Assembly: GCA_013314735.1 (NCBI GenBank)
Contig: JABUFD010000001.1
Span: forward strand, 1,178,001 to 1,242,000
Length of the DNA stretch: 64,000 bases
Direction of reading: 5' to 3'
Source of the DNA: Anaerolineae bacterium
GTDB lineage: Bacteria; Chloroflexota; Anaerolineae; Anaerolineales; Anaerolineaceae
In this document: one piece after another, positions 1 to 64,000 of the stretch
Numbering within the stretch: position 1 is the stretch's first letter
How the letters are laid out: every line of letters starts with the position of its first letter
Program-made: the position numbers and the translations under genes
Notes under the pieces: model-generated
What the model was told of the DNA's origin: nothing
What the model saw: the letters and a program-made list of their open reading frames with translations, nothing else
Databases searched by the model: none

Positions 1-549
1 GTGGTTGGTAAATTGAAAGAGAAAGAATTCCCTTTTCACTTTGTTGTGACAGCCACAAGCCGCCCACCCCGCCCAAACGAAGTGAACGGTGTGGATTACT
101 TCTTTTTCACCCGTGACGAGTTCCAAGCAATGATCGCCCGGGGTGATTTAATTGAGTATGCGCTTGTATATGACCAATTTAAAGGCGTACCAAAACAACA
201 GGTGGAAGCCGCACTGAGCAGTGGCAAAGATGTGGTTATGCGCGTGGATTACCAGGGCGCTAAAACGATCAGAAGCATGTATCCGGATGCCAGGTTGATC
301 TTTATCCTGCCTGAAAATCCTTTGGAATGGTTAAAACGTCTTGTTGACCGCGGTGAGGATAGCGAAGAACAATTAAAAATCAGATTGGATACCGCCCAAA
401 AGGAAATGGAAGCTGCCCGTTGCTACTTTGATTACGTCGTTATCAACCCTGAAGGCAAGTTAGATCAAGCCGCCGATATGGTGATATCAATCATCAATGC
501 GGAACACCATCGTATCCTTCGCCAACATGATGACAAATCCTGCGCCTGA
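1..549 (+). CDS. gmk: Guanylate kinase, 5'-truncated
   Basis: Guanylate kinase phosphorylates GMP to GDP with ATP in the cytosol. The frame is open from the first base, and the usual N-terminal P-loop (GPSGVGK-type) is missing, so about 20 residues lie upstream of the window. The GTG at base 1 is not the true start. The GMP-binding region is clear: TATSRPPRPNEVNGVDYFF near residues 17-35, then the lid and C-terminal helices (DSEEQLKIRLDTAQKEM). Its 3' end overlaps the start of the rhomboid gene by about 20 nt, suggesting co-transcription. Identification is firm; only the 5' end is unseen. Confidence 0.93.
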   Translation: MVGKLKEKEFPFHFVVTATSRPPRPNEVNGVDYFFFTRDEFQAMIARGDLIEYALVYDQFKGVPKQQVEAALSSGKDVVMRVDYQGAKTIRSMYPDARLIFILPENPLEWLKRLVDRGEDSEEQLKIRLDTAQKEMEAARCYFDYVVINPEGKLDQAADMVISIINAEHHRILRQHDDKSCA

Positions 550-1312
550 TACCAACCCCGATAATGGGCAGGTTGTCGAGGGTTTAAATGATACCTCCAA
601 TCCGCCAGTCATCCAATATCAGCTCCCAGCCAGGCGGCCAATGGTCACTTACCTGTTGATGGCGCTGACCGTGCTTGTTTATGCCGGCCAGGTTCTCACC
701 CGGCAGGTGTATCAGGTTGATCTGCCCGCCGCATTTGGGATGAAGATCAACGAAGCCATTATCAATGGCCAGGTTTGGCGACTGGTGACGCCAGTTTTAC
801 TGCATGCCGATGTAATACATATCCTTTTTAATATGTATGCCCTGTTCGCCTTCGGACGACGTATGGAACGGTTTTATGGGCACAGCCGGTTTACCTGGCT
901 GTACCTGCTGGCCGGGCTCAGCGGGAACATTTTTTCATTTTACTTCCAGGCTGCACCGTCATTGGGGGCCTCAACTGCGATTTTTGGTCTTGTCGCCGCT
1001 GAGGGTATCTTCATTTATACCAATCGGAAATTTTTCCCGAATGCCGGACGTGCATTGCGAGAAATCATTATGATCGTCGCAATCAACCTCGTTTTGGGGT
1101 TCTCTGCCCAATTTGATAACTGGGGACATCTGGGGGGGTTGGTAGGCGGGGCGGCCTTTGCCTGGTTTGCAGGGCCTTTCCTTGACATTCGCAATACAGC
1201 AGAAGGCCTGCAGATTTATGACCGCCACCACGGGAGACTCGCTTGGCAGGTGACGGTCGCAGAAAGCTTGATCCTGATCTTACTGGCAGCTGTTCGTATA
1301 ACCTCTGCTTGA
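527..1312 (+). CDS. Rhomboid-family intramembrane serine protease
   Basis: A multi-pass membrane protein of about 261 residues from the rhomboid family, which cleaves transmembrane substrates within the lipid bilayer. Visible features are a hydrophilic Pro/Asn-rich N-terminus, a membrane segment (YLLMALTVLVYAGQVL), a conserved HILFNMYALFAFG block, the serine motif GASTAIFG and the histidine segment NWGHLGGLVGG that completes the Ser-His dyad. The residue after the catalytic Ser is Thr, where Gly is commoner. The frame opens at 497, but paired ATGs at 527/530 are more plausible because they reduce the overlap with gmk to about 20 nt. No Shine-Dalgarno sequence is visible, so translation is probably coupled to gmk. 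The substrate cannot be inferred. Confidence 0.87.
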   Translation: MMTNPAPDTNPDNGQVVEGLNDTSNPPVIQYQLPARRPMVTYLLMALTVLVYAGQVLTRQVYQVDLPAAFGMKINEAIINGQVWRLVTPVLLHADVIHILFNMYALFAFGRRMERFYGHSRFTWLYLLAGLSGNIFSFYFQAAPSLGASTAIFGLVAAEGIFIYTNRKFFPNAGRALREIIMIVAINLVLGFSAQFDNWGHLGGLVGGAAFAWFAGPFLDIRNTAEGLQIYDRHHGRLAWQVTVAESLILILLAAVRITSA

Positions 1313-1317
1313 TGGTA

Positions 1318-2814
1318 TTAATTCGCCGGCAGCATAATTTGTAACGTCGTCCGTGCTGGTTGGTCAGCCATCACATAGATCAATACATTTCGTTCCTCTT
1401 TGGCAAAAACATACATCATCAGGTTTTGCGAACTCATCGCTGTCGTATTTTCCAGCGACCAACCCAGGTTCTCCATTTCTGACGTGAAATACGCCTCCAC
1501 TTTCTCATGGTCGTCTCCTGTTGAGTACGAGATGATCAGGTATTCTTCTGCTTCAGACGTCATCACATCGCCATTGTTGGGTTGGTAGACAGGTATGTCT
1601 GCCGGCAATTTTTCAATCTTACTCACAGAACCCACCGTTGCAGTTGGCTCCGCAAGATCAGATGGCGTTGCTGTGGCCAAAGCTTGATCCTGTTCTAGAT
1701 CAACTAGCGTTGCCTCTTCCTGATCGGGCGTGGCAGGATTCAAACCTGGTATTTGCGTTTCTGCCTGCTTTCCAAACATTCCCGATTGCCATAAGATAGT
1801 GAGAACAATGACAACCAGGCATCCGATACTGAGCAGGATTCCCCCGCCAATTGCCAATGGAACCCATTTCTTTTTCAACGGTTTCACCGGTTCTCGCGAA
1901 GAGGAATGCTGTATTCCAGGCATCGAAACTTCAGGTCTTCTTTCTCCCTTACTCTGAAGCGTTGATGCATCGAAATCATCCTGGTGAAGATCACCGCGAA
2001 GTATACGGTTCATCGCAAGGACGAATTCATTCATCGTTTGAAATCGCAATGCAGGATCTTTTGCGAGTGCCTTTAAAAGCAAACCCTCAACCGCATCCGG
2101 AAGATCCGGGACGGCATTCTTTGGACGAGGCAAAGGATCCTGAACCTGTTTTAATAAAATCGCTGCAGGCGTGTCCGCATGGTATGGGCAGCGTCCAGTC
2201 ACCAGTTCATACAGCACAATTCCAAGGGCATAGACATCTGTTCGTTCGTCTGCCACTCCATTCCATTGTTCCGGGGCCATATAATCAGGGGTGCCCACAC
2301 CTACGCCAGCACTGGTCAATTGGGTTTCATCACCGGCATCAATCATTTTCGCAATCCCAAAATCAGACAACACCGGTTCACCAGATTCGCCGAACAAAAT
2401 GTTGGCAGGTTTGATATCACGGTGAATGATTTTTTGCCGGTGGGCATATGATAATGCCTCACCAATGGGGATCAGCAATTCGATCGCCTTTCGATACCCA
2501 ATTCTTGACCGTGCGACCTGTTTTAATGTCCCCCGCGCCACATAGGGCATCACCAGATAAGGAATCCCATTCTCCTCTCCATAATCGAGGACTTTCAGGA
2601 TATAAGGATGGTCAAGCTTTGCCAGGGCTTTCGCTTCACGTTGAAATCGTGCAAGGAAGTTCGGATCAACCTGGTTAATGCTGCGAATAATTTTGACGGC
2701 AACATACCGCTCGAGGGCAGCATCATATGCTTTATACACAGTAGCCATACCCCCTTCCCCCAAAGGTTCGACAATCTGGTACTTGCCTAGAAACTTGCCA
2801 ATATTACCATCCAT
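1318..2814 (-). CDS. Membrane-anchored PknB-like Ser/Thr protein kinase
   Basis: A 498-residue Hanks-type kinase. The N-terminal catalytic domain (about residues 12-275) carries the Gly-rich loop GEGGMATV, VAVK with the ATP lysine, the catalytic loop HRDIKPAN, the DFG motif and APEQ. A basic linker leads to one transmembrane helix (IGGGILLSIGCLVVIVLTIL, around residues 320-340). The roughly 150-residue C-terminal part, presumably extracytoplasmic, begins with a Thr/Pro-rich stretch and has no PASTA repeats. It is probably an uncharacterised sensor domain. A TATAAT box about 40 nt upstream and AGGAGG before the ATG support the start. The gene converges with the rhomboid gene, with only a few bases between their stops. 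Its substrates are unknown. Confidence 0.9.
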   Translation of the reverse strand: MDGNIGKFLGKYQIVEPLGEGGMATVYKAYDAALERYVAVKIIRSINQVDPNFLARFQREAKALAKLDHPYILKVLDYGEENGIPYLVMPYVARGTLKQVARSRIGYRKAIELLIPIGEALSYAHRQKIIHRDIKPANILFGESGEPVLSDFGIAKMIDAGDETQLTSAGVGVGTPDYMAPEQWNGVADERTDVYALGIVLYELVTGRCPYHADTPAAILLKQVQDPLPRPKNAVPDLPDAVEGLLLKALAKDPALRFQTMNEFVLAMNRILRGDLHQDDFDASTLQSKGERRPEVSMPGIQHSSSREPVKPLKKKWVPLAIGGGILLSIGCLVVIVLTILWQSGMFGKQAETQIPGLNPATPDQEEATLVDLEQDQALATATPSDLAEPTATVGSVSKIEKLPADIPVYQPNNGDVMTSEAEEYLIISYSTGDDHEKVEAYFTSEMENLGWSLENTTAMSSQNLMMYVFAKEERNVLIYVMADQPARTTLQIMLPAN

Positions 2815-2887
2815 CCACAGACCTCCTGAGTCTCCTTATCAATGATTATAGAGATAATCTGGAAATCATGGTATAGGGATAAACACC

Positions 2888-2909
2888 AAAAAGCCGCTTT
2901 GGCAGCGGC
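2888..2909 (-). terminator. Intrinsic terminator after the SHOCT-like gene
   Basis: Read on the minus strand, a GCCGCT/AGCGGC stem with a five-base loop is followed by five T residues. It lies just beyond the stop of the gene ending at 2945 and separates that unit from the kinase gene. Confidence 0.65.
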
Positions 2910-2944
2910 CTTCGGTCTCATTTGCAGAATGCATGCATCAGGAT

Positions 2945-3337
2945 TCAATCGATATATACTTCCACATGTTGGCCGTCATCACTGTCCATCACATCAACGA
3001 TCTTGCCTGTGGCGCCATCCTGGATTGCTTCCCAAATTTCCTGCATGTTGATCTCATCAATTTCAGGAGCGAATTTTGCGCCTGTTTTCATCGCGACATT
3101 GATCAGGCTAAGCGGCAATGTCACATTCACTTTGGGTTTATTGGTCGCAGCGTCCGTAATGCGCACCCTGAAAAATTTTCCACGGGTATCCACATTGCTC
3201 CCGGCTGGTTTTCGAGGAGCAACTGGCCGTTCAACCGGATCACTCATAGCTTCCAGCAATTGTGCTGCCTCTTCCGCGGAGATAACACCATCTCGCACCA
3301 TCTCCAAAACCTTCATTCGTTCTTCCTTATTGGTCAT
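2945..3337 (-). CDS. Small SHOCT-like/LiaX-N-type domain protein
   Basis: A 130-residue cytosolic protein of uncertain role. The N-terminus (EERMKVLEMVRDGVISAEEA) is the short helical motif found in SHOCT-like, LiaX N-terminal and YvlB-type envelope-stress proteins. The rest (about residues 40-130) is an acidic domain with VNVTLPLSLINVAMKTGAKF. The frame is open further upstream, but the ATG at 3337 is preceded at good spacing by AGGAAGG, and the longer version would overlap the upstream gene. It is probably co-transcribed with the DUF2089-like gene, whose C-terminus carries a similar motif. That suggests a regulator-partner pair; this is an inference. Confidence 0.7.
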   Translation of the reverse strand: MTNKEERMKVLEMVRDGVISAEEAAQLLEAMSDPVERPVAPRKPAGSNVDTRGKFFRVRITDAATNKPKVNVTLPLSLINVAMKTGAKFAPEIDEINMQEIWEAIQDGATGKIVDVMDSDDGQHVEVYID

Positions 3338-3377
3338 TGTTAACCTTCCTTTCTTTTCGTCTTCCACCATCGGCATT

Positions 3378-3788
3378 TTATTGGCCTCGTAAACGGGCCT
3401 GAGCTTCTTCAAACGTGATTTTGCCTTCATGAAGATCGTTGAGTATCTTCTTTCGTTGCTCTGCAGTAAGCACAGGTACTGGTTCAGGTTCCGGTTCTGT
3501 GGCACCTTCTTTGCCCGGCTCAAATCCCAGTGCGACAATCAAGTCGTTAAGGCGGTTGCGGAGTGTGGGATAGGAAAGATTCAGTTCCTCCTCCAGGCGG
3601 TTGAAGCGACCTTCACAACGAATATAGTTCAACATGAACAACACCTGTTCCTGTGTCAGGTTCTCAAAAGGCGAATCCGGCATCTGGAATGCGCCCTGGA
3701 TGCGAACACCGCAACCCGGGCACTCAATTTCCCGGATGATCATCTCGCTGTTCTCACAATAAGGACAATGGTTTGTCAATTTCTGCAT
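3378..3788 (-). CDS. DUF2089-family zinc-ribbon/HTH putative regulator
   Basis: A 136-residue protein. Residues 8-26 hold a zinc ribbon with two CxxC pairs (CPYC and CPGC). It is followed by a helix-turn-helix-like region (LTQEQVLFMLNYIRCEGRFN and LEEELNLSYPTLRNRLND) typical of DUF2089. After an acidic Pro/Glu linker, the end is a short helical motif (RKKILNDLHEGKITFEEAQ) like the start of the next gene's product. AGGAGG precedes the ATG, and a near-consensus promoter lies about 55 nt upstream. It is a probable transcription regulator; its targets are not visible. Confidence 0.8.
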   Translation of the reverse strand: MQKLTNHCPYCENSEMIIREIECPGCGVRIQGAFQMPDSPFENLTQEQVLFMLNYIRCEGRFNRLEEELNLSYPTLRNRLNDLIVALGFEPGKEGATEPEPEPVPVLTAEQRKKILNDLHEGKITFEEAQARLRGQ

Positions 3789-3843
3789 CGATATTCCTCC
3801 TGAAATCTTCTTTACTTGACTGAACTTCTTATTTATTAACTGT

Positions 3844-3871
3844 ATTATAACTCTTTAGTAAATTTTGTCAA
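3844..3871 (-). promoter_or_regulatory. Sigma-70-type promoter for the DUF2089/SHOCT-like operon
   Basis: On the minus strand, TTGACA (3871-3866) and TATAAT (3849-3844) are separated by 16 nt. The expected transcript start is about 50 nt before the ATG at 3788. Both hexamers match consensus exactly, the best match in the window. Confidence 0.8.
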
Positions 3872-4021
3872 TATTCATTTTGATATTATTGATATTTAGA
3901 GTTTATTCACTTTACTTTTTTATTCACCACCCAACTTCCCAAGGAATGCAACCTCAATTTTATAGTTTCGTATACAATACTAAGATAGAGATGAGACAGG
4001 AATATCACCGCTGGAGGCAAG

Positions 4022-4984
4022 ATGAAGGATAACAAACCACAACCCATTCTGGAAGCAGAAAATCTTGTTCGCATGTATGGAAAATTTCCTGCGGTCGATC
4101 AAATCAGTTTTGCCATTAACAAGGGCGAGATCTTCAGCCTGTTGGGACCAAACGGCGCCGGGAAAACCACTACGATATCCATGTTATCCACCTTGTTAAA
4201 ACCGACTGATGGCACAGCCCGTATTGCAGGGGTTGATATTCTGACCAATTCGGCCGGGGCACGCAAGGCGATCGGTGTTGTACCCCAGGATATCGCTCTT
4301 TACAACGACCTTACCGGCTTGGAAAACCTGCAGTTTTGGGGCAGCATGTATAACCTCGGTGGAAAAGACTTGCACATTCGCGCCGAGGAAATACTTGACC
4401 GAATCGGACTCTCTGATAAAAAGAATCAACGCGTAAGAACCTATTCCGGTGGAATGAAACGCCGGTTGAATATTGGCGCTGGTTTACTCCACCGCCCCAG
4501 CATTCTTTTCATGGATGAACCCACGGTCGGCATTGACCCCCAGAGTCGCCGTATGATTTTGGATCTGGTCAAGGAACTGAATCGTGACGGGATGAGTGTC
4601 CTCTACACCACCCATTACATGGAAGAAGCACAGGAGTTGTCACACCGGGTGGGCATCATTGACCATGGGAAAATGATTGCAATAGGCACTCAGGACGAAC
4701 TGACAGCCCTGGTCGGAGAAGATGAAATCCTGCGTCTGCATACGCTGGATTCCCAGGTCATCGAGCAAAGCTGCCTGGATGAACTGGCAGCTCTTTCAGG
4801 CGTCCACAGTGTGTCACGCATTGATGGACAGATCATCCTGAATGTAGCCAATGCCGAAACATCCATAGCCGACGCCATTGCTGTCGCCAATACCCATCAG
4901 GTCAAAATCACTTCTGTGGACATCGAAGAACCGAACCTGGAAGCCGTATTCCTGCATCTGACCGGCCGTGCTTTGCGGGATTGA
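4022..4984 (+). CDS. ABC-2 exporter ATP-binding subunit
   Basis: A 320-residue ATPase of the DrrA/CcmA-like group that powers export by the two membrane subunits encoded next. Walker A is GPNGAGKTTT (about residues 47-56), the signature is YSGGMKRRLNIG and Walker B is ILFMDEPTVGID. A C-terminal extension (about residues 225-320) is typical of this group. GGAGG lies 4-5 nt before the ATG. The stop overlaps the upstream open end of the permease frame, indicating one operon. Substrates of such exporters include drugs, lipids and polysaccharides, and the sequence does not tell which. Confidence 0.93.
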   Translation: MKDNKPQPILEAENLVRMYGKFPAVDQISFAINKGEIFSLLGPNGAGKTTTISMLSTLLKPTDGTARIAGVDILTNSAGARKAIGVVPQDIALYNDLTGLENLQFWGSMYNLGGKDLHIRAEEILDRIGLSDKKNQRVRTYSGGMKRRLNIGAGLLHRPSILFMDEPTVGIDPQSRRMILDLVKELNRDGMSVLYTTHYMEEAQELSHRVGIIDHGKMIAIGTQDELTALVGEDEILRLHTLDSQVIEQSCLDELAALSGVHSVSRIDGQIILNVANAETSIADAIAVANTHQVKITSVDIEEPNLEAVFLHLTGRALRD

Positions 4985-5001
4985 CGGAGGATCGAAGATT
5001 T

Positions 5002-6255
5002 ATGAAAAAAATTCTGGCCATTGCATGGAAAGACTTTCGCATAACTTACCGCGACCTGACAGCCCTTTTGGTTAACATTGCCGCTCCGGTGGCCATGACT
5101 TTGGTGATGAGTTTTGCCTTTGGAGGATCAGATACCGGTTTCTCTCAAATCCCTGTTGGCATCATCAATCTGGATGGCGGTATGATCGGAGATATTTTCA
5201 TAAACACTTTCGAAAGTGAGGAGTTGGCAGCCTACTTATTGCCAGAACAATATACCGATATTGAAACAGCCTTGAATGCGCTTGAGTCTGACAAGCTTGC
5301 AGCAGTCATCGTCATTCCTGATGGCATGTCTGACATGCTTAACGATCCATCCGGTGATGATTCTGCGCCCATATCCAATGATGGTCTTAAAATTGAACTG
5401 TACCCCAACATCACTCGACCTGTATCTGTGGAAATTATCGAATCAATTTTGGATTCGATCCTCATCGATTTAAACGCTGGTTTTGCCGCCGGCAGCCTGG
5501 GTTTTTCCCAACTGATTCAGGAAGGATTGGTGACCACTGAGGAACTTTCGAACGGTCTGGGTGAAGCGATTGGCGAAAAATTGGAACCTATCTTTGGCGA
5601 TGGATCGAGCCAGGTTACGCTCGATGCCGTTTACCAGGAAGCAGATTCGGATACCGGGTTCAGTTGGTTATCTTACATGGCTCCCAGTATGGCAATCTTG
5701 TTTCTCTCATTTTCGATGACAAACAGCGCCCGTAGTATTCTTAGCGAACGTGAAAAAGGAACATTGCCACGGCTGTTGATCAGCCCCAATCATCCTGGGG
5801 TTGTCCTCGTTGGGAAAATGATGGGCACCTACATTATTGGGCTTGCCCAGGTCTTCATCTTCCTTGTGATTAGCCGATTCCTGTTGAATGTCCACTGGGG
5901 CGGCACAGTTCAGGTTTTTGTGTTTACTGTGGTGATGGTACTCTCAGTTGCTTCATGGGGTATCCTGGTGGCATCATTTGCCCGTAATAGCGGTGAAGCC
6001 TCTGCGGTAGGTACCGCCATCACCCTGGTCTTTGCCGCACTCGCTGGCAATTTTATCCCGCGTGGTAATTTTCCGGAATGGTTGAAAACAATTGGTTACA
6101 TCACTCCCAATGCATGGGGGATCGAAGGCTACCTAAATATGATCAATGGTGCTACTTTTTCGGATATGTTGCTCCCCATGGTAGTTTTATTGGGAATGTC
6201 AATACTCGTACTCATGACAGCCGGATATTTTTTTCAACGGCAATATCGTAACTGA
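5002..6255 (+). CDS. ABC-2 type exporter permease (first subunit)
   Basis: A 417-residue membrane subunit of the ABC-2 family. It has an N-terminal helix after MKKILAIAWKDF, a large extracytoplasmic loop (about residues 50-215), then five or so C-terminal helices, with SEREKGTLPRLLISP between the second and third. The frame is open from a TTG at 4981, but the ATG at 5002 is preferred because GGAGG precedes it at suitable spacing and MKK before the first helix is the normal start. It probably dimerises with the next gene product. Confidence 0.9.
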   Translation: MKKILAIAWKDFRITYRDLTALLVNIAAPVAMTLVMSFAFGGSDTGFSQIPVGIINLDGGMIGDIFINTFESEELAAYLLPEQYTDIETALNALESDKLAAVIVIPDGMSDMLNDPSGDDSAPISNDGLKIELYPNITRPVSVEIIESILDSILIDLNAGFAAGSLGFSQLIQEGLVTTEELSNGLGEAIGEKLEPIFGDGSSQVTLDAVYQEADSDTGFSWLSYMAPSMAILFLSFSMTNSARSILSEREKGTLPRLLISPNHPGVVLVGKMMGTYIIGLAQVFIFLVISRFLLNVHWGGTVQVFVFTVVMVLSVASWGILVASFARNSGEASAVGTAITLVFAALAGNFIPRGNFPEWLKTIGYITPNAWGIEGYLNMINGATFSDMLLPMVVLLGMSILVLMTAGYFFQRQYRN

Positions 6256-6273
6256 CTGTGAATAGGAAAGAAC

Positions 6274-7506
6274 ATGATTCGGAAAATATTCTCCATCGTC
6301 AAAGCTGATTTTCTCCTCGAATTTGCTTACCCAATCAGCTGGGTGTTCTTCCTTGGACTGCCAGTATTGTTTACCATCATCATCGGTGTCGCTCTGGGAG
6401 GGTCACAGGCTCCGCAGCCATCTGATGTGGACACCCGACCAAGCATATTGGTAATCGATCTCGATCAGACTGTATCATCTGGATTATTACTGGAATCCAT
6501 TATCAAAGATGACACTGTTCGTTTGGTTACTGTAAACTCAATCGGGCAGGCTGAATTCGAACAGGAACAAAACAATCATCCTGCCATCCTGACAATTCCA
6601 GAAGGCTTTGAAACCGCTCTGCAGGAGAATAAGACTTTGGCACTACCTCTTCGTCTGGGCGAGTCCAGTTACACCACTATCGCCATCGAAAACAGCCTGC
6701 AGTCTGCCCTCCAGCAAAGCACAGCGGTTTGGAAGGTCGCGCGTGGCAGCCTGGTGATCCTTGGAGAACGCAAGGACCTGACTGAAACCGAAGCGCAGGC
6801 AGCCCTGGAAACAGCCCTCACTGATGCACAGGAGATTCTGAAAAACCCTTTGTTTTCAGTAGAAATCAATCAGGATCCCGTCAGTTCTCCTGAGCCGGTC
6901 GATATTATGAATGGTTTCAACCAATCATCTGCCGGGCAATTGGTGACCTGGACCATGATCACATTATTGGGTGGTTCGATCATATTTGCGATGGAACGCG
7001 AGAATGGTACCTATCAACGGATGATGACCACTCCTACCAGCCGCTTTACCTATTTTATCGGTAAGTTGCTCAGCCGCTTGCTGATGAGCCTGGTCCAAAT
7101 GGTGATCCTGGTGCTCTTTGGCAGCTTCATTCTCAAGGTGGATTGGGGTGACTCTCCCTTGCTCCTGCTTGTTTTCCTTGCCTGCTTTGGCTTCGCCGGT
7201 ACCGCGTTGGGCCTTATGTTAGGCAGCCTGGTAAAAACTGCCAAACAGGCAGACGCACTAACCACTATACTATCAATGATGATGGCTTCTCTGGGTGGCG
7301 CCTGGTGGCCATTAGAAATCACCCCGCCAATCTACCAGTCTGTGGTGCGGGTCCTTCCCACAACGTGGGCGATGATGGGGTTCAATGATATCATCATCAA
7401 AGGCCAGGGACTCGAGGGGATCCTACTGGAAATTGCCGTACTGATCGGGTTCGGCTTGCTGTTCTGTGCTGTTGGAATCTTCCGCATGCGCAATAACACA
7501 AACTGA
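6274..7506 (+). CDS. ABC-2 type exporter permease (second subunit)
   Basis: A 410-residue ABC-2 permease with the same architecture as its neighbour: an N-terminal helix (SWVFFLGLPVLFTIIIGVAL), a long external loop, then a C-terminal membrane domain containing ERENGTYQRMMTTP. AGGAAAG lies before the ATG, 18 nt after the preceding stop. With the ATPase and the first permease it forms a complete exporter (one ATPase, two different permeases). No adjacent regulator or substrate-synthesis gene identifies the cargo. Confidence 0.9.
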   Translation: MIRKIFSIVKADFLLEFAYPISWVFFLGLPVLFTIIIGVALGGSQAPQPSDVDTRPSILVIDLDQTVSSGLLLESIIKDDTVRLVTVNSIGQAEFEQEQNNHPAILTIPEGFETALQENKTLALPLRLGESSYTTIAIENSLQSALQQSTAVWKVARGSLVILGERKDLTETEAQAALETALTDAQEILKNPLFSVEINQDPVSSPEPVDIMNGFNQSSAGQLVTWTMITLLGGSIIFAMERENGTYQRMMTTPTSRFTYFIGKLLSRLLMSLVQMVILVLFGSFILKVDWGDSPLLLLVFLACFGFAGTALGLMLGSLVKTAKQADALTTILSMMMASLGGAWWPLEITPPIYQSVVRVLPTTWAMMGFNDIIIKGQGLEGILLEIAVLIGFGLLFCAVGIFRMRNNTN

Positions 7507-7535
7507 TATCGCCGTGGGTAGATAGACAGAAGGAC

Positions 7536-7910
7536 TTACTTTTGGTTTCGGTTCTTCACCCGGTAGGAATATTCAGCATATAAAACCCATGCTTGTTCTC
7601 TGGGCACTGAACGGTCAAAATAGAGTTGGAATATTCGGTCATCCACTGTCATTACACGGTAATAAAATCGCCCCACACCGTAAGAACCACGTGATGCAGC
7701 TTTCAGTAGATTGCTGGGGCGCATATTATGGGATGATTTACCCCTGCGGTCATAATCCTTCCACTCCAGCATCACCTGTTTGATCTCCCACTGCTTTGCC
7801 TGCCAGATGAAGCTTTGAGGCGGTGTAGGCGTTTTTCCATAAACCGGTGGAACAACAAATACTACTTCCACTGATTCATTGATAAACTGAATCGGAACTA
7901 ACTCAACCAT
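7536..7910 (-). CDS. DUF6504-like small protein
   Basis: A 124-residue protein without membrane segments or signal peptide. It resembles the DUF6504 type: an N-terminal beta region (PIQFINESVEVVF), a central WEIKQVMLEWKDYDRRGK segment and a GVGRFYYRVMTVDDRIFQLYFDR block. The family assignment is from memory of the motif and is moderate. It lies 32 nt downstream of the radical SAM gene on the same strand, yet has its own TATAAT six bases before the ATG, so it may also be transcribed separately as a leaderless mRNA. Function unknown. Confidence 0.6.
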   Translation of the reverse strand: MVELVPIQFINESVEVVFVVPPVYGKTPTPPQSFIWQAKQWEIKQVMLEWKDYDRRGKSSHNMRPSNLLKAASRGSYGVGRFYYRVMTVDDRIFQLYFDRSVPREQAWVLYAEYSYRVKNRNQK

Positions 7911-7916
7911 AAATTG

Positions 7917-7922
7917 ATTATA
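7917..7922 (-). promoter_or_regulatory. -10 box placed for a leaderless mRNA
   Basis: TATAAT on the minus strand is separated by six bases (CAATTT) from the ATG at 7910, so the expected transcript start coincides with the start codon. No Shine-Dalgarno sequence is present and no good -35 is seen. Confidence 0.6.
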
Positions 7923-7942
7923 TCAGCAGCGGCGAGCATCCA

Positions 7943-9130
7943 TTAAACCGCGATTAATTCAGGCTGGAAGGCCGGCCGTTGTCCATTCAAAAGTACATAA
8001 GGCGCCGCCCGTTTGGCTACCACTCCCAACCGGGCCAGATCACCCATAGTCTTGATTGGGTTCTGCCGGCGGCATGCCACAATCCGCTGCGCCCCTTTGG
8101 GTCCGATACCGGGAATATGCAGCAGATCTTCCATGTCAGCATGGTTGATTTCCATGGGCTGCTCCCGTAGGTTCAATTCCGCCCATGCGAGCTTCGGATC
8201 ACGGTCCAAAGGCAGATATCCAGTTCCCACAAATGGCAAATCTTCCATTGAAAACGGATAATCCCGCAGTAAGAACGATGCCTGGAATAACCGATAACGC
8301 CTCCACATTGATTCTGGAGGACGGTTCTCCAACGGGGTATTTTGGACCGGTGAAAATGCCGAATAATATGTCCTTGTCAATTTCAACCGCCGGATCAAAT
8401 ACTCTGACACCTGGAGTAATTCAACATCACTTTCATCCGTTCCCCCGACCACAAATTGCGTTACAGTGGATGGCCAACGACCGTTCCAACTGTGATAGGG
8501 GTGTACAGTCTGCCTGATGTTCTCCACCCAGGTTAATGGCTGAACCAACTGTTGCTCAAAGGTTTTCATGGGTGCCAGATCCTTCAAACGAAGCGCATTT
8601 GGTGCCTCCAGGTTAACGGAAACACGGTCTGCCAACCTCATCGCCTGAAATACCTGCTCATATTCTGCTCCCGGCATAATTTTCAGATGAAGATAATCGC
8701 GGTATTGGTACTTATGGCGCAGGATATCAGCGGTCTTCAATAATTCATCCTGGGTACGAACCGCTCCTCTGAAAACACCGGAGCTGAGAAACAACCCCTG
8801 CACATATCGCTTGCGGTACATTTCCATGAAAATTCGTGCCATTTCTTCAGGCGTGAAGCTCTCTCTGCGTGTATCACGTCCAGCACGGCAGCCGCAATAG
8901 TTACAGTTTTTCTCACATGCGGTGGTAAGCAGCGTTTTTAGAATGGGTACTTTCCGTCCCCCACTGATGGTCGAATATGAGATTGGAGGATATGACGGAT
9001 CTACAGACTCCCAGACCAAATTTGATTTCACCCTCTCGCAGGGTGCTTGTGACGGTATGGAAGGGGTATCTTCTTCTTCATACCCACTTGATTCTGAGAT
9101 CAGCTGCAATTTTTGAAGTAATTGATCCAT
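7943..9130 (-). CDS. Radical SAM protein with helix-hairpin-helix domain
   Basis: A 395-residue protein. The radical SAM cluster motif is CEKNCNYC (about residues 71-78), which binds a [4Fe-4S] cluster and S-adenosylmethionine. The middle is a TIM-barrel core (LFLSSGVFRGAVRTQDELLK). Near the C-terminus HIPGIGPKGAQRIVACRR is a helix-hairpin-helix DNA-binding motif. The family is annotated as a putative DNA modification/repair radical SAM protein, but its reaction is unknown. The start at ATG 9130 is supported by TATAAT six bases upstream. It is the likely partner of the DUF6504-like gene. Confidence 0.85.
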   Translation of the reverse strand: MDQLLQKLQLISESSGYEEEDTPSIPSQAPCERVKSNLVWESVDPSYPPISYSTISGGRKVPILKTLLTTACEKNCNYCGCRAGRDTRRESFTPEEMARIFMEMYRKRYVQGLFLSSGVFRGAVRTQDELLKTADILRHKYQYRDYLHLKIMPGAEYEQVFQAMRLADRVSVNLEAPNALRLKDLAPMKTFEQQLVQPLTWVENIRQTVHPYHSWNGRWPSTVTQFVVGGTDESDVELLQVSEYLIRRLKLTRTYYSAFSPVQNTPLENRPPESMWRRYRLFQASFLLRDYPFSMEDLPFVGTGYLPLDRDPKLAWAELNLREQPMEINHADMEDLLHIPGIGPKGAQRIVACRRQNPIKTMGDLARLGVVAKRAAPYVLLNGQRPAFQPELIAV

Positions 9131-9136
9131 ACATCC

Positions 9137-9142
9137 ATTATA
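9137..9142 (-). promoter_or_regulatory. -10 box placed for a leaderless mRNA
   Basis: TATAAT on the minus strand with six bases (GGATGT) before the ATG at 9130. It is divergent from the similar box at 9276 that serves the sortase gene. Confidence 0.6.
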
Positions 9143-9275
9143 GAACTTTTTTTCTATTTTGCAAGATAATCACTTATCCAAAAAGCAAGGCGGTTTGATC
9201 CCATTCATCCACATTAACCACTCCCTACCAGAATTGCACGCAAGTTCTAAATCATGTTGGCGACAAAATCAAAGG

Positions 9276-9281
9276 TATAAT
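9276..9281 (+). promoter_or_regulatory. -10 box placed for a leaderless mRNA
   Basis: TATAAT followed by six bases (ACAGCC) and the ATG at 9288. No ribosome-binding site is present. The 157-bp gap between the divergent radical SAM and sortase genes holds little else. Confidence 0.6.
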
Positions 9282-9287
9282 ACAGCC

Positions 9288-10178
9288 ATGCAACAATATA
9301 AGGGTCAGCGCCTAACAGAGAATGATCTCCGCTTTCATTTGCTGCAGCAAATGCGCTTACGACGCCGCCAGCAGTACCAACACTTCATGGACACAGGAAC
9401 CATTGACACTGGCAGCCTCCCCACCCACAACACAACTCCCCTACCAGTCATTGGCGATACCCAGGATAATGATTATCCAAAGACTCTGACACAGAAGAAA
9501 AAACCGGGGTGGTATGATCGGTTCCTGCTCATGGTGGAAGGCCTGGCAGTCATCGCATTGCTGTTTGTGGTTTTCAATGGTTTTTCCCTGGTACAGACAC
9601 TCAACCGTGAAATTTCATCAGCCCTGCAGCAGCCAACCTTAACACCGACGCCGCTCATCGCCCCAGTAGTATTGCCTGCCGGCCACACTTTCTCAGGTGG
9701 TGCGCCTGTACCCAATGAGGCAGAGATCCCCGAGCACCTCCGCCCGATTGTTCAGGCAATGGCTGCCATCCCACTGCCCACCCAGAGCCCTCAACAACCG
9801 ATCCGCATCCAGATACCGGCCATTGATGTCGATGCCCCCGTGGTTCAGGGTGACGGCTGGGAGCAGTTGAAAAAAGGGGTCGGTCAGCATATCGGTTCCG
9901 CCAACCCAGGCTCTGACGGCAACCTGGTGCTATCCGCGCATAATGACATTTATGGGGAGATTTTCCGTGATCTCGACCAGTTGCAAGAAGGTGATGTGAT
10001 CCGGGTTTTCACCTCACAGAGCAGTTACGAATATATCGTCCTGCAAACCCAGGTGGTGGAACCTACCCGGGTTGATGTCCTTAACCAAACTGCAGATCCG
10101 ATCACAACTCTCATCTCGTGTTATCCATATGGGATTAATAACCAGCGCATTGTGATCACAGCAAAATTAAGAAAGTAA
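9288..10178 (+). CDS. Sortase family transpeptidase
   Basis: A 296-residue membrane-anchored cysteine transpeptidase. A basic cytoplasmic N-terminus is followed by one membrane helix (VEGLAVIALLFVVFNGFSLV, about residues 83-102), a Pro/Thr linker and the sortase domain (about residues 165-296). The catalytic His is in LVLSAHND, the Cys in TLISCYPYG and the Arg in NNQRIVI. The pattern fits class D/E-like sortases, which attach surface proteins. No LPxTG-type substrate is encoded nearby. The frame extends upstream to 9159, but the ATG at 9288 is placed by the TATAAT box six bases before it. Confidence 0.87.
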   Translation: MQQYKGQRLTENDLRFHLLQQMRLRRRQQYQHFMDTGTIDTGSLPTHNTTPLPVIGDTQDNDYPKTLTQKKKPGWYDRFLLMVEGLAVIALLFVVFNGFSLVQTLNREISSALQQPTLTPTPLIAPVVLPAGHTFSGGAPVPNEAEIPEHLRPIVQAMAAIPLPTQSPQQPIRIQIPAIDVDAPVVQGDGWEQLKKGVGQHIGSANPGSDGNLVLSAHNDIYGEIFRDLDQLQEGDVIRVFTSQSSYEYIVLQTQVVEPTRVDVLNQTADPITTLISCYPYGINNQRIVITAKLRK

Positions 10179-10208
10179 TCCATCCCAACCTTAGAGGTAG
10201 TTCAACCC

Positions 10209-11285
10209 ATGTCCCCATTATTTGTCCCCGGTCCGGTGGATATCCTTCCCGATGTACAGGCCTCCCTTGGCAGGCCGATGATGTTCCATCGTGGCGCTGA
10301 ATTCGAAGCGTTGTACCACAAATTGGAACAAGCTTCACGCTGTCTATATGATACCCAGCGCCATGTATACATTGCCTCTTTCAGCGGAACCGGGATGATG
10401 GAAGCCGCCATGCGCAATTTTGTCGAAAAAGATGTGCTGATCTGCGTCAGCGGTGGATTTTCGGATCGCTGGTATGCCATTGCGCAAAATAATGGAAAAC
10501 AGGCAGACCTTTTCAACATCCCGCCCGGTGATGCTTTGCTGCCGGAACTGATCGCACCCCTGCTGACAAAGAAACACTATGAAGCCATCGCGATCGTCCA
10601 CAACGAAACCTCTACCGGGGTGGAAAATCCGGTGGAAGAAATCGCACAAATGGTGCATATCGAAAGCCCCGATACCCTGATCTTGCTGGATTGTGTCTCC
10701 TCCATTGGCGGAGCATATATCGGTTTTGATCGTTGGGGAATCGATTTTGCCTTTGGCTCTGTCAACAAATGCCTAGCCATGCCGCCCGGACTATCGGTGG
10801 CGGTGGCATCAGAACGCGCCCTGGAAAAAGCGGCATCAGTGGCAAACCGGGGCTGGTTCCTTGATATCCTGCGCCTGGATCACCATCATCACATCAATAC
10901 CGTCCCAACCACCCCGGCGGTTTCACTCTATTTCGCCTATGAAACCCAGCTGCGCCATATCCTTTCAGAGGGCTTGCCCCAGCGTTTTGCCCGTCACCAG
11001 GCGATGGCGGAAAGGGTATCAGCGTGGGGAGAGTCTCACGGCATGCCCCCTCTGGCAAAGCCACCCTTCCGCTCCAAAACGATGACAGCTTTACACAACG
11101 ACCACCAGCTAGACTTTCAGTCGTTACGGGCTTACCTGAAACAATTCGACCTGGAAATCGCCAATGGATACGATGAACTGAAGGATCATACCTTCCGCAT
11201 CGCCAATATGGGTGAATTGCACCTGGCAGATGTTGACCGTCTTTTAACGCAAATGGAGATATACATCCGGGAATCAACGAATTGA
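10209..11285 (+). CDS. Class V aminotransferase (alanine-glyoxylate/serine-pyruvate type)
   Basis: A 358-residue PLP-dependent aminotransferase of fold type I. Visible features are the start FVPGPVDILPDVQASLGRPM, typical of the alanine-glyoxylate group, SFSGTGMMEAAMRNF for phosphate binding, LLDCVSSIGG with the PLP aspartate and FGSVNKCLAMPPG with the Schiff-base lysine. Possible substrates include serine, alanine, glyoxylate or a phosphonate intermediate, and the sequence does not decide. It lies 30 nt after the sortase gene and may be read from the same transcript. A strong hairpin follows. Confidence 0.85.
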   Translation: MSPLFVPGPVDILPDVQASLGRPMMFHRGAEFEALYHKLEQASRCLYDTQRHVYIASFSGTGMMEAAMRNFVEKDVLICVSGGFSDRWYAIAQNNGKQADLFNIPPGDALLPELIAPLLTKKHYEAIAIVHNETSTGVENPVEEIAQMVHIESPDTLILLDCVSSIGGAYIGFDRWGIDFAFGSVNKCLAMPPGLSVAVASERALEKAASVANRGWFLDILRLDHHHHINTVPTTPAVSLYFAYETQLRHILSEGLPQRFARHQAMAERVSAWGESHGMPPLAKPPFRSKTMTALHNDHQLDFQSLRAYLKQFDLEIANGYDELKDHTFRIANMGELHLADVDRLLTQMEIYIRESTN

Positions 11286-11318
11286 TGCGATGTGACACTC
11301 ACTGTATTCATTAAATAC

Positions 11319-11349
11319 AAAGAGGATGCTTTTGCAGAGCATCCTCTTT
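11319..11349. terminator. Bidirectional hairpin between convergent genes
   Basis: A perfect 12-bp stem (AAAGAGGATGCT/AGCATCCTCTTT) with a 7-nt loop lies between the aminotransferase and ahcY stops. T-rich flanks are short, so termination strength is uncertain. Confidence 0.65.
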
Positions 11350-11372
11350 GTGTAGAGCACAAAATTTCCGAC

Positions 11373-12650
<1,278 letters not shown>

Positions 12651-13613
12651 TTAATCCGATTTTAAAGCATCCAACACACCTTGATCGTCAAAATGTTCAC
12701 GGTAGCGTTGAATAAATTCATCAATTGAGTAACGGTGGATCTGAGTGCCGCGCTGCTCGAGGCAATAGGTTGCTGCCAACGCTCCCATCCGCCCCATGGT
12801 TTCCCAATCAAATCCAAGTGAGTAACCCCGTAAAAAACCCCCGCGGAAAGCATCTCCCACCCCGGTAGGATCAAGCACCTGCCTGGGGGTCACAACAGGC
12901 ACCAGATAACGCCTATCCTTAACATAGATCACGGCGCCTTTCTCTCCCTGGGTGACCACCATGAATTCCAATTGGTTCAGTAATTCATTCTCGGTCAAGC
13001 CGGTATGCTTTTGCAGCAGCAGGTATTCATAATCATTCAGGAACAGGCTTTGCGCATTCTCGGCTCCCCGGCGTAATTCTTCGGGTGAAGATCGAACAAC
13101 TTGTTGCCCTGGGTCATACAAATACGGTATACCCAGTTGGGCGCATTCTTTGACGTATTGATCCATGGCCACCGGGTCATTGGGGGAGATAACCACCAGA
13201 TCAGGATAATCTGGTTGCATGCCGTGGATGGTTACCTCACTGGCATATTTCATCGCGCCGCTGTAAAAACTGGCAATCTGTGCATTGGAAAGATCGGTAT
13301 TGGCGAAGAATGATGCAGTGAATACACCATCGATTTTTCTCGCATACCTGGTATTCACCCCGTTGCCTTCCAACCAGGTTCGGTATTCACCAAAATCCTC
13401 GCCGACTGTACCGACCAGGATCGGTCGTTCACCCAGGAGAGCCAGGGTGTAGCAGATATTGGGAGCGGTACCTCCGCGCTGGCGCACCATGGAATCGACA
13501 AGAAAAGAAAGGCTGATATTGTTGAGGTTCTCGGGCAGGATATGATCTTTAAAATATCCCGGGAATGTCATCAAGTAATCGAACGCAATCGATCCAGTGC
13601 AGGCTATTTTCAT
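12651..13613 (-). CDS. PfkB-family sugar/nucleoside kinase, probably adenosine kinase
   Basis: A 320-residue ribokinase-fold kinase. The N-terminal substrate region (ACTGSIAFDYLMTFPG) is followed by the glycine motif RQRGGTAPNICYTLALLGE and the C-terminal signature DPTGVGDAFRGGFLRG with the catalytic Asp. Its place directly before ahcY suggests adenosine as substrate (ATP + adenosine to ADP + AMP). PfkB specificity is hard to read from sequence, so this rests on context. The frame is open to 13649, but the ATG at 13613 has AAGGAA five bases upstream. Expression probably depends on the structured leader at 13633-13688. Confidence 0.82.
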   Translation of the reverse strand: MKIACTGSIAFDYLMTFPGYFKDHILPENLNNISLSFLVDSMVRQRGGTAPNICYTLALLGERPILVGTVGEDFGEYRTWLEGNGVNTRYARKIDGVFTASFFANTDLSNAQIASFYSGAMKYASEVTIHGMQPDYPDLVVISPNDPVAMDQYVKECAQLGIPYLYDPGQQVVRSSPEELRRGAENAQSLFLNDYEYLLLQKHTGLTENELLNQLEFMVVTQGEKGAVIYVKDRRYLVPVVTPRQVLDPTGVGDAFRGGFLRGYSLGFDWETMGRMGALAATYCLEQRGTQIHRYSIDEFIQRYREHFDDQGVLDALKSD

Positions 13614-13632
13614 GCTAATTCCTTCGTCTATA

Positions 13633-13688
13633 GGTTTTTCCACACACAAAAAAACCGCCCGAGGGACGGCGCGGGAGCTTTGCGCGCC
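13633..13688 (-). promoter_or_regulatory. Candidate transcription attenuator before the PfkB/ahcY operon
   Basis: Read on the minus strand right after the predicted transcript start. First, GGCGCG (13688-13683) pairs with CGCGCC (13673-13668). Second, CCGTCC (13669-13664) pairs with GGGCGG (13660-13655) around a 3-nt loop, followed by seven T (13654-13648), an intrinsic terminator. Third, GGTTTTT (13656-13650) can pair with AAAAACC (13639-13633), which would consume the T tract and part of the terminator stem. The terminator lies between promoter and gene, so it cannot serve an upstream gene. The signal is unknown, and it does not match the SAH riboswitch I know. Confidence 0.6.
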
Positions 13689-13691
13689 ATA

Positions 13692-13720
13692 ACTATATCA
13701 TGAGGTTAATCTCCTGTCAA
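13692..13720 (-). promoter_or_regulatory. Sigma-70-type promoter for the PfkB/ahcY operon
   Basis: TTGACA (13720-13715), a 17-nt spacer, then TATAGT (13697-13692) on the minus strand. The expected start is near 13685-13688, at the first base of the leader hairpin. In the rest of this 363-bp gap, 13721-13963 shows no gene or clear signal. Confidence 0.8.
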
Positions 13721-13963
13721 AGCGGGCATCATGGGCTGTTTCTAACAACGATAAGAAGAAATTACGAAACAGGAAGACCCGGTCAGCCCGTATGTGTCGC
13801 GTATTGGCCCTATCCACATCATGTTGGGTTTATCTTACTTACCGGCCAGAATTAAACCTGTCTCAGCCTCGTCATTCTGCGATGTTTATGGAAAGATTGC
13901 AATGATAGGAATTCATGCAGGCACCAATTACCATCTGCCGAATACCCGGTATTTTTGGAATGT

Positions 13964-13969
13964 TATAAT
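13964..13969 (+). promoter_or_regulatory. -10 box placed for a leaderless mRNA
   Basis: TATAAT followed by seven bases (TATCGAT) and the ATG at 13977. No Shine-Dalgarno sequence is present. It supports this ATG over the upstream in-frame starts. Confidence 0.6.
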
Positions 13970-13976
13970 TATCGAT

Positions 13977-16505
13977 ATGAAAAATGTAAGGCAAACCAAT
14001 AAGCCAAAAACCCAGAAAATTCTTTTCCGCTTGCTGACAGTATCGGTAATCACAGGATTGGTGGCCACCTCCTGCATTCCGCTTGAGGAGGAGTTGTTTG
14101 CAGAGACATCTGCCACAAACACCGAAATTCCCTCCCCAGCGGAAATCGATGGGCTCCCTGAAACCAATGTCTTAACAACACAGGAAGCGCCTTTATCGCC
14201 AGAGACCAGCAGCCAACAGAATACCATCTTCACAGTAGAAGATGAAAAGTTTCCTCATGTTGTTGAAGCAGATTGGTACCTGTACACCGGTCAGTATGAT
14301 CAAGCAGAAGTGGTCTTTCAAACCCAATACGATCAACCTGAGTCAAATCCAGAGCTTAAGGCTTCCGCCCTGCTTGGTTTGGGGCGGATTGCACTATTGA
14401 CTGCCCAGGAAACAAGAGCAGTCGAATTGTTTGACACCATCCTCCAGGTCTACCCGGCCAGCGCTGCGGCAATTGATGCGCGTTTCTTCCTTGGCGAGGC
14501 ATACAGTGGCCTGGGTGAATATGTCGCTGCTGCGTTGGCATACCAGCAGTTCGCAAACCTTGCTCCCCAGACATTGCCAGCATTCGTCTGGGAGAAAATT
14601 GGAGATGCTTACCAGCTTGCCGGTCAATTTAACGAGGCAGTGAATGCCTATCAAAGCACAATTAACGCTCTGACCGACACACACTCCATCAATCTCATCA
14701 AAGAGAAAATTGGCATTCTATACCGCGACCAGGGAGAAACAGACATCGCCGTTCAGTATTTCCTGGATGCGTTCAATAATTCGGAGAACGATTATTTCCG
14801 CGCCCGTATGAACTTCCTGGTCGGTCAGGCATACATGGCGGCCGGGCAAACCGCCCTGGCTTACCAAAAGTTTCAAGAAAATGTTTCAGCCTATCCGTAT
14901 GTCTACGATACATACACCGGCCTGATCACCCTGGTGGAGGCGGGTGAATCCGTTAATGAATACCAACGTGGCTTGACCGATTATTATGCCAGGGCATACG
15001 GCGTGGCTGTGGACGCGTTTAACCGATATATTGACAACACGCCTGTGCCTGAACGGAATGGTGACGTTCATCACTATAAAGCTTTCAGCCTGCTTGCACT
15101 TGAGGATTATCAAGGCGCGATTGCGGAATGGCGGGTATTGATCGAAAATTTCCCCACTAACCAGTTTTTTGCCTCCGCCTGGGACGAAATTGCCTACACG
15201 CAATGGATGTTCCTTAATAATCCAAAAACGGCTGCCCAGACCTACCTCACATTCTGCGATACCTATCCATCCAATCCCGAAGTGCCAGATTTCCTGTTTT
15301 ATGCCGCCCGTGTTTATGAACTGCATGACCTTCTCCCCGAAGCAGCTGAAACCTGGCAGCGATTGGCTTACGGTTATCCCGACAGCACAAACGCTGTTCG
15401 CGCACTTCATCTCGCCGGTGTATCGTATTATCGCCTGGCAGATTACCAGAACGCCATGACTGTGTTTACTCAGATGCAAAATGCTGCTGTGCTGTCCGAT
15501 GATCAGGCGGCAGCCCGTTTCTGGCAGGGGAAAACATTCGCCGCCCAGGGCCAAATTTCAGAGGCAGAAGCTGCATACGCCGCTGCCGTCCTCCTCTCCC
15601 CTGGTTCCTATTACGGCATCAGGGCAGAAGAAATCCTGACAAATCAAACCCCATTTGCACCTTCGGATACCATCCAACTGGCAGCAGACCTGCAATCGGA
15701 ACGAAAGCAGGCAGTGATCTGGATGCGCACCACATTTAACATCGATCCTGCCACCGACCTGCAGTCGCCTCAGATCATCAGCAATGATCCCGATTACATC
15801 CGGGCAATCGATTATTGGCGATTGGGCTACTATCACGAGTCTCTCGCTTCCTTCGACATCGTCCGGGGCAGGTATGAGTCAGACCCAATCAATCTTTTCC
15901 GATTGTTAGCGGTGCTGGTCAATCATGGCTTCTACAGGGCGGCAGCTTTCGCCTCACGCCAGATTCTTGACCTGTCTAATATTGGCACGGCCAACCTGTT
16001 AACCGCACCCGCCTACTTCAACCATATCCGTTATGGTGTTTTCTATAACGATATCATCGAAGAACAATCTGCCAGGTACGCAATTGATCCGCTCTTGATT
16101 TACACTCAGATTCGCCAGGAATCCTTGTTTGAGAGCCGTGTCGGATCCAGTGCGGGTGCGATAGGCCTCATGCAAATCATTCCATCCACCGGCGCTCAAA
16201 TCCATCAGCAGCTCAATTTTCCGCCGAACTACACTTCAGATATGCTCTACCTGCCAGCAGTAAATCTCCCGATGGGTGTCTACTATATCGACCTTCAGCG
16301 TGATTATTTCGATGGTGCATTTCATCCCGCACTGGCAGCCTATAATGCTGGTCCCGGCAACGCAGCCATATGGTGGTCTCAAGCTCAGGGAGATCCTGAC
16401 CTGTTCCTTGAGATCATTCGATTTGGCGAAACACGCACATATCTGGTTAACATAGTCGAAACCCGCCACATTTACCAGATTTTATACCAAAACGCAACTG
16501 AATAA
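13977..16505 (+). CDS. TPR-containing lytic murein transglycosylase lipoprotein
   Basis: An 842-residue exported protein that should cleave peptidoglycan glycan strands. It begins with a basic N-terminus and a lipoprotein-like signal (VSVITGLVATSC; Cys about residue 30). A long array of tetratricopeptide-like repeats (about residues 85-610) follows. The C-terminal SLT domain contains QESLFESRVGSSAGAIGLMQ with the catalytic Glu, and the later block ALAAYNAGPGNA. The architecture resembles Slt70 with an extended TPR region. The frame is open to 13794, but the ATG at 13977 fits the signal peptide and the TATAAT box. Confidence 0.88.
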   Translation: MKNVRQTNKPKTQKILFRLLTVSVITGLVATSCIPLEEELFAETSATNTEIPSPAEIDGLPETNVLTTQEAPLSPETSSQQNTIFTVEDEKFPHVVEADWYLYTGQYDQAEVVFQTQYDQPESNPELKASALLGLGRIALLTAQETRAVELFDTILQVYPASAAAIDARFFLGEAYSGLGEYVAAALAYQQFANLAPQTLPAFVWEKIGDAYQLAGQFNEAVNAYQSTINALTDTHSINLIKEKIGILYRDQGETDIAVQYFLDAFNNSENDYFRARMNFLVGQAYMAAGQTALAYQKFQENVSAYPYVYDTYTGLITLVEAGESVNEYQRGLTDYYARAYGVAVDAFNRYIDNTPVPERNGDVHHYKAFSLLALEDYQGAIAEWRVLIENFPTNQFFASAWDEIAYTQWMFLNNPKTAAQTYLTFCDTYPSNPEVPDFLFYAARVYELHDLLPEAAETWQRLAYGYPDSTNAVRALHLAGVSYYRLADYQNAMTVFTQMQNAAVLSDDQAAARFWQGKTFAAQGQISEAEAAYAAAVLLSPGSYYGIRAEEILTNQTPFAPSDTIQLAADLQSERKQAVIWMRTTFNIDPATDLQSPQIISNDPDYIRAIDYWRLGYYHESLASFDIVRGRYESDPINLFRLLAVLVNHGFYRAAAFASRQILDLSNIGTANLLTAPAYFNHIRYGVFYNDIIEEQSARYAIDPLLIYTQIRQESLFESRVGSSAGAIGLMQIIPSTGAQIHQQLNFPPNYTSDMLYLPAVNLPMGVYYIDLQRDYFDGAFHPALAAYNAGPGNAAIWWSQAQGDPDLFLEIIRFGETRTYLVNIVETRHIYQILYQNATE

Positions 16506-17039
16506 ATGCAAGCCCTCATCACAGCCCTTCCCCAACCCTACCATCAGCGGATCATCAACATCTGGGATGGCCTACACAGCAAATTTAATATCACACAGGC
16601 CAGGGATATCACACCAATCCCTCACCTGACATGGCATATATCGCATTCATATCGCACGGGGATGATGGAGCACCTCCGATTGCTGTTGGGCGGTTGCAAG
16701 CTACCCTCCATAAAAGTTAATGGCCTGGGTGTGTTTCCTGGCACATCGCCGGTCATCTATTTGAGCATTGATACATCCGATCATCTGGTTGCCTTTCATC
16801 AATTTATCATCAAAAGCATTCTCCCCTTTTCACAGGAAAGTGTGGATTTATATGAACCGGACCGATGGGTGCCGCACATTACACTGGCACTGGGTGATAC
16901 AACCCCAACCATTGCAGAAGAAATCATTGCCGATAACGTTGGCACTCAATACGATTGGCGATTCGAGCCCGACAATTTCGTTTTGATTTCGGAGAATTTA
17001 TCAGGAACCTACATCGCTCAGGCATCCATTCGAGTCTGA
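16506..17039 (+). CDS. 2H phosphoesterase superfamily protein (2'-5' RNA ligase-like)
   Basis: A 177-residue protein with the two His-x-Thr motifs of the 2H superfamily, HLTWH (about residue 43) and HITLAL (about residue 121), each expected to place a catalytic His and Thr. Relatives include bacterial 2'-5' RNA ligase/cyclic phosphodiesterase (ThpR). It could process cyclic phosphate ends of RNA or nucleotides. The ATG abuts the transglycosylase stop with no gap and no ribosome-binding site, so translation is probably coupled, although no functional link is evident. Confidence 0.75.
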   Translation: MQALITALPQPYHQRIINIWDGLHSKFNITQARDITPIPHLTWHISHSYRTGMMEHLRLLLGGCKLPSIKVNGLGVFPGTSPVIYLSIDTSDHLVAFHQFIIKSILPFSQESVDLYEPDRWVPHITLALGDTTPTIAEEIIADNVGTQYDWRFEPDNFVLISENLSGTYIAQASIRV

Positions 17040-17127
17040 AAAAAGATCGTTGTCGTGGTTCACGAAATACTGCATATAGCTTGATTTATCATTTTGGTAT
17101 GGCCTCTCAACGCAGAGAAATAGCGAA

Positions 17128-17160
17128 AAAAGAGGCTGCTTATTTAAAGCAACCTCTTTT
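17128..17160. terminator. Bidirectional terminator
   Basis: AAAAGAGG/CCTCTTTT plus an inner TGCTT/AAGCA stem (one mismatch) with a 5-nt loop. It lies between the convergent 2H phosphoesterase and ppdK genes, with A/T flanks that serve both strands. Confidence 0.8.
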
Positions 17161-17182
17161 GAAACAGTTGTTGATTAATGAA

Positions 17183-19921
17183 TTACTTGCGGTGCGCCAG
17201 TGCGGCATGAGCCGCTGCCAGACGGGCGACCGGAACACGGAACGGAGAGCAGCTCACATAGTTGTTGCCAACCATGTGGCAGAACTCGATTGATGGCGGA
17301 TTGCCACCATGTTCACCGCAGATACCAACTTCAAGGTTGGGGCGGCTGGAGCGGCCGTCGCGGACTGCCATATCCATCAGTTTGCCAACACCCTCACGGT
17401 CGAGTTCCTGGAAGGGATTGACCGCCAGAATGCCCTGTTCGACATAGGTCACCAGGAAGGCACGTTCTGCATCATCACGACTGTAGCCATAGGTCATCTG
17501 GGTCAGGTCATTGGTGCCAAAGGAGAAGAATTCTGCCATTTCGGCAATTTCAGACGCCGTCACCGCGGCACGCGGGATTTCGATCATGGTGCCAAATTTG
17601 TATTCGAACTCGACACCCTTCTCTGCCATTACATCCTTTGCGATGCGCAGGAGGCGCGGTTGAATCCACTTCAATTCATTCACCGTGCCAGTCAGCGGGA
17701 TCATCACTTCAGGTTTCGGCTCGAAACCATTCAGTTTTGCTTCCGCAGCAGCTTCAAAGATTGCACGCACCTGCATTTCGACCAATGCCGGCATGGCAAT
17801 CGAAAGGCGGACACCGCGCAAACCCATCATCGGGTTGCTTTCGTGCATGCTGCGGATCGCGGCTAACAGTTCTTCTTTTTCTGCCAGGCCTTTGGTCTCA
17901 CCCTTCACGCGCATGGTGATGACTTCCTCAAAGACCTCTTCTTCAGAGGGCATGAACTCATGCAGCGGGGGATCGATCAAACGGATGATCACGGGCAGGC
18001 CGGTCATGGCTTCAAACAATCCGTAGAAATCCGAACGCTGGTAGGGCAGCAGATCATTGATTTTGGTTGTGCGGGTTTCTTCGTCTTTTGCCAGGATGAA
18101 TGCCTGCACAGTGGGAAGTCGTTCCGGCTCGAAGAACATGTGTTCAGTCCGGCACAGGCCGATACCCTGGGCACCGTAGGAACGGGCACGACGGGCATCA
18201 GCAGGATAATCCGCATTCGCCCAAACCTGCAGACCGCGGGTAGGAGAGCCATTTACCGATGTGCGGATCCCTTCGGTTGCGCAGATTTCATCCGCCCAGG
18301 TCAAGAGAGTCAACAATTCAACCTGTTCTTCAAGAGAGGGAGCCACAACATCAATCTGACCCAGGTAAACCTCGCCAGTGGTACCGTCTACAGAGATCCA
18401 ATCACCTTCTTTGATCACAACATCGTTGCAAGTGATCTCGCGCTTGTTCATATCGATTTTGGCATTGGAAGCACCCACCACGCAGGGAACACCAAATTGA
18501 CGGGCAACAACCGCAGCATGAGAGGTCGCGCCACCTTCGGTGGTCAAGATGCCTTTGGAAGCCAGCATACCATGAACATCATCCGGCTTGGTGAACGGGC
18601 GAACCATGATGGCAGCTTCGCCTTCCTTCGCCTTGGCTTCGGTCAGATCGGCATCGAAATAGGCACGTCCAACTGCTGCCCCCGGTGAAGCATTCACACC
18701 TTTAACAAAGAAGCGGCCTGTTTTCTTGGCTTCGTTCAGCGTGGCAAGATTGAATTGGGGATGGAGGAGTGTGTCAACATGGTCGGTTTCCACACGCTTG
18801 ATCGCCTCTTCCTTGCTGATCAAACCCTGGTTGACCATATCGACAGCAATTTTCACGGCAGCTTTGGCGGTGCGTTTCCCGTTGCGGGTCTGCAGCATCC
18901 ACAGTCGTCCACGTTCGATGGTGAATTCCACATCCTGCATATCGCGGTAGTGATTTTCCAGGTTGGCGGTGATGTCCATGAATTGGTGGTAGGCTTCCGG
19001 CAGTTCATCTTTCATCTGGATGATCGGGTTGGCATTGCGAATGCCGGCAACCACATCCTCACCCTGTGCGTTGAGCAGGTACTCACCGAACATGGTTGGA
19101 TCACCAGTCTGGGGATCACGGGTGAATGCGACACCTGTACCGGAATCATCACCCATATTGCCGAACACCATGGTGCAAATGTTAACCGCGGTACCCAGCT
19201 TGTCAGAAATGTTGGAGCGTTTGCGGTAGGCAATCGCACGCGGGCTGTTCCAGGAACCAAAGACCGCTTCCGTCGCCAGGCGCATCTGATCCAGGGGGTT
19301 CTGCGGGAAGTCGAAGCCTTTATTTTCCTTCACAACAACTTTAAATTTCTCAACAAGATCCTTCAAAGCTGCTGCATTCAGGCCTGTATCAACCTTGACG
19401 CCTTTTTCTGCTTTCATTTCATCCAGCACTTCTTCGAACTTTTCATCATCGATGCCAAGTACGACAGAACCGAACATGGAAATCAGGCGGCGATATGAGT
19501 CATAAACAAATCGTTCATTGCCAGTCAGTTCCACCATTCCAGCCGCCGTCTCATCGTTAAGGCCAACATTGAGAACGGTATCCATCATACCGGGCATGGA
19601 GAACTTGGCACCAGAGCGGCAGGACACAAGCAGTGGATTTTTGGGATCGCCAAATTTCTTTTCGGCTTTTTCCTCGATTCCCCGCAATGCTTCCAACATC
19701 TGGTCCCACATCCCCTCGGGGAATTGGTTACCTTCCGCGATGTATGCGTTGCAGCCTTCCGTCGTCACGGTAAAGAACGGTGGAACCGGAACACCAATGC
19801 GCGTCATCTCTGCCAGGTTGGCACCTTTGCCACCCAGCAAACCACGCACGCCATCCCAGCTGCCAGCATACGCTTCAGCCTTTTCGACTTCGTTGAATAA
19901 ATAAACCCATTTCTTAGCCAC
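17183..19921 (-). CDS. ppdK: Pyruvate, phosphate dikinase
   Basis: A 912-residue cytosolic enzyme that interconverts pyruvate, ATP and phosphate with PEP, AMP and pyrophosphate. It serves pyrophosphate-linked glycolysis or gluconeogenesis in many anaerobes. The ATP-grasp N-terminus begins MAKKWVYLFNEVEKAEAYAG and includes GLLGGKGANLAEMTRIGVPV. The swivelling domain carries the catalytic His in GGATSHAAVVARQFGVPCVV. The C-terminal barrel ends with GICGEHGG and VSCSPFRVPVARLAAAHAAL. The GTG at 19921 has AGGAGG seven bases upstream, so the longer frame to 19996 is rejected. An extended -10 promoter lies 66 nt upstream. Confidence 0.96.
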   Translation of the reverse strand: MAKKWVYLFNEVEKAEAYAGSWDGVRGLLGGKGANLAEMTRIGVPVPPFFTVTTEGCNAYIAEGNQFPEGMWDQMLEALRGIEEKAEKKFGDPKNPLLVSCRSGAKFSMPGMMDTVLNVGLNDETAAGMVELTGNERFVYDSYRRLISMFGSVVLGIDDEKFEEVLDEMKAEKGVKVDTGLNAAALKDLVEKFKVVVKENKGFDFPQNPLDQMRLATEAVFGSWNSPRAIAYRKRSNISDKLGTAVNICTMVFGNMGDDSGTGVAFTRDPQTGDPTMFGEYLLNAQGEDVVAGIRNANPIIQMKDELPEAYHQFMDITANLENHYRDMQDVEFTIERGRLWMLQTRNGKRTAKAAVKIAVDMVNQGLISKEEAIKRVETDHVDTLLHPQFNLATLNEAKKTGRFFVKGVNASPGAAVGRAYFDADLTEAKAKEGEAAIMVRPFTKPDDVHGMLASKGILTTEGGATSHAAVVARQFGVPCVVGASNAKIDMNKREITCNDVVIKEGDWISVDGTTGEVYLGQIDVVAPSLEEQVELLTLLTWADEICATEGIRTSVNGSPTRGLQVWANADYPADARRARSYGAQGIGLCRTEHMFFEPERLPTVQAFILAKDEETRTTKINDLLPYQRSDFYGLFEAMTGLPVIIRLIDPPLHEFMPSEEEVFEEVITMRVKGETKGLAEKEELLAAIRSMHESNPMMGLRGVRLSIAMPALVEMQVRAIFEAAAEAKLNGFEPKPEVMIPLTGTVNELKWIQPRLLRIAKDVMAEKGVEFEYKFGTMIEIPRAAVTASEIAEMAEFFSFGTNDLTQMTYGYSRDDAERAFLVTYVEQGILAVNPFQELDREGVGKLMDMAVRDGRSSRPNLEVGICGEHGGNPPSIEFCHMVGNNYVSCSPFRVPVARLAAAHAALAHRK

Positions 19922-19986
19922 TATAGTGCCTCCTGTAAAATTAACTTCATCTTTCGATAAAAAAACGTCGCTTTTGTATCTTAAAA

Positions 19987-19997
19987 ATTTTACCATA
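19987..19997 (-). promoter_or_regulatory. Extended -10 promoter for ppdK
   Basis: TATGGTAAAAT on the minus strand contains TG-n-TAAAAT, an extended -10 element. The expected start gives a leader of about 60 nt. The same 11-mer precedes rplI, and a one-base variant precedes infC. Confidence 0.55.
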
Positions 19998-20081
19998 TTC
20001 GGTTTTTTTTCTATGCCTTCTTACAAAGAATTAACGTTTTTCACCCCCGAACAGTAATTTTGTCATATTGGTTGTAACTTA

Positions 20082-21452
20082 TCACCATTCGTCTTCTCCC
20101 AACGCCACCTGCTTTGCCAGGAACGCAATCGCCTCATCTGTTGTTGACACCTCACCTGCAGCCTGCGCCTCCTCAAGCATTTGCAACAATATCCCAATCT
20201 GGCGGCCAGGCTGCAAGCCAAAAGCAGTCATGACCGCATTTCCATCCAATAAAGGAGCAGGTGAAATTTCTACCTCATACCGGTAAAAGTAACTGGCAAG
20301 CAACTGGCGGATTTGCTCATACCACCGTCTCTCAACGCCATCCCCCTCAGCCAGCAATTTACACCCACCAAGAATACAGATGGCAGGACCCGCCATCCCG
20401 GTAGCTTTATAAAAACGGTACGTGTTTTTGCGCGGGTTACCGGACACTGAGGCAAGCCCCCGCTTGAATATTGTGATGTGCTTGACCAATGTTTTCAGGA
20501 AATTCTGTTCATGCTGGCTGAATGCGAAATAAGAAACTCCTGTAAACATTGCATCCACAGCACCAAGCATACAAGCGAATTTTAATAAGGCCAGGCGTGA
20601 CCGTCCTGATGAAATCGGCCCAGCCAGGTAATCGAAAACCGGTTGCTCAATATCAATCATAAAGGGCAGAGAAAATTGTTTTTCATCCAGTCCTTTCTCA
20701 AGAATTGTCGTCAAATGGTCCAGGATCGAAAGGGTTTTTTCGATATGAGCATCCCAGGTAAACCCAAGGTATGGCGAAACAATATTGAGGGCACCCAACT
20801 CGCTGATACGATGAATGCCTTCACACGCAAAGGGACGGGCAAGCAACCGAAACAACTCATCGCGAAACCGTTCGCCTGATACCTGTGCCAAACCGGGAAC
20901 AGCAGCTTGCATGAAAGATTCGAAATTTGTTGCAGTTTTGAAACCAAACTCGAGTAAAAACCGGATGCTCCGTAAAACGCGAATCGGGTCGTCTGTCAGA
21001 GAGGTATCTGATACTGGGCGCAACAAGCCTGTGTTCAGATCGCTGACGCCGTGAAAAGGATCAATCAATACCTGCCGCCCGGCGACAGTGATATCCAACG
21101 CCATCGCATTGATGGTGAAGTCTCGCAAAGCCAGATCTTCTGCCAGTGTTTGCCCTCGCTGTATGGCGAGGTCAATTGTCCAGGGATGCCCCACCGCATC
21201 TTTAGCCAGGATACGAAAAGTGAGTCGCTCATCGTCAAGGGAGTACATTGCGCCGTGAAATTGATTAGCGATTTTCCTGGCAATTGGTTTGATTTTGGTT
21301 TCGGGCAGCTGCAAAACAATATCAATATCGCTGATTTCACGGTTCAGCATCAGATCCCGAACCACCCCTCCAACCAGCATCATCGTGTCAGCTGGTTGCA
21401 GCAGCGAACGAATGAAACCAAAAAGTTTTGAAAAGGGAAGAGCAAAAGTCAT
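20082..21452 (-). CDS. tRNA nucleotidyltransferase/poly(A) polymerase family protein
   Basis: A 456-residue class II nucleotidyltransferase. Motifs are LVGGVVRDLMLN, the metal-binding SDIDIVLQ, LALRDFTINAMALDI and DDPIRVLRSIRF. These define the CCA-adding enzyme/poly(A) polymerase head and neck domains (about residues 25-250). The C-terminal 200 residues are less conserved. It probably adds or repairs the tRNA 3' CCA end, though sequence alone does not separate CCA-, CC-, A-adding and polyadenylating members. GAGAGGA precedes the ATG. It is the last gene after tdk and hpt. Confidence 0.87.
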   Translation of the reverse strand: MTFALPFSKLFGFIRSLLQPADTMMLVGGVVRDLMLNREISDIDIVLQLPETKIKPIARKIANQFHGAMYSLDDERLTFRILAKDAVGHPWTIDLAIQRGQTLAEDLALRDFTINAMALDITVAGRQVLIDPFHGVSDLNTGLLRPVSDTSLTDDPIRVLRSIRFLLEFGFKTATNFESFMQAAVPGLAQVSGERFRDELFRLLARPFACEGIHRISELGALNIVSPYLGFTWDAHIEKTLSILDHLTTILEKGLDEKQFSLPFMIDIEQPVFDYLAGPISSGRSRLALLKFACMLGAVDAMFTGVSYFAFSQHEQNFLKTLVKHITIFKRGLASVSGNPRKNTYRFYKATGMAGPAICILGGCKLLAEGDGVERRWYEQIRQLLASYFYRYEVEISPAPLLDGNAVMTAFGLQPGRQIGILLQMLEEAQAAGEVSTTDEAIAFLAKQVALGEDEW

Positions 21453-21514
21453 CCCATCATCCTCTCAATATGCCACGCCTGAAGCCCCCTCGATATGGCA
21501 CTGGCTTTAAAGAC

Positions 21515-22078
21515 TTAACCTTCATTACCCTGATATTTTTCCAGGTCAACCACACCTACGAAATTCAAGTTTCGGTAGTATTCATCCAGATCCAGCCCAT
21601 AACCAAAAACAAATTCATTATCAATCACAAATCCACGATATTTCACCGGGATATTCACTTCTCGCCGCTCCACTTTGTCCAGTAATACACATACCTCCAA
21701 TGATTTCGGTCCCCGGCTGCCCAATAATTGCAGCAGAGAATGGAGGGTTTGCCCGCTGTCAATAATGTCTTCAACCACGATCACATCACGTCCCCGGATA
21801 TCGGTATTTAAATCCAATGAGATTCTCGCCTGACCTGAAGAAGAACGTCTGCCGACACCATAGGATGATACTGCCATAAAATCCACCATATGTTTGATAG
21901 TCAGGTGTTTGGTCAGGTCCACCAGGAACATGATGGCCCCGCGCAATACACATACCAGGAGCAGGCCTTCAGACCCGGCATAATCATGGTTGATTTCCTC
22001 AGCCAATTCCTGGATTCGCACCTGCAATTGTTCTTTGGTTATCAGTGTCTTCTTCAAAATGGCTTGATAATTTTGCAT
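21515..22078 (-). CDS. hpt: Hypoxanthine phosphoribosyltransferase
   Basis: A 187-residue purine salvage enzyme that joins hypoxanthine or guanine to PRPP, giving IMP or GMP. The PRPP-binding motif is VIVVEDIIDSGQTL (about residues 95-108). Other family marks are LLVCVLRGAIMFLVDL near residue 40 and FVIDNEFVFGYGLDLDEYYR near the end. Length is normal for the family. It lies between tdk and the nucleotidyltransferase gene on the same strand, which suggests a nucleotide-salvage operon. Confidence 0.93.
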   Translation of the reverse strand: MQNYQAILKKTLITKEQLQVRIQELAEEINHDYAGSEGLLLVCVLRGAIMFLVDLTKHLTIKHMVDFMAVSSYGVGRRSSSGQARISLDLNTDIRGRDVIVVEDIIDSGQTLHSLLQLLGSRGPKSLEVCVLLDKVERREVNIPVKYRGFVIDNEFVFGYGLDLDEYYRNLNFVGVVDLEKYQGNEG

Positions 22079-22116
22079 TCGATAATCCTTGAAACTTACA
22101 AAAACGCACCTGTTAA

Positions 22117-22707
22117 TTAATTCGCAACGCTGCTGCGGCGTGGTACCTGGTGGTGTATCCGGCAGCGAGCTTCATACATTTCGGCAGCACCAACAATCAC
22201 CACGGGATCATCATAATACGCAGGCACACCATTGACCAGGCGCTGTGTCCGGGTTCCGGTTTCACCACATACCATGCAAATAGCCTGGAGTTTGTCAACC
22301 ACTTCTGCTTTCGCGAGTAGAATCGGCATGATGCCAAATGGCTCTCCACGAAAATCCATATCCAACCCGGCAACAATGACCCTGATCCCACGGTTAACCA
22401 GGTCATCCACAATCGGCAGCAACTCGGCATCGAAGAATTGTGCCTCGTCAATCCCTACCACAGTAACATCAGGCTCCAACGATGTCAGGATTTTCGATGA
22501 ATTTTCAAGCGGCATACAATCGATCTGATTGCCAGAATGGGAGGTTACTTTTTGGACTCCACTATACCGGTCATCAATCACCGGTTTAAAGACCTGGATT
22601 TTCTGTTTTGCAATCACAGCCCTTCGCAACCGGCGAATCAATTCTTCCGATTTGCCACAAAACATCGAACCACAAATCACTTCCAAACGGCCAAAATGTG
22701 AATCCAT
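22117..22707 (-). CDS. tdk: Thymidine kinase (type II)
   Basis: A 196-residue kinase that salvages thymidine to dTMP. The P-loop is [19 protein letters not shown] (about residues 9-27). Walker B/DExQ is [11 protein letters not shown], and the lasso/substrate loop is [20 protein letters not shown]. Two pairs of Cys form the zinc site: one pair is in [10 protein letters not shown], but only one Cys (in EARCRIHH) is obvious in the second. Length fits type II enzymes. An AGGAGAG site precedes the ATG. It probably heads the operon with hpt. Confidence 0.92.
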
Positions 22708-22881
22708 TCAACTCTCCTGGATACAACTTTACTTTACCATCGCAATAGATGAATACCACGATTTTACCCCAGTTTTCACCCTGGCAGAGCGGTTGTTTGT
22801 TAATCGAATTCATACACTCCACCGGATTGTTTTATGTTATTATTATATAGAAAATATTTATTTTTATGTGAAGAGGACAAA

Positions 22882-24063
22882 ATGAACCCAAGAACTGTAA
22901 CAGATCGTGTATCCTTATTGGGTGTGATAGATTGGGACCGCACCATATTTGATTCGCTAATCCCACTACCGCAGGGAACCAGCTATAATTCGTACTTGTT
23001 GAAAGGTAGTGAGAAAATTGTCCTGCTCGACACTGTTGAACCAGGGAAAGCATACATCCTGCTCAACCAATTGAGTAATATCGACCATATCGACTACATT
23101 GTTTCGCATCATGCCGAACAGGACCATTCAGGAACGTTGCCCCAGGTGCTGGAACGGTATCCTATGGCGACTGTGTTGACCTCTGATAAAGCGAAACCAA
23201 TGTTATTGGATTTGCTACAACTTCCAGAAGATAGAATCCACGTGGTAAAAGATGGGGATACCATTTCTCTGGGTGATCGCACTTTGAAATTCTATTACAC
23301 ACCATGGGTCCACTGGCCAGAGACCATGGTGAGTTACTTGGTGGAAGAAAAAATCCTCTTCTCCTGTGATTTTTTTGGTGCACACCTAGCCACCTCAAAC
23401 ATGTTTGCAGATGTAGATCCGCTTGTGTTGGAATCCAATAAACTTTACTACTCACAAATAATGATGCCGCTGGCAAATTTCGTAAAGAAGAACCTGGATG
23501 TGGTTGAAACATTGGACATTGACATGATTTGCCCCAGCCATGGACCGATATACAATAAACCCCGCTTCGTTCTGGATGCCTATTGGCAATGGGTGACCGG
23601 CCTGCCCAAGAACCTGGTGGTGATTCCTTACATCACAATGCATCACAGTACGCTCCATATGGTAGAACGACTGACAGCCGCCCTGGGTAACCTTGGTGTT
23701 ACCGTGAAACCCTTCAATCTCGAAACCGCAGATACGGGTCAGATTGCACTAAGCCTGGTGGATGCGGCAACCGTCATCCTCGCATCACCGACCCTGTTGG
23801 GCGGTCCCCACCCCTCGATGGCGAATATCATTGCGATTGCCGCTTTGCTCAAACCCAAAGCACCATTCCTGGGTTTCATCGGTTCATATGGGTGGGCGAA
23901 TACAACAGTCCGAAGAGTGGAATCCATGGTCGAACCGCTCGGGAAAGAATGGCTGCCACCGGTGACGCATAAAGGCTTACCCAATGAAGATACCTATGCG
24001 GCACTGGATCGGCTCGCTGAAACCATTGCGGAAAAACACAAGTCTATTGGCCTGGCAGGTTAA
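22882..24063 (+). CDS. Flavodiiron protein (FprA-type)
   Basis: A 393-residue cytosolic enzyme that reduces oxygen to water (or nitric oxide to nitrous oxide) and protects anaerobes. The N-terminal metallo-beta-lactamase-like domain has the diiron ligands HHAEQDHSG, the HWPE segment, SCDFFGAH and CPSHGPIY. The C-terminal flavodoxin-like domain (about residues 250-393) has the FMN region SPTLLGGPHPSMANI and FIGSYGWA. No rubredoxin or flavin reductase domain is fused, so an external electron donor is needed. The ATG at 22882 has GAAGAGGA upstream; the frame is open further but lacks support. Confidence 0.92.
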   Translation: MNPRTVTDRVSLLGVIDWDRTIFDSLIPLPQGTSYNSYLLKGSEKIVLLDTVEPGKAYILLNQLSNIDHIDYIVSHHAEQDHSGTLPQVLERYPMATVLTSDKAKPMLLDLLQLPEDRIHVVKDGDTISLGDRTLKFYYTPWVHWPETMVSYLVEEKILFSCDFFGAHLATSNMFADVDPLVLESNKLYYSQIMMPLANFVKKNLDVVETLDIDMICPSHGPIYNKPRFVLDAYWQWVTGLPKNLVVIPYITMHHSTLHMVERLTAALGNLGVTVKPFNLETADTGQIALSLVDAATVILASPTLLGGPHPSMANIIAIAALLKPKAPFLGFIGSYGWANTTVRRVESMVEPLGKEWLPPVTHKGLPNEDTYAALDRLAETIAEKHKSIGLAG

Positions 24064-24088
24064 CGTTCACATCACCGCAAGAACACAA

Positions 24089-24127
24089 AATACCGCTCGC
24101 CCCAAAAATGCCGGGGAGAGCGGTATT
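24089..24127. terminator. Bidirectional terminator
   Basis: A stem of about 15 bp with one mismatch (AATACCGCTC ... GAGCGGTATT outer part, CCCC/GGGG inner part) lies between the convergent flavodiiron and nrdJ genes. The following T tract is weak. Confidence 0.7.
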
Positions 24128-24177
24128 CATTTATGGGTCAAAGACTACCTTGTTGCCCAATCGCCGAGCTTCGTTAA

Positions 24178-26742
24178 TTAGCACTCACTGTAACCGCATG
24201 AATGGCATTTACAACAACCCTCTTCCATGACAAGAGTGGCCTGACCACAATCCGGGCAAAGGTCACCAATTTTTAACAATGAGAGTTGGGCTGGTTTATC
24301 GGTGTTAGGTGCATGAAAATCCAACAAAGACTCTTGATGAAGGTTAATATGACCACTGTCAAGTCTTATTTTCCGTTGATCTACATATTCCTGGAGAACC
24401 TGTGACACACCATCCGGGAAGCTTCGAACGCGGTTGGGGCCGAAACCCATCGATCGCCCACCACCTATCCCATTTAGCTGCTTAATGACCAGTTCTAGCC
24501 GCTTTAGCGGTTCAATAGGCGATGCCTGGCGTAGAATCTGGGAGATCAAACGACCAATCGCTTCTGATACAGCTGCGGTGTCTGAACCGGCTTTGGCACT
24601 ATTAATAAACACCTCAAATGGTTGGTTTCCACCATTTTCATTAACAGTGACAAAAGCTTTCCCCAATGGCGTTTCAATCGAATAGGTGTACCCAGGCAGC
24701 GTTCGCGGCCTTGGTTTGCGGTCATCATGCCAGATTGCCAGTTGCGCAGGAGCTTCAACAGCCGGCTCTTTTTTATCAGCTGTACTTTTCGTTTCCAGAA
24801 CTACGGTTTCACGGGAGCCGGTCACATAAACAGTAATCCCTTTGCATCCCAGCTTCCAGGCAAGCATGTAGGCATCTGCGACATCGCTTTCCGTGGCTGT
24901 TGATGGGAAATTGATCGTTTTTGACAGACTGTTATCAACAAAAGCTTGCATTGCCGCCTGCATCCGCACATGTTCCTCTGCTGTGATATCCGAGGAAACC
25001 ACGAATACATCACGTATGGAATCCGGCAATTCCTGAATGTTCTGGCAGGAACCCAGTTCCATCACTTTGGTAATTACTTTTTCCTGTTCTTCCGCAGACA
25101 TATGTGCCTGGTCAAGGGCTGCCTGAAACAACGGTGAGGCATAAGTTAATTGAAGGTCATTACCATTATCATTGACGTGTCGGATATACGCCAGGGCAAA
25201 CACAGGCTCACAACCATATCCTTCAAGGCCTGCAACCGTGGCAATGGTTCCGGTGGGGGCGATGGTCAATTGTGCGGCATTCCGAATGCCATGTTTTTTA
25301 ATCCCGGACACAATACTTTCCCAATCACATGCAGGCCGTCCCCAATCATGAACATGGGGAACGATTGGGTCAGGTGCTGTCCATGCGAGGTTATCAGGAT
25401 CATACAGGCTGCCCACAATCGCCGGAAAGCTCCCGCGTTCTGCCGCTAATTGGATACTGGTTTTCATCGAATGATATCGAACAAATTCCATCAACTGGGA
25501 GGCAAATTCCTGCCCTTCGATTGAACCGTACCGGATTCCAACATGGTACAAAATGTCAGCCAACCCCATGATGCCGAGTCCAATCCGCCTGGCGCGCATG
25601 GCCGCTTCCTTCAACTGGGGTACTGCTGGAACATACATATTCGCGTCCACCACATCATCCAGAAATCGGGTGGAGAGTTCAACACTGTATTGCAGCTTAT
25701 CCCAATCCACAGTCCCATTGGAGCCGAAATGCTGTGCCATATTAATGGACCCCAGGCAGCAATTTTCGAATGGCCCCAACCATTGCTCACCACACGGATT
25801 GGTGGATTCCAGGCGATAGAGATGTGGCACAGGATTTTGTCGATTGGCCGCATCTAAAAACAACACGCCAGGTTCACCATTGTGATGCGCCTGTTTTACG
25901 ATTTGCGCAAACAAGTCTCTCGCGCGGACAGTTTTGTAAGTAACGATGTTAATCCCTTGCTCCTCAGCATCCTCCAATGTGCCGTTCAGACTCCCGTATA
26001 ATGAATCGGAAATGTCCGGAAAACGCAATGGCCACTCATCGTCATTTTCCACGGAACGCATGAAAGCATCTGTGATTCCAACAGAGATGTTAAAGTTCGT
26101 GATTTGATGTTCTTCAGCTTTGCAGGTGACAAATTCCTCGATATCAGGATGGTCAACACGCAGTGTTGCCATATTTGCTCCCCGGCGGGTACCACCCTGA
26201 GCAATTTCATCAAATGCATGGTCATATACTCGCAAGAAACCAATCGGGCCTGTTGCTTTACCGGCAGATGACTTAACAACCGCACCGGAAGGGCGTAAGC
26301 GGGAGAAAGAGAACCCATTCCCACCGCCTGTTTGTTGTATCAATGCCGCATTTCGCAAGCTTTCAAAAATACCGGTTCCATTACGGCCCATATCATCACT
26401 GATTGGCAACACAAAACAGGCAGCCAGTTGCCCTAACGGGGTTCCGGCACCAGTAAAGGTGGGCGAATTCGGGAAGAAAGACTTGCTCGATAACAGAATG
26501 TAAAACGCTTTCGCCAGGTCTGTCTCGGAAGACTCGTCCAAATCTTCAATCTTCGCAATATGATACGCAACACGCCAGAACATCTCATCGATGCTCTCAA
26601 CAGGTTCACCATTATCACCGCGGCGTTGATACCTGCGGGTGAGGATTTGTTTTGAGTTTTCAGTTAAATTAATACTGGGCAAGCCTTTGGGCAAAGGCGG
26701 GGTGGGCAGTAATTTGCCCCGCTGGTTCTGGTCTGATGGCAT
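24178..26742 (-). CDS. nrdJ: Adenosylcobalamin-dependent ribonucleotide reductase (class II)
   Basis: An 854-residue enzyme that converts ribonucleotides to deoxyribonucleotides with a B12 radical and is indifferent to oxygen. Family blocks are [20 protein letters not shown] with an active-site Cys, [35 protein letters not shown] with further active-site residues and [14 protein letters not shown]. The C-terminus has a zinc-ribbon-like tail ([21 protein letters not shown]), probably for redox exchange or metal binding. The ATG at 26742 has GGAGG six bases upstream and follows the nrdR stop by one base. No B12 riboswitch is visible upstream. Confidence 0.94.
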
Positions 26743-26743
26743 G

Positions 26744-27202
26744 TTATCCTCCGTTGCCTTCAAGTAATTTATCAATCTCCTGGCGAAGTGAGTGCAAATC
26801 GTCCAATTGCAGGTAAACGATCGCATAACGCATATAGGCAATTTGATCCAGTTCCTTCAATCCGGCAATCACCAAGTCACCCACATCTCGGGATGATACT
26901 TCCGCTCTACCTTTTTTTTGAAGACTGACTTCAATCTCTCCCACCAGGCGTTCGATGTCGGCAGCAGATACCGGTCGTTTGGCACAACTGATGCGGATCC
27001 CGCGGCGCAGTTTTTCTCGGTCAAATTCCTCACGAGTTCCATCTTGTTTGACAATTAACGGTGTGGCAAGTATGGCTCGTTCCAGGGTGGAAAAACGCTG
27101 ATGACAGCTCATGCATTCACGTCGTCTGCGGATGCCGCCGTGGCTGTCGCGCGTTGTATCAATTACCCGGGTATCAACATTCTGGCAATAAGGACAATAC
27201 AA
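26744..27202 (-). CDS. nrdR: Transcriptional repressor NrdR
   Basis: A 152-residue regulator that senses nucleotides through its ATP-cone and represses ribonucleotide reductase genes. The zinc ribbon has CPYC (residues 3-6) and [14 protein letters not shown] (about residue 31). The ATP-cone spans about residues 49-138 ([31 protein letters not shown]). The start is TTG at 27202, with AAAGGAGG six bases upstream; an overlapping ATG is in the wrong frame. It is first in an operon with nrdJ, fitting direct control. I could not find a convincing NrdR box upstream. Confidence 0.93.
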
Positions 27203-27285
27203 ACATGGCCTCCTTTCTCTGGTCAGTTCAAGGTGGTTGGTTGGCTGGTGAAACTGGGTTTCTCAGGCTTGTTTAGGAAAATGAA

Positions 27286-27301
27286 CCCCCACATCTGGGG
27301 G
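27286..27301 (-). promoter_or_regulatory. GC hairpin in the nrdR leader
   Basis: On the minus strand, CCCCC, a 6-nt loop (AGATGT) and GGGGG form a 5-bp GC stem followed by TTCATTTT. It lies between the predicted promoter and nrdR. It could be a weak terminator or a protein target; the evidence is slight. Confidence 0.35.
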
Positions 27302-27341
27302 GTGTATTATGAAATACCCTTATATTTACGATTTCATGCAA

Positions 27342-27370
27342 ATTCTAGCATAGAAAAAAATGGATTGCAA
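27342..27370 (-). promoter_or_regulatory. Promoter for nrdR-nrdJ
   Basis: TTGCAA (27370-27365), a 17-nt spacer and TAGAAT (27347-27342) on the minus strand. It implies a leader of about 130 nt. Confidence 0.55.
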
Positions 27371-27469
27371 GGTGCATAATCTGCCATTTTCACTTAAAAT
27401 GTCGTGTATTTTGAATCTTTAAGGTTACCATTCGCACAAGAATAAACGGGTGTATCGAAAATTCGAATG

Positions 27470-27475
27470 TATAAT
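27470..27475 (+). promoter_or_regulatory. -10 box placed for a leaderless mRNA
   Basis: TATAAT followed by seven bases (ATCCCGT) and the ATG at 27483. No ribosome-binding site is present. Confidence 0.6.
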
Positions 27476-27482
27476 ATCCCGT

Positions 27483-28412
27483 ATGAGGAATAATAATCAA
27501 ACAAATCAATGCCTTCGAATCCTTCAGATAGCTTTGGTGGGTGCGTTGTTCTTGACCAATTGCACCAGGCCGCAAAAAGCAACCCCACCAGCCATGGATC
27601 TCCCCACGGAAACAACCGGTGAAACGGTTATGCAGAATGCGACCTCAACAGCTACAACCACACCTCCACCACTTGCTGCAACAGTTAATGGCGAAGGTAT
27701 CTTATTGGACACAATTAACAATGAAATTCTACGATATTTGGCAGCCTACCCGGAATCATCCATCCGAAACGCCTTCGATATCGTTGTTCAGGATCAGGTA
27801 GATTTGCTCCTGTTGTCACAAGCGGCTCGTACCGCGGGGTATGAAGTCACCGGCGAATTGGTTGATTCACGGATTGACAGTCTCATTGCTGAAATCGGTT
27901 CGAATGAGCATTTCACGCAATGGCTCGAGGATAACCATTACACCATCGAATCTTTCCGGCAGGCACTCGCCCTCTCTCTGGAAGCCGAATATCAAAGAAG
28001 CCTCCTGTCCGCAACAATTCCTGGAGAAATGGAACAGGTTGAATTATGCCAGATTCTAGTGTATGACGAAACCACGGCCAACCAGATCCAGGCAGCATTG
28101 TCTTCGGGAACTGATTTTGATTGGCTACGTGCCCAATATCATCCTGACACAAAAGGATATCTCGGATGGCATGTGACCGGGACATTGCTTCAACCTGCGC
28201 TTGAGGTAGTCGCCTTTGGATTAGAAGCCGGCACATTTTCTCCAGCCATTCAAACAGAATATGGATATCACTTTATCAAGGTGCTTCAGAAAACCATTCA
28301 TCCTGTTTCGATGCTGCAACGACAGGCAATGGAACAAAAGCTGCTGACTGAATGGATAATCGAACAAAGAAACCTGGCAGATATTGTCATCATCGCGGTT
28401 GTTGAAGATTAA
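27483..28412 (+). CDS. Putative PpiC/SurA-like peptidyl-prolyl isomerase lipoprotein
   Basis: A 309-residue exported protein. The N-terminus carries a lipoprotein-like signal (LQIALVGALFLTNC), where Asn before the Cys is unusual. A Thr/Pro-rich stalk (about residues 32-65) follows, then a SurA-N-like helical region (LDTINNEILRYLAAYPESS). The C-terminal parvulin-like domain has LCQILVYDETTANQIQAALS, GYLGWHVTGT and TEYGYHFIKVLQK, as in PrsA/PpiC. It probably assists folding of secreted proteins outside the membrane. The ATG at 27483 is preferred over the in-frame start at 27450 because of the TATAAT position and signal-peptide fit. Confidence 0.78.
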   Translation: MRNNNQTNQCLRILQIALVGALFLTNCTRPQKATPPAMDLPTETTGETVMQNATSTATTTPPPLAATVNGEGILLDTINNEILRYLAAYPESSIRNAFDIVVQDQVDLLLLSQAARTAGYEVTGELVDSRIDSLIAEIGSNEHFTQWLEDNHYTIESFRQALALSLEAEYQRSLLSATIPGEMEQVELCQILVYDETTANQIQAALSSGTDFDWLRAQYHPDTKGYLGWHVTGTLLQPALEVVAFGLEAGTFSPAIQTEYGYHFIKVLQKTIHPVSMLQRQAMEQKLLTEWIIEQRNLADIVIIAVVED

Positions 28413-28417
28413 ATCGA

Positions 28418-29239
28418 ATGGCACCATCTGATCACGACATCCATCCAATTCACCGGTTCAGACTTTTTCTGACAGTTTTTGTTATCACCGTGTTGGTTTT
28501 GATCGCTATAATTTTTTTAATCATACAAAACAATCCGTATACCGCCCTTAACCCTTTTCCGCCTACATATCCTGCGCCAGTCATAGCAGCCGAATTGGTA
28601 GGTGTTGCTGTACAAAAAACATTAACTGCTTTCCCATATACACCAACGCCAACAACCACACCAAATCCCCCCACGCCGACAACCACTCACCACATTCCGA
28701 CTGCAACCGGAACAGCCTTACAGTTGACACCAACAACGACAAAAACACCAGATTCACGATGGATTGCGGTGAACAAAAAAACAGATCTCGACCAGCCTGA
28801 TGCGATCTTCCGCACCGTGACTCCGACTTCCGTAACGGGTTACCTTTACCCATTTATTCTTGTTCACGAACCCTATATGAAAGAATCACCATACAATGAT
28901 AATGTGAGCAATCCATTATTGAACTGTAACTGGGTGGGCGTGGCCGGGCAGGTTTTTGATATCTTTGAACAACCACTGGAAGGAGTTTACATCCGGCTCA
29001 GCGGGTCCATTGACGGTATAGAAATCAAACAGCAGACGATGCAATCCGGTGATGCCAATCTTCTCGGTGAAGCTGGCTTCGAATTCTTCATCGCCGATAA
29101 ACCATACACATCTCAATATGCTCTTTGGCTGCAAATCGTCGACGAATACGGCGAACCGTTATCAGCCAAGGCCCATTTCAACACATCCGTACATTGTACT
29201 CAGAACTTGATTCAGATCGACTTCATCAAGGTCAAGTAA
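28418..29239 (+). CDS. Membrane-anchored protein with Thr/Pro stalk, function unknown
   Basis: A 273-residue protein not recognised. One N-terminal membrane helix (FLTVFVITVLVLIAIIFLII, about residues 16-35) is followed by a stalk rich in Thr and Pro (about residues 70-115). The outer domain (about residues 130-273) is predicted mostly beta, with NCNWVGVAGQVFDIFEQPLE resembling a carboxypeptidase-regulatory or Ig-like fold. The start lies 5 nt after the PPIase stop, with no ribosome-binding site, so the two are likely translated together. The 3' end overlaps the convergent TrmH-type gene by 8 nt. Confidence 0.65.
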   Translation: MAPSDHDIHPIHRFRLFLTVFVITVLVLIAIIFLIIQNNPYTALNPFPPTYPAPVIAAELVGVAVQKTLTAFPYTPTPTTTPNPPTPTTTHHIPTATGTALQLTPTTTKTPDSRWIAVNKKTDLDQPDAIFRTVTPTSVTGYLYPFILVHEPYMKESPYNDNVSNPLLNCNWVGVAGQVFDIFEQPLEGVYIRLSGSIDGIEIKQQTMQSGDANLLGEAGFEFFIADKPYTSQYALWLQIVDEYGEPLSAKAHFNTSVHCTQNLIQIDFIKVK

Positions 29240-30038
29240 ATTTAAATGCGTTGGGGTATCCCTGGCGTTGCCGCATCGCTTCAAATAAAATCAGACTTCC
29301 AGCAATACCGGCATTAAGCGATTCGGTACGGGAAGCCATGGGAATGGTTACTTGATTCGTTGCCAGACGAAGGGCGTCTTTTGAGACTCCCTCTGCCTCC
29401 CCGCCGATGATCACCAACGAAGGTTGATTGAAATCGCACGACCAGAATGGTAAACCGCCTTCGACGACAGTCGCCATATACTGATATGGCTTTCCTCTCG
29501 GGAATTGCTCAACCACCTCTTCCCAGCTTGCACGCCAAAGCGGTAATGAAAAATGAGCGCCCATCCCTGAACGCAATACTTTCGGTGAAAATAAATCGAC
29601 AGACCCCGTAGTTGAAATCACCAGGTCTGCTCCAGCTGCCCAGGCACTACGAAGTAATGTCCCCATGTTGCCTGGGTCCCGTATACCATCTGCCACCAGG
29701 ATCAATGCTGCTGTTGACGGTAGAGGTGTGATGACGCTTGAGAAAACGCCTAAAATTCCCTGCGGATTTTCTGTTGCGGAAATTGCATTCATGACATTGG
29801 ATGAAACTTCAAAAACAGGGGTTTCTGTCCCTGCCATAGTGGTCAGTATTTCCTGTCCTCGGGATGAAACGTTATCAGAAAAAATAAGGAACTTCGGCGC
29901 GATATGGTTGCGAACAGCTTCTTCGATTAAGCGCACCCCCTCTGCCACAAACAAACGTTCCCGGTCTCTTACTTTTTTCATTTCGATCAACTGTCTGGCA
30001 AGCTGCACCTTGGGATTGTTCAAAGAAGTAATCACCAT
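29232..30038 (-). CDS. TrmH/SpoU-family RNA 2'-O-methyltransferase
   Basis: A 268-residue SPOUT enzyme that methylates a ribose in rRNA or tRNA with S-adenosylmethionine. The N-terminal substrate-binding part (NNPKVQLARQLIEMKKVRDR and RLFVAEGVRLIEEAVRN) is of the L30e-like type. The knot has LVADGIRDPGNMGTLLRSAW (motif 1), LVIIGGEAEGVS (motif 2) and TIPMASRTESLNAGIAGSLI (motif 3). The target nucleotide is unknown. The start overlaps the macro-domain gene by 7 nt, so they form one operon. Confidence 0.9.
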   Translation of the reverse strand: MVITSLNNPKVQLARQLIEMKKVRDRERLFVAEGVRLIEEAVRNHIAPKFLIFSDNVSSRGQEILTTMAGTETPVFEVSSNVMNAISATENPQGILGVFSSVITPLPSTAALILVADGIRDPGNMGTLLRSAWAAGADLVISTTGSVDLFSPKVLRSGMGAHFSLPLWRASWEEVVEQFPRGKPYQYMATVVEGGLPFWSCDFNQPSLVIIGGEAEGVSKDALRLATNQVTIPMASRTESLNAGIAGSLILFEAMRQRQGYPNAFKFT

Positions 30039-30613
30039 GATGTGGGGTAATCCTCTAACAATTGCGCATAACTTTGCGAAGCGGCATCATTATTCACCAA
30101 AAGTGTAATTGTAAAAATACTGGAATCACGTGTTCGCAAGTAATCTACACAACCGAATATCAAAATATTGGCTGCTGTCGTAACAGGCCAATTCGGAATT
30201 GGTGGAATTCCAATGGAATGCAACATCAGTAAATCCGCCAGATCCAACGCTTTACGGATTGTGTGCCATAACTTGCTTTGCTCTTCCAGTGATGAACGAA
30301 ATGGAGGATATACTGTGTGAATGATCGTCTGAAAGGGTAAGGATTCTGTCATCGTGAAAGCGGGTTTTTCCTGGGAAATTTCACCGTGTTTGGCGATCCA
30401 CTGCGCACAGGCCCACTGGGTTCCGCCAACATGCAATGAAGACCCTGACTGCATCTCCATGCGGGTTATTTTCCTGCCTACATCATTGTTCATCACCATT
30501 TCTGGATTGGTCGGGTTCAGCAAGGCGTCCCCGACAAATTCAAAAATGTCCCCCCCTACAATCGCCAGGCTTTTGTCTTTTGTAACGAATCGCTTTGCCA
30601 GGATTTTTCCCAT
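30032..30613 (-). CDS. Macro-domain (ADP-ribose-binding-like) protein
   Basis: A 193-residue protein whose N-terminal half matches the macro fold: LAIVGGDIFEFVGDALLNPTN, then GRKITRMEMQSG. The usual Gly-rich loop after the Asn is replaced by MVMNNDVG. The second phosphate loop reads SIGIPPIPNWP rather than the common Ser-x-Gly-x-Gly. It may therefore bind ADP-ribose-like ligands differently or lack hydrolase activity. The ATG at 30613 is chosen because TATAAT lies six bases upstream; the open frame reaches 30655. It is translationally coupled to the RNA methyltransferase. Confidence 0.72.
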   Translation of the reverse strand: MGKILAKRFVTKDKSLAIVGGDIFEFVGDALLNPTNPEMVMNNDVGRKITRMEMQSGSSLHVGGTQWACAQWIAKHGEISQEKPAFTMTESLPFQTIIHTVYPPFRSSLEEQSKLWHTIRKALDLADLLMLHSIGIPPIPNWPVTTAANILIFGCVDYLRTRDSSIFTITLLVNNDAASQSYAQLLEDYPTSW

Positions 30614-30619
30614 AAAGGC

Positions 30620-30625
30620 ATTATA
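30620..30625 (-). promoter_or_regulatory. -10 box placed for a leaderless mRNA
   Basis: TATAAT on the minus strand with six bases (GCCTTT) before the ATG at 30613. No ribosome-binding site is present. Confidence 0.6.
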
Positions 30626-30690
30626 GTATAAATTGCTGTCGTTTGTGCATTTCATGCCCAGACCATATCCTTAACGAGAATCCATACAAC

Positions 30691-30723
30691 AAAAAAACGA
30701 GGGAGCACGTGGCACCCTCGTTT
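30691..30723 (-). terminator. Intrinsic terminator after rplT
   Basis: Read on the minus strand, CGAGGG pairs with CCCTCG, extended inward by GC pairs around an inner mismatch, and is followed by seven T. It ends the infC-rpmI-rplT operon. Confidence 0.88.
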
Positions 30724-30758
30724 AAGTATCACATTTCTGGTTGTTTCGAAGAAATCGT

Positions 30759-31109
30759 TTACTTACCGCTGGCTTTTGCAATCACTGCAGAAAAAGCAGC
30801 CGGATCCTGAACTGCCATATCCGCAAGCATTTTGCGGTTGATCGTAATGTCAGCCTGTTTCAGCAAATAAACCAGCTTGCTGTATGTCAAACCGTTCAAC
30901 CGGGCAGCTGCATTAATGCGCGCAATCCACAGACGACGCAAATCTCGCTTACGATTCCGGCGGTCACGGTATGCATAAAACAGGCTTTTCATCATCGCTT
31001 CGTTGGCGCGGCGGAAAAGCTTGCTCCTTGTGCCAAATTGACCTTTGGTCATTTTCAAAACTTTTTTGTGTTTTCGGTACCCTACTGGGCCACCTTTTAC
31101 TCTTGCCAT
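30759..31109 (-). CDS. rplT: 50S ribosomal protein L20
   Basis: A 116-residue ribosomal protein that binds 23S rRNA early in large-subunit assembly. It starts [16 protein letters not shown] and contains [20 protein letters not shown] and [15 protein letters not shown], all typical of L20. It is the last gene of the infC-rpmI-rplT operon and ends at a strong terminator. In other bacteria L20 represses this operon by binding mRNA; no such site was identified here. Confidence 0.97.
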
Positions 31110-31198
31110 ATGATGCTCCTCTGCGAACCCCTGGGCGCCAGTGCCTTACACTCGTTGATGCACCCAACAGACGCAAATAAAATAGTAAATTTGATGGA

Positions 31199-31435
31199 TT
31201 ATTTCTGTTTCTTTAAGTACGGGGCCAGGCGGTGAACACGTTTCACAATCCCTTTGCCCTGCACCGGAATCATTTCATCCAACTGCATTTTAACACGCGG
31301 CGAAGTGCGGCGTCGGAAATGACTTTTGCCGCCTTTCGTACGCACAAGCATGCCTGACCCGGTTACCTTGAAGCGCTTCGAGGTCGCTTTATGGGTCTTC
31401 AGCTTATACTTACCTTGACTTTGTTTTCTAGGCAC
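31199..31435 (-). CDS. rpmI: 50S ribosomal protein L35
   Basis: A 78-residue basic ribosomal protein. The block KLKTHKATSKRFKVTGSGM is diagnostic of L35. The C-terminus has an unusual extension (about residues 55-78, ending VHRLAPYLKKQK) compared with the 64-66 residue norm. It lies between infC and rplT in the standard order. Confidence 0.96.
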   Translation of the reverse strand: MPRKQSQGKYKLKTHKATSKRFKVTGSGMLVRTKGGKSHFRRRTSPRVKMQLDEMIPVQGKGIVKRVHRLAPYLKKQK

Positions 31436-31543
31436 AACAAACTCCTCTCATCATAAAATATGACCTGCTAACGTTACTTGAAACAACCAGTGTGTGAAAA
31501 CCGACCAGGTATTTAATGATGATTCGTAATCCGATGGTTGATT

Positions 31544-32083
31544 TTATTTCCCTTGCTTCTGCGGAACGAGCATCATTGACATGTTGCGTCCTTCCATCTG
31601 CGGGGCTTGCTCAATTTTTGAGATGTCTGAGAGCTCCTCGGCAATTTCTCTAAGATCTTCGAGCGCAATTTCCGGATAATGAACCTCGCGGCCGCGAAAC
31701 CGTATGGTTACACGAACTTTCTTTCCATCTTCCAGCCACCCACGTGCATCCTTCGTTTTAAAGCCACGATGGTGTTCATTGGTTTTGGGGCGCAGCCGGA
31801 TTTCCTTGATTTCGATTTGCGTCTGTGATTTCCGTGCTTCGCGTTCTTTTTTGGTTCGCTCGTATAAGAACTTCCCGTAATCCATTACCCGGCAGACCGG
31901 AGGCTCGGCATTCGGGGCAACTTCAACCAGATCCAATTCTGCATCTTGTGCAATTTGCATCGCTTTTCGCGTTGCTACAACACCCAGATTTTCACCCTCT
32001 GGGCCGATCAACCGAACTTCTTTGTTACGAATTTGATCATTAACTCGAAAATTTGAAGTACTTATGGCAATTCTTCCTTTCAC
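31544..32083 (-). CDS. infC: Translation initiation factor IF-3
   Basis: A 179-residue factor that binds the 30S subunit and checks start-codon pairing. The N-domain has FRVNDQIRNKEVRLIGPEG and LDLVEVAPNAEPPVCRVMDY. The C-domain has LRPKTNEHHRGFKTKDARG and KVRVTIRFRGREV. The frame is open to 32353, but the upstream part is not IF-3-like. GTG 32083 gives MKGRIAIS, which aligns with the start of E. coli IF-3 (KGGKRVQ) and gives a normal length. No good ribosome-binding site precedes it. AGGAAG lies just inside, so a start at the following ATT or ATA is an alternative. Confidence 0.9.
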   Translation of the reverse strand: MKGRIAISTSNFRVNDQIRNKEVRLIGPEGENLGVVATRKAMQIAQDAELDLVEVAPNAEPPVCRVMDYGKFLYERTKKEREARKSQTQIEIKEIRLRPKTNEHHRGFKTKDARGWLEDGKKVRVTIRFRGREVHYPEIALEDLREIAEELSDISKIEQAPQMEGRNMSMMLVPQKQGK

Positions 32084-32132
32084 TGATTCAACATAAAACA
32101 ACCACCAGGGCCTTCGCACTGGCGCATCGTTT

Positions 32133-32143
32133 AGTTTACCATA
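32133..32143 (-). promoter_or_regulatory. Extended -10 promoter for infC operon
   Basis: TATGGTAAACT on the minus strand, one base different from the 11-mer before ppdK and rplI. It gives a leader of about 40 nt before GTG 32083. It overlaps the 5' flank of the divergent dus gene. Confidence 0.45.
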
Positions 32144-32230
32144 AAAATGTGGAAAATCAAAAAGATCGCTGGCAATCTCCTCCTTGCTGGTTGCTTGTTC
32201 GGCGCTCTTGTTCATGTTAACATACAACGC

Positions 32231-33223
32231 ATGCGAAACCAGACAACAGAGAATCAAGATGCCGGTGAAACATGGTCCATTGGCAATCTGAAGATAATTG
32301 GCAAGGTGATTCTCGCCCCAATGGAAGGATACACAGATCAGCCGTTCCGCCAATTATGTGGCAGCTACGGGTCCTCTACGCTGCATGTATCAGAATTCAT
32401 TAATGCCATCGACATAATTCATGGACATCCATATATTGTAAAAAATCGGGTGCGGCATGCGGACAATGAATCTCCCATGGCATTTCAAATATTTGACAAC
32501 GATCCCGCCCGAATCGTCAAAGCTGCCCACCAGCTCCTGCAATACGAACCCGACCTGATCGACATCAACATGGGGTGTTCTGTAAAAAAAGTTTCCAACC
32601 GCGGAGCAGGTGCTGGTTTATTACGAACCCCCCAAAAAATTGCTACAGTTTTCACCCAACTGGTCAAAAACCTGCCTGTGCCGGTCACCGGGAAAATTCG
32701 TCTGGGATGGGATGAAACCAGCCGCAACTACTTAGAAATAGCGAGGATCATCGAGGATTGCGGCGGTGCAGCCCTTGCGGTGCATGGCAGGACACGCGAT
32801 CAGGGGTATTCCGGACGTGCCGATTGGGATGCCATTGCCGAAATCAAACAGACGATCCAGATACCTGTGATTGGCAATGGCGACCTGACAACGCTGGCGG
32901 AAGCCAAAAAAATGCAGGCCTATGCGAAATGCGATGCTGTCATGATCGGCCGGGCGGCCATCGGCAATCCCTGGTTATTCGCTGGTATATCAAAAATGGA
33001 GCTCCTGACAGATGAGCTGTTATCCATCATTCAAATACACCTGAATACCATGGTAGATTTTTACGGCGAAACAATCGCTGTAGTCCAGTTTCGCAAACAT
33101 GCCGTTTCGTATTTATCACATTTTCATTTAACCAGCGACGAAAGAAGGCGGTTGCTGACAACGACCACCCATCACGGATTCATTCAAGCGCTGGTGGATT
33201 TACGGCTTCCACAACGCATTTAA
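32231..33223 (+). CDS. dus: tRNA-dihydrouridine synthase
   Basis: A 330-residue FMN enzyme that reduces uridines in the tRNA D-loop with NADPH. Visible features are VILAPMEGYTDQPFR, the catalytic Cys in DLIDINMGCSVKKVSNRGAG, KIRLGW, AVHGRTRDQGYSG and the FMN-phosphate segment IPVIGNGDL. Ser follows the Cys where Pro is usual. The frame is open from 32147, but the first residues there resemble a membrane segment foreign to this family, so the ATG at 32231 is preferred; it lacks a ribosome-binding site. It overlaps the convergent mreB-like gene by 4 nt. Confidence 0.9.
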   Translation: MRNQTTENQDAGETWSIGNLKIIGKVILAPMEGYTDQPFRQLCGSYGSSTLHVSEFINAIDIIHGHPYIVKNRVRHADNESPMAFQIFDNDPARIVKAAHQLLQYEPDLIDINMGCSVKKVSNRGAGAGLLRTPQKIATVFTQLVKNLPVPVTGKIRLGWDETSRNYLEIARIIEDCGGAALAVHGRTRDQGYSGRADWDAIAEIKQTIQIPVIGNGDLTTLAEAKKMQAYAKCDAVMIGRAAIGNPWLFAGISKMELLTDELLSIIQIHLNTMVDFYGETIAVVQFRKHAVSYLSHFHLTSDERRRLLTTTTHHGFIQALVDLRLPQRI

Positions 33224-34236
33224 GCCCGGAGCAAACTCCTTCGCAGCACTTCTCGCATACGCAGCGCTTTCACGGCACCTTCAGCGGTACAGGTATACGG
33301 ATTATCGACTCGATATGCCGGAATTCCCAGCGCTTTGGTCATGTATTTATCAATTCCCCGCAGCAGCGAACTGCCGCCGCATAAAGCAACTCCCCGATCG
33401 ATGATATCGGAAATCAATTCAGGCGGGGTTTTTTCAAGTACTCGTTTGGTGTTTTCAACAATCTCATGCAGCGGACCTTGCAGGGCATCCACAATGTCTG
33501 CTGTAGATAATGTCACCGGACGCGGCAAACCACTGACCTGATCCTGCCCCTGAATCTCCATCGCCTGGGATTCCTCCTGTTGCAGAGCTGCGCCAATCCG
33601 AATCTTTAATTGTTCAGCGGTCGGCTGTCCGATGATTAAGCCGTATTTTCGGCGCACATAAGTAACGATCGCTTCATCCATACTCAACCCCCCGGCCCGG
33701 GTGGTGCCAGCAGATATGATTGTATTCATCGCCAATACGGCAGCCTGTGATGTCCCACCCCCCAGGCATAAAATCATATTCCCGGAAGGTGTCCCAATCG
33801 GCAAGTCAATCCCCAATGCCGCTGCCAGTGGTTGTTGAATCAGCATCACATCGCGCCCACCCGCGCCCAGGCCTGCCTCGTGCACTGCCCGGCTTTCGAC
33901 ACTGGTCACACCGTAAGGGACAGTCAGCATCAACGTTGGATGAAAAATGAGCATTGGGCCACATAACTTTTTAACAATGTCGCTGAGAATGATTTCGGTG
34001 ATTTCGTATTCGGCAATTACACCATTTTTTAACGGGCGGACAACCTCAATTTCCTCTTCCGGTACGCGGCCATACATATCTTTGGCAGTCTGTCCCCACT
34101 CGACCAACTTTTGTTCTTCGACCACAATCGCTGCCACAGTAGGCTCTTCCAGTAGAATCTGCCTGCCTTCAGCAACAACAGTATTGATCGTTCCAAGGTC
34201 GATTCCCAATTCTCGAGTGGTCAGGGAAAATGGCAT
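33220..34236 (-). CDS. mreB: MreB-family actin-like cell-shape protein
   Basis: A 338-residue actin homologue that forms membrane-associated filaments guiding cell-wall synthesis. The phosphate-1 motif is LGIDLGTINTVV, then VRPLKNGVIAEYEIT. Later motifs are ILCLGGGTSQAAVLAM (phosphate-2) and GVALCGGSSLLRGID (adenosine). The sequence is shorter and more divergent than classical MreB, so MreB versus Mbl cannot be settled. AAAGGA precedes the ATG. A rodZ-like gene lies 7 kb away, not adjacent, and no mreCD follows. Confidence 0.87.
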   Translation of the reverse strand: MPFSLTTRELGIDLGTINTVVAEGRQILLEEPTVAAIVVEEQKLVEWGQTAKDMYGRVPEEEIEVVRPLKNGVIAEYEITEIILSDIVKKLCGPMLIFHPTLMLTVPYGVTSVESRAVHEAGLGAGGRDVMLIQQPLAAALGIDLPIGTPSGNMILCLGGGTSQAAVLAMNTIISAGTTRAGGLSMDEAIVTYVRRKYGLIIGQPTAEQLKIRIGAALQQEESQAMEIQGQDQVSGLPRPVTLSTADIVDALQGPLHEIVENTKRVLEKTPPELISDIIDRGVALCGGSSLLRGIDKYMTKALGIPAYRVDNPYTCTAEGAVKALRMREVLRRSLLRA

Positions 34237-34376
34237 GAGTGCGTATCCTTTCGTAGATATACCTTACAACCCGTTAGTTGTTCTGCATCAATGGACAATA
34301 ATCTGTGAAACCAATCCAGTATCATACCAGAGCATGCAGGATGCAACAAGCGACGATACGATGCGACGCCTTGTTG

Positions 34377-34787
34377 TCAGGCAGCTGCCAGCAGTTCGTA
34401 TAATTCAACCAGTACACCACCGGTGCTCTTGGGGTGAATGAATGCCATCTTTCTGCCCGGCAAAACAACTGGTTCTCGATTGATCAATTGAATCCCTTGA
34501 TCAGCCAACTCATGCAAGGCATCTTCCAGGTCATCAACCTCAAAACACAGGTGGTGCATCCCACCACCCTTGGTGTCAATGAATTTTGCCAAACCGGTCC
34601 CGGACTCGGTCGGCATCACTAACTCCACTTCGCTGTCGCCTACAGGAAAGAATGCCACTTTTGACTTCTGCTCATCAACGGTTTCGATGTGATTAAGCTG
34701 CAGTCCCAGAACATTGTGCCAAAAGTGCATGGATTCATCAAGATTTCCAACAGCAATGGCTATATGATTAATTTTTTTGATTCGCAT
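34377..34787 (-). CDS. mce: Methylmalonyl-CoA epimerase
   Basis: A 136-residue metalloenzyme of the glyoxalase fold that interconverts the R and S forms of methylmalonyl-CoA. Marks are INHIAIAVGNLDESMHFW with the first metal His, GGGMHHLCFEVDDLEDALHE and FIHPKSTGGVLVELYE. It starts 13 nt after the mutase stop, so the two form one operon. The pair serves propionate or succinate interconversion. Confidence 0.94.
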   Translation of the reverse strand: MRIKKINHIAIAVGNLDESMHFWHNVLGLQLNHIETVDEQKSKVAFFPVGDSEVELVMPTESGTGLAKFIDTKGGGMHHLCFEVDDLEDALHELADQGIQLINREPVVLPGRKMAFIHPKSTGGVLVELYELLAAA

Positions 34788-34799
34788 TGTAGTATCCTT

Positions 34800-36449
34800 T
34801 TATCCAAACTCCGGAGCGATATACTCGCCCCACACGCCCCGCAACGTGTGGCAGATATCGCCCAACGTCAGCTGATTCTCAACACAGGTAACCAGCAAAG
34901 GCATCAGGTTTTCATTGCCTTTAGCGGCCCTGAACAGATGAGTTTTTAATTCGTTCACTTTCTCTTCATCCCGGCGATTTCGGAAATCCGCCAATCGCTG
35001 GCGTTGATTCGCTTCGATTGCCGGATCAACTGTCAATCGTTCCAGGTCAATCTGCTCATCAACTTTAAATGCATTCACGCCCACAACGATCTCCTCTCCC
35101 GCTTCGACTTTCTTCTGATATTGATAGGCAGCTTCTTGAATCTCATTCTGAATATAGCCATTTTCGATCGCTGCCTGGGCTCCGCCCATTTCATCAATCT
35201 TCTGGATATATGCCATGGCCCTGATGCAAATTTCATCTGTCAGAGAGTCGATCACATAGGAGCCTGCCAGTGGATCCACTGTATCCGCTACCCCAGATTC
35301 ATGGGCTATGATCTGTTGGGTTCGCAGTGCAGTCCGGACAGATTTTTCGGTCGGCAACCACAATGCCTCGTCCATACTATTGGTATGGAGTGATTGTGTT
35401 CCGCCCAGCACAGCTGCAAGGGCCTGCAGCGTGACACGTACCACATTGTTTTCAGGCTGCTGCGCAGTCAGGGTTGACCCCGCTGTTTGCGTATGGAATC
35501 GAAGTTGGGCAGATTTCGGATCACTCGCGTGGAATCGTTCGGTCATCAATTTTGCCCATAAACGCCGGGCTGCCCGGAATTTTGCGACTTCTTCCAAAAA
35601 ATTGTTATGAGAATTAAAGAAAAAGGATAGCTGGTTGGCAAAGGAGTCCACCTCCAGCCCGGCGCTTAACGCTGCTTCCACGTAAGAAATTGCATTGGCG
35701 AGTGTAAACGCCACTTCCTGCACAGCGGTCGAGCCAGCTTCACGAATGTGGTAGCCTGAGATCGAGATCGTATTCCAATTGGGAACATGCTGTGAGCAAT
35801 AAGCGAATATGTCAGTGATTAACCGCATTGAGGGTTTGGGAGGGTAGATATATGTCCCGCGTGCGATATATTCTTTCAGGATGTCATTCTGAATCGTACC
35901 CCGTAGTTTGGTGGGGTCCACGCCCTGTTTCTGCCCGACTGCGATGTACATTGCCAACAGTACAGCGGCAGGAGCATTGATCGTCATGCTGGTTGACACC
36001 TGGTCGAGGGGGATATCTGAAAAAAGAGTCTCCATGTCTTCCAGTGTCGAGATGGATACGCCGACTTTGCCAACCTCTCCAAGAGCTGTTGGGTCATCAG
36101 CATCATAGCCAATTTGTGTTGGAAGGTCAAAAGCGACCGATAAGCCAGTCTGTCCCTGTGATAACAGGTAGCGATACCTCGCGTTGGATTCCTCGGCAGA
36201 GGCATATCCTGCGTACTGCCGCATGGTCCACAGTCTGCCTCGATACATGGTTGGTTGAATTCCCCGCGTATAGGGATATTTCCCCGGAAAGCCATCTTGT
36301 TCCAGGTAATCCCTTGGAGATGGCAGATAAACCCGGTCCATCATAATTCCGGAGGACGTCGCAAATTCTGCACTTCTTTCCTTAAAGCGTTTCAAGGTTG
36401 GGTCCAGAATGCTCTTTTCCCACTCCTCTTTCTCATCTTCGAATGTCAT
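34800..36449 (-). CDS. Methylmalonyl-CoA mutase large (catalytic) subunit
   Basis: A 549-residue catalytic subunit that rearranges (R)-methylmalonyl-CoA to succinyl-CoA with adenosylcobalamin. Family blocks are [72 protein letters not shown] and [16 protein letters not shown]. It ends without the C-terminal B12-binding domain, so a separate small subunit of about 135 residues is required; none is encoded here. It is followed by the epimerase gene. Confidence 0.94.
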
Positions 36450-36558
36450 AATTCCTCAGCTTTCACTTTTCAGCGGTACTCCGATAACGTTCAAAGCGAT
36501 AAATTGAGTATACCTTAATTGGCGTTTTTTGACTTTTTATCCGGTTACAGTATTCCGT

Positions 36559-36619
36559 GATAGTCCCACTATCGGTGGTAAGCCTGGCAATCGGGCCAGG
36601 AGACCATCTGTTGTATAAT
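36559..36619 (+). promoter_or_regulatory. Two hairpins and a -10 box before the 1161-residue gene
   Basis: Two perfect 6-bp hairpins lie in tandem: GATAGT/ACTATC (36559-36573) and CCTGGC/GCCAGG (36583-36600). TATAAT follows at 36614-36619, about 40 nt before the ATG. The hairpins are upstream of the expected transcript start, so they could be operator-like palindromes. Confidence 0.35.
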
Positions 36620-36660
36620 CCAGTTAACATCAGCATCAATTACACCAATCACTGGTAGGA

Positions 36661-39600
36661 ATGGATGGGCATATTATGATGATCTCAGACGAACAATCAA
36701 TTCACATTGGCAATTGTCCCTTTACCACAAGGTCGGGGGAAATATCAGGCGAAATATTGACAAGGAATGGAATGGCGTTTTATCGCATTCGAAATTATGA
36801 CAAAATGCCTCCGTTTTTCATCAGCCTGGTCAGTAGTTCAGATCACTGGTTATTTGTATCCAGCACAGGTGGATTGACCGCCGGTCGTATCAATGCGAAT
36901 TCCGCGCTGTTTCCATATGAAACAGATGACAAAATTACAGAACATCACGAATTTACCGGGAGCAAAACGATACTACACATCCATCGTGATGGCTGTCGAT
37001 ATCTTTGGGAGCCATTCTCAAATATGTATCGGGGCATTTATCGCCTGGAGCGAAATATATACAAAAGTTTGTCAGGTTCGCAATTATTATTCGAAGAAAT
37101 CAATCATGACCTTCATTGTGCCTTTTCAATCATGTGGCGTACCAGCAATCAATATGGTTTCGTCAAAACATCCGCTTTGAAAAATCTCGCCTCAACCAAC
37201 CTCGAAGCGCACATTTTGGATGGGGTCCAATATCTGCTTCCATATGGGGTGCAGCAGGAAACGCAAAACATCTTTAGCAATTTACTCGACGCATATAAGC
37301 GAAGTGAATTGGATCAGGAAACAGGAATCGCCATGTATTCCTTGAGCTCCACATTGTCCGACATGGCTGAACCCAGCGAATCTTTAAAAGCGACAATTGC
37401 CTGGCAGCTAGGGATGCGTCCTTCCAACATACTTTTATGTGCTGACCAGGTTGATAATTTCAGACAGGGAATCTCGCTCAAAACTGAAATCGATATCAAG
37501 GGGAAACGTGGGGCTTACCTGGTTGAAAGTACGTTTTTTATTCCCCCAACAAGTGAAGCAAACTGGCACATTATCATGGATGTTAACCAGGAAGTCCGGA
37601 ATATATTGGCATTAAGGCAGGAATTAAAATCAGAAATGAGCAGCCAGGCACTCTGGAAAATGCTGGAAAGCGATATTGCCGCTGGGGATATCATCCTTGG
37701 CACCTATGTCGCCAGTGCAGATGGGTTTCAACACACCGGCGCCCCGTCGGATAATGCTCATCATTATGCCAACACATTATTCAATATCATGCGCGGTGGA
37801 ATTTTTGCAAATCAATATCAGATATCACGAAATGAATTTTCCAACTATGTGAAGGTCCATAACCGCGTTGTTTACGAACAGTTTTTACAGGTTTGGGAAG
37901 AGATTCCTGAGCGGTGCCACATAAACGACTTGGTCAAACTGGCTGGGGCTCCCAACCAGTCAGTGGATTTGTTCCGCCTCGCGAGGGAATACCTTCCGTT
38001 GTCGTTCAGCCGCCGCCATGGCGATCCCAGTCGTCCATGGAATCAGTTTTCAATCAACCTCAGGAATGATGATGGGTCCCCCAGACTGGATTACCAGGGC
38101 AATTGGCGTGATATTTTTCAAAATTGGGAACCTCTGGCAATGTCATTCCCCGAATTCACAGAAGGAATGGTATATAAATTTTTAAATGCCACTACCCGTG
38201 ATGGGTATAACCCATACCGTCTTACCTATTCAGGGTTTGAATGGGAAATTCCAAATCCGGACGATCCTTGGGGAAATATTGGTTATTGGGGAGATCACCA
38301 GATCATATACCTGGCCAAACTTCTTGAAATATCAGAAAAGTATCATCCCAAAAAATTAGCAACGACTTTGTTTGAAGACAGCTTTGTTTTTGCAGATGTG
38401 CCCTATCGTATTAAACCATACGCAGCCATCCTGAAGGATTGGCATAACACGATCGAATTCGATTGGGAAAGAAATAACGCACTCCAGAGCGGTACAGATG
38501 CCATGGGCGCAGATGGGAAATTACTGCGGGATGCAAACGGTGAACTCGTACACGTAAATCTTTTTGAGAAGTTGCTGATTCTTTTATTAAGCAAAGTAGT
38601 AAACCTGGTTCCTGATGGCGGTATCTGGATGAATACACAACGCCCAGAATGGAATGATGCGAATAATGCCCTCGCCGGAAAGGGGCTTTCAGTTGTCACC
38701 ACTGCTTATTTGCATCGATATATCATGGTGTTCGAAAAACTCCTCGAAGATAAGGTGGACGAATCATTCAGGATTACATCCCCATGCATGAAGCTCTTCC
38801 ACTGTGTGTCCGATGCCCTCCAGGAGTTCGAGGGAGAACTACTGGGCGGATTTTCACCCCATACCCGAAAACAATGGATGGATCGTTTGGGTGAATCTGG
38901 TACCCAATATCGCGAAGAAGTGTACACAATCTCAACTGATACACAAAAAGAGGGTCTGCATGTTTCTGTTGCATTAGCATTCATGGATCTTCTCAAAAGT
39001 TTCCTTGTATACACGCTGCGGAACAATCAGAGATCGGATGGTCTTTTCCATTCATACAATGTGTTGTCGATCGCACAAGATGAGTCAAGAATACAACACC
39101 TTGACTTGATGTTGGAAGGGCAGGTTTCTATCCTTTCTGCCGGTGTACTATCGCCGGAGGAATCCCTTTCTGTCTTAACCACATTGCGACACAGTTCGCT
39201 GTACCGTTCTGACCAGCACTCGTATTTACTCTATCCTGACCGGGATTTACCTGGATTCCTGGCAAAAAATGCCATCCCCACCGATGCCAGATCGGATTTA
39301 TTCGAACGAATGCTTGAAATGCAGGATGATCGACTCGTCAACCAGGATAATGCAGGCATCCGCCACTTTAATGGCCGCTTCCACAATGTTCGTGATGTGG
39401 TGAAAGTCCTTGACTTGCTTTCTGAAGAGGACATGTACGCAGATCTCGTTTCCAGAGAATGGAATAATATCCTCGGCATCTTTGAGGAGGTGTTCCACCA
39501 CAGCGCATTCACCGGGCGTTCAGGCACCTTCTTCGCATATGAGGGATTAGGAAGTATCTATTGGCATATGGTAACAAAATTGTTGCTGGCTGCGCAGGAA

Positions 39601-40146
39601 TGTTATTGGGATAGTATTACAATCAAAAGCAATCCTGAGGTCACAGCAGGACTCCGACAAGCGTATTATGACATCCGCAGGGGAATAGGTTTTAACAAAA
39701 CGCCTGAAATTTATGGCAGTTTTCCTTGTGACCCTTATTCGCATACGCCTGCATCAGCGGGAGCAAAGCAGCCCGGTATGACAGGCCAGGTCAAGGAAGA
39801 ATTGGTGGCTCGCTGGGGTGAATTGGGCATCATCATACAGAATGGGCAAATCATCTTCTCACAAAGTTTACTGGACACAAAAGAATTCCTGGAGAGCGCC
39901 AATAGTTTTACTTATTTTGACGTCAACCAACAATGGAAAACAGTCAATCTCACTCCGGGCAGCCTCGCATTCACCTTCTGCCAGATACCTGTTGTTATGC
40001 GCAATAAAGGTCTGGCCAACCTGGAAATTCACCACAATTCAGGCGATATCGGTCATATTCCTGGCAATGCAATTCCTGCCGAGGTCAGCCGCCACATCTT
40101 TATGCGCGATGGAACCATAAAAATGATTGTTGTCGGGTATCAATAG
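36661..40146 (+). CDS. Large protein of unknown function, possibly carbohydrate-active
   Basis: A 1161-residue soluble protein without signal peptide or membrane helices; I do not recognise its family with confidence. Aromatic-rich blocks stand out, including LDYQGNWRDIFQNWEPLAMS, GYNPYRLTYSGFEWEIP and IGYWGDHQIIYLAKLLE in the centre, and FFAYEGLGSIYWHMVTKLLL and ASAGAKQPGMTGQVKEELVA towards the end. The predicted mix of an N-terminal beta-rich part and a long helical part recalls glycoside phosphorylases and hydrolases with an (alpha/alpha)6 barrel. That is only a resemblance, and no catalytic residues were identified. It is a stand-alone gene with its own -10 box. The start could also be the ATG pair at 36676. 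Confidence 0.55.
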   Translation: MDGHIMMISDEQSIHIGNCPFTTRSGEISGEILTRNGMAFYRIRNYDKMPPFFISLVSSSDHWLFVSSTGGLTAGRINANSALFPYETDDKITEHHEFTGSKTILHIHRDGCRYLWEPFSNMYRGIYRLERNIYKSLSGSQLLFEEINHDLHCAFSIMWRTSNQYGFVKTSALKNLASTNLEAHILDGVQYLLPYGVQQETQNIFSNLLDAYKRSELDQETGIAMYSLSSTLSDMAEPSESLKATIAWQLGMRPSNILLCADQVDNFRQGISLKTEIDIKGKRGAYLVESTFFIPPTSEANWHIIMDVNQEVRNILALRQELKSEMSSQALWKMLESDIAAGDIILGTYVASADGFQHTGAPSDNAHHYANTLFNIMRGGIFANQYQISRNEFSNYVKVHNRVVYEQFLQVWEEIPERCHINDLVKLAGAPNQSVDLFRLAREYLPLSFSRRHGDPSRPWNQFSINLRNDDGSPRLDYQGNWRDIFQNWEPLAMSFPEFTEGMVYKFLNATTRDGYNPYRLTYSGFEWEIPNPDDPWGNIGYWGDHQIIYLAKLLEISEKYHPKKLATTLFEDSFVFADVPYRIKPYAAILKDWHNTIEFDWERNNALQSGTDAMGADGKLLRDANGELVHVNLFEKLLILLLSKVVNLVPDGGIWMNTQRPEWNDANNALAGKGLSVVTTAYLHRYIMVFEKLLEDKVDESFRITSPCMKLFHCVSDALQEFEGELLGGFSPHTRKQWMDRLGESGTQYREEVYTISTDTQKEGLHVSVALAFMDLLKSFLVYTLRNNQRSDGLFHSYNVLSIAQDESRIQHLDLMLEGQVSILSAGVLSPEESLSVLTTLRHSSLYRSDQHSYLLYPDRDLPGFLAKNAIPTDARSDLFERMLEMQDDRLVNQDNAGIRHFNGRFHNVRDVVKVLDLLSEEDMYADLVSREWNNILGIFEEVFHHSAFTGRSGTFFAYEGLGSIYWHMVTKLLLAAQECYWDSITIKSNPEVTAGLRQAYYDIRRGIGFNKTPEIYGSFPCDPYSHTPASAGAKQPGMTGQVKEELVARWGELGIIIQNGQIIFSQSLLDTKEFLESANSFTYFDVNQQWKTVNLTPGSLAFTFCQIPVVMRNKGLANLEIHHNSGDIGHIPGNAIPAEVSRHIFMRDGTIKMIVVGYQ

Positions 40147-40215
40147 GAGATAGGTGGTGCTGGAAATAATGACCACCACAGGGAAAAGATTTCACCCTTT
40201 TTGAGTTTTAGATTG

Positions 40216-40226
40216 TATGGTAAAAT
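40216..40226 (+). promoter_or_regulatory. Extended -10 promoter for rplI
   Basis: TATGGTAAAAT, identical to the 11-mer before ppdK. The expected transcript start lies near 40233, at the base of the hairpin at 40235. Confidence 0.55.
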
Positions 40227-40234
40227 CTGTTGGC

Positions 40235-40258
40235 TTTCGCGTAGTACCCTTCGCGAAA
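40235..40258 (+). promoter_or_regulatory. Hairpin at the 5' end of the rplI leader
   Basis: A perfect 7-bp stem (TTTCGCG/CGCGAAA) with a 10-nt loop, located within the first 30 nt of the predicted transcript. It could stabilise the mRNA or be a feedback target. Confidence 0.5.
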
Positions 40259-40282
40259 AAATCAATCTAGAAAGGGCTTGAC

Positions 40283-40840
40283 ATGAAAATTTTATTGCTG
40301 AAAGATGTATACAAATTGGGGCGCGCCGGCGATGTGAAAAAGGTTGCCAATGGCTATGGCCGTAACTTCCTGCTCCCCAAGGGGTTGGCGGTGCTGGCTA
40401 CCGAAACAGCATTGAGCAAAGTCGCAACGATCCGCGAAGAAGCTTCTAAAGAACGTGCCATTTTGAACAAAGAAATGGAAGGGGTTGCCGCCCAGCTGAC
40501 CGGACTCAAACTGTATTTTCCCGCCAAAGCTGGTGATACAGGCAAATTGTATGGCTCCATCACGACCCATATGATTGCCGATGCCATCAACGCCAAAGTG
40601 GGTAGTGATGTAGTTAATCACCATATCATTGATTCCCAACCGATCCGTTCCTTGGGAGAACATACCGTTATTGTACGGCTCACCATGGACCTGACCCCGG
40701 AAATCGAAATTCTCGTTCATCGTGAAGGCGAAACACCACAGCAAGCAATCCTCCAGGCTGCTGAGCCGGAGGTTGCACAAAGCGAACAAGAGCTGGACAG
40801 TGCGGAACAAGCGGCTGTCGAAATTGCTCCTGAAGAATAA
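40283..40840 (+). CDS. rplI: 50S ribosomal protein L9
   Basis: A 185-residue ribosomal protein. The N-domain has MKILLLKDVYKLGRAGDVKK and VANGYGRNFLLPKGLAVLAT, followed by a long helix and a C-domain (DTGKLYGSITTHMIADAI). An acidic tail of about 35 residues rich in Glu and Gln exceeds the usual 148-residue length. GAAAGGGC precedes the ATG. No other ribosomal genes are adjacent, and a strong terminator follows. Confidence 0.95.
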   Translation: MKILLLKDVYKLGRAGDVKKVANGYGRNFLLPKGLAVLATETALSKVATIREEASKERAILNKEMEGVAAQLTGLKLYFPAKAGDTGKLYGSITTHMIADAINAKVGSDVVNHHIIDSQPIRSLGEHTVIVRLTMDLTPEIEILVHREGETPQQAILQAAEPEVAQSEQELDSAEQAAVEIAPEE

Positions 40841-40848
40841 CCAACAAC

Positions 40849-40887
40849 ACATAACGAGGTCGGCGATTCTTGCCGGCCTCGTTATGT
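40849..40887 (+). terminator. Strong hairpin terminator after rplI
   Basis: A 16-bp stem with one G-T pair (ACATAACGAGG/CCTCGTTATGT outer part, CGGC/GCCG inner part) and a 7-nt loop, followed by ATTTAAAT. It lies 8 nt beyond the rplI stop. Confidence 0.8.
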
Positions 40888-40985
40888 ATTTAAATAATAC
40901 CCATCAATCTGAACAATGGCATCAGCAAAATACATTCCTTATATGAACAGTATTCATGGTTGGAATATACAGCCTCGATGTCATA

Positions 40986-40991
40986 TATAAT
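40986..40991 (+). promoter_or_regulatory. -10 box for the rodZ-like gene
   Basis: TATAAT about 32 nt before the ATG at 41024. No -35 or ribosome-binding site is obvious. Confidence 0.45.
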
Positions 40992-41023
40992 AATGACCAA
41001 TGAATGAATAGTTGGTTGAAACC

Positions 41024-42490
41024 ATGCATGAAACGTTAGGACAATATCTACAGGAACAACGCGAGCAGCAGGGAATCTCTCTGGAACGCGTTTCAGAAGA
41101 AACCCATATACGCCTCCATTATCTTCGGGCGTTGGAGCAGGATGATTATCCCAGCCTGCCGTCGCCGGTGCAAGCCAAAGGTTTTTTGCGGCTTATATCC
41201 TCCTTTCTCCACCTTGATCCTGTATTGTTGTTAACAGCATGGGAACAGAACGGGGTCCTCTCCCTTCCCAAACATGAAAGCTTCCAGGAAACACCCCCGC
41301 AACCAGCCGCAGAACAGGACGACAACACAACACTGATCCCGGTCAAAGCTGATGAAGCCATCTCCCTTCAGCAAACCGCTGACTTGCTCAAGCATTTACC
41401 ATCTGATTCGGCCATCCCGCACCCAGTTACAGCAGATGAAATCGACGACCTGACGATTAATGATGCCCCGCAGGTGGAGAATGATCTTGGCGAAGATATG
41501 GTAACCGCCGATGAAATGTTCAGGCGAATTGGTGAAATGCTAAAAACGCGCCGAAAAATGATGCAAATGTCATTAAAAGATGCAGAAAATCTGACACATA
41601 TCCGCGCGCAAAACCTTGAATCTATGGAAGAGAGTCGGTTCGACCGTCTCCCTGCAGGCATCCAAACCCGAGGTATGCTGCAGAGCTATTCCCAGTTTCT
41701 GGCCTTCGAAAATGATGAAATTTTGAACCTGTATGCAGAGGCCTTGCAGATTCAACACAAGGAAAGGCTTGCCTTTGAATCATCTTCAACGAAAAACAAA
41801 AAAAAGCCGTTCACAAAGGTATCGCACCCATCGTTCTTGCGAAAATTTTTCTCAGCAGACCTCATTGTTGGTTCCATACTTATCATGGTAATTATCGGCG
41901 TCGGTATTCTGAGCATAACCAAAGTTATTTCGACCAACCGCTCTGACCGCCGCCTCGAGGAAGGAATCACCCAGACCAACATAGCGGCCCTTTCAGCAAC
42001 ACCAACTACACCGCCAAAACCAACACAAACAAGTACACCTTCCCCAACCAGTGATGTGGTTGTGATTGAGGCAAATGAAACAGTCACCCAGGAAGGGGAA
42101 CAAGCTGATTTTCCTATAAACCCAGCCGCACGTATCCAGGTTAACCTCGTTGCCAACCAACGAACTTTTCTGCGGGTTACCGTGGATGGCGAGGTTGTTT
42201 TCAACGGAAGAACAGTACCGGGTAATGCCTATCAGTATTCTGCAGAGGAGCAGATTGATCTTTTATGTGGTAACGGTTCAGCCCTTTCGATGGTTTTGTA
42301 CCAGGACCAGAAGGAAACAGTATTGGGTACACTGGGGAATGTGGGACAAGTGGTTCAAATGTCTCTACGGCCCGATATGATCATCACACCCACCGCGCTT
42401 CCTACATTGACACCAACTGTTACCAATACTCCCCAGGCCACTGCAACAATGGATTCGGTGGATGAACCACAACCAACAAGTACACCCTGA
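41024..42490 (+). CDS. RodZ-like protein with two HTH domains
   Basis: A 488-residue membrane protein. Two Xre/RodZ-type helix-turn-helix units lie in tandem: LGQYLQEQREQQGISLERVS (about residue 5) and IGEMLKTRRKMMQMSLKDAE (about residue 168). Both are followed by the same kind of helical block (LRALEQDDYPSLPSPVQAKG and LESMEESRFDRLPAGIQTRG). One transmembrane helix (LIVGSILIMVIIGVGILSI, about residues 286-304), a Thr/Pro linker and a C-terminal DUF4115-like domain (TFLRVTVDGEVVFNGRTVPG) follow. RodZ links MreB filaments to the wall machinery. TTG 41012 is an alternative start. Confidence 0.85.
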   Translation: MHETLGQYLQEQREQQGISLERVSEETHIRLHYLRALEQDDYPSLPSPVQAKGFLRLISSFLHLDPVLLLTAWEQNGVLSLPKHESFQETPPQPAAEQDDNTTLIPVKADEAISLQQTADLLKHLPSDSAIPHPVTADEIDDLTINDAPQVENDLGEDMVTADEMFRRIGEMLKTRRKMMQMSLKDAENLTHIRAQNLESMEESRFDRLPAGIQTRGMLQSYSQFLAFENDEILNLYAEALQIQHKERLAFESSSTKNKKKPFTKVSHPSFLRKFFSADLIVGSILIMVIIGVGILSITKVISTNRSDRRLEEGITQTNIAALSATPTTPPKPTQTSTPSPTSDVVVIEANETVTQEGEQADFPINPAARIQVNLVANQRTFLRVTVDGEVVFNGRTVPGNAYQYSAEEQIDLLCGNGSALSMVLYQDQKETVLGTLGNVGQVVQMSLRPDMIITPTALPTLTPTVTNTPQATATMDSVDEPQPTSTP

Positions 42491-42511
42491 GTGTACAGAA
42501 TTGATCTGCCC

Positions 42512-43876
42512 ATGCACACTTTCTACTTACTATCACTGGGATGCTCCAAGAACACTGTCGATTCTGAATCGATGGGACAATTATTAAGGGAATATGGCTT
42601 AATACCCAAAAAAGACCCCGCAGAAGCAGACCTGCTGATTGTAAATACCTGCGGGTTTATTCAACCGGCTCGCCTCGAAACCATTGAGAGCCTAAAGGAG
42701 TTAGCCAATAATAAGCGCCCTGATCAAATGTTGATTGCTGCTGGTTGTATGACACAATTGTACGCAGACGATGTGATCCTACAGGTACCCCAGGTGGATG
42801 GTGTATTAGGCAGCAGGCAATGGATGAATATCGTGCCCCTGGTGGAGCGCCTCAATCGGCAACGCAGCAGCAGCGTGGGCAGAAAGGAATCATCCCTGTA
42901 TCAATTACCAGTTTTCGACACCAATCCCACGGCAACTGCCCGTCAAGTAGCAATCCAGGGAACAAGTGCTTATCTGAAAATTGCGGAAGGGTGCCGGCGC
43001 GCCTGTGCCTATTGTGCGATTCCTCTGATCAAGGGAGGCCTGGTCAGTCGTCCCAAACATGAGATTCTAAGCGATGCGCGATATCTGCAAGCCCAGGGGG
43101 TAAAAGAGATCAATTTAATTGCCCAGGATACCACCGATTATGGGAAAGATCAGGCGGGTGAATACCATTTTACCCGGTTGATTCAAGATGTGTTATCGGT
43201 AACTCCTGATGTGCCCTGGATTCGTATGCTGTATGCCTTCCCTGGTTGTATTAATGATGAATTTATAAAATTGATGGCCGAAAATCCACGCTTTTTACCC
43301 TACCTGGACATTCCTCTGCAACATGCCCACCCTGAAATTTTGCGATCCATGAACAGACCAGCCAACATCGATCACACTCGCACGCAATTGACTGCCCTGC
43401 GTAATGCTGTCGAAAACCTGGTGCTGAGAACCACCTTCATCATAGGCTACCCGGGAGAAGGTGAAAATGAATTCCTGGCTCTGTTGGACTTCGTCAAGGA
43501 AATGCAATTTGACCGGGTTGGGGTGTTCCCGTTCTATTTTGAATCCGGCACACCGAGTGCGCCCCTGGGAGATCCCGTTCCCACGGAGGTCAAACAAGAT
43601 CGTATCGATCGACTGATGACGGTACAACAGCAAATATCGCTTGCGAAGAACCAGGCCTGGGTGGGCAAAGATTTATTGGTATTAATTGAAGGTATTGATG
43701 ACGTTCAAAAAATTGCCATCGGCAGATCATTCCGGGACGCACCCGAAATTGATGGGCTGGTGTTTATTGAGGGCAATTGTTCTCCTGGCGACATGGTGCA
43801 GGTTCGGATCACGGATGCCATGCCTTATGACCTGGTGGGCCATCTGGTTCGTCCGAAATCCAGAAAAAAGAAGTAA
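42512..43876 (+). CDS. rimO: Ribosomal protein S12 methylthiotransferase RimO
   Basis: A 454-residue radical SAM enzyme that methylthiolates an aspartate of ribosomal protein S12. The N-terminal cluster domain has LSLGCSKNTVDSE, NTCGFIQPAR and AAGCMTQLY with three Cys. The radical SAM motif is CRRACAYC (about residue 165). Later blocks are LIAQDTTDYGKD, PYLDIPLQHAHPEILRSMNR and TTFIIGYPGEGENEF, and a TRAM domain lies at the C-terminus. The open frame begins with GTG directly after the rodZ-like stop, but ATG 42512 places the start beside the conserved domain. The two genes are probably co-transcribed. Confidence 0.93.
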   Translation: MHTFYLLSLGCSKNTVDSESMGQLLREYGLIPKKDPAEADLLIVNTCGFIQPARLETIESLKELANNKRPDQMLIAAGCMTQLYADDVILQVPQVDGVLGSRQWMNIVPLVERLNRQRSSSVGRKESSLYQLPVFDTNPTATARQVAIQGTSAYLKIAEGCRRACAYCAIPLIKGGLVSRPKHEILSDARYLQAQGVKEINLIAQDTTDYGKDQAGEYHFTRLIQDVLSVTPDVPWIRMLYAFPGCINDEFIKLMAENPRFLPYLDIPLQHAHPEILRSMNRPANIDHTRTQLTALRNAVENLVLRTTFIIGYPGEGENEFLALLDFVKEMQFDRVGVFPFYFESGTPSAPLGDPVPTEVKQDRIDRLMTVQQQISLAKNQAWVGKDLLVLIEGIDDVQKIAIGRSFRDAPEIDGLVFIEGNCSPGDMVQVRITDAMPYDLVGHLVRPKSRKKK

Positions 43877-44848
43877 TCAGCCGCCACCCTCCTCAACTGC
43901 CCCGCCTTCGCCCTCTGCGCATTTCTGCCTCGCCAACTCCAACTGGTCATAGAGTCCTTCAACGCTGGAATCCATGGTATATGCTGTCTCATAATAAACC
44001 TGTGAATCACAAAATTCATTGGCATTGAACAATTGTTCCGCATACCCCAGATTGGCCAGCCTGTACCGTTCTGTTGCAGTGTACCCACCATCATGCAGGT
44101 TCGGAAGAGCCTGGTAAACCAGGGAAAAATAATTAATCACCTGGCTCCAGTCTACTTCCCAGAAACTGGCACCGGTGACATAATAACGGGCAAATGTTCG
44201 GTAGCTATTGGCTTCAACATCGAGCAGGCCAAATCGTTCGGCGATCGAAAGGTCGTACATACCGCCTTCGAGATTGCCGTCATATAATATTTTTTGGACA
44301 CCCATATTCCGGTATCCCATATAATACATACCGTCAATTTTCGCCGGTTGGTAATCAGGGGCAATATACCTTAACTGATCCAGCGTGCTGATGGCAGCTT
44401 CCCAGTTTTCGGCTGCCAATAAATCGCCAGCTTCCGCAAACAATTCCTCACGGTTTCGCATATCTGGAGTGGCGGTAATTTCCGGCATGGGTGTCACTGT
44501 CGGCACAACAGAAACTGCAGTTGGCTGTGAAGAGGTGGCCGCGCCCATCATTGCTTCTTGCAACCGGCTTTGTGCTTCCGGGAATTGGGGATCCAATTGT
44601 ATGACATACTCAAAACGTTTTTGGGCAGTGGCATAACGACCAGCCTCCAGATCAAGCAATCCCAATTGATATTGTGCGGATGCCGAAAGCGCTACCTGGC
44701 TCCGGTAATTATTCATTCGAATGTCCAATCCCGCCTGGTAGCCGATATACGTACCAATCAATCCCACCAGGAGAATTACACCCAGCCCGAACAGGACAAC
44801 CCTCACTCTTCTGTTTTGCTTTTTACTTTTCACTTCATGATCTGCCAC
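43877..44848 (-). CDS. Membrane-anchored TPR protein
   Basis: A 323-residue protein of unknown role. A basic N-terminus leads to one membrane helix (VVLFGLGVILLVGLIGTYIG, about residues 17-36). Tetratricopeptide-like repeats follow (SAQYQLGLLDLEAGRYATAQ near residue 57; a second set between about 135 and 310), with a low-complexity Thr/Pro link between. It probably acts outside the membrane as a protein-binding scaffold. GTG 44848 is chosen because GGAGT lies six bases upstream; a TTG at 44881 would have none. Its stop abuts that of the convergent rimO. Confidence 0.7.
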   Translation of the reverse strand: MADHEVKSKKQNRRVRVVLFGLGVILLVGLIGTYIGYQAGLDIRMNNYRSQVALSASAQYQLGLLDLEAGRYATAQKRFEYVIQLDPQFPEAQSRLQEAMMGAATSSQPTAVSVVPTVTPMPEITATPDMRNREELFAEAGDLLAAENWEAAISTLDQLRYIAPDYQPAKIDGMYYMGYRNMGVQKILYDGNLEGGMYDLSIAERFGLLDVEANSYRTFARYYVTGASFWEVDWSQVINYFSLVYQALPNLHDGGYTATERYRLANLGYAEQLFNANEFCDSQVYYETAYTMDSSVEGLYDQLELARQKCAEGEGGAVEEGGG

Positions 44849-44986
44849 TGTCTCACTCCGCGACGAACCAATTAACCACAATACCGCCTCATTATAACCG
44901 ATTCCATTCTATACCGCTTTTTTGGAGGTGGCGTATCGGTTCATCATCATATGATCGAGTATTGATCGCAAAATATCCTGCGCAGA

Positions 44987-45047
44987 TTGTCATTTGTCGC
45001 TATTTGTCTTAAAATGTCTTGACCCTTGTTAATAAATTGATTAAACT
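44987..45047 (+). promoter_or_regulatory. Candidate promoters for the leader ORF/ABC exporter operon
   Basis: Two overlapping options are visible. One is TTGTCA (44987-44992), a 17-nt spacer and TAAAAT (45010-45015). The other is TTGACC (45019-45024), 17 nt and TAAACT (45042-45047). Both place the transcript start before the leader ORF at 45088. The stretch 44849-44986 between the divergent genes shows nothing else. Confidence 0.55.
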
Positions 45048-45080
45048 CACACAGGAATCAAAAAAAAAATTAAGCAAAGG

Positions 45081-45233
45081 AGGCACAATGATGAGCAAAA
45101 AAGCATACGGAAAATCAATGCATTGTCGTATTGTGCCTGGAGGAATGGTACGCCCAGTAAATCATTGACTGGATACCTGAATCGCCATATAAGAAGACTC
45201 CGCCGGTACAATAAGATTGCCTGCGGTTTTTTT
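45081..45233 (+). promoter_or_regulatory. Putative translation-dependent transcription attenuator
   Basis: Four segments give exclusive pairings. Segment 1 (AGGCACAAT, 45081-45089, overlapping the leader ORF's ribosome-binding site and start) pairs perfectly with segment 2 (ATTGTGCCT, 45130-45138). Segment 2, extended to 45144, also pairs with segment 3 (45199-45212, CTCCGCCGGTACAAT region): eight continuous pairs, one bulge, then five more around one mismatch; three further pairs extend it outward. Segment 3 (CCGCCGG, 45200-45206) pairs with segment 4 (CCTGCGG, 45220-45226) before seven T, forming a terminator. A ribosome stalled early would free segment 2 and prevent termination. Confidence 0.7.
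45088..45168 (+). CDS. 26-residue leader peptide of the ABC exporter operon
   Basis: A short ORF begins with paired ATGs at 45088/45091 and has a strong ribosome-binding site (AAAGGAGG) 4-7 nt upstream, stronger than that of most genes here. The peptide starts MMSKKAYGKS and ends GGMVRPVNH, with no signal peptide or known domain. Codons 15-19 (Ile-Val-Pro-Gly-Gly) make up the switch segment of the attenuator. Its likely role is to let translation speed decide transcription into the exporter genes, like the BmrB leader of B. subtilis; the peptide itself is not similar to anything I recall. Confidence 0.65.
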   Translation: MMSKKAYGKSMHCRIVPGGMVRPVNH

Positions 45234-45293
45234 GTGTTGTTCAGCTGAAAGCGGTGTGATTGGAAGAAAACAGAAAACGTTTGGGAGTGATAC

Positions 45294-47105
45294 ATGAAAG
45301 TAAGTAAAGAAAAAGAATTTAATTTACAAAATATCGTTGGCGCCAGGAAAATTCGCGCATTAATGTATATGATGCATGGATATGAGCTGAAGTATTTCCT
45401 GGCCGCGGTTGCCATTGCGATCTCATCAATGTCGCGAACTGCAACTTATTTAATTCTGCAGTATTTCATCGATGACTACCTGACAATGCATACAGCCCAG
45501 TTCGGTCTGGCCTGGATTGCCCTGTCATTCGTCATTCTGGCGCTATTAACAGGTGTCACCAGTTATGTCAGCGGGAAATTCACGGCGGAAACGGCTGAAG
45601 GTACCACCCGGCGTTTGCGTGATTACTTGTTTGACCATCTTCAACACCTGCCATTTATGTATCATAACCAGACAGATACAGGTGAGATGATTCAGCGCTC
45701 AACATCAGATGTTGACACCCTCCGCCGTTTTTATGCCAATAATGGGATCGAATTAATTCGCACTGTGATTTTATTCGCAGTGAACTTTGGCGCAATCGCT
45801 TCCTTGAACTTGAGGCTGGCATTGATCTCCATCATCGTCATGCCGATCATTGTCGCGGTATCGGCTGTGTTTTTCAAACGAATTGGAAAGGCCTACGAAA
45901 AGTACCAGGAGAAGGAAGCAGCGCTTTCAACCACACTCCAGGAGAACCTGTCTGGTGTACGCGTTGTGAAAGCATTTGCCAGGCAGCAATATGAGATCGA
46001 AAAGTTTGATGCCAATAATGTCGAAAAATACCAGTCAGGTCGCAGGTTGAACTTGATGCACGCAATGTTCTGGCCGATGTCTGACCTGATCTGTGGTGCC
46101 CAAATGCTGGTTGGCTTCCTGATTGGCGGTACCATGGCTATCAATGGCACGATCACAGTTGGTACCTATATGGCTTACGCCGGCCTCATTGGTTGGATTA
46201 TTTGGCCAATGCGTAACCTGGGCCGGTTAATTGTGGAGGTTTCCCGCGGCTTTGTTTCCTTTGACCGTGTGACTGAGATCATCAAAAATAATCGTGAACC
46301 CCTTGATGAAGGGGATTACACCCCCGACAAGGTTGAAGGGAAGCTGGTTTTTAACGATGTCGGGTTTTCTTATGAAGATGGTGTGCCTGTACTGGAGCAA
46401 ATCTCTTTCGATGTTCAGCCAGGCCAATCTGTTGCACTGTTGGGGTCAACAGGATCCGGGAAAACAACACTCGTCAACCTTCTGCCCCGGTTTTTCGAAT
46501 ATACAACTGGCTCAATAACTCTGGATGGTGTGGAATTGAAGCGATATCCGCGCAAAATATTACGCCAACATATTGGAACAGTTGAACAGGAACCTTTCCT
46601 TTTTTCACGTACCATACGGGAAAATATCCTGTATGGCGTGGGCAAACATGTTTCGGAAGAAGAGATGATCGAGGCAGCCAAGGCAGCTGCCATACACGAT
46701 GTAATCCTTACTTTCCCAAACGGCTATGATACCATGGTCGGAGAACGGGGCGTTACCCTTTCAGGCGGCCAGAAACAACGCGTCGCCATCGCCAGAACAC
46801 TGCTGAAGAACCCGAAAATTCTGGTCATGGACGATTCAACTTCCTCGGTGGATACCGAAACAGAATCACAAATCCGGGAAGCACTCGATAACCTGATGGA
46901 AAACCGTACAACATTCATCATCGCCCATCGCATCCAATCGATCATGAACGCTGACCAGATCCTGGTGCTGGATGATAAAAAAATCATTCAGGCCGGCCAG
47001 CATGAGCAGTTGCTGCAGGAAGAGGAAGGGATGTATCGGCACATTTTTGATATTCAAACACGGATTGAAGAAGAATTAAAAAAGGAGATCGAAAGTGTCA
47101 GTTAA
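45294..47105 (+). CDS. ABC exporter half-transporter with degenerate ATP site
   Basis: A 603-residue fused membrane-ATPase protein. Six transmembrane helices (about residues 35-325) precede the ATPase domain. Walker A is GSTGSGKTT (about 384), the signature LSGGQKQR (about 488) is intact, but Walker B reads ILVMDDSTSS, with Asp where the catalytic Glu should be. It should pair with the next product, contributing the intact signature to the active site and the dead Walker B to the degenerate site. This matches heterodimeric multidrug exporters (BmrCD, LmrCD, TM287/288). GGGAG precedes the ATG. Expression is probably governed by the upstream attenuator. Confidence 0.92.
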   Translation: MKVSKEKEFNLQNIVGARKIRALMYMMHGYELKYFLAAVAIAISSMSRTATYLILQYFIDDYLTMHTAQFGLAWIALSFVILALLTGVTSYVSGKFTAETAEGTTRRLRDYLFDHLQHLPFMYHNQTDTGEMIQRSTSDVDTLRRFYANNGIELIRTVILFAVNFGAIASLNLRLALISIIVMPIIVAVSAVFFKRIGKAYEKYQEKEAALSTTLQENLSGVRVVKAFARQQYEIEKFDANNVEKYQSGRRLNLMHAMFWPMSDLICGAQMLVGFLIGGTMAINGTITVGTYMAYAGLIGWIIWPMRNLGRLIVEVSRGFVSFDRVTEIIKNNREPLDEGDYTPDKVEGKLVFNDVGFSYEDGVPVLEQISFDVQPGQSVALLGSTGSGKTTLVNLLPRFFEYTTGSITLDGVELKRYPRKILRQHIGTVEQEPFLFSRTIRENILYGVGKHVSEEEMIEAAKAAAIHDVILTFPNGYDTMVGERGVTLSGGQKQRVAIARTLLKNPKILVMDDSTSSVDTETESQIREALDNLMENRTTFIIAHRIQSIMNADQILVLDDKKIIQAGQHEQLLQEEEGMYRHIFDIQTRIEEELKKEIESVS

Positions 47106-48936
47106 CTATTTTGAGGAAGAAGAATTCTCGACAGAATTCAATGGAAAGACGATCCTTCGTCTGCTCAAACAACTGAAACCCCACTGGTTGTATATGGCCG
47201 GTGTTGGGGTATCGATAGCAGCTGTTGCGCTGGCTGATAATGTATTCACCCTATTAAACAAACAACTGATTGATAATGGCATTATTGCTGGAAATCCTGA
47301 AGTGATCAAGTCTGTCCTGCTCAAGTATGGCGGACTGACCATCATGCAGGCATTCATGGTGTTCGGCTTTATCTACCTGTTGGGTTTGGTCGGCGAAAAA
47401 GTGCAATATAGCCTGCGCCAGCATCTGTTTAACCACCTACAGCGGTTGTCGCTATCATATTACAGCGTAACACCGGTAGGTTGGATCATTTCACGCGTTA
47501 CATCGGATGTCGGCCGTGTGTCAGACCTTTTAACCTGGGGGATATTGGATACCACCTGGGGCATCCTCAACATTTCCATTGCGTTGGTATTTATGATGAC
47601 CATCAACTGGCGAATGGCGTTAATTGTTTTGCTGTTTGTACCGGTACTGGTATTTGTGGCGGTCAAATTCCGTTCCAAAATTCTAGCGCAATATCGTGAG
47701 GTGCGAAAACAGAACTCGAAGATCACCGGGCAATACAACGAGATGATCACAGGTGTACGGGTCATCAAATCCCTCGGCCGCGAGAAACAGAGTCTGGACG
47801 AATTTAAAGTCGAAACCAGTGCCATGTACCGGGCATCTGTTCGCGCCGCCATCCTCAGCGCTCTTTTCCTGCCATCCATCCAGTTTTTATCTTCATTTGC
47901 CCTGGCAGCGGTTATCTATTTCGCCGGTTGGCAATTTGATAACAACATCGGCGGACTGACGATTGGTGGCATTCAGGCATTTGTCTCGTATGTTACTTTT
48001 ATGTTATGGCCCATTTTTGATATGGCACGCATCTTCGCGGAAATGCAGATGGCAGTGGCATCTGCTGAACGTATTTTTTCGTTGATCGATTCGGTCCCAA
48101 CAATCACCAATGCAGACAATGCCACGGATCCCGGCTCGATTGCCCAGGACATCACCTTTGAGAACGTCACATTCTGGTATGACGATGATGCAGAGAAAAC
48201 TCCTGTGCTGAAAGATTTTAACCTGACCGTGAGAAAAGGTGAAACCATTGCTCTCGTTGGTCCTACCGGCGGCGGAAAGACCACCACGGTAAACCTGCTG
48301 GCCCGGTTCTACGAGCCCAAACAAGGTACCATAAAAATCGGTGACCGGGATTATCGTGATTACACGTTGCATTCAATTCACTCCCGCCTGGGTGTGGTTT
48401 TACAAACCCCCCATCTTTTCTCTGGCAGCGTTCGCGAGAACATCCGTTATGGCCGGCTTGACGCAACCAATGAAGAAATTGAAGAGGCCGCAAAATTGGC
48501 TGGCGCGCATGAATTTATCATGAAAATGCCAAAACAGTATGAAGAAGAGGTAGGCGAAAGCGGTAACCTGTTATCGGTTGGACAAAAACAATTGATCAGC
48601 CTGGCGCGCGCCATCCTTGCCGATCCGGAAATTTTCATTATGGACGAAGCCACGAGTTCAGTCGATACGCTGACCGAAGCGCTGATCCAGAAAGCGATGG
48701 ACCGATTGCTGGAAAAATGCACAAGCTTCGTAATCGCCCACCGCTTATCCACCATAAAAAATGCAGACCGTATCCTCGTTATCGAAGAAGGTCAAATCAA
48801 GGAAATGGGGACACACGCCGAATTAATCAAGCGAGGCGGAAAATACTTCCAGTTATATACCAAGCAATTCCGCCACCAGATGGAAGCAGCACTGGACCCC
48901 TATGCCAGGGCAGAAACACTCCCTGTCGCTGATTAA
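47095..48936 (+). CDS. ABC exporter half-transporter with intact catalytic Glu
   Basis: A 613-residue partner of the preceding protein. The membrane domain (about residues 25-330) is followed by Walker A GPTGGGKTT (about 388), a degenerate signature LLSVGQKQL in place of LSGGQ and an intact Walker B IFIMDEATSS with the catalytic Glu. The asymmetry is complementary to its partner, so the dimer has one active and one degenerate ATP site. The GTG start overlaps the preceding gene by 11 nt, with AAGGAGA upstream, which indicates coupled translation and equal amounts. The substrate is probably a drug or lipid-like molecule. Confidence 0.92.
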   Translation: MSVNYFEEEEFSTEFNGKTILRLLKQLKPHWLYMAGVGVSIAAVALADNVFTLLNKQLIDNGIIAGNPEVIKSVLLKYGGLTIMQAFMVFGFIYLLGLVGEKVQYSLRQHLFNHLQRLSLSYYSVTPVGWIISRVTSDVGRVSDLLTWGILDTTWGILNISIALVFMMTINWRMALIVLLFVPVLVFVAVKFRSKILAQYREVRKQNSKITGQYNEMITGVRVIKSLGREKQSLDEFKVETSAMYRASVRAAILSALFLPSIQFLSSFALAAVIYFAGWQFDNNIGGLTIGGIQAFVSYVTFMLWPIFDMARIFAEMQMAVASAERIFSLIDSVPTITNADNATDPGSIAQDITFENVTFWYDDDAEKTPVLKDFNLTVRKGETIALVGPTGGGKTTTVNLLARFYEPKQGTIKIGDRDYRDYTLHSIHSRLGVVLQTPHLFSGSVRENIRYGRLDATNEEIEEAAKLAGAHEFIMKMPKQYEEEVGESGNLLSVGQKQLISLARAILADPEIFIMDEATSSVDTLTEALIQKAMDRLLEKCTSFVIAHRLSTIKNADRILVIEEGQIKEMGTHAELIKRGGKYFQLYTKQFRHQMEAALDPYARAETLPVAD

Positions 48937-48954
48937 CGATCAAGACTAATGAAC

Positions 48955-48987
48955 AAATCCCAGGCTGTATGAGACGCCTGGGATTTT
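48955..48987 (+). terminator. Terminator of the ABC exporter operon
   Basis: AAATCCCAGGC/GCCTGGGATTT, an 11-bp stem with a 10-nt loop followed by TCTTAATTT. It lies 19 nt after the stop. Confidence 0.82.
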
Positions 48988-48994
48988 CTTAATT

Positions 48995-49891
48995 TCATTT
49001 CGCTTGTTCCCATTTTGCCTTACCCAATCTTGGGATGAGCACAGGTGTGCTGCGTTTATACTTCTCGTAATCTGGCTGCCCACCCCATTTCGCATCTGCC
49101 TTTTTTTCCAGCAATGGGACTCCACTGATTTTGGTCAACAACAGGGTCACAAATACAGGTGAGATCATGGTGACCCATTGCCAACCAGACAAAACAGGCA
49201 TGGTTATGATCGCGACGCCAAGCCAAAGAACAATTTCGCCGAAATAATTGGGGTGACGTGATAACGCCCATAAACCTGTGGAGATGAAACGTCCTTTGTT
49301 GGCCGGGTCCTTGCGGAATTTGCTCTTTTGTTGATCGGAAACGACTTCGAAAAGAAACCCAAAAAGCCATACCAGGAAACCAACCACAAGGAATATGTCA
49401 ATCGCTGGTTTCGATGTGTCTGATGTCAAGGCAGCCAGGGCCGCCGAAAGCGTAAAGGAAACCCAAAGAGCCTGCAATGTCCAGGCCAGTAAGAACCGGA
49501 AAAAATCGGGTTTAATCGCGTCGAAACGATCATCTTTGCCAGCTGCATGGACACGGCGAACCAGGAAGCTGCCGAGTCTTGCAGCCCAGACCACGACCAT
49601 GGCAGTCAGTAAAATTGAACGCAGATCAGTCTTTCCGCCAATAACAATCGCCGCGATGATGGTCAGCGTGTAGGTGATACTGCCCGTCAGATCGTAGAAC
49701 TTTTCCGTCTGGTAAATGAATGCCGGGATAAAAACAATCCATTGAATCAGGAATATGATGGCTATCATAACCCCAAAGGCGGGAAGGTTTTCAATTTGGA
49801 TCGAATTTTGTGAACCAGCCAGCGCAAGTCCAAAACCGATCAAAACCACCACCAGAACTGCGAAAATCGATTTAATTGATTCTTTCTTCAT
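48995..49891 (-). CDS. DUF1295-family membrane protein
   Basis: A 298-residue integral membrane protein with about seven helices. The C-terminal part (STGLWALSRHPNYFGEIVLW and KYKRSTPVLIP) is the DUF1295/steroid 5-alpha-reductase-like motif, which in relatives binds NADPH or S-adenosylmethionine at the membrane. The substrate is unknown; lipid reduction or methylation are possible. GAGGA lies before the ATG. It is a single gene convergent with the exporter operon. Confidence 0.85.
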   Translation of the reverse strand: MKKESIKSIFAVLVVVLIGFGLALAGSQNSIQIENLPAFGVMIAIIFLIQWIVFIPAFIYQTEKFYDLTGSITYTLTIIAAIVIGGKTDLRSILLTAMVVVWAARLGSFLVRRVHAAGKDDRFDAIKPDFFRFLLAWTLQALWVSFTLSAALAALTSDTSKPAIDIFLVVGFLVWLFGFLFEVVSDQQKSKFRKDPANKGRFISTGLWALSRHPNYFGEIVLWLGVAIITMPVLSGWQWVTMISPVFVTLLLTKISGVPLLEKKADAKWGGQPDYEKYKRSTPVLIPRLGKAKWEQAK

Positions 49892-50069
49892 GACATCCTC
49901 AATTTAATAAATGCTTTTATTAGCTTATTTTTACATATAACTATAAAATTCTCATTAACTACAGAAGTATTGAGGATGATAAGTCTAAAAATGTATCGAA
50001 TTACCGCTGTCCAGGAAAGATTCAGGATACAATAACAACCACACCAAACAATGAGAAAGAGTACAACCT

Positions 50070-51632
50070 ATGCCAGGCACCATTCTGACAATTGATCACG
50101 GAACCCAAAGTATCCGAGCGCTCCTGTTCACACCGAATGGGACCTTATTGGCAAAGTATCAGGTAAAAATTCAACCTTACGTATCCCCCCAGCCTGGTTG
50201 GGCAGAACAGAATCCTGAATATTTTTGGGGGAAAGTGTGTGAAGCTTGCCGGGGATTGTTATCTTCACCTGGGGTTGATGCTTCATCGATCATTGGTTTA
50301 AGTATCACCACCCAGCGCTCCACCCTCCTGAACCTGGATAAGAACGGCAATCCGCTGCGCCCGGTCATTCACTGGCTGGATCAACGGATTGCAACGCAGT
50401 TCAAACCTGTAAAAGGCTTGTGGGGGTTGGTCTTCGATTTGATCGGCATGCGTGATACGATCAATTACTTCCAAAGTCAGGCAGAAGCCAACTGGATACT
50501 GGAAAATCAACCTGAAATCTGGGACAAAACAGACAAATTCGTCTTCCTTTCTGCATATCTCATCCAAAAATTATCAGGAAACCTCGTGGACTCGGTTGCC
50601 TCCCAGGTGGGCTATATCCCCTTCGATTATAAAAAACACCAATGGTGTTCACCTGGTGACTGGAAATGGCTGGCATTACCGCAATTAAGGAGGGAGCAAC
50701 TGCCTGATCTGGTTCAACCTGGCACAATCATGGGACAGGTGACGAGATCGGCAGCTGCAGCAACTGGAATTCCTGAAGGCATCCCTATCATCGCCGCAGC
50801 CGCCGATAAGGCCTGTGAGGTATTGGGATCTGGCTGCACAAGCCCGGAGACAGCGTGCCTATCGTTTGGCACGACGGCCACCATCAACACAACTCTCACC
50901 CGGTATGTGGAGGTGATTCCCCTGGTGCCCCCATATCCGTCAGCAGTCCCACAGGCTTACAGCCTGGAAATTCAAATCTTTCGCGGGTATTGGATGGTTG
51001 AATGGTTCAAGCGTGAGTTTGCCCATGAAGAGACCCGACTGGCACTGGAACGGAATATTCAAGCCGAACAGCTTTTTGATGAGTTAATCAATGCTGCCCC
51101 CGCTGGATCGATGGGGTTGATGCTGCAGCCTTTCTGGTCACCCGGTGTTAAAGTACCAGGTCCCGAAGCCAAAGGTTCAATCATCGGATTTGGCGATGTT
51201 CACACCCGCTCCCATCTGTATCGTGCCATTATTGAAGGCCTGGGGTATGCCCTGCGCGAAGGAATGGAACGCACAATCAACCGCACACGGGTCCCTATTA
51301 CCAGCCTGGTTATTGCTGGTGGCGGGTCGCAGAGCAATGCTGCCATGCAGGTTACAGCAGACATCTTCGGACTGCCAACATCACGTCCCTCCATTTATGA
51401 AGCCAGCGGCCTGGGTGCTGCGATCGATGCGGCGGTCGGGCTGGGTGTTCACCCAGATTTCCCCAGTGCAGTCAAAGCGATGACCTCCATCCGTGACACA
51501 ATCTCGCCAAACCCGGAAAATCACAAAATCTATGATGACCTGTACCAGCACGTGTATCAAAAAATGTACAAGAAGCTCCAACCTCTTTATGAGCAAATCC
51601 GCCAAATTACAGGGTATCCACCGTCGTTCTAG
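50070..51632 (+). CDS. FGGY-family carbohydrate kinase
   Basis: A 520-residue kinase that phosphorylates a sugar or polyol with ATP. The N-terminus has TIDHGTQSIRALLFTPNG (phosphate-1), then PGWAEQNPEYFW, a hallmark of the family. The C-terminal half has ETACLSFGTTATINTTL (phosphate-2) and LVIAGGGSQSNAAMQVTADI (adenosine motif). Glycerol, xylulose or another polyol is possible. Nearby GlpA/GlpB-like genes favour a glycerol-like substrate, but ending the gene at 520 residues and its distinct sequence leave specificity open. A TACAAT box lies about 37 nt upstream. Confidence 0.88.
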   Translation: MPGTILTIDHGTQSIRALLFTPNGTLLAKYQVKIQPYVSPQPGWAEQNPEYFWGKVCEACRGLLSSPGVDASSIIGLSITTQRSTLLNLDKNGNPLRPVIHWLDQRIATQFKPVKGLWGLVFDLIGMRDTINYFQSQAEANWILENQPEIWDKTDKFVFLSAYLIQKLSGNLVDSVASQVGYIPFDYKKHQWCSPGDWKWLALPQLRREQLPDLVQPGTIMGQVTRSAAAATGIPEGIPIIAAAADKACEVLGSGCTSPETACLSFGTTATINTTLTRYVEVIPLVPPYPSAVPQAYSLEIQIFRGYWMVEWFKREFAHEETRLALERNIQAEQLFDELINAAPAGSMGLMLQPFWSPGVKVPGPEAKGSIIGFGDVHTRSHLYRAIIEGLGYALREGMERTINRTRVPITSLVIAGGGSQSNAAMQVTADIFGLPTSRPSIYEASGLGAAIDAAVGLGVHPDFPSAVKAMTSIRDTISPNPENHKIYDDLYQHVYQKMYKKLQPLYEQIRQITGYPPSF

Positions 51633-51674
51633 TTTTTTTAAAAAACCACCTGATCTCGGTGATGCAAGATCCAA

Positions 51675-52994
51675 TCAGATTTGCGGTAACCCAAGCCCAA
51701 AGAACTCATTTGGATTCTCATATAACCAGCGCATGGCAACGTCCCTTGCCTCCCTATGGGTGAGGTAATCGATCTCAACCAGATTCGACAACGCAATGGT
51801 AAGGTTCTCCCGCATGATATCAGCATGCGCCCAGGCATGGTCTGCCTGCCCAACGAAGTCGGAGCCATAGGCAAATACTTTTCCATGCGGTACTACACTG
51901 ATGCATTGCTGGAACAAATTCTGGCAGTAGATCGGGTCAATGATGTTTGCCCAACAAAAGTTCAGGTACACGTTCGGGTAGTTCTTCCCCAAAAACAGCC
52001 ATTCACCACCGAAAGGCCAGTTGGCATGAAACAGGTCAAATTGTACGTTGCGATGCAATTCCAAAACAGGGATCAGGTGAGATGCATTTGCCTGGGTAAT
52101 GTTGTTTCGCAGTCCAGCCAACAATCCGGTATGTAATTGGACAGGCAGCTTGAGTTCCCCAGCCATCCGCAAAAAAGAGTGAAAGAGGTAATCATCCAAC
52201 GCTTTCATCGGTTCCAGATGCCCGGCACTTCTACGAGGGTCTTCCATGATCCAATTAAAAATCTTTTCCGCTTCTGCACGGGTGGGATTCCCATAGGCAA
52301 GGCTACGTGTATAGGCCGATTGATCCTTAAACGCCACCGCACCCAGGTTTCGGTAAGCCGTGAACATCTGCCAACAGCCGTCCAGGTAATCATCCAGGCA
52401 AGTGATGTTTGGTTTCACCCACTTCACCCGATTGTGAAATTCTTCGTATGAGGTCAAGCCGTGATACCGCACCATGGGAATGGTGAAGCGGGCTCTTGGC
52501 GCAAGTTCGAGGCTGCCTTCCACAACCCGTTGCTCTTCCGGCTTTCCCTGGTCATCCACCCAGATCAAGTCAGTAATGCGGACAGCAATTCCGGCATCCT
52601 CCAGAATCTGATCGAACCGCTTATGATCAGTTAAATCCAACAGCTGCCCTTCCATCGCTTCAAGCGCTTCCTTGCTGACATCGGTTTGTCCATAAAACTG
52701 CTGTAAGACTCGCTTTACGACCATTCCGTATCCCGTATGCCATGAAAGTTTTAGCCAGCGTTCGAATTTTGAATATCGTTCCCGCCACGGTATTGCCTGG
52801 TTCAGTATCCAAGCCGCCTCGGTTTCATCACCACACATACTGATGAAATCAGTCGTGTAATATCCATCCATTAACGCCTCGATTGGATCAGCATACCTGG
52901 GCCCGGGAATGGCAGTATGGTCATGGCAATCGACAATTGGCAAGGAACGAATGTAACCATGTAAAGCCGAAAATGATTGGGTGTTGTTTCTCAT
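51675..52994 (-). CDS. Amidohydrolase-superfamily protein
   Basis: A 439-residue metal-dependent hydrolase of the amidohydrolase type. The first metal motif is LPIVDCHDHTAIPG (HxH, about residues 20-25). The middle has LKLPVQLHTGLLAG and FDLFHANWPFGGEW, with further likely metal His residues, and the end has AYGSDFVGQ with the catalytic Asp. It is related to the amidohydrolase-2 and uronate-isomerase-like branches. Its substrate is unknown. AGGAGG precedes the ATG and TATAAT lies 34 nt upstream. It converges on the FGGY kinase and is divergent from the GlpA-like operon, so the three units may share a pathway. Confidence 0.8.
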   Translation of the reverse strand: MRNNTQSFSALHGYIRSLPIVDCHDHTAIPGPRYADPIEALMDGYYTTDFISMCGDETEAAWILNQAIPWRERYSKFERWLKLSWHTGYGMVVKRVLQQFYGQTDVSKEALEAMEGQLLDLTDHKRFDQILEDAGIAVRITDLIWVDDQGKPEEQRVVEGSLELAPRARFTIPMVRYHGLTSYEEFHNRVKWVKPNITCLDDYLDGCWQMFTAYRNLGAVAFKDQSAYTRSLAYGNPTRAEAEKIFNWIMEDPRRSAGHLEPMKALDDYLFHSFLRMAGELKLPVQLHTGLLAGLRNNITQANASHLIPVLELHRNVQFDLFHANWPFGGEWLFLGKNYPNVYLNFCWANIIDPIYCQNLFQQCISVVPHGKVFAYGSDFVGQADHAWAHADIMRENLTIALSNLVEIDYLTHREARDVAMRWLYENPNEFFGLGLPQI

Positions 52995-53027
52995 CGATTC
53001 CTCCTATTTATCTCAGTACCTGTCCTA

Positions 53028-53033
53028 ATTATA
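53028..53033 (-). promoter_or_regulatory. -10 box for the amidohydrolase gene
   Basis: TATAAT on the minus strand, 33 nt before the ATG. In the same divergent gap, TACAAT at 53095-53100 probably serves the GlpA-like operon on the plus strand. Confidence 0.5.
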
Positions 53034-53149
53034 CAGACATCATGTCCTTTAATTTCATCAACAGAACACGAAACCATGGATGAAATGCTTGTAGTACAAT
53101 ACAGGCTGGACTTCGTGTCACACCAATGCATAAAAACGAAGGGACAAGA

Positions 53150-54640
53150 ATGAAAACATTTGATTTCATCATCATCGGGGGCGGGGTCATCGGATGCACC
53201 ATCGCCAGGTCTCTGTCACGCTACAAACTTTCCATTCTCCTGGTGGAGAAGGAATCGGACATCGGCATGGTTACCAGTTCCGCCAACTCCGCGTTGGTAC
53301 ACGCCGGTTATGATGCTGTAGCGGGTTCATTGAAAGCGAAAATGAATGTTGCCGCTTCACCGATGTGGGACACTTTCGCAGGTGAGTTGAATATCCCTTT
53401 TCGCCGCTGCGGTGACTTTGTGGTTGCGGTTGACGAAAAAGAAGTTCAAAAACTCGAGGAATTGTTAACCCGGGGAAAGAAAAACGGGGTCCCCGGTCTA
53501 AAAATTGTGACCGGGGATGAATTGAAAGCAAAAGAACCGCTGGTCAACCCCAACGCCACCGCAGCCTTATGGGCACCAACCGGTGGCATTTGTGACCCAT
53601 TCGCCGCCACCCTTGCAGCAGGAGAAAATGCAGTGATGAACGGGGTTCAAATTGCGTTGAACACAACCTTTGAATCATTCATCACAGAAAATGGGAGAAT
53701 TATTGGGGTACACACCAACCGCGGTGATTTTTCCGGGCGCTGGGTGGTGAACGCCGCCGGTCTACAATCAGATGCGGTGATGCATAAAGCGGGTGTCCGT
53801 CCGGAATTCAAGATTACTCCTCGCCGCGGAGAATACTTCATTGTTGATAGGGAGGAAATGAAGATCAATTCCGTTCTGTTCCCGGTACCTTCGGATGTAT
53901 CCAAAGGTATCCTCGTAACTGCAACAATGCACGAAAATACCTTAATCGGTCCAAATGCGCAGAATATCGATGATAAAGAAGACAAATCGATAACGGCGAA
54001 GGGCATGGATGAAATCTGGAATGGGGCAAAGAAGTTGGTACCTTCAGTCAACCAGCGCAGCATTATCGCCAGTTATGCCGGTTTAAGGGCTGGCGGCAAT
54101 GCGCCTTGTGCGGATTCGTCTGTGGACTACACAGGCGACTTTGTTATCGAAATTCCCGAAACTGTGATGGGGTTAGTGAACCTTGGTGGCATCGAGTCAC
54201 CCGGGCTGAGCGCTGCACCTGCGATTGGACAATACGTGGTCGAATTACTCAAAGACCACGGCGAACAGCTGATCGAAAAAGCGGATTACCAACCCATCCG
54301 ACCTGCCCGTCCACGGTTCAGACATATGAGCATGGATGAACGCAAAGAAATGATCCAACGCGACGCCCGGTATGGTCGCGTCATCTGCCGCTGTGAAATG
54401 GTGACTGAAGGAGAAATTGTGGCTGAAATCCACAGTCCCATCCCGGCTACCACCTATGACGCAATCAAACGGCGAACCTGGCTGGGAACCGGTCGCTGCC
54501 AGGGTGGCTTTGATATGCCGCTGGTGGTGGAGATCCTTGCACGAGAATTGGGTAAATCCCCCCTGGAAATCACAAAAAAAGGTGAAGGCTCCGAATACCT
54601 GTACCGAAAGACCAAAACCGTGGAAGGACAACCAGCATGA
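53150..54640 (+). CDS. GlpA-like FAD-dependent dehydrogenase with altered [2Fe-2S] domain
   Basis: A 496-residue FAD protein of the DAO/glycerol-3-phosphate dehydrogenase family. The dinucleotide fold is IIIGGGVIGCTIARSLS (residues 6-22), followed by VTSSANSALVHAGYD. The C-terminus is a BFD-like domain with ICRCEMVTEGEIV, but the second Cys pair reads GRCQGGFDMP, where the final Cys is Asp. The cluster may use an Asp ligand or be unstable. The likely reaction is oxidation of a glycerol-3-phosphate-like substrate at the membrane together with the next two products. The ATG at 53150 has GAAGGGA upstream, so the in-frame start at 53126 is not used. Confidence 0.87.
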   Translation: MKTFDFIIIGGGVIGCTIARSLSRYKLSILLVEKESDIGMVTSSANSALVHAGYDAVAGSLKAKMNVAASPMWDTFAGELNIPFRRCGDFVVAVDEKEVQKLEELLTRGKKNGVPGLKIVTGDELKAKEPLVNPNATAALWAPTGGICDPFAATLAAGENAVMNGVQIALNTTFESFITENGRIIGVHTNRGDFSGRWVVNAAGLQSDAVMHKAGVRPEFKITPRRGEYFIVDREEMKINSVLFPVPSDVSKGILVTATMHENTLIGPNAQNIDDKEDKSITAKGMDEIWNGAKKLVPSVNQRSIIASYAGLRAGGNAPCADSSVDYTGDFVIEIPETVMGLVNLGGIESPGLSAAPAIGQYVVELLKDHGEQLIEKADYQPIRPARPRFRHMSMDERKEMIQRDARYGRVICRCEMVTEGEIVAEIHSPIPATTYDAIKRRTWLGTGRCQGGFDMPLVVEILARELGKSPLEITKKGEGSEYLYRKTKTVEGQPA

Positions 54641-55914
54641 TTAAGCAAGTATACGATGTGGTAGTGATTGGGAGCGGTCCTGGCGGGGTGGCGGCGGGAA
54701 TAGCTGCCAAAAAAGCTGGAGCAGAGGATGTATTAATCCTCGAACGTGATGTTGAACCCGGTGGAATTTTGTTACAATGCATCCACAATGGCTTTGGCAT
54801 GGAAAACCTTGGCGAAGATCTCCCTGGTCCTTCATATGCTCAACGTTATATCATCGAAGCGCAAGGACTTGGAATTGTTTTTTTACTGGAAACGATGGTG
54901 TTGGATATCACTCATCAACGAAAGATCATTGCCACCAACAAGTACGCCGGTATCATCGAAATTCAGGCACGGGCAATTGTGCTAGGAATGGGGTGCCGGG
55001 AACGTACCCGTGCCCAAATCCGCTTGCCCGGTTCCCGCCCTGCTGGTGTGTATACGGCAGGAACGGCCCAACGGTGGGTCAATATTGAGGGATATATGCC
55101 AGGAAACAATATCGTCATCCTGGGTTCCGGTGATATTGGCATGATCATGGCACGCCGTTTGACCTTCGAAGGCGCCCATGTGGAACGGGTGTTAGAAATC
55201 ATGCCTTTCCTTTCAGGTCTCTCGCGCAATTATGTGCAATGCCTCCTGGATTATGACATCCCCCTGCAATTACAACACACGGTAAAACGCATCATCGGGA
55301 ATGATCGTATAGAAGCGGTTGAGACAACCCGGGTGGATGATAGGTTCAACCCGATTGCTGGTACAGAAGAAATTATTCCTTGTGATACCCTCTTGCTTTC
55401 CGTGGGCCTGATTCCCGAAAATGAGTTGAGTCGAAAAGCCGGTGTCGCCATTGACCCCAACATTGGCGGCCCGTATGTGGATGACGATTATCAAACATCA
55501 GTGCCAGGCATTTTCGCAGCAGGCAATGTCGTTCATGTGTATGACCTGGCTGATTGGGTGACCCAGGCTGGCTTCAGGGCTGGCGAAAATGCCGCTTTTT
55601 TCGCAATCAAGACGCGCAACAGAGAATTACGCTCCATTCCCACAACGGCAGGTAAAAATGTGCGCTATGTGATTCCGCAACAAATCAATAAGGATAACCT
55701 GGCGGAAAAAGACGTCAGCCTCCAGCTTCGTGTTCGCCAGCCGATTGAAGCACCTTCGCGAATTCTGGTAAAATGTGGTGACGAGGTGATTACCTCGAAA
55801 GCAGAAATGTACGCCCGTCCCGGAGAGATGATCAGCATTGACTTAAAACCAAAGCACTACGATGTCATCAATTCAGCTTGTGCGATTACTGTTGATGTCG
55901 TTGAACGTGAATGA
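54637..55914 (+). CDS. NAD(P)/FAD-dependent oxidoreductase (GlpB-neighbour type)
   Basis: A 425-residue pyridine-nucleotide oxidoreductase. The FAD motif is VVVIGSGPGGVAAGIAAKKA (residues 8-27), the NAD motif is NIVILGSGDIGMIMARRL (about residues 151-168) and GIFAAGNVVHVYD is the second FAD contact. There is a single Cys (LLQCIHNGFG) instead of a redox Cys pair, so disulfide chemistry is unlikely. The stop of the GlpA-like gene overlaps the ATG by 4 nt. In many anaerobes this gene, the GlpA-like gene and DUF1667 form a conserved trio in glycerol-3-phosphate oxidation. Confidence 0.88.
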   Translation: MIKQVYDVVVIGSGPGGVAAGIAAKKAGAEDVLILERDVEPGGILLQCIHNGFGMENLGEDLPGPSYAQRYIIEAQGLGIVFLLETMVLDITHQRKIIATNKYAGIIEIQARAIVLGMGCRERTRAQIRLPGSRPAGVYTAGTAQRWVNIEGYMPGNNIVILGSGDIGMIMARRLTFEGAHVERVLEIMPFLSGLSRNYVQCLLDYDIPLQLQHTVKRIIGNDRIEAVETTRVDDRFNPIAGTEEIIPCDTLLLSVGLIPENELSRKAGVAIDPNIGGPYVDDDYQTSVPGIFAAGNVVHVYDLADWVTQAGFRAGENAAFFAIKTRNRELRSIPTTAGKNVRYVIPQQINKDNLAEKDVSLQLRVRQPIEAPSRILVKCGDEVITSKAEMYARPGEMISIDLKPKHYDVINSACAITVDVVERE

Positions 55915-55932
55915 AGCAGAATCGGTAAAAAA

Positions 55933-56313
55933 ATGAGCCAGTTAGAAGAAATCGAATTAATTTGCGTCACCTGCCCCAAAGGCTGTAAGCTGGATATCAT
56001 TCGCGAAGGAGATACCTTCGTAAAAATTACCGCCGGCTGCAAGCGCGGAAAAGAATATGCCCGTCAGGAACTGACAGATCCACGCCGTATGGTTGCCACA
56101 ACAGTGAAAGTCAATAACGGTTTACACCCGCTGGTGCCGGTATACACAGCTTCAGCTTTTCCAAAGCCAAAGATCTATGAGTTGTTATCGATATTGCGTG
56201 AATTACAGCTTGATGCACCAATACATATCAACCAGGTCGTACTGGCTGACGCTCTCGGCACAGGAATTGATGTCATCGCCAGCCGGGATTTGCCAGCCTC
56301 ATCGGCGATCTGA
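55933..56313 (+). CDS. DUF1667 small Cys-rich protein
   Basis: A 126-residue protein. The N-terminus holds CVTCPKGCKLDI (about residues 12-23) and ITAGCKRGKEYARQEL, giving four Cys that probably bind an iron-sulfur cluster or zinc. The C-terminal half has the domain KIYELLSILRELQLDAPIHI. It lies 18 nt after the oxidoreductase as the third gene of the trio, and probably serves in electron transfer. Confidence 0.87.
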   Translation: MSQLEEIELICVTCPKGCKLDIIREGDTFVKITAGCKRGKEYARQELTDPRRMVATTVKVNNGLHPLVPVYTASAFPKPKIYELLSILRELQLDAPIHINQVVLADALGTGIDVIASRDLPASSAI

Positions 56314-56375
56314 TCAATTTTTCCACACTGAATTATCATAATGCATCTGTGGCTTGGCAGCGGATGCCCTTCACC

Positions 56376-57152
56376 TCAGACTTCCAGTTCGATGCCAATC
56401 GGACAATGGTCAGAACCCATGAAATCCATCATGATCCATGCGTCCTTGACCGCATGTTTCAATGCCTCATTGACAAAAAAATAATCGATGCGCCAGCCGA
56501 CGTTCCTTGCTCTTGCCCCCGTTTGCAGACTCCACCAGGTGTATTGGTCTGGCTCATCTGGATGGATCAGGCGGAACGTGTCAATGTAACCGTTGGCCAG
56601 GAATTTTGTGATCCATTCCCGTTCAATTGGCAGAAAACCGGAAACGGTTTCATTCGCTTCCGGGCGTGCCAGGTCAATCGGATGATGGGCAGTATTCACA
56701 TCACCACAAACCACCACATTGCGCCCCTGCGCAACCAGATTGTTCGTGAATTCCAGGCAGGCATCATAAAAATCCATTTTATAGCGCAATCTTTCATCAG
56801 AGGCTTTCCCATTGGGATAATAATGATTGAGAAGCAGGAAATCGCCGTAATCAGCAATAATCGTCCTGCCTTCCAGGTCAAATCGGTCAATACCCAGGCC
56901 GTACTGGAGTGATACAGGTTCCCTTTTTGAGAAGAGCGACACCCCGCTGTAGCCTTTCCTCTCTGCTGAAGAGTAATACGCATGATATCCATCGGGTGCC
57001 AACAAAGCACTGTCCAGTTGGTCGGGTTGAGCCTTGGTTTCCTGGAAGCAGAGAATATCTTCTCCCAGCCTGAGCAATTCATCCAGGTTTCCTTTTCGCT
57101 GCACAGCCCGAATGCCATTCACATTCCACGATAATATCCGGTAATTTGCCAT
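56376..57152 (-). CDS. xth: Exodeoxyribonuclease III
   Basis: A 258-residue DNA repair nuclease (AP endonuclease, 3' exonuclease) of the EEP family. Key blocks are ILSWNVNGIRAV (Asn), ILCFQETKAQPDQ (catalytic Glu), VVVCGDVNTAHHPIDL (Asp and Asn) and MGSDHCPIGIEL (final Asp-His). Length is normal. It lies 11 nt downstream of the C69 dipeptidase gene, in the same operon, although the functions are unrelated. Confidence 0.95.
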   Translation of the reverse strand: MANYRILSWNVNGIRAVQRKGNLDELLRLGEDILCFQETKAQPDQLDSALLAPDGYHAYYSSAERKGYSGVSLFSKREPVSLQYGLGIDRFDLEGRTIIADYGDFLLLNHYYPNGKASDERLRYKMDFYDACLEFTNNLVAQGRNVVVCGDVNTAHHPIDLARPEANETVSGFLPIEREWITKFLANGYIDTFRLIHPDEPDQYTWWSLQTGARARNVGWRIDYFFVNEALKHAVKDAWIMMDFMGSDHCPIGIELEV

Positions 57153-57163
57153 TGGTTGCCTTT

Positions 57164-58486
57164 CTACTTAAACTCAATTTCAGCTTTTCGATTCCACGTC
57201 TCCCATGCCTTGCGGTGCAGCACAAATTGCCGGGATTTTCTCTCGCCGGTTATTAACATCTCAATCCATTTGCACTCCAATGCGAGCGCATCAGCGAAAA
57301 CCCGATCAGTGAATTTTCGTTTGCTCTGCGATGGCATTGACTGTACAGTCGCGATTTCACCAATCACGCTCTCTTCAAATGCGTCCCGTTCTTCGGTGAT
57401 CGTTGCCATGCACTCGTCATAATTCTGGATCACCATCCTGTGAAGGAGTTCATGCTGCCACCACAAACTTTTGGGGTCAAATTTCCCTTTTGGCCGGGGC
57501 CCCATGTCTGGCAAGCCAGCATCAAACCACACCGGCTTGAAGATACTCGAACACGGCGCTGATGTTGCAGTCACCCAAAAAGTCGCACCCTCTGGCCGGA
57601 TATTCGCCACCAACGAACCGGTGGTCTGACTGCCGCGAATCGGGCCGTAACCGGCATGCATGCAGATATCTGCACCAAACACGGATGAGGTGGAGGGGAC
57701 TTCGTTACGGTGGTGACGCAATATCGAAAACATGGTATTCACCGAAATATCGCCAGAATGGTTTTTCAATCCCTGCATCGATTCACAAGAACGACGTTCA
57801 CCATCGGCGAAACGGGTATAGATGGCGTCAGAGTAATCCCGATGAAAATGAAACGCAGCAGCATCATCACACCATCCTTTTTCCAACGCCTGCGTAACCA
57901 ACTTTTCTGATACTCCATCAAACTGGTTTGTGATCGAAATCTGGTTGGAAATGCTGCAAACATCATGAACCTGTTGATAAGCCCATTCCTTTCCAACTGT
58001 TTCGAGGACAAAAGCAGTATTCGGGTCTGCAATCAGGTAGCTGTTATGGTAATACATGGGATGGTCAAAGCCGCAGTTGCCAGATTGTCCATACTGTTCC
58101 AATAATTGGATGATCACGTGCAGTGCGTCCTCAGCTGTCTCCCCTCGTTCCAACCCAAGGCGTAAGTAATCCATGCCGATCAGACCTGGCTCTTTACCCG
58201 CTGGAACCTTGGAAAAAACTGCTTCATTGCCGATGACGACCCCGTGTTCATTGGCTCCCATTTCTGCACCCCAAATCCAAAAAGGTTTGCATAACAGAAC
58301 GGCATAGGTATGGGAAGCCTGTGGAATCTCAAGATAAGTTGCCTGCAACGAACTCCCTGGTAGGTAATCTGCTGCTGGCAACAGAATTACTTCGTGAGCC
58401 TCATTTGGGTCACGATCTGAATTCTTGGCAAATAATAGGCTGCCATCTCTGGTTACGGGTGGCAAAGCGACCATCGTATCACACAT
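57164..58486 (-). CDS. Peptidase C69/secernin-family protein
   Basis: A 440-residue Ntn-hydrolase. The sequence starts MCDTMVALPPVTRDG, so Cys2 would be exposed as the N-terminal nucleophile once Met1 is removed, as in the C69 dipeptidases. LLFAKNSDRDPNEAHEV and WGAEMGANEHGVVIGNEAVF are family blocks. It probably cleaves dipeptides in the cytosol, as no signal peptide is seen. GGAG precedes the ATG. The start overlaps the cmk stop by 8 nt. Confidence 0.87.
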   Translation of the reverse strand: MCDTMVALPPVTRDGSLLFAKNSDRDPNEAHEVILLPAADYLPGSSLQATYLEIPQASHTYAVLLCKPFWIWGAEMGANEHGVVIGNEAVFSKVPAGKEPGLIGMDYLRLGLERGETAEDALHVIIQLLEQYGQSGNCGFDHPMYYHNSYLIADPNTAFVLETVGKEWAYQQVHDVCSISNQISITNQFDGVSEKLVTQALEKGWCDDAAAFHFHRDYSDAIYTRFADGERRSCESMQGLKNHSGDISVNTMFSILRHHRNEVPSTSSVFGADICMHAGYGPIRGSQTTGSLVANIRPEGATFWVTATSAPCSSIFKPVWFDAGLPDMGPRPKGKFDPKSLWWQHELLHRMVIQNYDECMATITEERDAFEESVIGEIATVQSMPSQSKRKFTDRVFADALALECKWIEMLITGERKSRQFVLHRKAWETWNRKAEIEFK

Positions 58487-59174
58487 CGCGCTTACTCCAG
58501 TAGTCTAGCAAGGTAATTACCACCTCTTCACGAGTCAGATGGTCTGAATCGATGATGATGGCATCTGCGGCAGGGCGCAGCGGTGCCACGGTCCTGCTTG
58601 AGTCGATCTGATCGCGTAAGAGAATTGATGCCAGAATATCTTCATACCGTTCCGACAACCCCCTTTCCAATACTTCTTTATAACGCCGCTGTGCCCTGAC
58701 TTCGGCAGAAGCATTGATAAAAAATTTCATTTCTGCATCTGGCATCACCACAGTCCCGATATCACGCCCAACCATGACCACCATTCCACCTACACCGATT
58801 CTACGCTGTTGGACTGTCATCGCATCCCGCACCTGTGGATAAGTGGATACTGGCGACACGCCGGCATTCACTGCAGCCGATCGTATTTCCCAGGTAATAT
58901 CCCTGCCGTTCACAAGCACATCATTAGGACGTCCATCTGCCACAGTGGCAGGATTAACGTCGATTTTGATGTTACGGGCTATCTGTGATACTGCATCTTC
59001 ATCATCAACAGCTCCCAACTGGTCGAGAACAGCCCAGGTTACTGCTCTATACATCACACCGGTATCAAAATACAAAAAATCCAGTCGTTTCGCCAGGGCT
59101 TCTGCAGCGGTCGATTTTCCCGATGCAGCAGGACCGTCGATGGCAATTGTATTTTGTATCAAATCAATCTCCAT
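58479..59174 (-). CDS. cmk: Cytidylate kinase
   Basis: A 231-residue kinase that converts CMP and dCMP to diphosphates. The P-loop is IAIDGPAASGKSTAAEAL (about residues 11-28), and LYFDTGVMYRAVTWAVL is the CMP-binding helix. MVGRDIGTVVMPDAEMKFF and DQIDSSRTVAPLRPA are also characteristic. It follows the Agl23-like gene by 3 nt and overlaps the dipeptidase gene. Confidence 0.95.
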   Translation of the reverse strand: MEIDLIQNTIAIDGPAASGKSTAAEALAKRLDFLYFDTGVMYRAVTWAVLDQLGAVDDEDAVSQIARNIKIDVNPATVADGRPNDVLVNGRDITWEIRSAAVNAGVSPVSTYPQVRDAMTVQQRRIGVGGMVVMVGRDIGTVVMPDAEMKFFINASAEVRAQRRYKEVLERGLSERYEDILASILLRDQIDSSRTVAPLRPAADAIIIDSDHLTREEVVITLLDYWSKRDV

Positions 59175-59177
59175 GGT

Positions 59178-60932
59178 TCAATCGATTAAAGTTTGTTCTG
59201 AATTGGACTCAATGACTTCTCCTGGAAATAAATCGGTGCGTGCCCAAAGAAGGATCCATTCCTGTTCTTTCGGGACACTTCGATGAAGGATCCATGATTG
59301 CCATTCTTCTGGATACAGCAACGACCAATTGACACGCTCACGGTAGACAAAATCCTGTCCGCGGTAGCTATCTCCCCAGGTTTCACCTTCAGTACTTCGA
59401 GTAATGACAACCTCTGGAGATTGCCCAGGAAGGAACGCGGAACGTTGTTCGAGAACAAAATTCCGCAACCCCCATACCAACGCTGGCTCGTCACCAAGAC
59501 CCACCAGCACGACCTCAAGAAATTGGGAATCTCCGTGAGAGAACTCACCCAATTGGTCCAGGGTTGTTATCATTAATTCTAGCTGTGCAGGATTCGATTC
59601 GGCTTGCCAAAGTTCGACCCCAATGCCACCTGGGCCATTACCCGTGCTCTTCCAACTACCGCCAGCCAGCTGGAACACCAACAAGTACACCACGATTGCT
59701 GTTGTACCGCTAACAATGGATTGCCTGGTTCCCCATCCATATCCAATGAACACAAACAGCAGCAAGATTAATAAAACAGAACCGCCGATCACAGCCCAAC
59801 GCAAGATGACTTTCTGAGGATCATATGTGTCATTCAAAGCGCCGGCCCAATTTAGGTGACTAAAGCACAATAAAACGAATAGGAAAGCCCCGCTTCCTGC
59901 GTTGACCCAATTCCAATCCTCGCGTTTGAATTGGATTCTACTCCCAAAATAGGCTGTAAACCACCATAACGGCAGCAAAATCCAAATCAGGTCAGATGTT
60001 TGCCGTCCCGGATAGAGCATATAGATTCCCAGGGCGATGACAAGCCAACGAACAAGAAAACGTGTCAACAGCAGATGTTCTTTCCTTTTTAGGGCAAGTA
60101 CCATCCCCCATACACCCAGCATTAGTGGTAGGAATCCATAAACCAACAGAGCGATACCACTTTCAGGTATCGATGAGTTACCGTTGATGTTGATCCACCC
60201 TTTAAAAAATTCCAACCAGCCTGCGGCTGCAGCACTGATACCATTCACCCGCAACCCGAAGAGAGAACCAACCATGAAAAATGCAAGCACTAAGCCTGGC
60301 AATAACCCAGGTGTTCCCTTTTGTTTCATGTCATGCAGCCAATTACTGCCACGACCTTCAGCTATCCACGTCCACACGCAGGTTAGCAGCAGTAAAATAC
60401 CAATAAACCCCACAGATTTGCCCGATAACAGAAAAATGCCGAGACACATTCCCGTTAACAAGTATCGTTGATGCACCAAAAACATCGCCGCTGCGCAGAA
60501 AAAGAGCACAGAAAAGATTCTGCCATCGGCCATACGTGACATCGCCACCAGGCTCGGTTCAAGTGCCAGTCCAGCAGCAAGTATGATTACACCAATATCA
60601 TCCAAATACTTTCTGAAACCAAGCGGTATTAAAACGAGGCAGGTACCAGCCAGTGCAGAAGCGGCACGAGCCAAGCCATTGCTGTCTTCCATAAACCAGA
60701 ATAACACGCTGGTAATTAATGTGGGTAAAGTGTCGCCACGAATTTCCCCCGTATTGATGGCATCCAGGGCGATTAAGGCTTCACCATTGTCAAGAGGAGA
60801 TTGGCCCAATTGATAAAATCGAAGAAATCCCGCGACCAATACCACCAGAATCATCCACGTTTGTAAGGATAATTTGGTGGAAGACGGCAGGTTGGCGGCT
60901 GGTACCGCATTCAAATTAGGGTTGATACTCAT
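59178..60932 (-). CDS. Agl23-like (TIGR03663-type) multi-pass membrane protein
   Basis: A 584-residue membrane protein with about twelve helices, resembling dolichol-phosphate-mannosyl-transferase-type glycosyltransferases. The N-terminus has FLRFYQLGQSPLDNGEALIA, a region that in GT-C enzymes carries the acidic catalytic motif. TIGR03663/Agl23 proteins usually occur beside DUF2298 proteins, as here. The C-terminal 150 residues are outside the membrane. The frame is open to 61046, but the ATG at 60932 overlaps the upstream DUF2298 stop by 17 nt and starts close to the first helix. A role in surface glycan assembly is an inference. Confidence 0.7.
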   Translation of the reverse strand: MSINPNLNAVPAANLPSSTKLSLQTWMILVVLVAGFLRFYQLGQSPLDNGEALIALDAINTGEIRGDTLPTLITSVLFWFMEDSNGLARAASALAGTCLVLIPLGFRKYLDDIGVIILAAGLALEPSLVAMSRMADGRIFSVLFFCAAAMFLVHQRYLLTGMCLGIFLLSGKSVGFIGILLLLTCVWTWIAEGRGSNWLHDMKQKGTPGLLPGLVLAFFMVGSLFGLRVNGISAAAAGWLEFFKGWININGNSSIPESGIALLVYGFLPLMLGVWGMVLALKRKEHLLLTRFLVRWLVIALGIYMLYPGRQTSDLIWILLPLWWFTAYFGSRIQFKREDWNWVNAGSGAFLFVLLCFSHLNWAGALNDTYDPQKVILRWAVIGGSVLLILLLFVFIGYGWGTRQSIVSGTTAIVVYLLVFQLAGGSWKSTGNGPGGIGVELWQAESNPAQLELMITTLDQLGEFSHGDSQFLEVVLVGLGDEPALVWGLRNFVLEQRSAFLPGQSPEVVITRSTEGETWGDSYRGQDFVYRERVNWSLLYPEEWQSWILHRSVPKEQEWILLWARTDLFPGEVIESNSEQTLID

Positions 60933-63498
60933 AAATGATCGTTCCTGAACCTTGATATACTGGAATAAGGTATTGATCGAACACATTGGTGGCAGCATTA
61001 TAAGCATATCGTTCAAGGCTTCCCCAGAAGACATAACGGATATCATACCGCTCCAATATCATCTGCACATCTTCCCATGTTTTGCTGCGGAAGAGCGTTT
61101 CCATGTCACTTTCTCTGGTTCCTTTCTCGTTTTCACTGCCACGCCATTGGCTTTCATGGCCTGGCCAACCCAACACAGCAGGTTGGCCCGAATAGGTGGA
61201 CACCCGCGCATATTCTGAATAACTCCCGCCTACAGCCTCTGCAACCACGCCATATGGGGCATCTCTTAACCAGTCAATCGCCGCCATCTCATCAGGATCA
61301 TTGCGATACCGGTACGCGGCTCCATCCAGGGTCCAATCCGTAACTTGTTCCTGGTTCTCATCATACCGAATAGGAGAAAATCCCTTGGTGGTTTCCCAGA
61401 TCGCAAATACCGGATAAATTAATCCAGCCAGAAGGGTAACGGCGGTTACCAGTCTCGCTGCAATGGCCCATCCGCTCTTCGCCTCATGCCACAACACAAC
61501 AATCGCATAACTGGCAGCAATGCCCCACAGGATCCAGGCCTGGTAATAGAATTTAAAAATCGTATTCATGCGTGTGCCAAATTGATCCCGCAGATAGATG
61601 AATTCAGGCACAAATACCAGTCCTGCCCCCAACAACACCAACAGCAAAAAGAAGCCCATTGACCGGGTACGGTCCATGTTTTTTACTTTTACATCCACTT
61701 TTTGGTTGAATTGTCCTGCCAACAAACCCCATACCAGGGTAAATAGAAGCCCGATTGTTAGAATGGTGACTGGTGATTCCAGCCGATCTACCAGTGATCC
61801 CACCAATAATTCCTGGTGCGAACTGCTGCGCTGCACATTTAAAATCAACCAGATAAATTGGTTAATCTTGTCAGACGCAAATAGGGCACTGGCGATGAAG
61901 AACAAAAGGGCATACAAGTAAGAGAACAACCATCCACCCAACACCAGGACCGCAGTGATTTTCCATGCAGGGCCAATCCGGAACCCAGTTCGCTTCCCAG
62001 TGGATTGCCAGATTAAAAATACCAGCTGCGGTATCAGCAGTGTCCCGAACATGATCCAGAAGTAGACACCTTTGGTGAAGAACCCCAGGCTGGGAAGAAA
62101 TCCACCTGCCTGTGAACCAAAGCCGGCATAGTAAGGAATATATAACAATACTGAAAGGATGCCCGCCAACAAACCTGTTTCCAGAAACTCAACCAGGCGT
62201 CTTATTGACCAACCATACATCTGGTATTGCCGCAAGGTGACTGCCAACGCCAGCAGTCCAACATAAATTGGAAAGTCCCAGGTATTCATAAAGGCAATCC
62301 CGCCGGTAACAAGCACTGCCATCCAGAAGACCGGCTCTCTCAACCAATGCCCGATAAACAACGATGGTTTCCCAGGCAGATCAGTGAGATTTCGAACAGG
62401 AGTTAATTTCATCCGTGCCCATTCAAGGACACTGATCCGGTTCTCGGCACTATTCACGCCAGCCAGATAGATATTCAGGATCACTCCTACCGCCAGCAGG
62501 ACAAACGGCATGGCCAGTACATGTGGGTGCATATCGGCGAGGATGTATGAAAAGTGCGGAAATTCATCAATAATTTCCACCCAATCCCCATTCATGCGAA
62601 AATCCTGCACTACACGTGATGAGCGCCACCACCAATACCCATAACCGGCCCGATTGGGTACCCAACCGAACGGTGTTTTTGGGGGTTGAGACCATTCCGG
62701 TATTGCCAGCCAGGTCCAAAAATGGCTGGCCAAAGAGCCATCGGGGACAGCTTTCCAACCAACCCCACGGGCGTGCAGCATTTCCATTAATCCCCCAAGG
62801 TTACTGACCAGCAGCACAAAAATCGGTGCCAGCAAGGCTTGAAGATTGAAGCGTTTCCCAATGGGATCATCACTTTTTCGGTGCAGGTGCAGAAGGTTAT
62901 TGAGAACGCCATATGCTGATACAGCTACCAATCCGAACAGTAGGGCTATCATGAGGTTGAAACCCACTGTAGAACTGACGCCTGTGACTCGAATCAGGAT
63001 CGAGACAATCACATATCCAAAATAATAGTAGGATATCGCATAACCCGATAACCATGGATCGCCAGGTGGGAATCCAGGCGATTTCAGGATCGAATTGATG
63101 AATGCCAATTCCATCGGTTTTTCCGTACCAATCAAAGCAGGATTTGCAGCCCGGACAATTGCCCAGAAAGCGAAGAAAACCAGGAATACCAGTTCAACAC
63201 CAGCAACCATCCGCCAATTTTGAATGAAATAAGTCCTGATGTCTTCCCATTGTCCTTTCAGGCTATATAAACTCGCCCCAAGCAACAGAGCAAATGCCAG
63301 AATCACACCGCCGAGGTCATTCTGGGCCACACCCAATACAGCCATCATCCAGAACAGGTAACCCCACACGAGTAAGGCAAAAACCCGTGCCAAAGCATAC
63401 CCGCGGTCAGGCAGATGGCGCAATAACCGGAATGTAATTGGGAAACCAATCAATCCTGCTGCTGTTACCCACAAATACCAGATAAGAAATGAACCCAT
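60916..63498 (-). CDS. DUF2298 (Chlor_Arch_YYY) membrane protein
   Basis: An 860-residue protein with about sixteen membrane helices. The N-terminal half has GYAISYYYFGYVIVSILIRV and YGYWWWRSSRVVQD, giving the aromatic clusters behind the family name, and FSYILADMHPHVLAMPF. The C-terminal 130 residues form an extracytoplasmic domain (AAIDWLRDAPYGVVAEAVGG). The family occurs in Chloroflexota and archaea and is thought to be a GT-C-like glycosyltransferase; its reaction is unknown. The start lies 22 nt after the stop of a second, similar gene. Confidence 0.85.
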   Translation of the reverse strand: MGSFLIWYLWVTAAGLIGFPITFRLLRHLPDRGYALARVFALLVWGYLFWMMAVLGVAQNDLGGVILAFALLLGASLYSLKGQWEDIRTYFIQNWRMVAGVELVFLVFFAFWAIVRAANPALIGTEKPMELAFINSILKSPGFPPGDPWLSGYAISYYYFGYVIVSILIRVTGVSSTVGFNLMIALLFGLVAVSAYGVLNNLLHLHRKSDDPIGKRFNLQALLAPIFVLLVSNLGGLMEMLHARGVGWKAVPDGSLASHFWTWLAIPEWSQPPKTPFGWVPNRAGYGYWWWRSSRVVQDFRMNGDWVEIIDEFPHFSYILADMHPHVLAMPFVLLAVGVILNIYLAGVNSAENRISVLEWARMKLTPVRNLTDLPGKPSLFIGHWLREPVFWMAVLVTGGIAFMNTWDFPIYVGLLALAVTLRQYQMYGWSIRRLVEFLETGLLAGILSVLLYIPYYAGFGSQAGGFLPSLGFFTKGVYFWIMFGTLLIPQLVFLIWQSTGKRTGFRIGPAWKITAVLVLGGWLFSYLYALLFFIASALFASDKINQFIWLILNVQRSSSHQELLVGSLVDRLESPVTILTIGLLFTLVWGLLAGQFNQKVDVKVKNMDRTRSMGFFLLLVLLGAGLVFVPEFIYLRDQFGTRMNTIFKFYYQAWILWGIAASYAIVVLWHEAKSGWAIAARLVTAVTLLAGLIYPVFAIWETTKGFSPIRYDENQEQVTDWTLDGAAYRYRNDPDEMAAIDWLRDAPYGVVAEAVGGSYSEYARVSTYSGQPAVLGWPGHESQWRGSENEKGTRESDMETLFRSKTWEDVQMILERYDIRYVFWGSLERYAYNAATNVFDQYLIPVYQGSGTIIYEYQP

Positions 63499-63519
63499 CG
63501 TCTCTTTCAGCTCCTGGCC

Positions 63520-64000
63520 TTATTGTAGCACCTTGTAAATGGAAGTCTGCCCTTGCTGGAACACAACCTCCCAAAGATCTCCCTCCAGACGCTGGAACTT
63601 GCGTAATCCATCATCCATGTAATACACCTGTTCCATACGTCCCACTACGATATAACCTACATCATACTTTGCCAACAAATCCCGTGCGGTTTCGATATCG
63701 GTGGTGTTATAGAACAAGTTGATATCATCCACGCGGTCAGTTACCCATGTGGATGGGGTGACAGTCCTTTGCTGTCGTTGATGCCAATTCCAACCAACCA
63801 CAGATGGCAGTCCGGTATAAATGGTATAACGGTTGCCCCATCGATATTCCACAGTGTTCCCTTCCATAATCACAGGAGAACCCTGCACATTCTCTTGCAT
63901 CCATTGGATCGCCGCATAATCTTCAGCGAGTGAGTATACTTCCCCTTGATCGTTGTATTCCGCATACTGCATGTAGGCCATACCATCCAACACATGAGGA
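63520..64000 (-). CDS. Second DUF2298-type protein, C-terminal end only
   Basis: The frame is open through the window edge, so only the last 160 or so residues are seen and the GTG at 63993 is not the true start. The visible part (YAAIQWMQENVQGSPVIMEG, RYTIYTGLPSVVGWNWHQRQ, LLAKYDVGYIVVG) aligns with the external C-terminal domain of the adjacent 860-residue protein. The two are probably tandem paralogues in one operon. Confidence 0.75.
   Translation of the reverse strand, partial: PHVLDGMAYMQYAEYNDQGEVYSLAEDYAAIQWMQENVQGSPVIMEGNTVEYRWGNRYTIYTGLPSVVGWNWHQRQQRTVTPSTWVTDRVDDINLFYNTTDIETARDLLAKYDVGYIVVGRMEQVYYMDDGLRKFQRLEGDLWEVVFQQGQTSIYKVLQ

Follow-up and report, generated by a model that had tools for sequence, protein, structure and literature searches.

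Trp-type attenuators are built on three mutually exclusive pairings, 1:2, 2:3 and 3:4, and their leader stop codon is usually placed so that the terminating ribosome covers segment 2. In the WhiB7 regulon of Actinobacteria, efflux, ABC-F and acetyltransferase genes are placed under one transcription factor that acts under translation stress.

Resistance-gene attenuators are common in Gram-positive bacteria (PMC5418344), so the mechanism class considered here is already known. Termination ahead of the bmrBCD operon of Bacillus subtilis is relieved by lincomycin, erythromycin and chloramphenicol, and lincomycin induction requires translation of the leader, with the anti-antiterminator role of bmrB left unclear (Reilman et al. 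2014, PMC4191407). The rli80/hflXr locus of Listeria is induced by lincomycin and erythromycin (PMC6310831). Start codons of known leader ORFs are likely the sites at which lincosamides, pleuromutilins and streptogramin A hold the ribosome; at toiL, tetracycline and retapamulin do so, with erythromycin and others acting further downstream, and whiB7 is preceded by a multi-drug uORF (PMC12121999).

Here we describe an element ahead of an ABC exporter operon in a stretch of 64,000 nucleotides of Anaerolineae DNA, which we call the window and along which all positions are counted. The features are as follows.

43877–44881 (−), divergent gene with a TPR match (Pfam), on the other flank of the element region 45019–45293
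44987–45015, second promoter candidate, TTGTCA-17-TAAAAT (promoter scan, score 10, higher than the 9 of the promoter at 45019–45047)
45019–45047 (+), predicted promoter, TTGACC-17-TAAACT (promoter scan, score 9), ending 40 nt upstream of ATG 45088
45076–45083 (+), Shine–Dalgarno sequence of the leader ORF, AAAGGAGG
45081–45089 (+), segment 1, AGGCACAAT, spanning the end of the Shine–Dalgarno sequence and the first start codon, ATG 45088
45088 or 45091 to 45168 (+), leader ORF MMSKKAYGKSMHCRIVPGGMVRPVNH, of 26 or 25 aa, respectively, depending on which of the two ATG codons is used
45130–45138 (+), segment 2, ATTGTGCCT, in frame with the leader as codons Ile-Val-Pro
45200–45226 (+), intrinsic terminator hairpin, CCGCCGGTACAATAAGATTGCCTGCGG, −9.2 kcal/mol
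45205–45212 (+), segment 3, GGTACAAT, inner 5′ arm of the terminator
45227–45233 (+), U-tract, T7
45294–47105 (+), ABC exporter half 1, Pfam ABC_membrane and ABC_tran, with a degenerate Walker B motif, VMDDSTS (by eye)
47095–48936 (+), ABC exporter half 2, with a canonical Walker B motif, MDEATS, and signature LSVGQ (by eye)

A sequence-only reading of this DNA had proposed a three-way RNA switch at this place. Its claim of perfect complementarity between 45081–45089 and 45130–45138 was borne out on direct reading, with 9 of 9 positions pairing in the 1:2 helix. The second pairing, which it had drawn over 45199–45212, indeed exists and is not perfect: the 2:3 core comprises 8 bp (seven Watson–Crick and one G-U) between 45130–45137 and 45205–45212, plus short broken extensions. 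Segment 2 pairs either with segment 1 or with segment 3, and the terminator is 3:4. The terminator stem followed by seven T residues was also found as described, and this intrinsic terminator (45200–45233) stands ahead of the exporter gene; a simple terminator scan of the window did not include the 45200–45226 hairpin in its list. At the level of sequence, a translatable leader ORF with a Shine–Dalgarno sequence is thereby placed between a promoter and a terminator, the arrangement of a ribosome-mediated attenuator.

The total folding energy of the element is unremarkable (z = −1.64, with 12 of 200 shuffles equally good). The triple complementarity was assessed by fixing segment 1 and the terminator arm, dinucleotide-shuffling the intervening sequence 1000 times and scoring 14-mers both ways. 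A single shuffle in 1000 equalled the window 14-mer (−15.1 and −16.2 kcal/mol; shuffled mean −8.0, SD 1.5).

The three pairings are those of trp-type attenuators, and the terminating ribosome covers segment 2 in 71 of 74 leaders of the family to which, as described below, the element belongs. The family differs from the trp type in having no regulatory amino-acid codons and in using the ribosome-binding site itself as segment 1. In architecture the window resembles bmrB, with a leader ORF, a terminator, an antiterminator and a predicted anti-antiterminator ahead of a heterodimeric ABC exporter; however, the bmrB terminator lies inside a 53-aa leader coding region, whereas that of the window begins 31 nt past the stop of the 26-aa ORF (stop 45168, terminator from 45200), and the anti-antiterminator helix of the window's family co-varies and covers the ribosome-binding site (PMC4191407). 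The rli80 leader is similar in that a 14-aa leader ORF in an anti-antiterminator region is followed by an antiterminator and a terminator, but it carries an RLR macrolide motif, of which the window leader has none, and it is described as a single locus, as against the multi-copy homologous family found here (PMC6310831). With vmlR, cplR, vga(A) and toiL the proposed shared feature is a drug-held ribosome at the leader start codon that switches on the downstream gene, whereas the RNA architectures are different and toiL acts via translation and Rho (PMC12121999).

Judged from its sequence, the exporter downstream is a heterodimeric ABC exporter of the general BmrC/BmrD type, and the label "BmrCD-like" given to it by the sequence-only reading is right at that level. 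In comparisons with solved structures, half 1 matched TM_0288, YheI (BmrC) and TmrAB-type chains, and half 2 matched TmrAB-type, TM_0288 and YheH (BmrD) chains; the top scores for both halves went to long eukaryotic P-glycoprotein-type chains. The nearest exporter orthologues are at most 65% identical, the closest named relative being an Anaerolineaceae MAG (65%), and in the exporter tree the window protein forms a long branch (0.78) within the clade of its own family.

Folding of positions 45053–45233 was constrained with a ribosome footprint of −14 to +15 around the P-site codon, codons being numbered from ATG 45091. Without a ribosome, the predicted probabilities were 0.95 for 1:2 and 0.97 for 3:4. 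With a ribosome at codons 1, 2, 3 and 4, respectively, the probability of 2:3 became 0.98, 0.99, 0.91 and 0.78, and that of 3:4 fell to 0.01, 0.00, 0.08 and 0.19. At codon 5 the value for 2:3 was 0.27, and from codon 6 onward it was at most 0.14, with 3:4 at 0.57–0.98. Footprints of −12/+12 and −16/+18 gave the same picture at the first codons, with 2:3 at codon 4 of 0.56 and 0.93. The constrained folding thus makes antiterminator and terminator exclusive, with the choice set by ribosome position, as had been anticipated for 1:2 with 3:4 against 2:3 and for folding with and without a ribosome over segment 1 (antiterminator 0.78–0.99 with an early-codon ribosome, terminator 0.97 with none). As folded, the device would be on for a ribosome at about the first four codons.

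When the transcript was ended two bases into the U-tract, 2:3 still reached 0.94–0.98 for a ribosome at codons 1–4. In this shortened transcript the terminator was also weak with the ribosome at codons 18 and 20 (0.09–0.36), and at the end of the ORF (last two codons) it stood at 0.37–0.50, with 2:3 at 0.40–0.55. The predicted off state is therefore less sharp with a two-base U-tract than with the full one, and its firmness at the end of the ORF depends on where the transcript ends, because the terminator weakens there when the U-tract is shortened.

To place the element among relatives, we used covariance models. When 23 order-level leaders were aligned together with MAFFT (A1, A2), two terminator types came out one base out of register; these were aligned separately as A3 and A4, and R1, which consists of ten leaders of other families and does not include the window, was built from A4. 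R2 was built from 73 covariance-model matches of R1, also without the window. A5 and A6 are model-fitted alignments, A6 comprising 99 matches fitted to the structure; doubtful rows were kept in both (A5, L222 minus, L201 plus and L158 minus; A6, L201 plus and L115 minus). Note that L115, L120, L125 and L126 are among the training rows of R2, whose scores for these loci are not independent; R1, whose training set does not contain them, recovers all four as well (E = 1.3e-8 to 7.6e-4).

R1 gave a single match in the window, at 45078–45232 (14.8 bits, E = 0.021), and R2 matched the same place, 45078–45232, with 25.8 bits (E = 3.7e-5 in 64 kb), both aligning the 1:2 helix. The window therefore matches significantly a model built without it. 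Its segment 2 is also in frame as R-x-x-P codons: leader codons 45127–45138, CGT ATT GTG CCT (R-I-V-P), align with the R-S-A-P codons of the family, and leaders with RIAP (L214, L257 and L275) bridge the two forms. The element thus belongs to a multi-copy family and does not stand alone. A second R2 match in the window (30966–31098; 12.7 bits, E = 0.096) was dismissed as chance on reading of its sequence alone. Genome-scale searches, in which the first pass keeps few candidates, did not report the window copy, and those with R2 yielded a second copy in the window's own genome. Weak matches elsewhere in the phylum (L249–L251, L253 and L254; E = 0.003–0.01) had no plausible leader and, like L216, were left out of the tallies. 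Searching the exporter upstream regions with the leader peptide (tblastn) gave nothing useful besides the window itself.

Conservation in close relatives was one of the points on which the sequence-only reading had staked its interpretation, and in the nearest exporter orthologues the element is absent: of 89 exporter loci from the own family, not one reached E ≤ 0.1 with the family model (lowest E, 0.42; L020 lacks upstream sequence). The other genome examined from the genus (G111, 69% complete; the window's own genome is G000) has as its best match to the window exporter a protein far weaker than an orthologue (E = 4e-112). Conserved copies were instead found ahead of exporter orthologues in other families of the order, and ahead of other genes. 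In a sample of 400 genomes of the phylum, 25 from other families of the same order carry an exporter match; in one of these, G524, the contig ends just upstream of the exporter, hence 24 are usable, and the element layout was recognized in all 24 (L150, L153–L155, L157–L174, L178 and L183, the last judged by model matches only). These leaders show a promoter, a ribosome-binding site such as GGAGCGCACTC, a start codon, a leader of 22–34 codons and a terminator; they often end in SRSAPVDR or SRSAPIDR, and their terminators mostly contain GGCGCAC or GGTGCGC. Around the leader stop, just past segment 2, most of the L153–L173 exporter leaders (sister family, by eye) carry a small GACC/GGTC hairpin that the window does not.

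A set of 51 loci, in which exporter loci from beyond the own family predominate, gave nine matches at E ≤ 3e-5 (L183, L099, L112, L114, L115, L120, L125, L126 and L134), with the labels Ardenticatenales, Caldilineaceae, Anaerolineales and other Chloroflexota. Six exporter loci labelled Anaerolineales (L117, L119, L122, L127, L128 and L143) and four further orthologue loci at class or phylum level (L180–L182 and L185) gave no match. The match of L139, labelled Spirochaetales, is doubtful (E = 0.019), and its contig may have been misassigned. In the exporter tree, the presence of the element requires 8 changes, at least 6 of them on well-supported branches, and gain and loss therefore appear frequent. 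Of 147 own-family genomes, 97 contain an R2 match at E ≤ 0.5 and 87 at E ≤ 0.001; of the 400 genomes of the phylum, 48 do so at E ≤ 0.01, the 48 being split into 9 of the own family, 25 of other families of the order, 4 of other families of the class and 10 beyond it, these last being weak (E = 2e-5 to 0.007). Up to five R2 matches are present per genome.

Compensatory changes, which had been called for in all three pairings, were found in 1:2, 2:3 and the terminator across the wider family; the own-family exporter orthologues examined are without the element. The three segments co-vary across relatives, and the pairings are kept by compensatory change in relatives outside the own-family exporter orthologues. 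The window itself is an instance: relative to the family consensus, its segment 2 carries two substitutions (AGTGCGCC to ATTGTGCC), which are matched by the change in segment 1 (GGCGCACT to GGCACAAT) and likewise, both of them, by segment 3 (to GGTACAAT). When the partners of 28 elements were permuted, own partners gave −21.9 versus −18.8 kcal/mol for 1:2 and −21.5 versus −18.9 kcal/mol for 2:3, with 0 of 20,000 permutations as good in either case, kinship being ignored. A larger permutation test with an ungapped count over 80 elements, kinship again ignored, gave 0 of 1000 for 1:2 and 0 of 1000 for 2:3. In A6, changes on both sides were seen at 18 of 19 pairs (10 of 11 in helix 1:2 and 8 of 8 in the terminator), in an alignment fitted to the structure and with kinship ignored, and the covariation score was 0.368 versus 0.222 for shuffled data (0 of 500), subject to the same fitting. 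Two leaders form the helix over the ribosome-binding site from a different stretch, GGAATCATG with CATGATTC in L158 and AGGAGG with CCTCCT in L161. Unlike the permutation tests, a chimera control does not discriminate: members resemble one another so closely in segments 2 and 3 that pairing is also seen in 94% of 403 chimeras.

We assessed the switching of the family in a set of 81 elements, from which fifteen truncated or doubtful loci had been excluded beforehand and eight loci without a clean ORF or terminator call dropped. In a cut-transcript test, the RNA ended before the 3′ arm of the terminator. A 2:3 pairing of at least 5 bp was then predicted in 80 of 81 elements with the ribosome at the start and everything up to it masked, in 9 of 81 with the ribosome at the stop and in 54 of 81 with no ribosome. 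The counts for start- and stop-bound ribosomes therefore point to a common logic in which finished translation means termination and held-up translation means read-through. The 1:2 helix is a weak brake in many members, because 54 of 81 form 2:3 without any ribosome; masking segment 1 gains more than 2 bp of 2:3 in 40 of 81, and the brake would thus matter in some members and little in others. At full length and equilibrium, the terminator falls by more than 0.3 with a start-bound ribosome in 19 of 81 elements and the reverse occurs in 0 of 81; most family terminators are too stable for displacement at equilibrium, and the remaining elements would need to switch by kinetics. Few of the 81 are predicted to switch as clearly as the window, whose terminator falls from 0.94 to 0.02; with the ribosome at the stop the window terminator stands at 0.49.

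The leader stop lies 2–4 codons after the Pro codon of segment 2 in 71 of 74 leaders, and therefore a terminating ribosome masks segment 2. In the window the stop is 9 codons past segment 2, outside that range, and the window is predicted to rely on 1:2 more than most members do. The family promoter has its best match at 9 or more of 12 positions in 76 of 81 elements versus 8% of shuffles, at a median of 41 nt upstream of the leader start, close to the spacing of 40 nt for the promoter at 45019–45047, and with TAAACT as the most frequent −10 sequence. Tandem terminators are common (L217, L222–L225, L228, L233, L115, L120, L125 and L126), and the second may be a backup.

Genes behind the attenuators were classed over about 1.6 kb downstream of 63 further elements (L247, L259, L262, L265, L271 and L274 were left out), by BLAST to examples typed with Pfam and NCBIfam. 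GNAT genes of about 190-aa or 340-aa types follow 35 of the 63, ABC exporters 10, ABC-F genes 5 (one beside a GNAT gene) and RsgA-like GTPase genes 4, two of which are then followed by an RNHCP-like protein; 10 have other or unassigned genes. The three ABC-F proteins tested all score above the NCBIfam ribosomal-protection cut-off. The RsgA-like genes behind an attenuator (L231, L232, L213 and L243) are a side observation, and their position suggests that this RsgA paralogue may play a role in ribosome stress. A small gene of about 160 aa also recurs after the attenuator, usually before GNAT, in the own family (L256, L257, L264, L266, L273, L279 and others), with no Pfam match in the single example tested (L256). 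The second element of the window's own genome (L280, G000:C9:140961-141135, minus strand; 61.4 bits) is stronger than the window copy; its leader ends ...MFPCRSASTHR and is followed by a frame resembling, by eye, a methyltransferase of G111 and by a GNAT gene, and the arrangement in G111 of the same genus (L276) is similar.

From the anatomy, the pairings and their covariation, the homology to the family and the gene context described above, we infer ribosome stalling as the signal, the inducers and the direction of regulation. In the mechanism that we propose, transcription would begin ahead of the leader (at about 45053, should the promoter at 45019–45047 be the one in use), and the leader ORF would be translated behind RNA polymerase. 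With a ribosome past the first few codons, or with none loaded, either 1:2 would pair or the ribosome would cover segment 2; the terminator at 45200–45226 would then form and the exporter would be off. A ribosome held at codons 1–4, for instance because an inhibitor arrests initiation complexes or the formation of the first peptide bonds, would cover segment 1, whereupon 2:3 would pair, the terminator would be blocked and the exporter operon would be read. The three-way switch interpretation of the sequence-only reading is supported, and very probably the window element is a ribosome-mediated transcription attenuator, a diverged member of a family in Anaerolineae and relatives that follows trp/bmrB logic and senses early-codon stalls.

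Any hold-up at the first codons would give the same structure, and the physiological signal might then be amino-acid starvation or low initiation instead of drugs, much as whiB7 is induced by amino-acid starvation (PMC12121999). We regard such a general slowdown attenuator as unlikely, given that codons 1–6 of the window leader (MMSKKA) contain no run of more than two like residues and that the genes downstream are mostly of drug- or ribosome-stress types, not biosynthetic. The peptide itself could be the signal if the conserved leader C-terminus (RSAP, PCRSAPVHR and the like) stalled the ribosome, alone or with a drug. R-S-A-P is strongly conserved in many leaders, and its Arg is retained through several codons (CGG 27, CGT 21, CGA 8, CGC 5 and AGA 2 in 74 leaders), which leaves a role of the peptide possible. 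However, a ribosome stalled at RSAP would cover segment 2 and favour termination, and the window has RIVP, its changes tracking base pairing. The segment 2 motif, moreover, shares the reading frame of the leader start in 74 of 80 elements; among the six in which it does not, one (L239) is probably a wrong ORF call; in the remaining five the best motif match is in another frame (2 and 0 mismatches in L255 and L260, 4 each in L213, L232 and L243) and the leaders read SECAY, SECAC, WARL and others. In these five the pairing has outlived the peptide, and they may serve as natural tests of one against the other. An arrest-peptide sensor is accordingly quite improbable in our estimation.

A ligand-binding riboswitch or a protein-bound terminator, with the ORF incidental, would also be expected to have conserved covarying helices. 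It seems highly improbable here, as the conservation seen lies in the strands that pair, in the ribosome-binding site and in the terminator, without an aptamer-like core, and the motif keeps a fixed relation to the reading frame (74 of 80) and to the stop position (71 of 74). Rfam 15 at its curated gathering score gave 0 matches, both for the window and for 11 loci that carry related or candidate leaders, and a permissive scan of 44900–45400 returned two snoRNA matches and one RUF20 match, all below the cut-off. The low model score (25.8 bits), the place beside a long-branch exporter (0.78), the own-family orthologues examined without the element and the shifted stop codon would fit a window copy that has decayed, or that resembles the family by chance, with regulation lost. 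The compensated changes in both helices, the perfect 9-bp 1:2 pairing and the clear predicted switch (0.94 to 0.02) speak against decay, which we hold to be a small chance. The attenuator that senses early-codon stalls thus remains our preferred reading.

The literature searched, open-access papers only, yielded no description of a drug-sensing leader from Chloroflexota, in agreement with the sequence-only reading, which knew of none, and none of a shared RSAP leader; the Chloroflexi-1 motif is listed for Chloroflexus aggregans only (PMC2864571). What appears new is the multi-copy family of homologues, the role of the leader's ribosome-binding site as segment 1, and the regulon. As to the signal, drugs that hold the ribosome at codons 1–4 would be expected to induce and later-stalling drugs not; the predicted inducers are lincosamides, pleuromutilins and streptogramin A, with later-stalling macrolides predicted not to induce.

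With copies ahead of several antibiotic-stress operons within one genome, the family would form a regulon without a regulator protein. We think it moderately probable that an ancient, replicated family of ribosome-stall attenuators coordinates antibiotic-stress genes (exporters, ABC-F ribosome protection, GNAT acetyltransferases, RsgA and a methyltransferase) across Anaerolineae, as an RNA-only, distributed counterpart of the WhiB7 regulon in which each operon is equipped with its own sensor for ribosomes that are held within the first few codons, and one stall switches on the whole set. The list of target genes is similar to that of WhiB7; the difference is that each operon here has its own RNA sensor, whereas there a single transcription factor serves all. 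With the model and the recurrent promoter, further members can readily be found and annotated. If the proposal is true, a whole antibiotic-stress regulon would be wired by copies of one small RNA device, and Chloroflexota would gain a testable resistance response.
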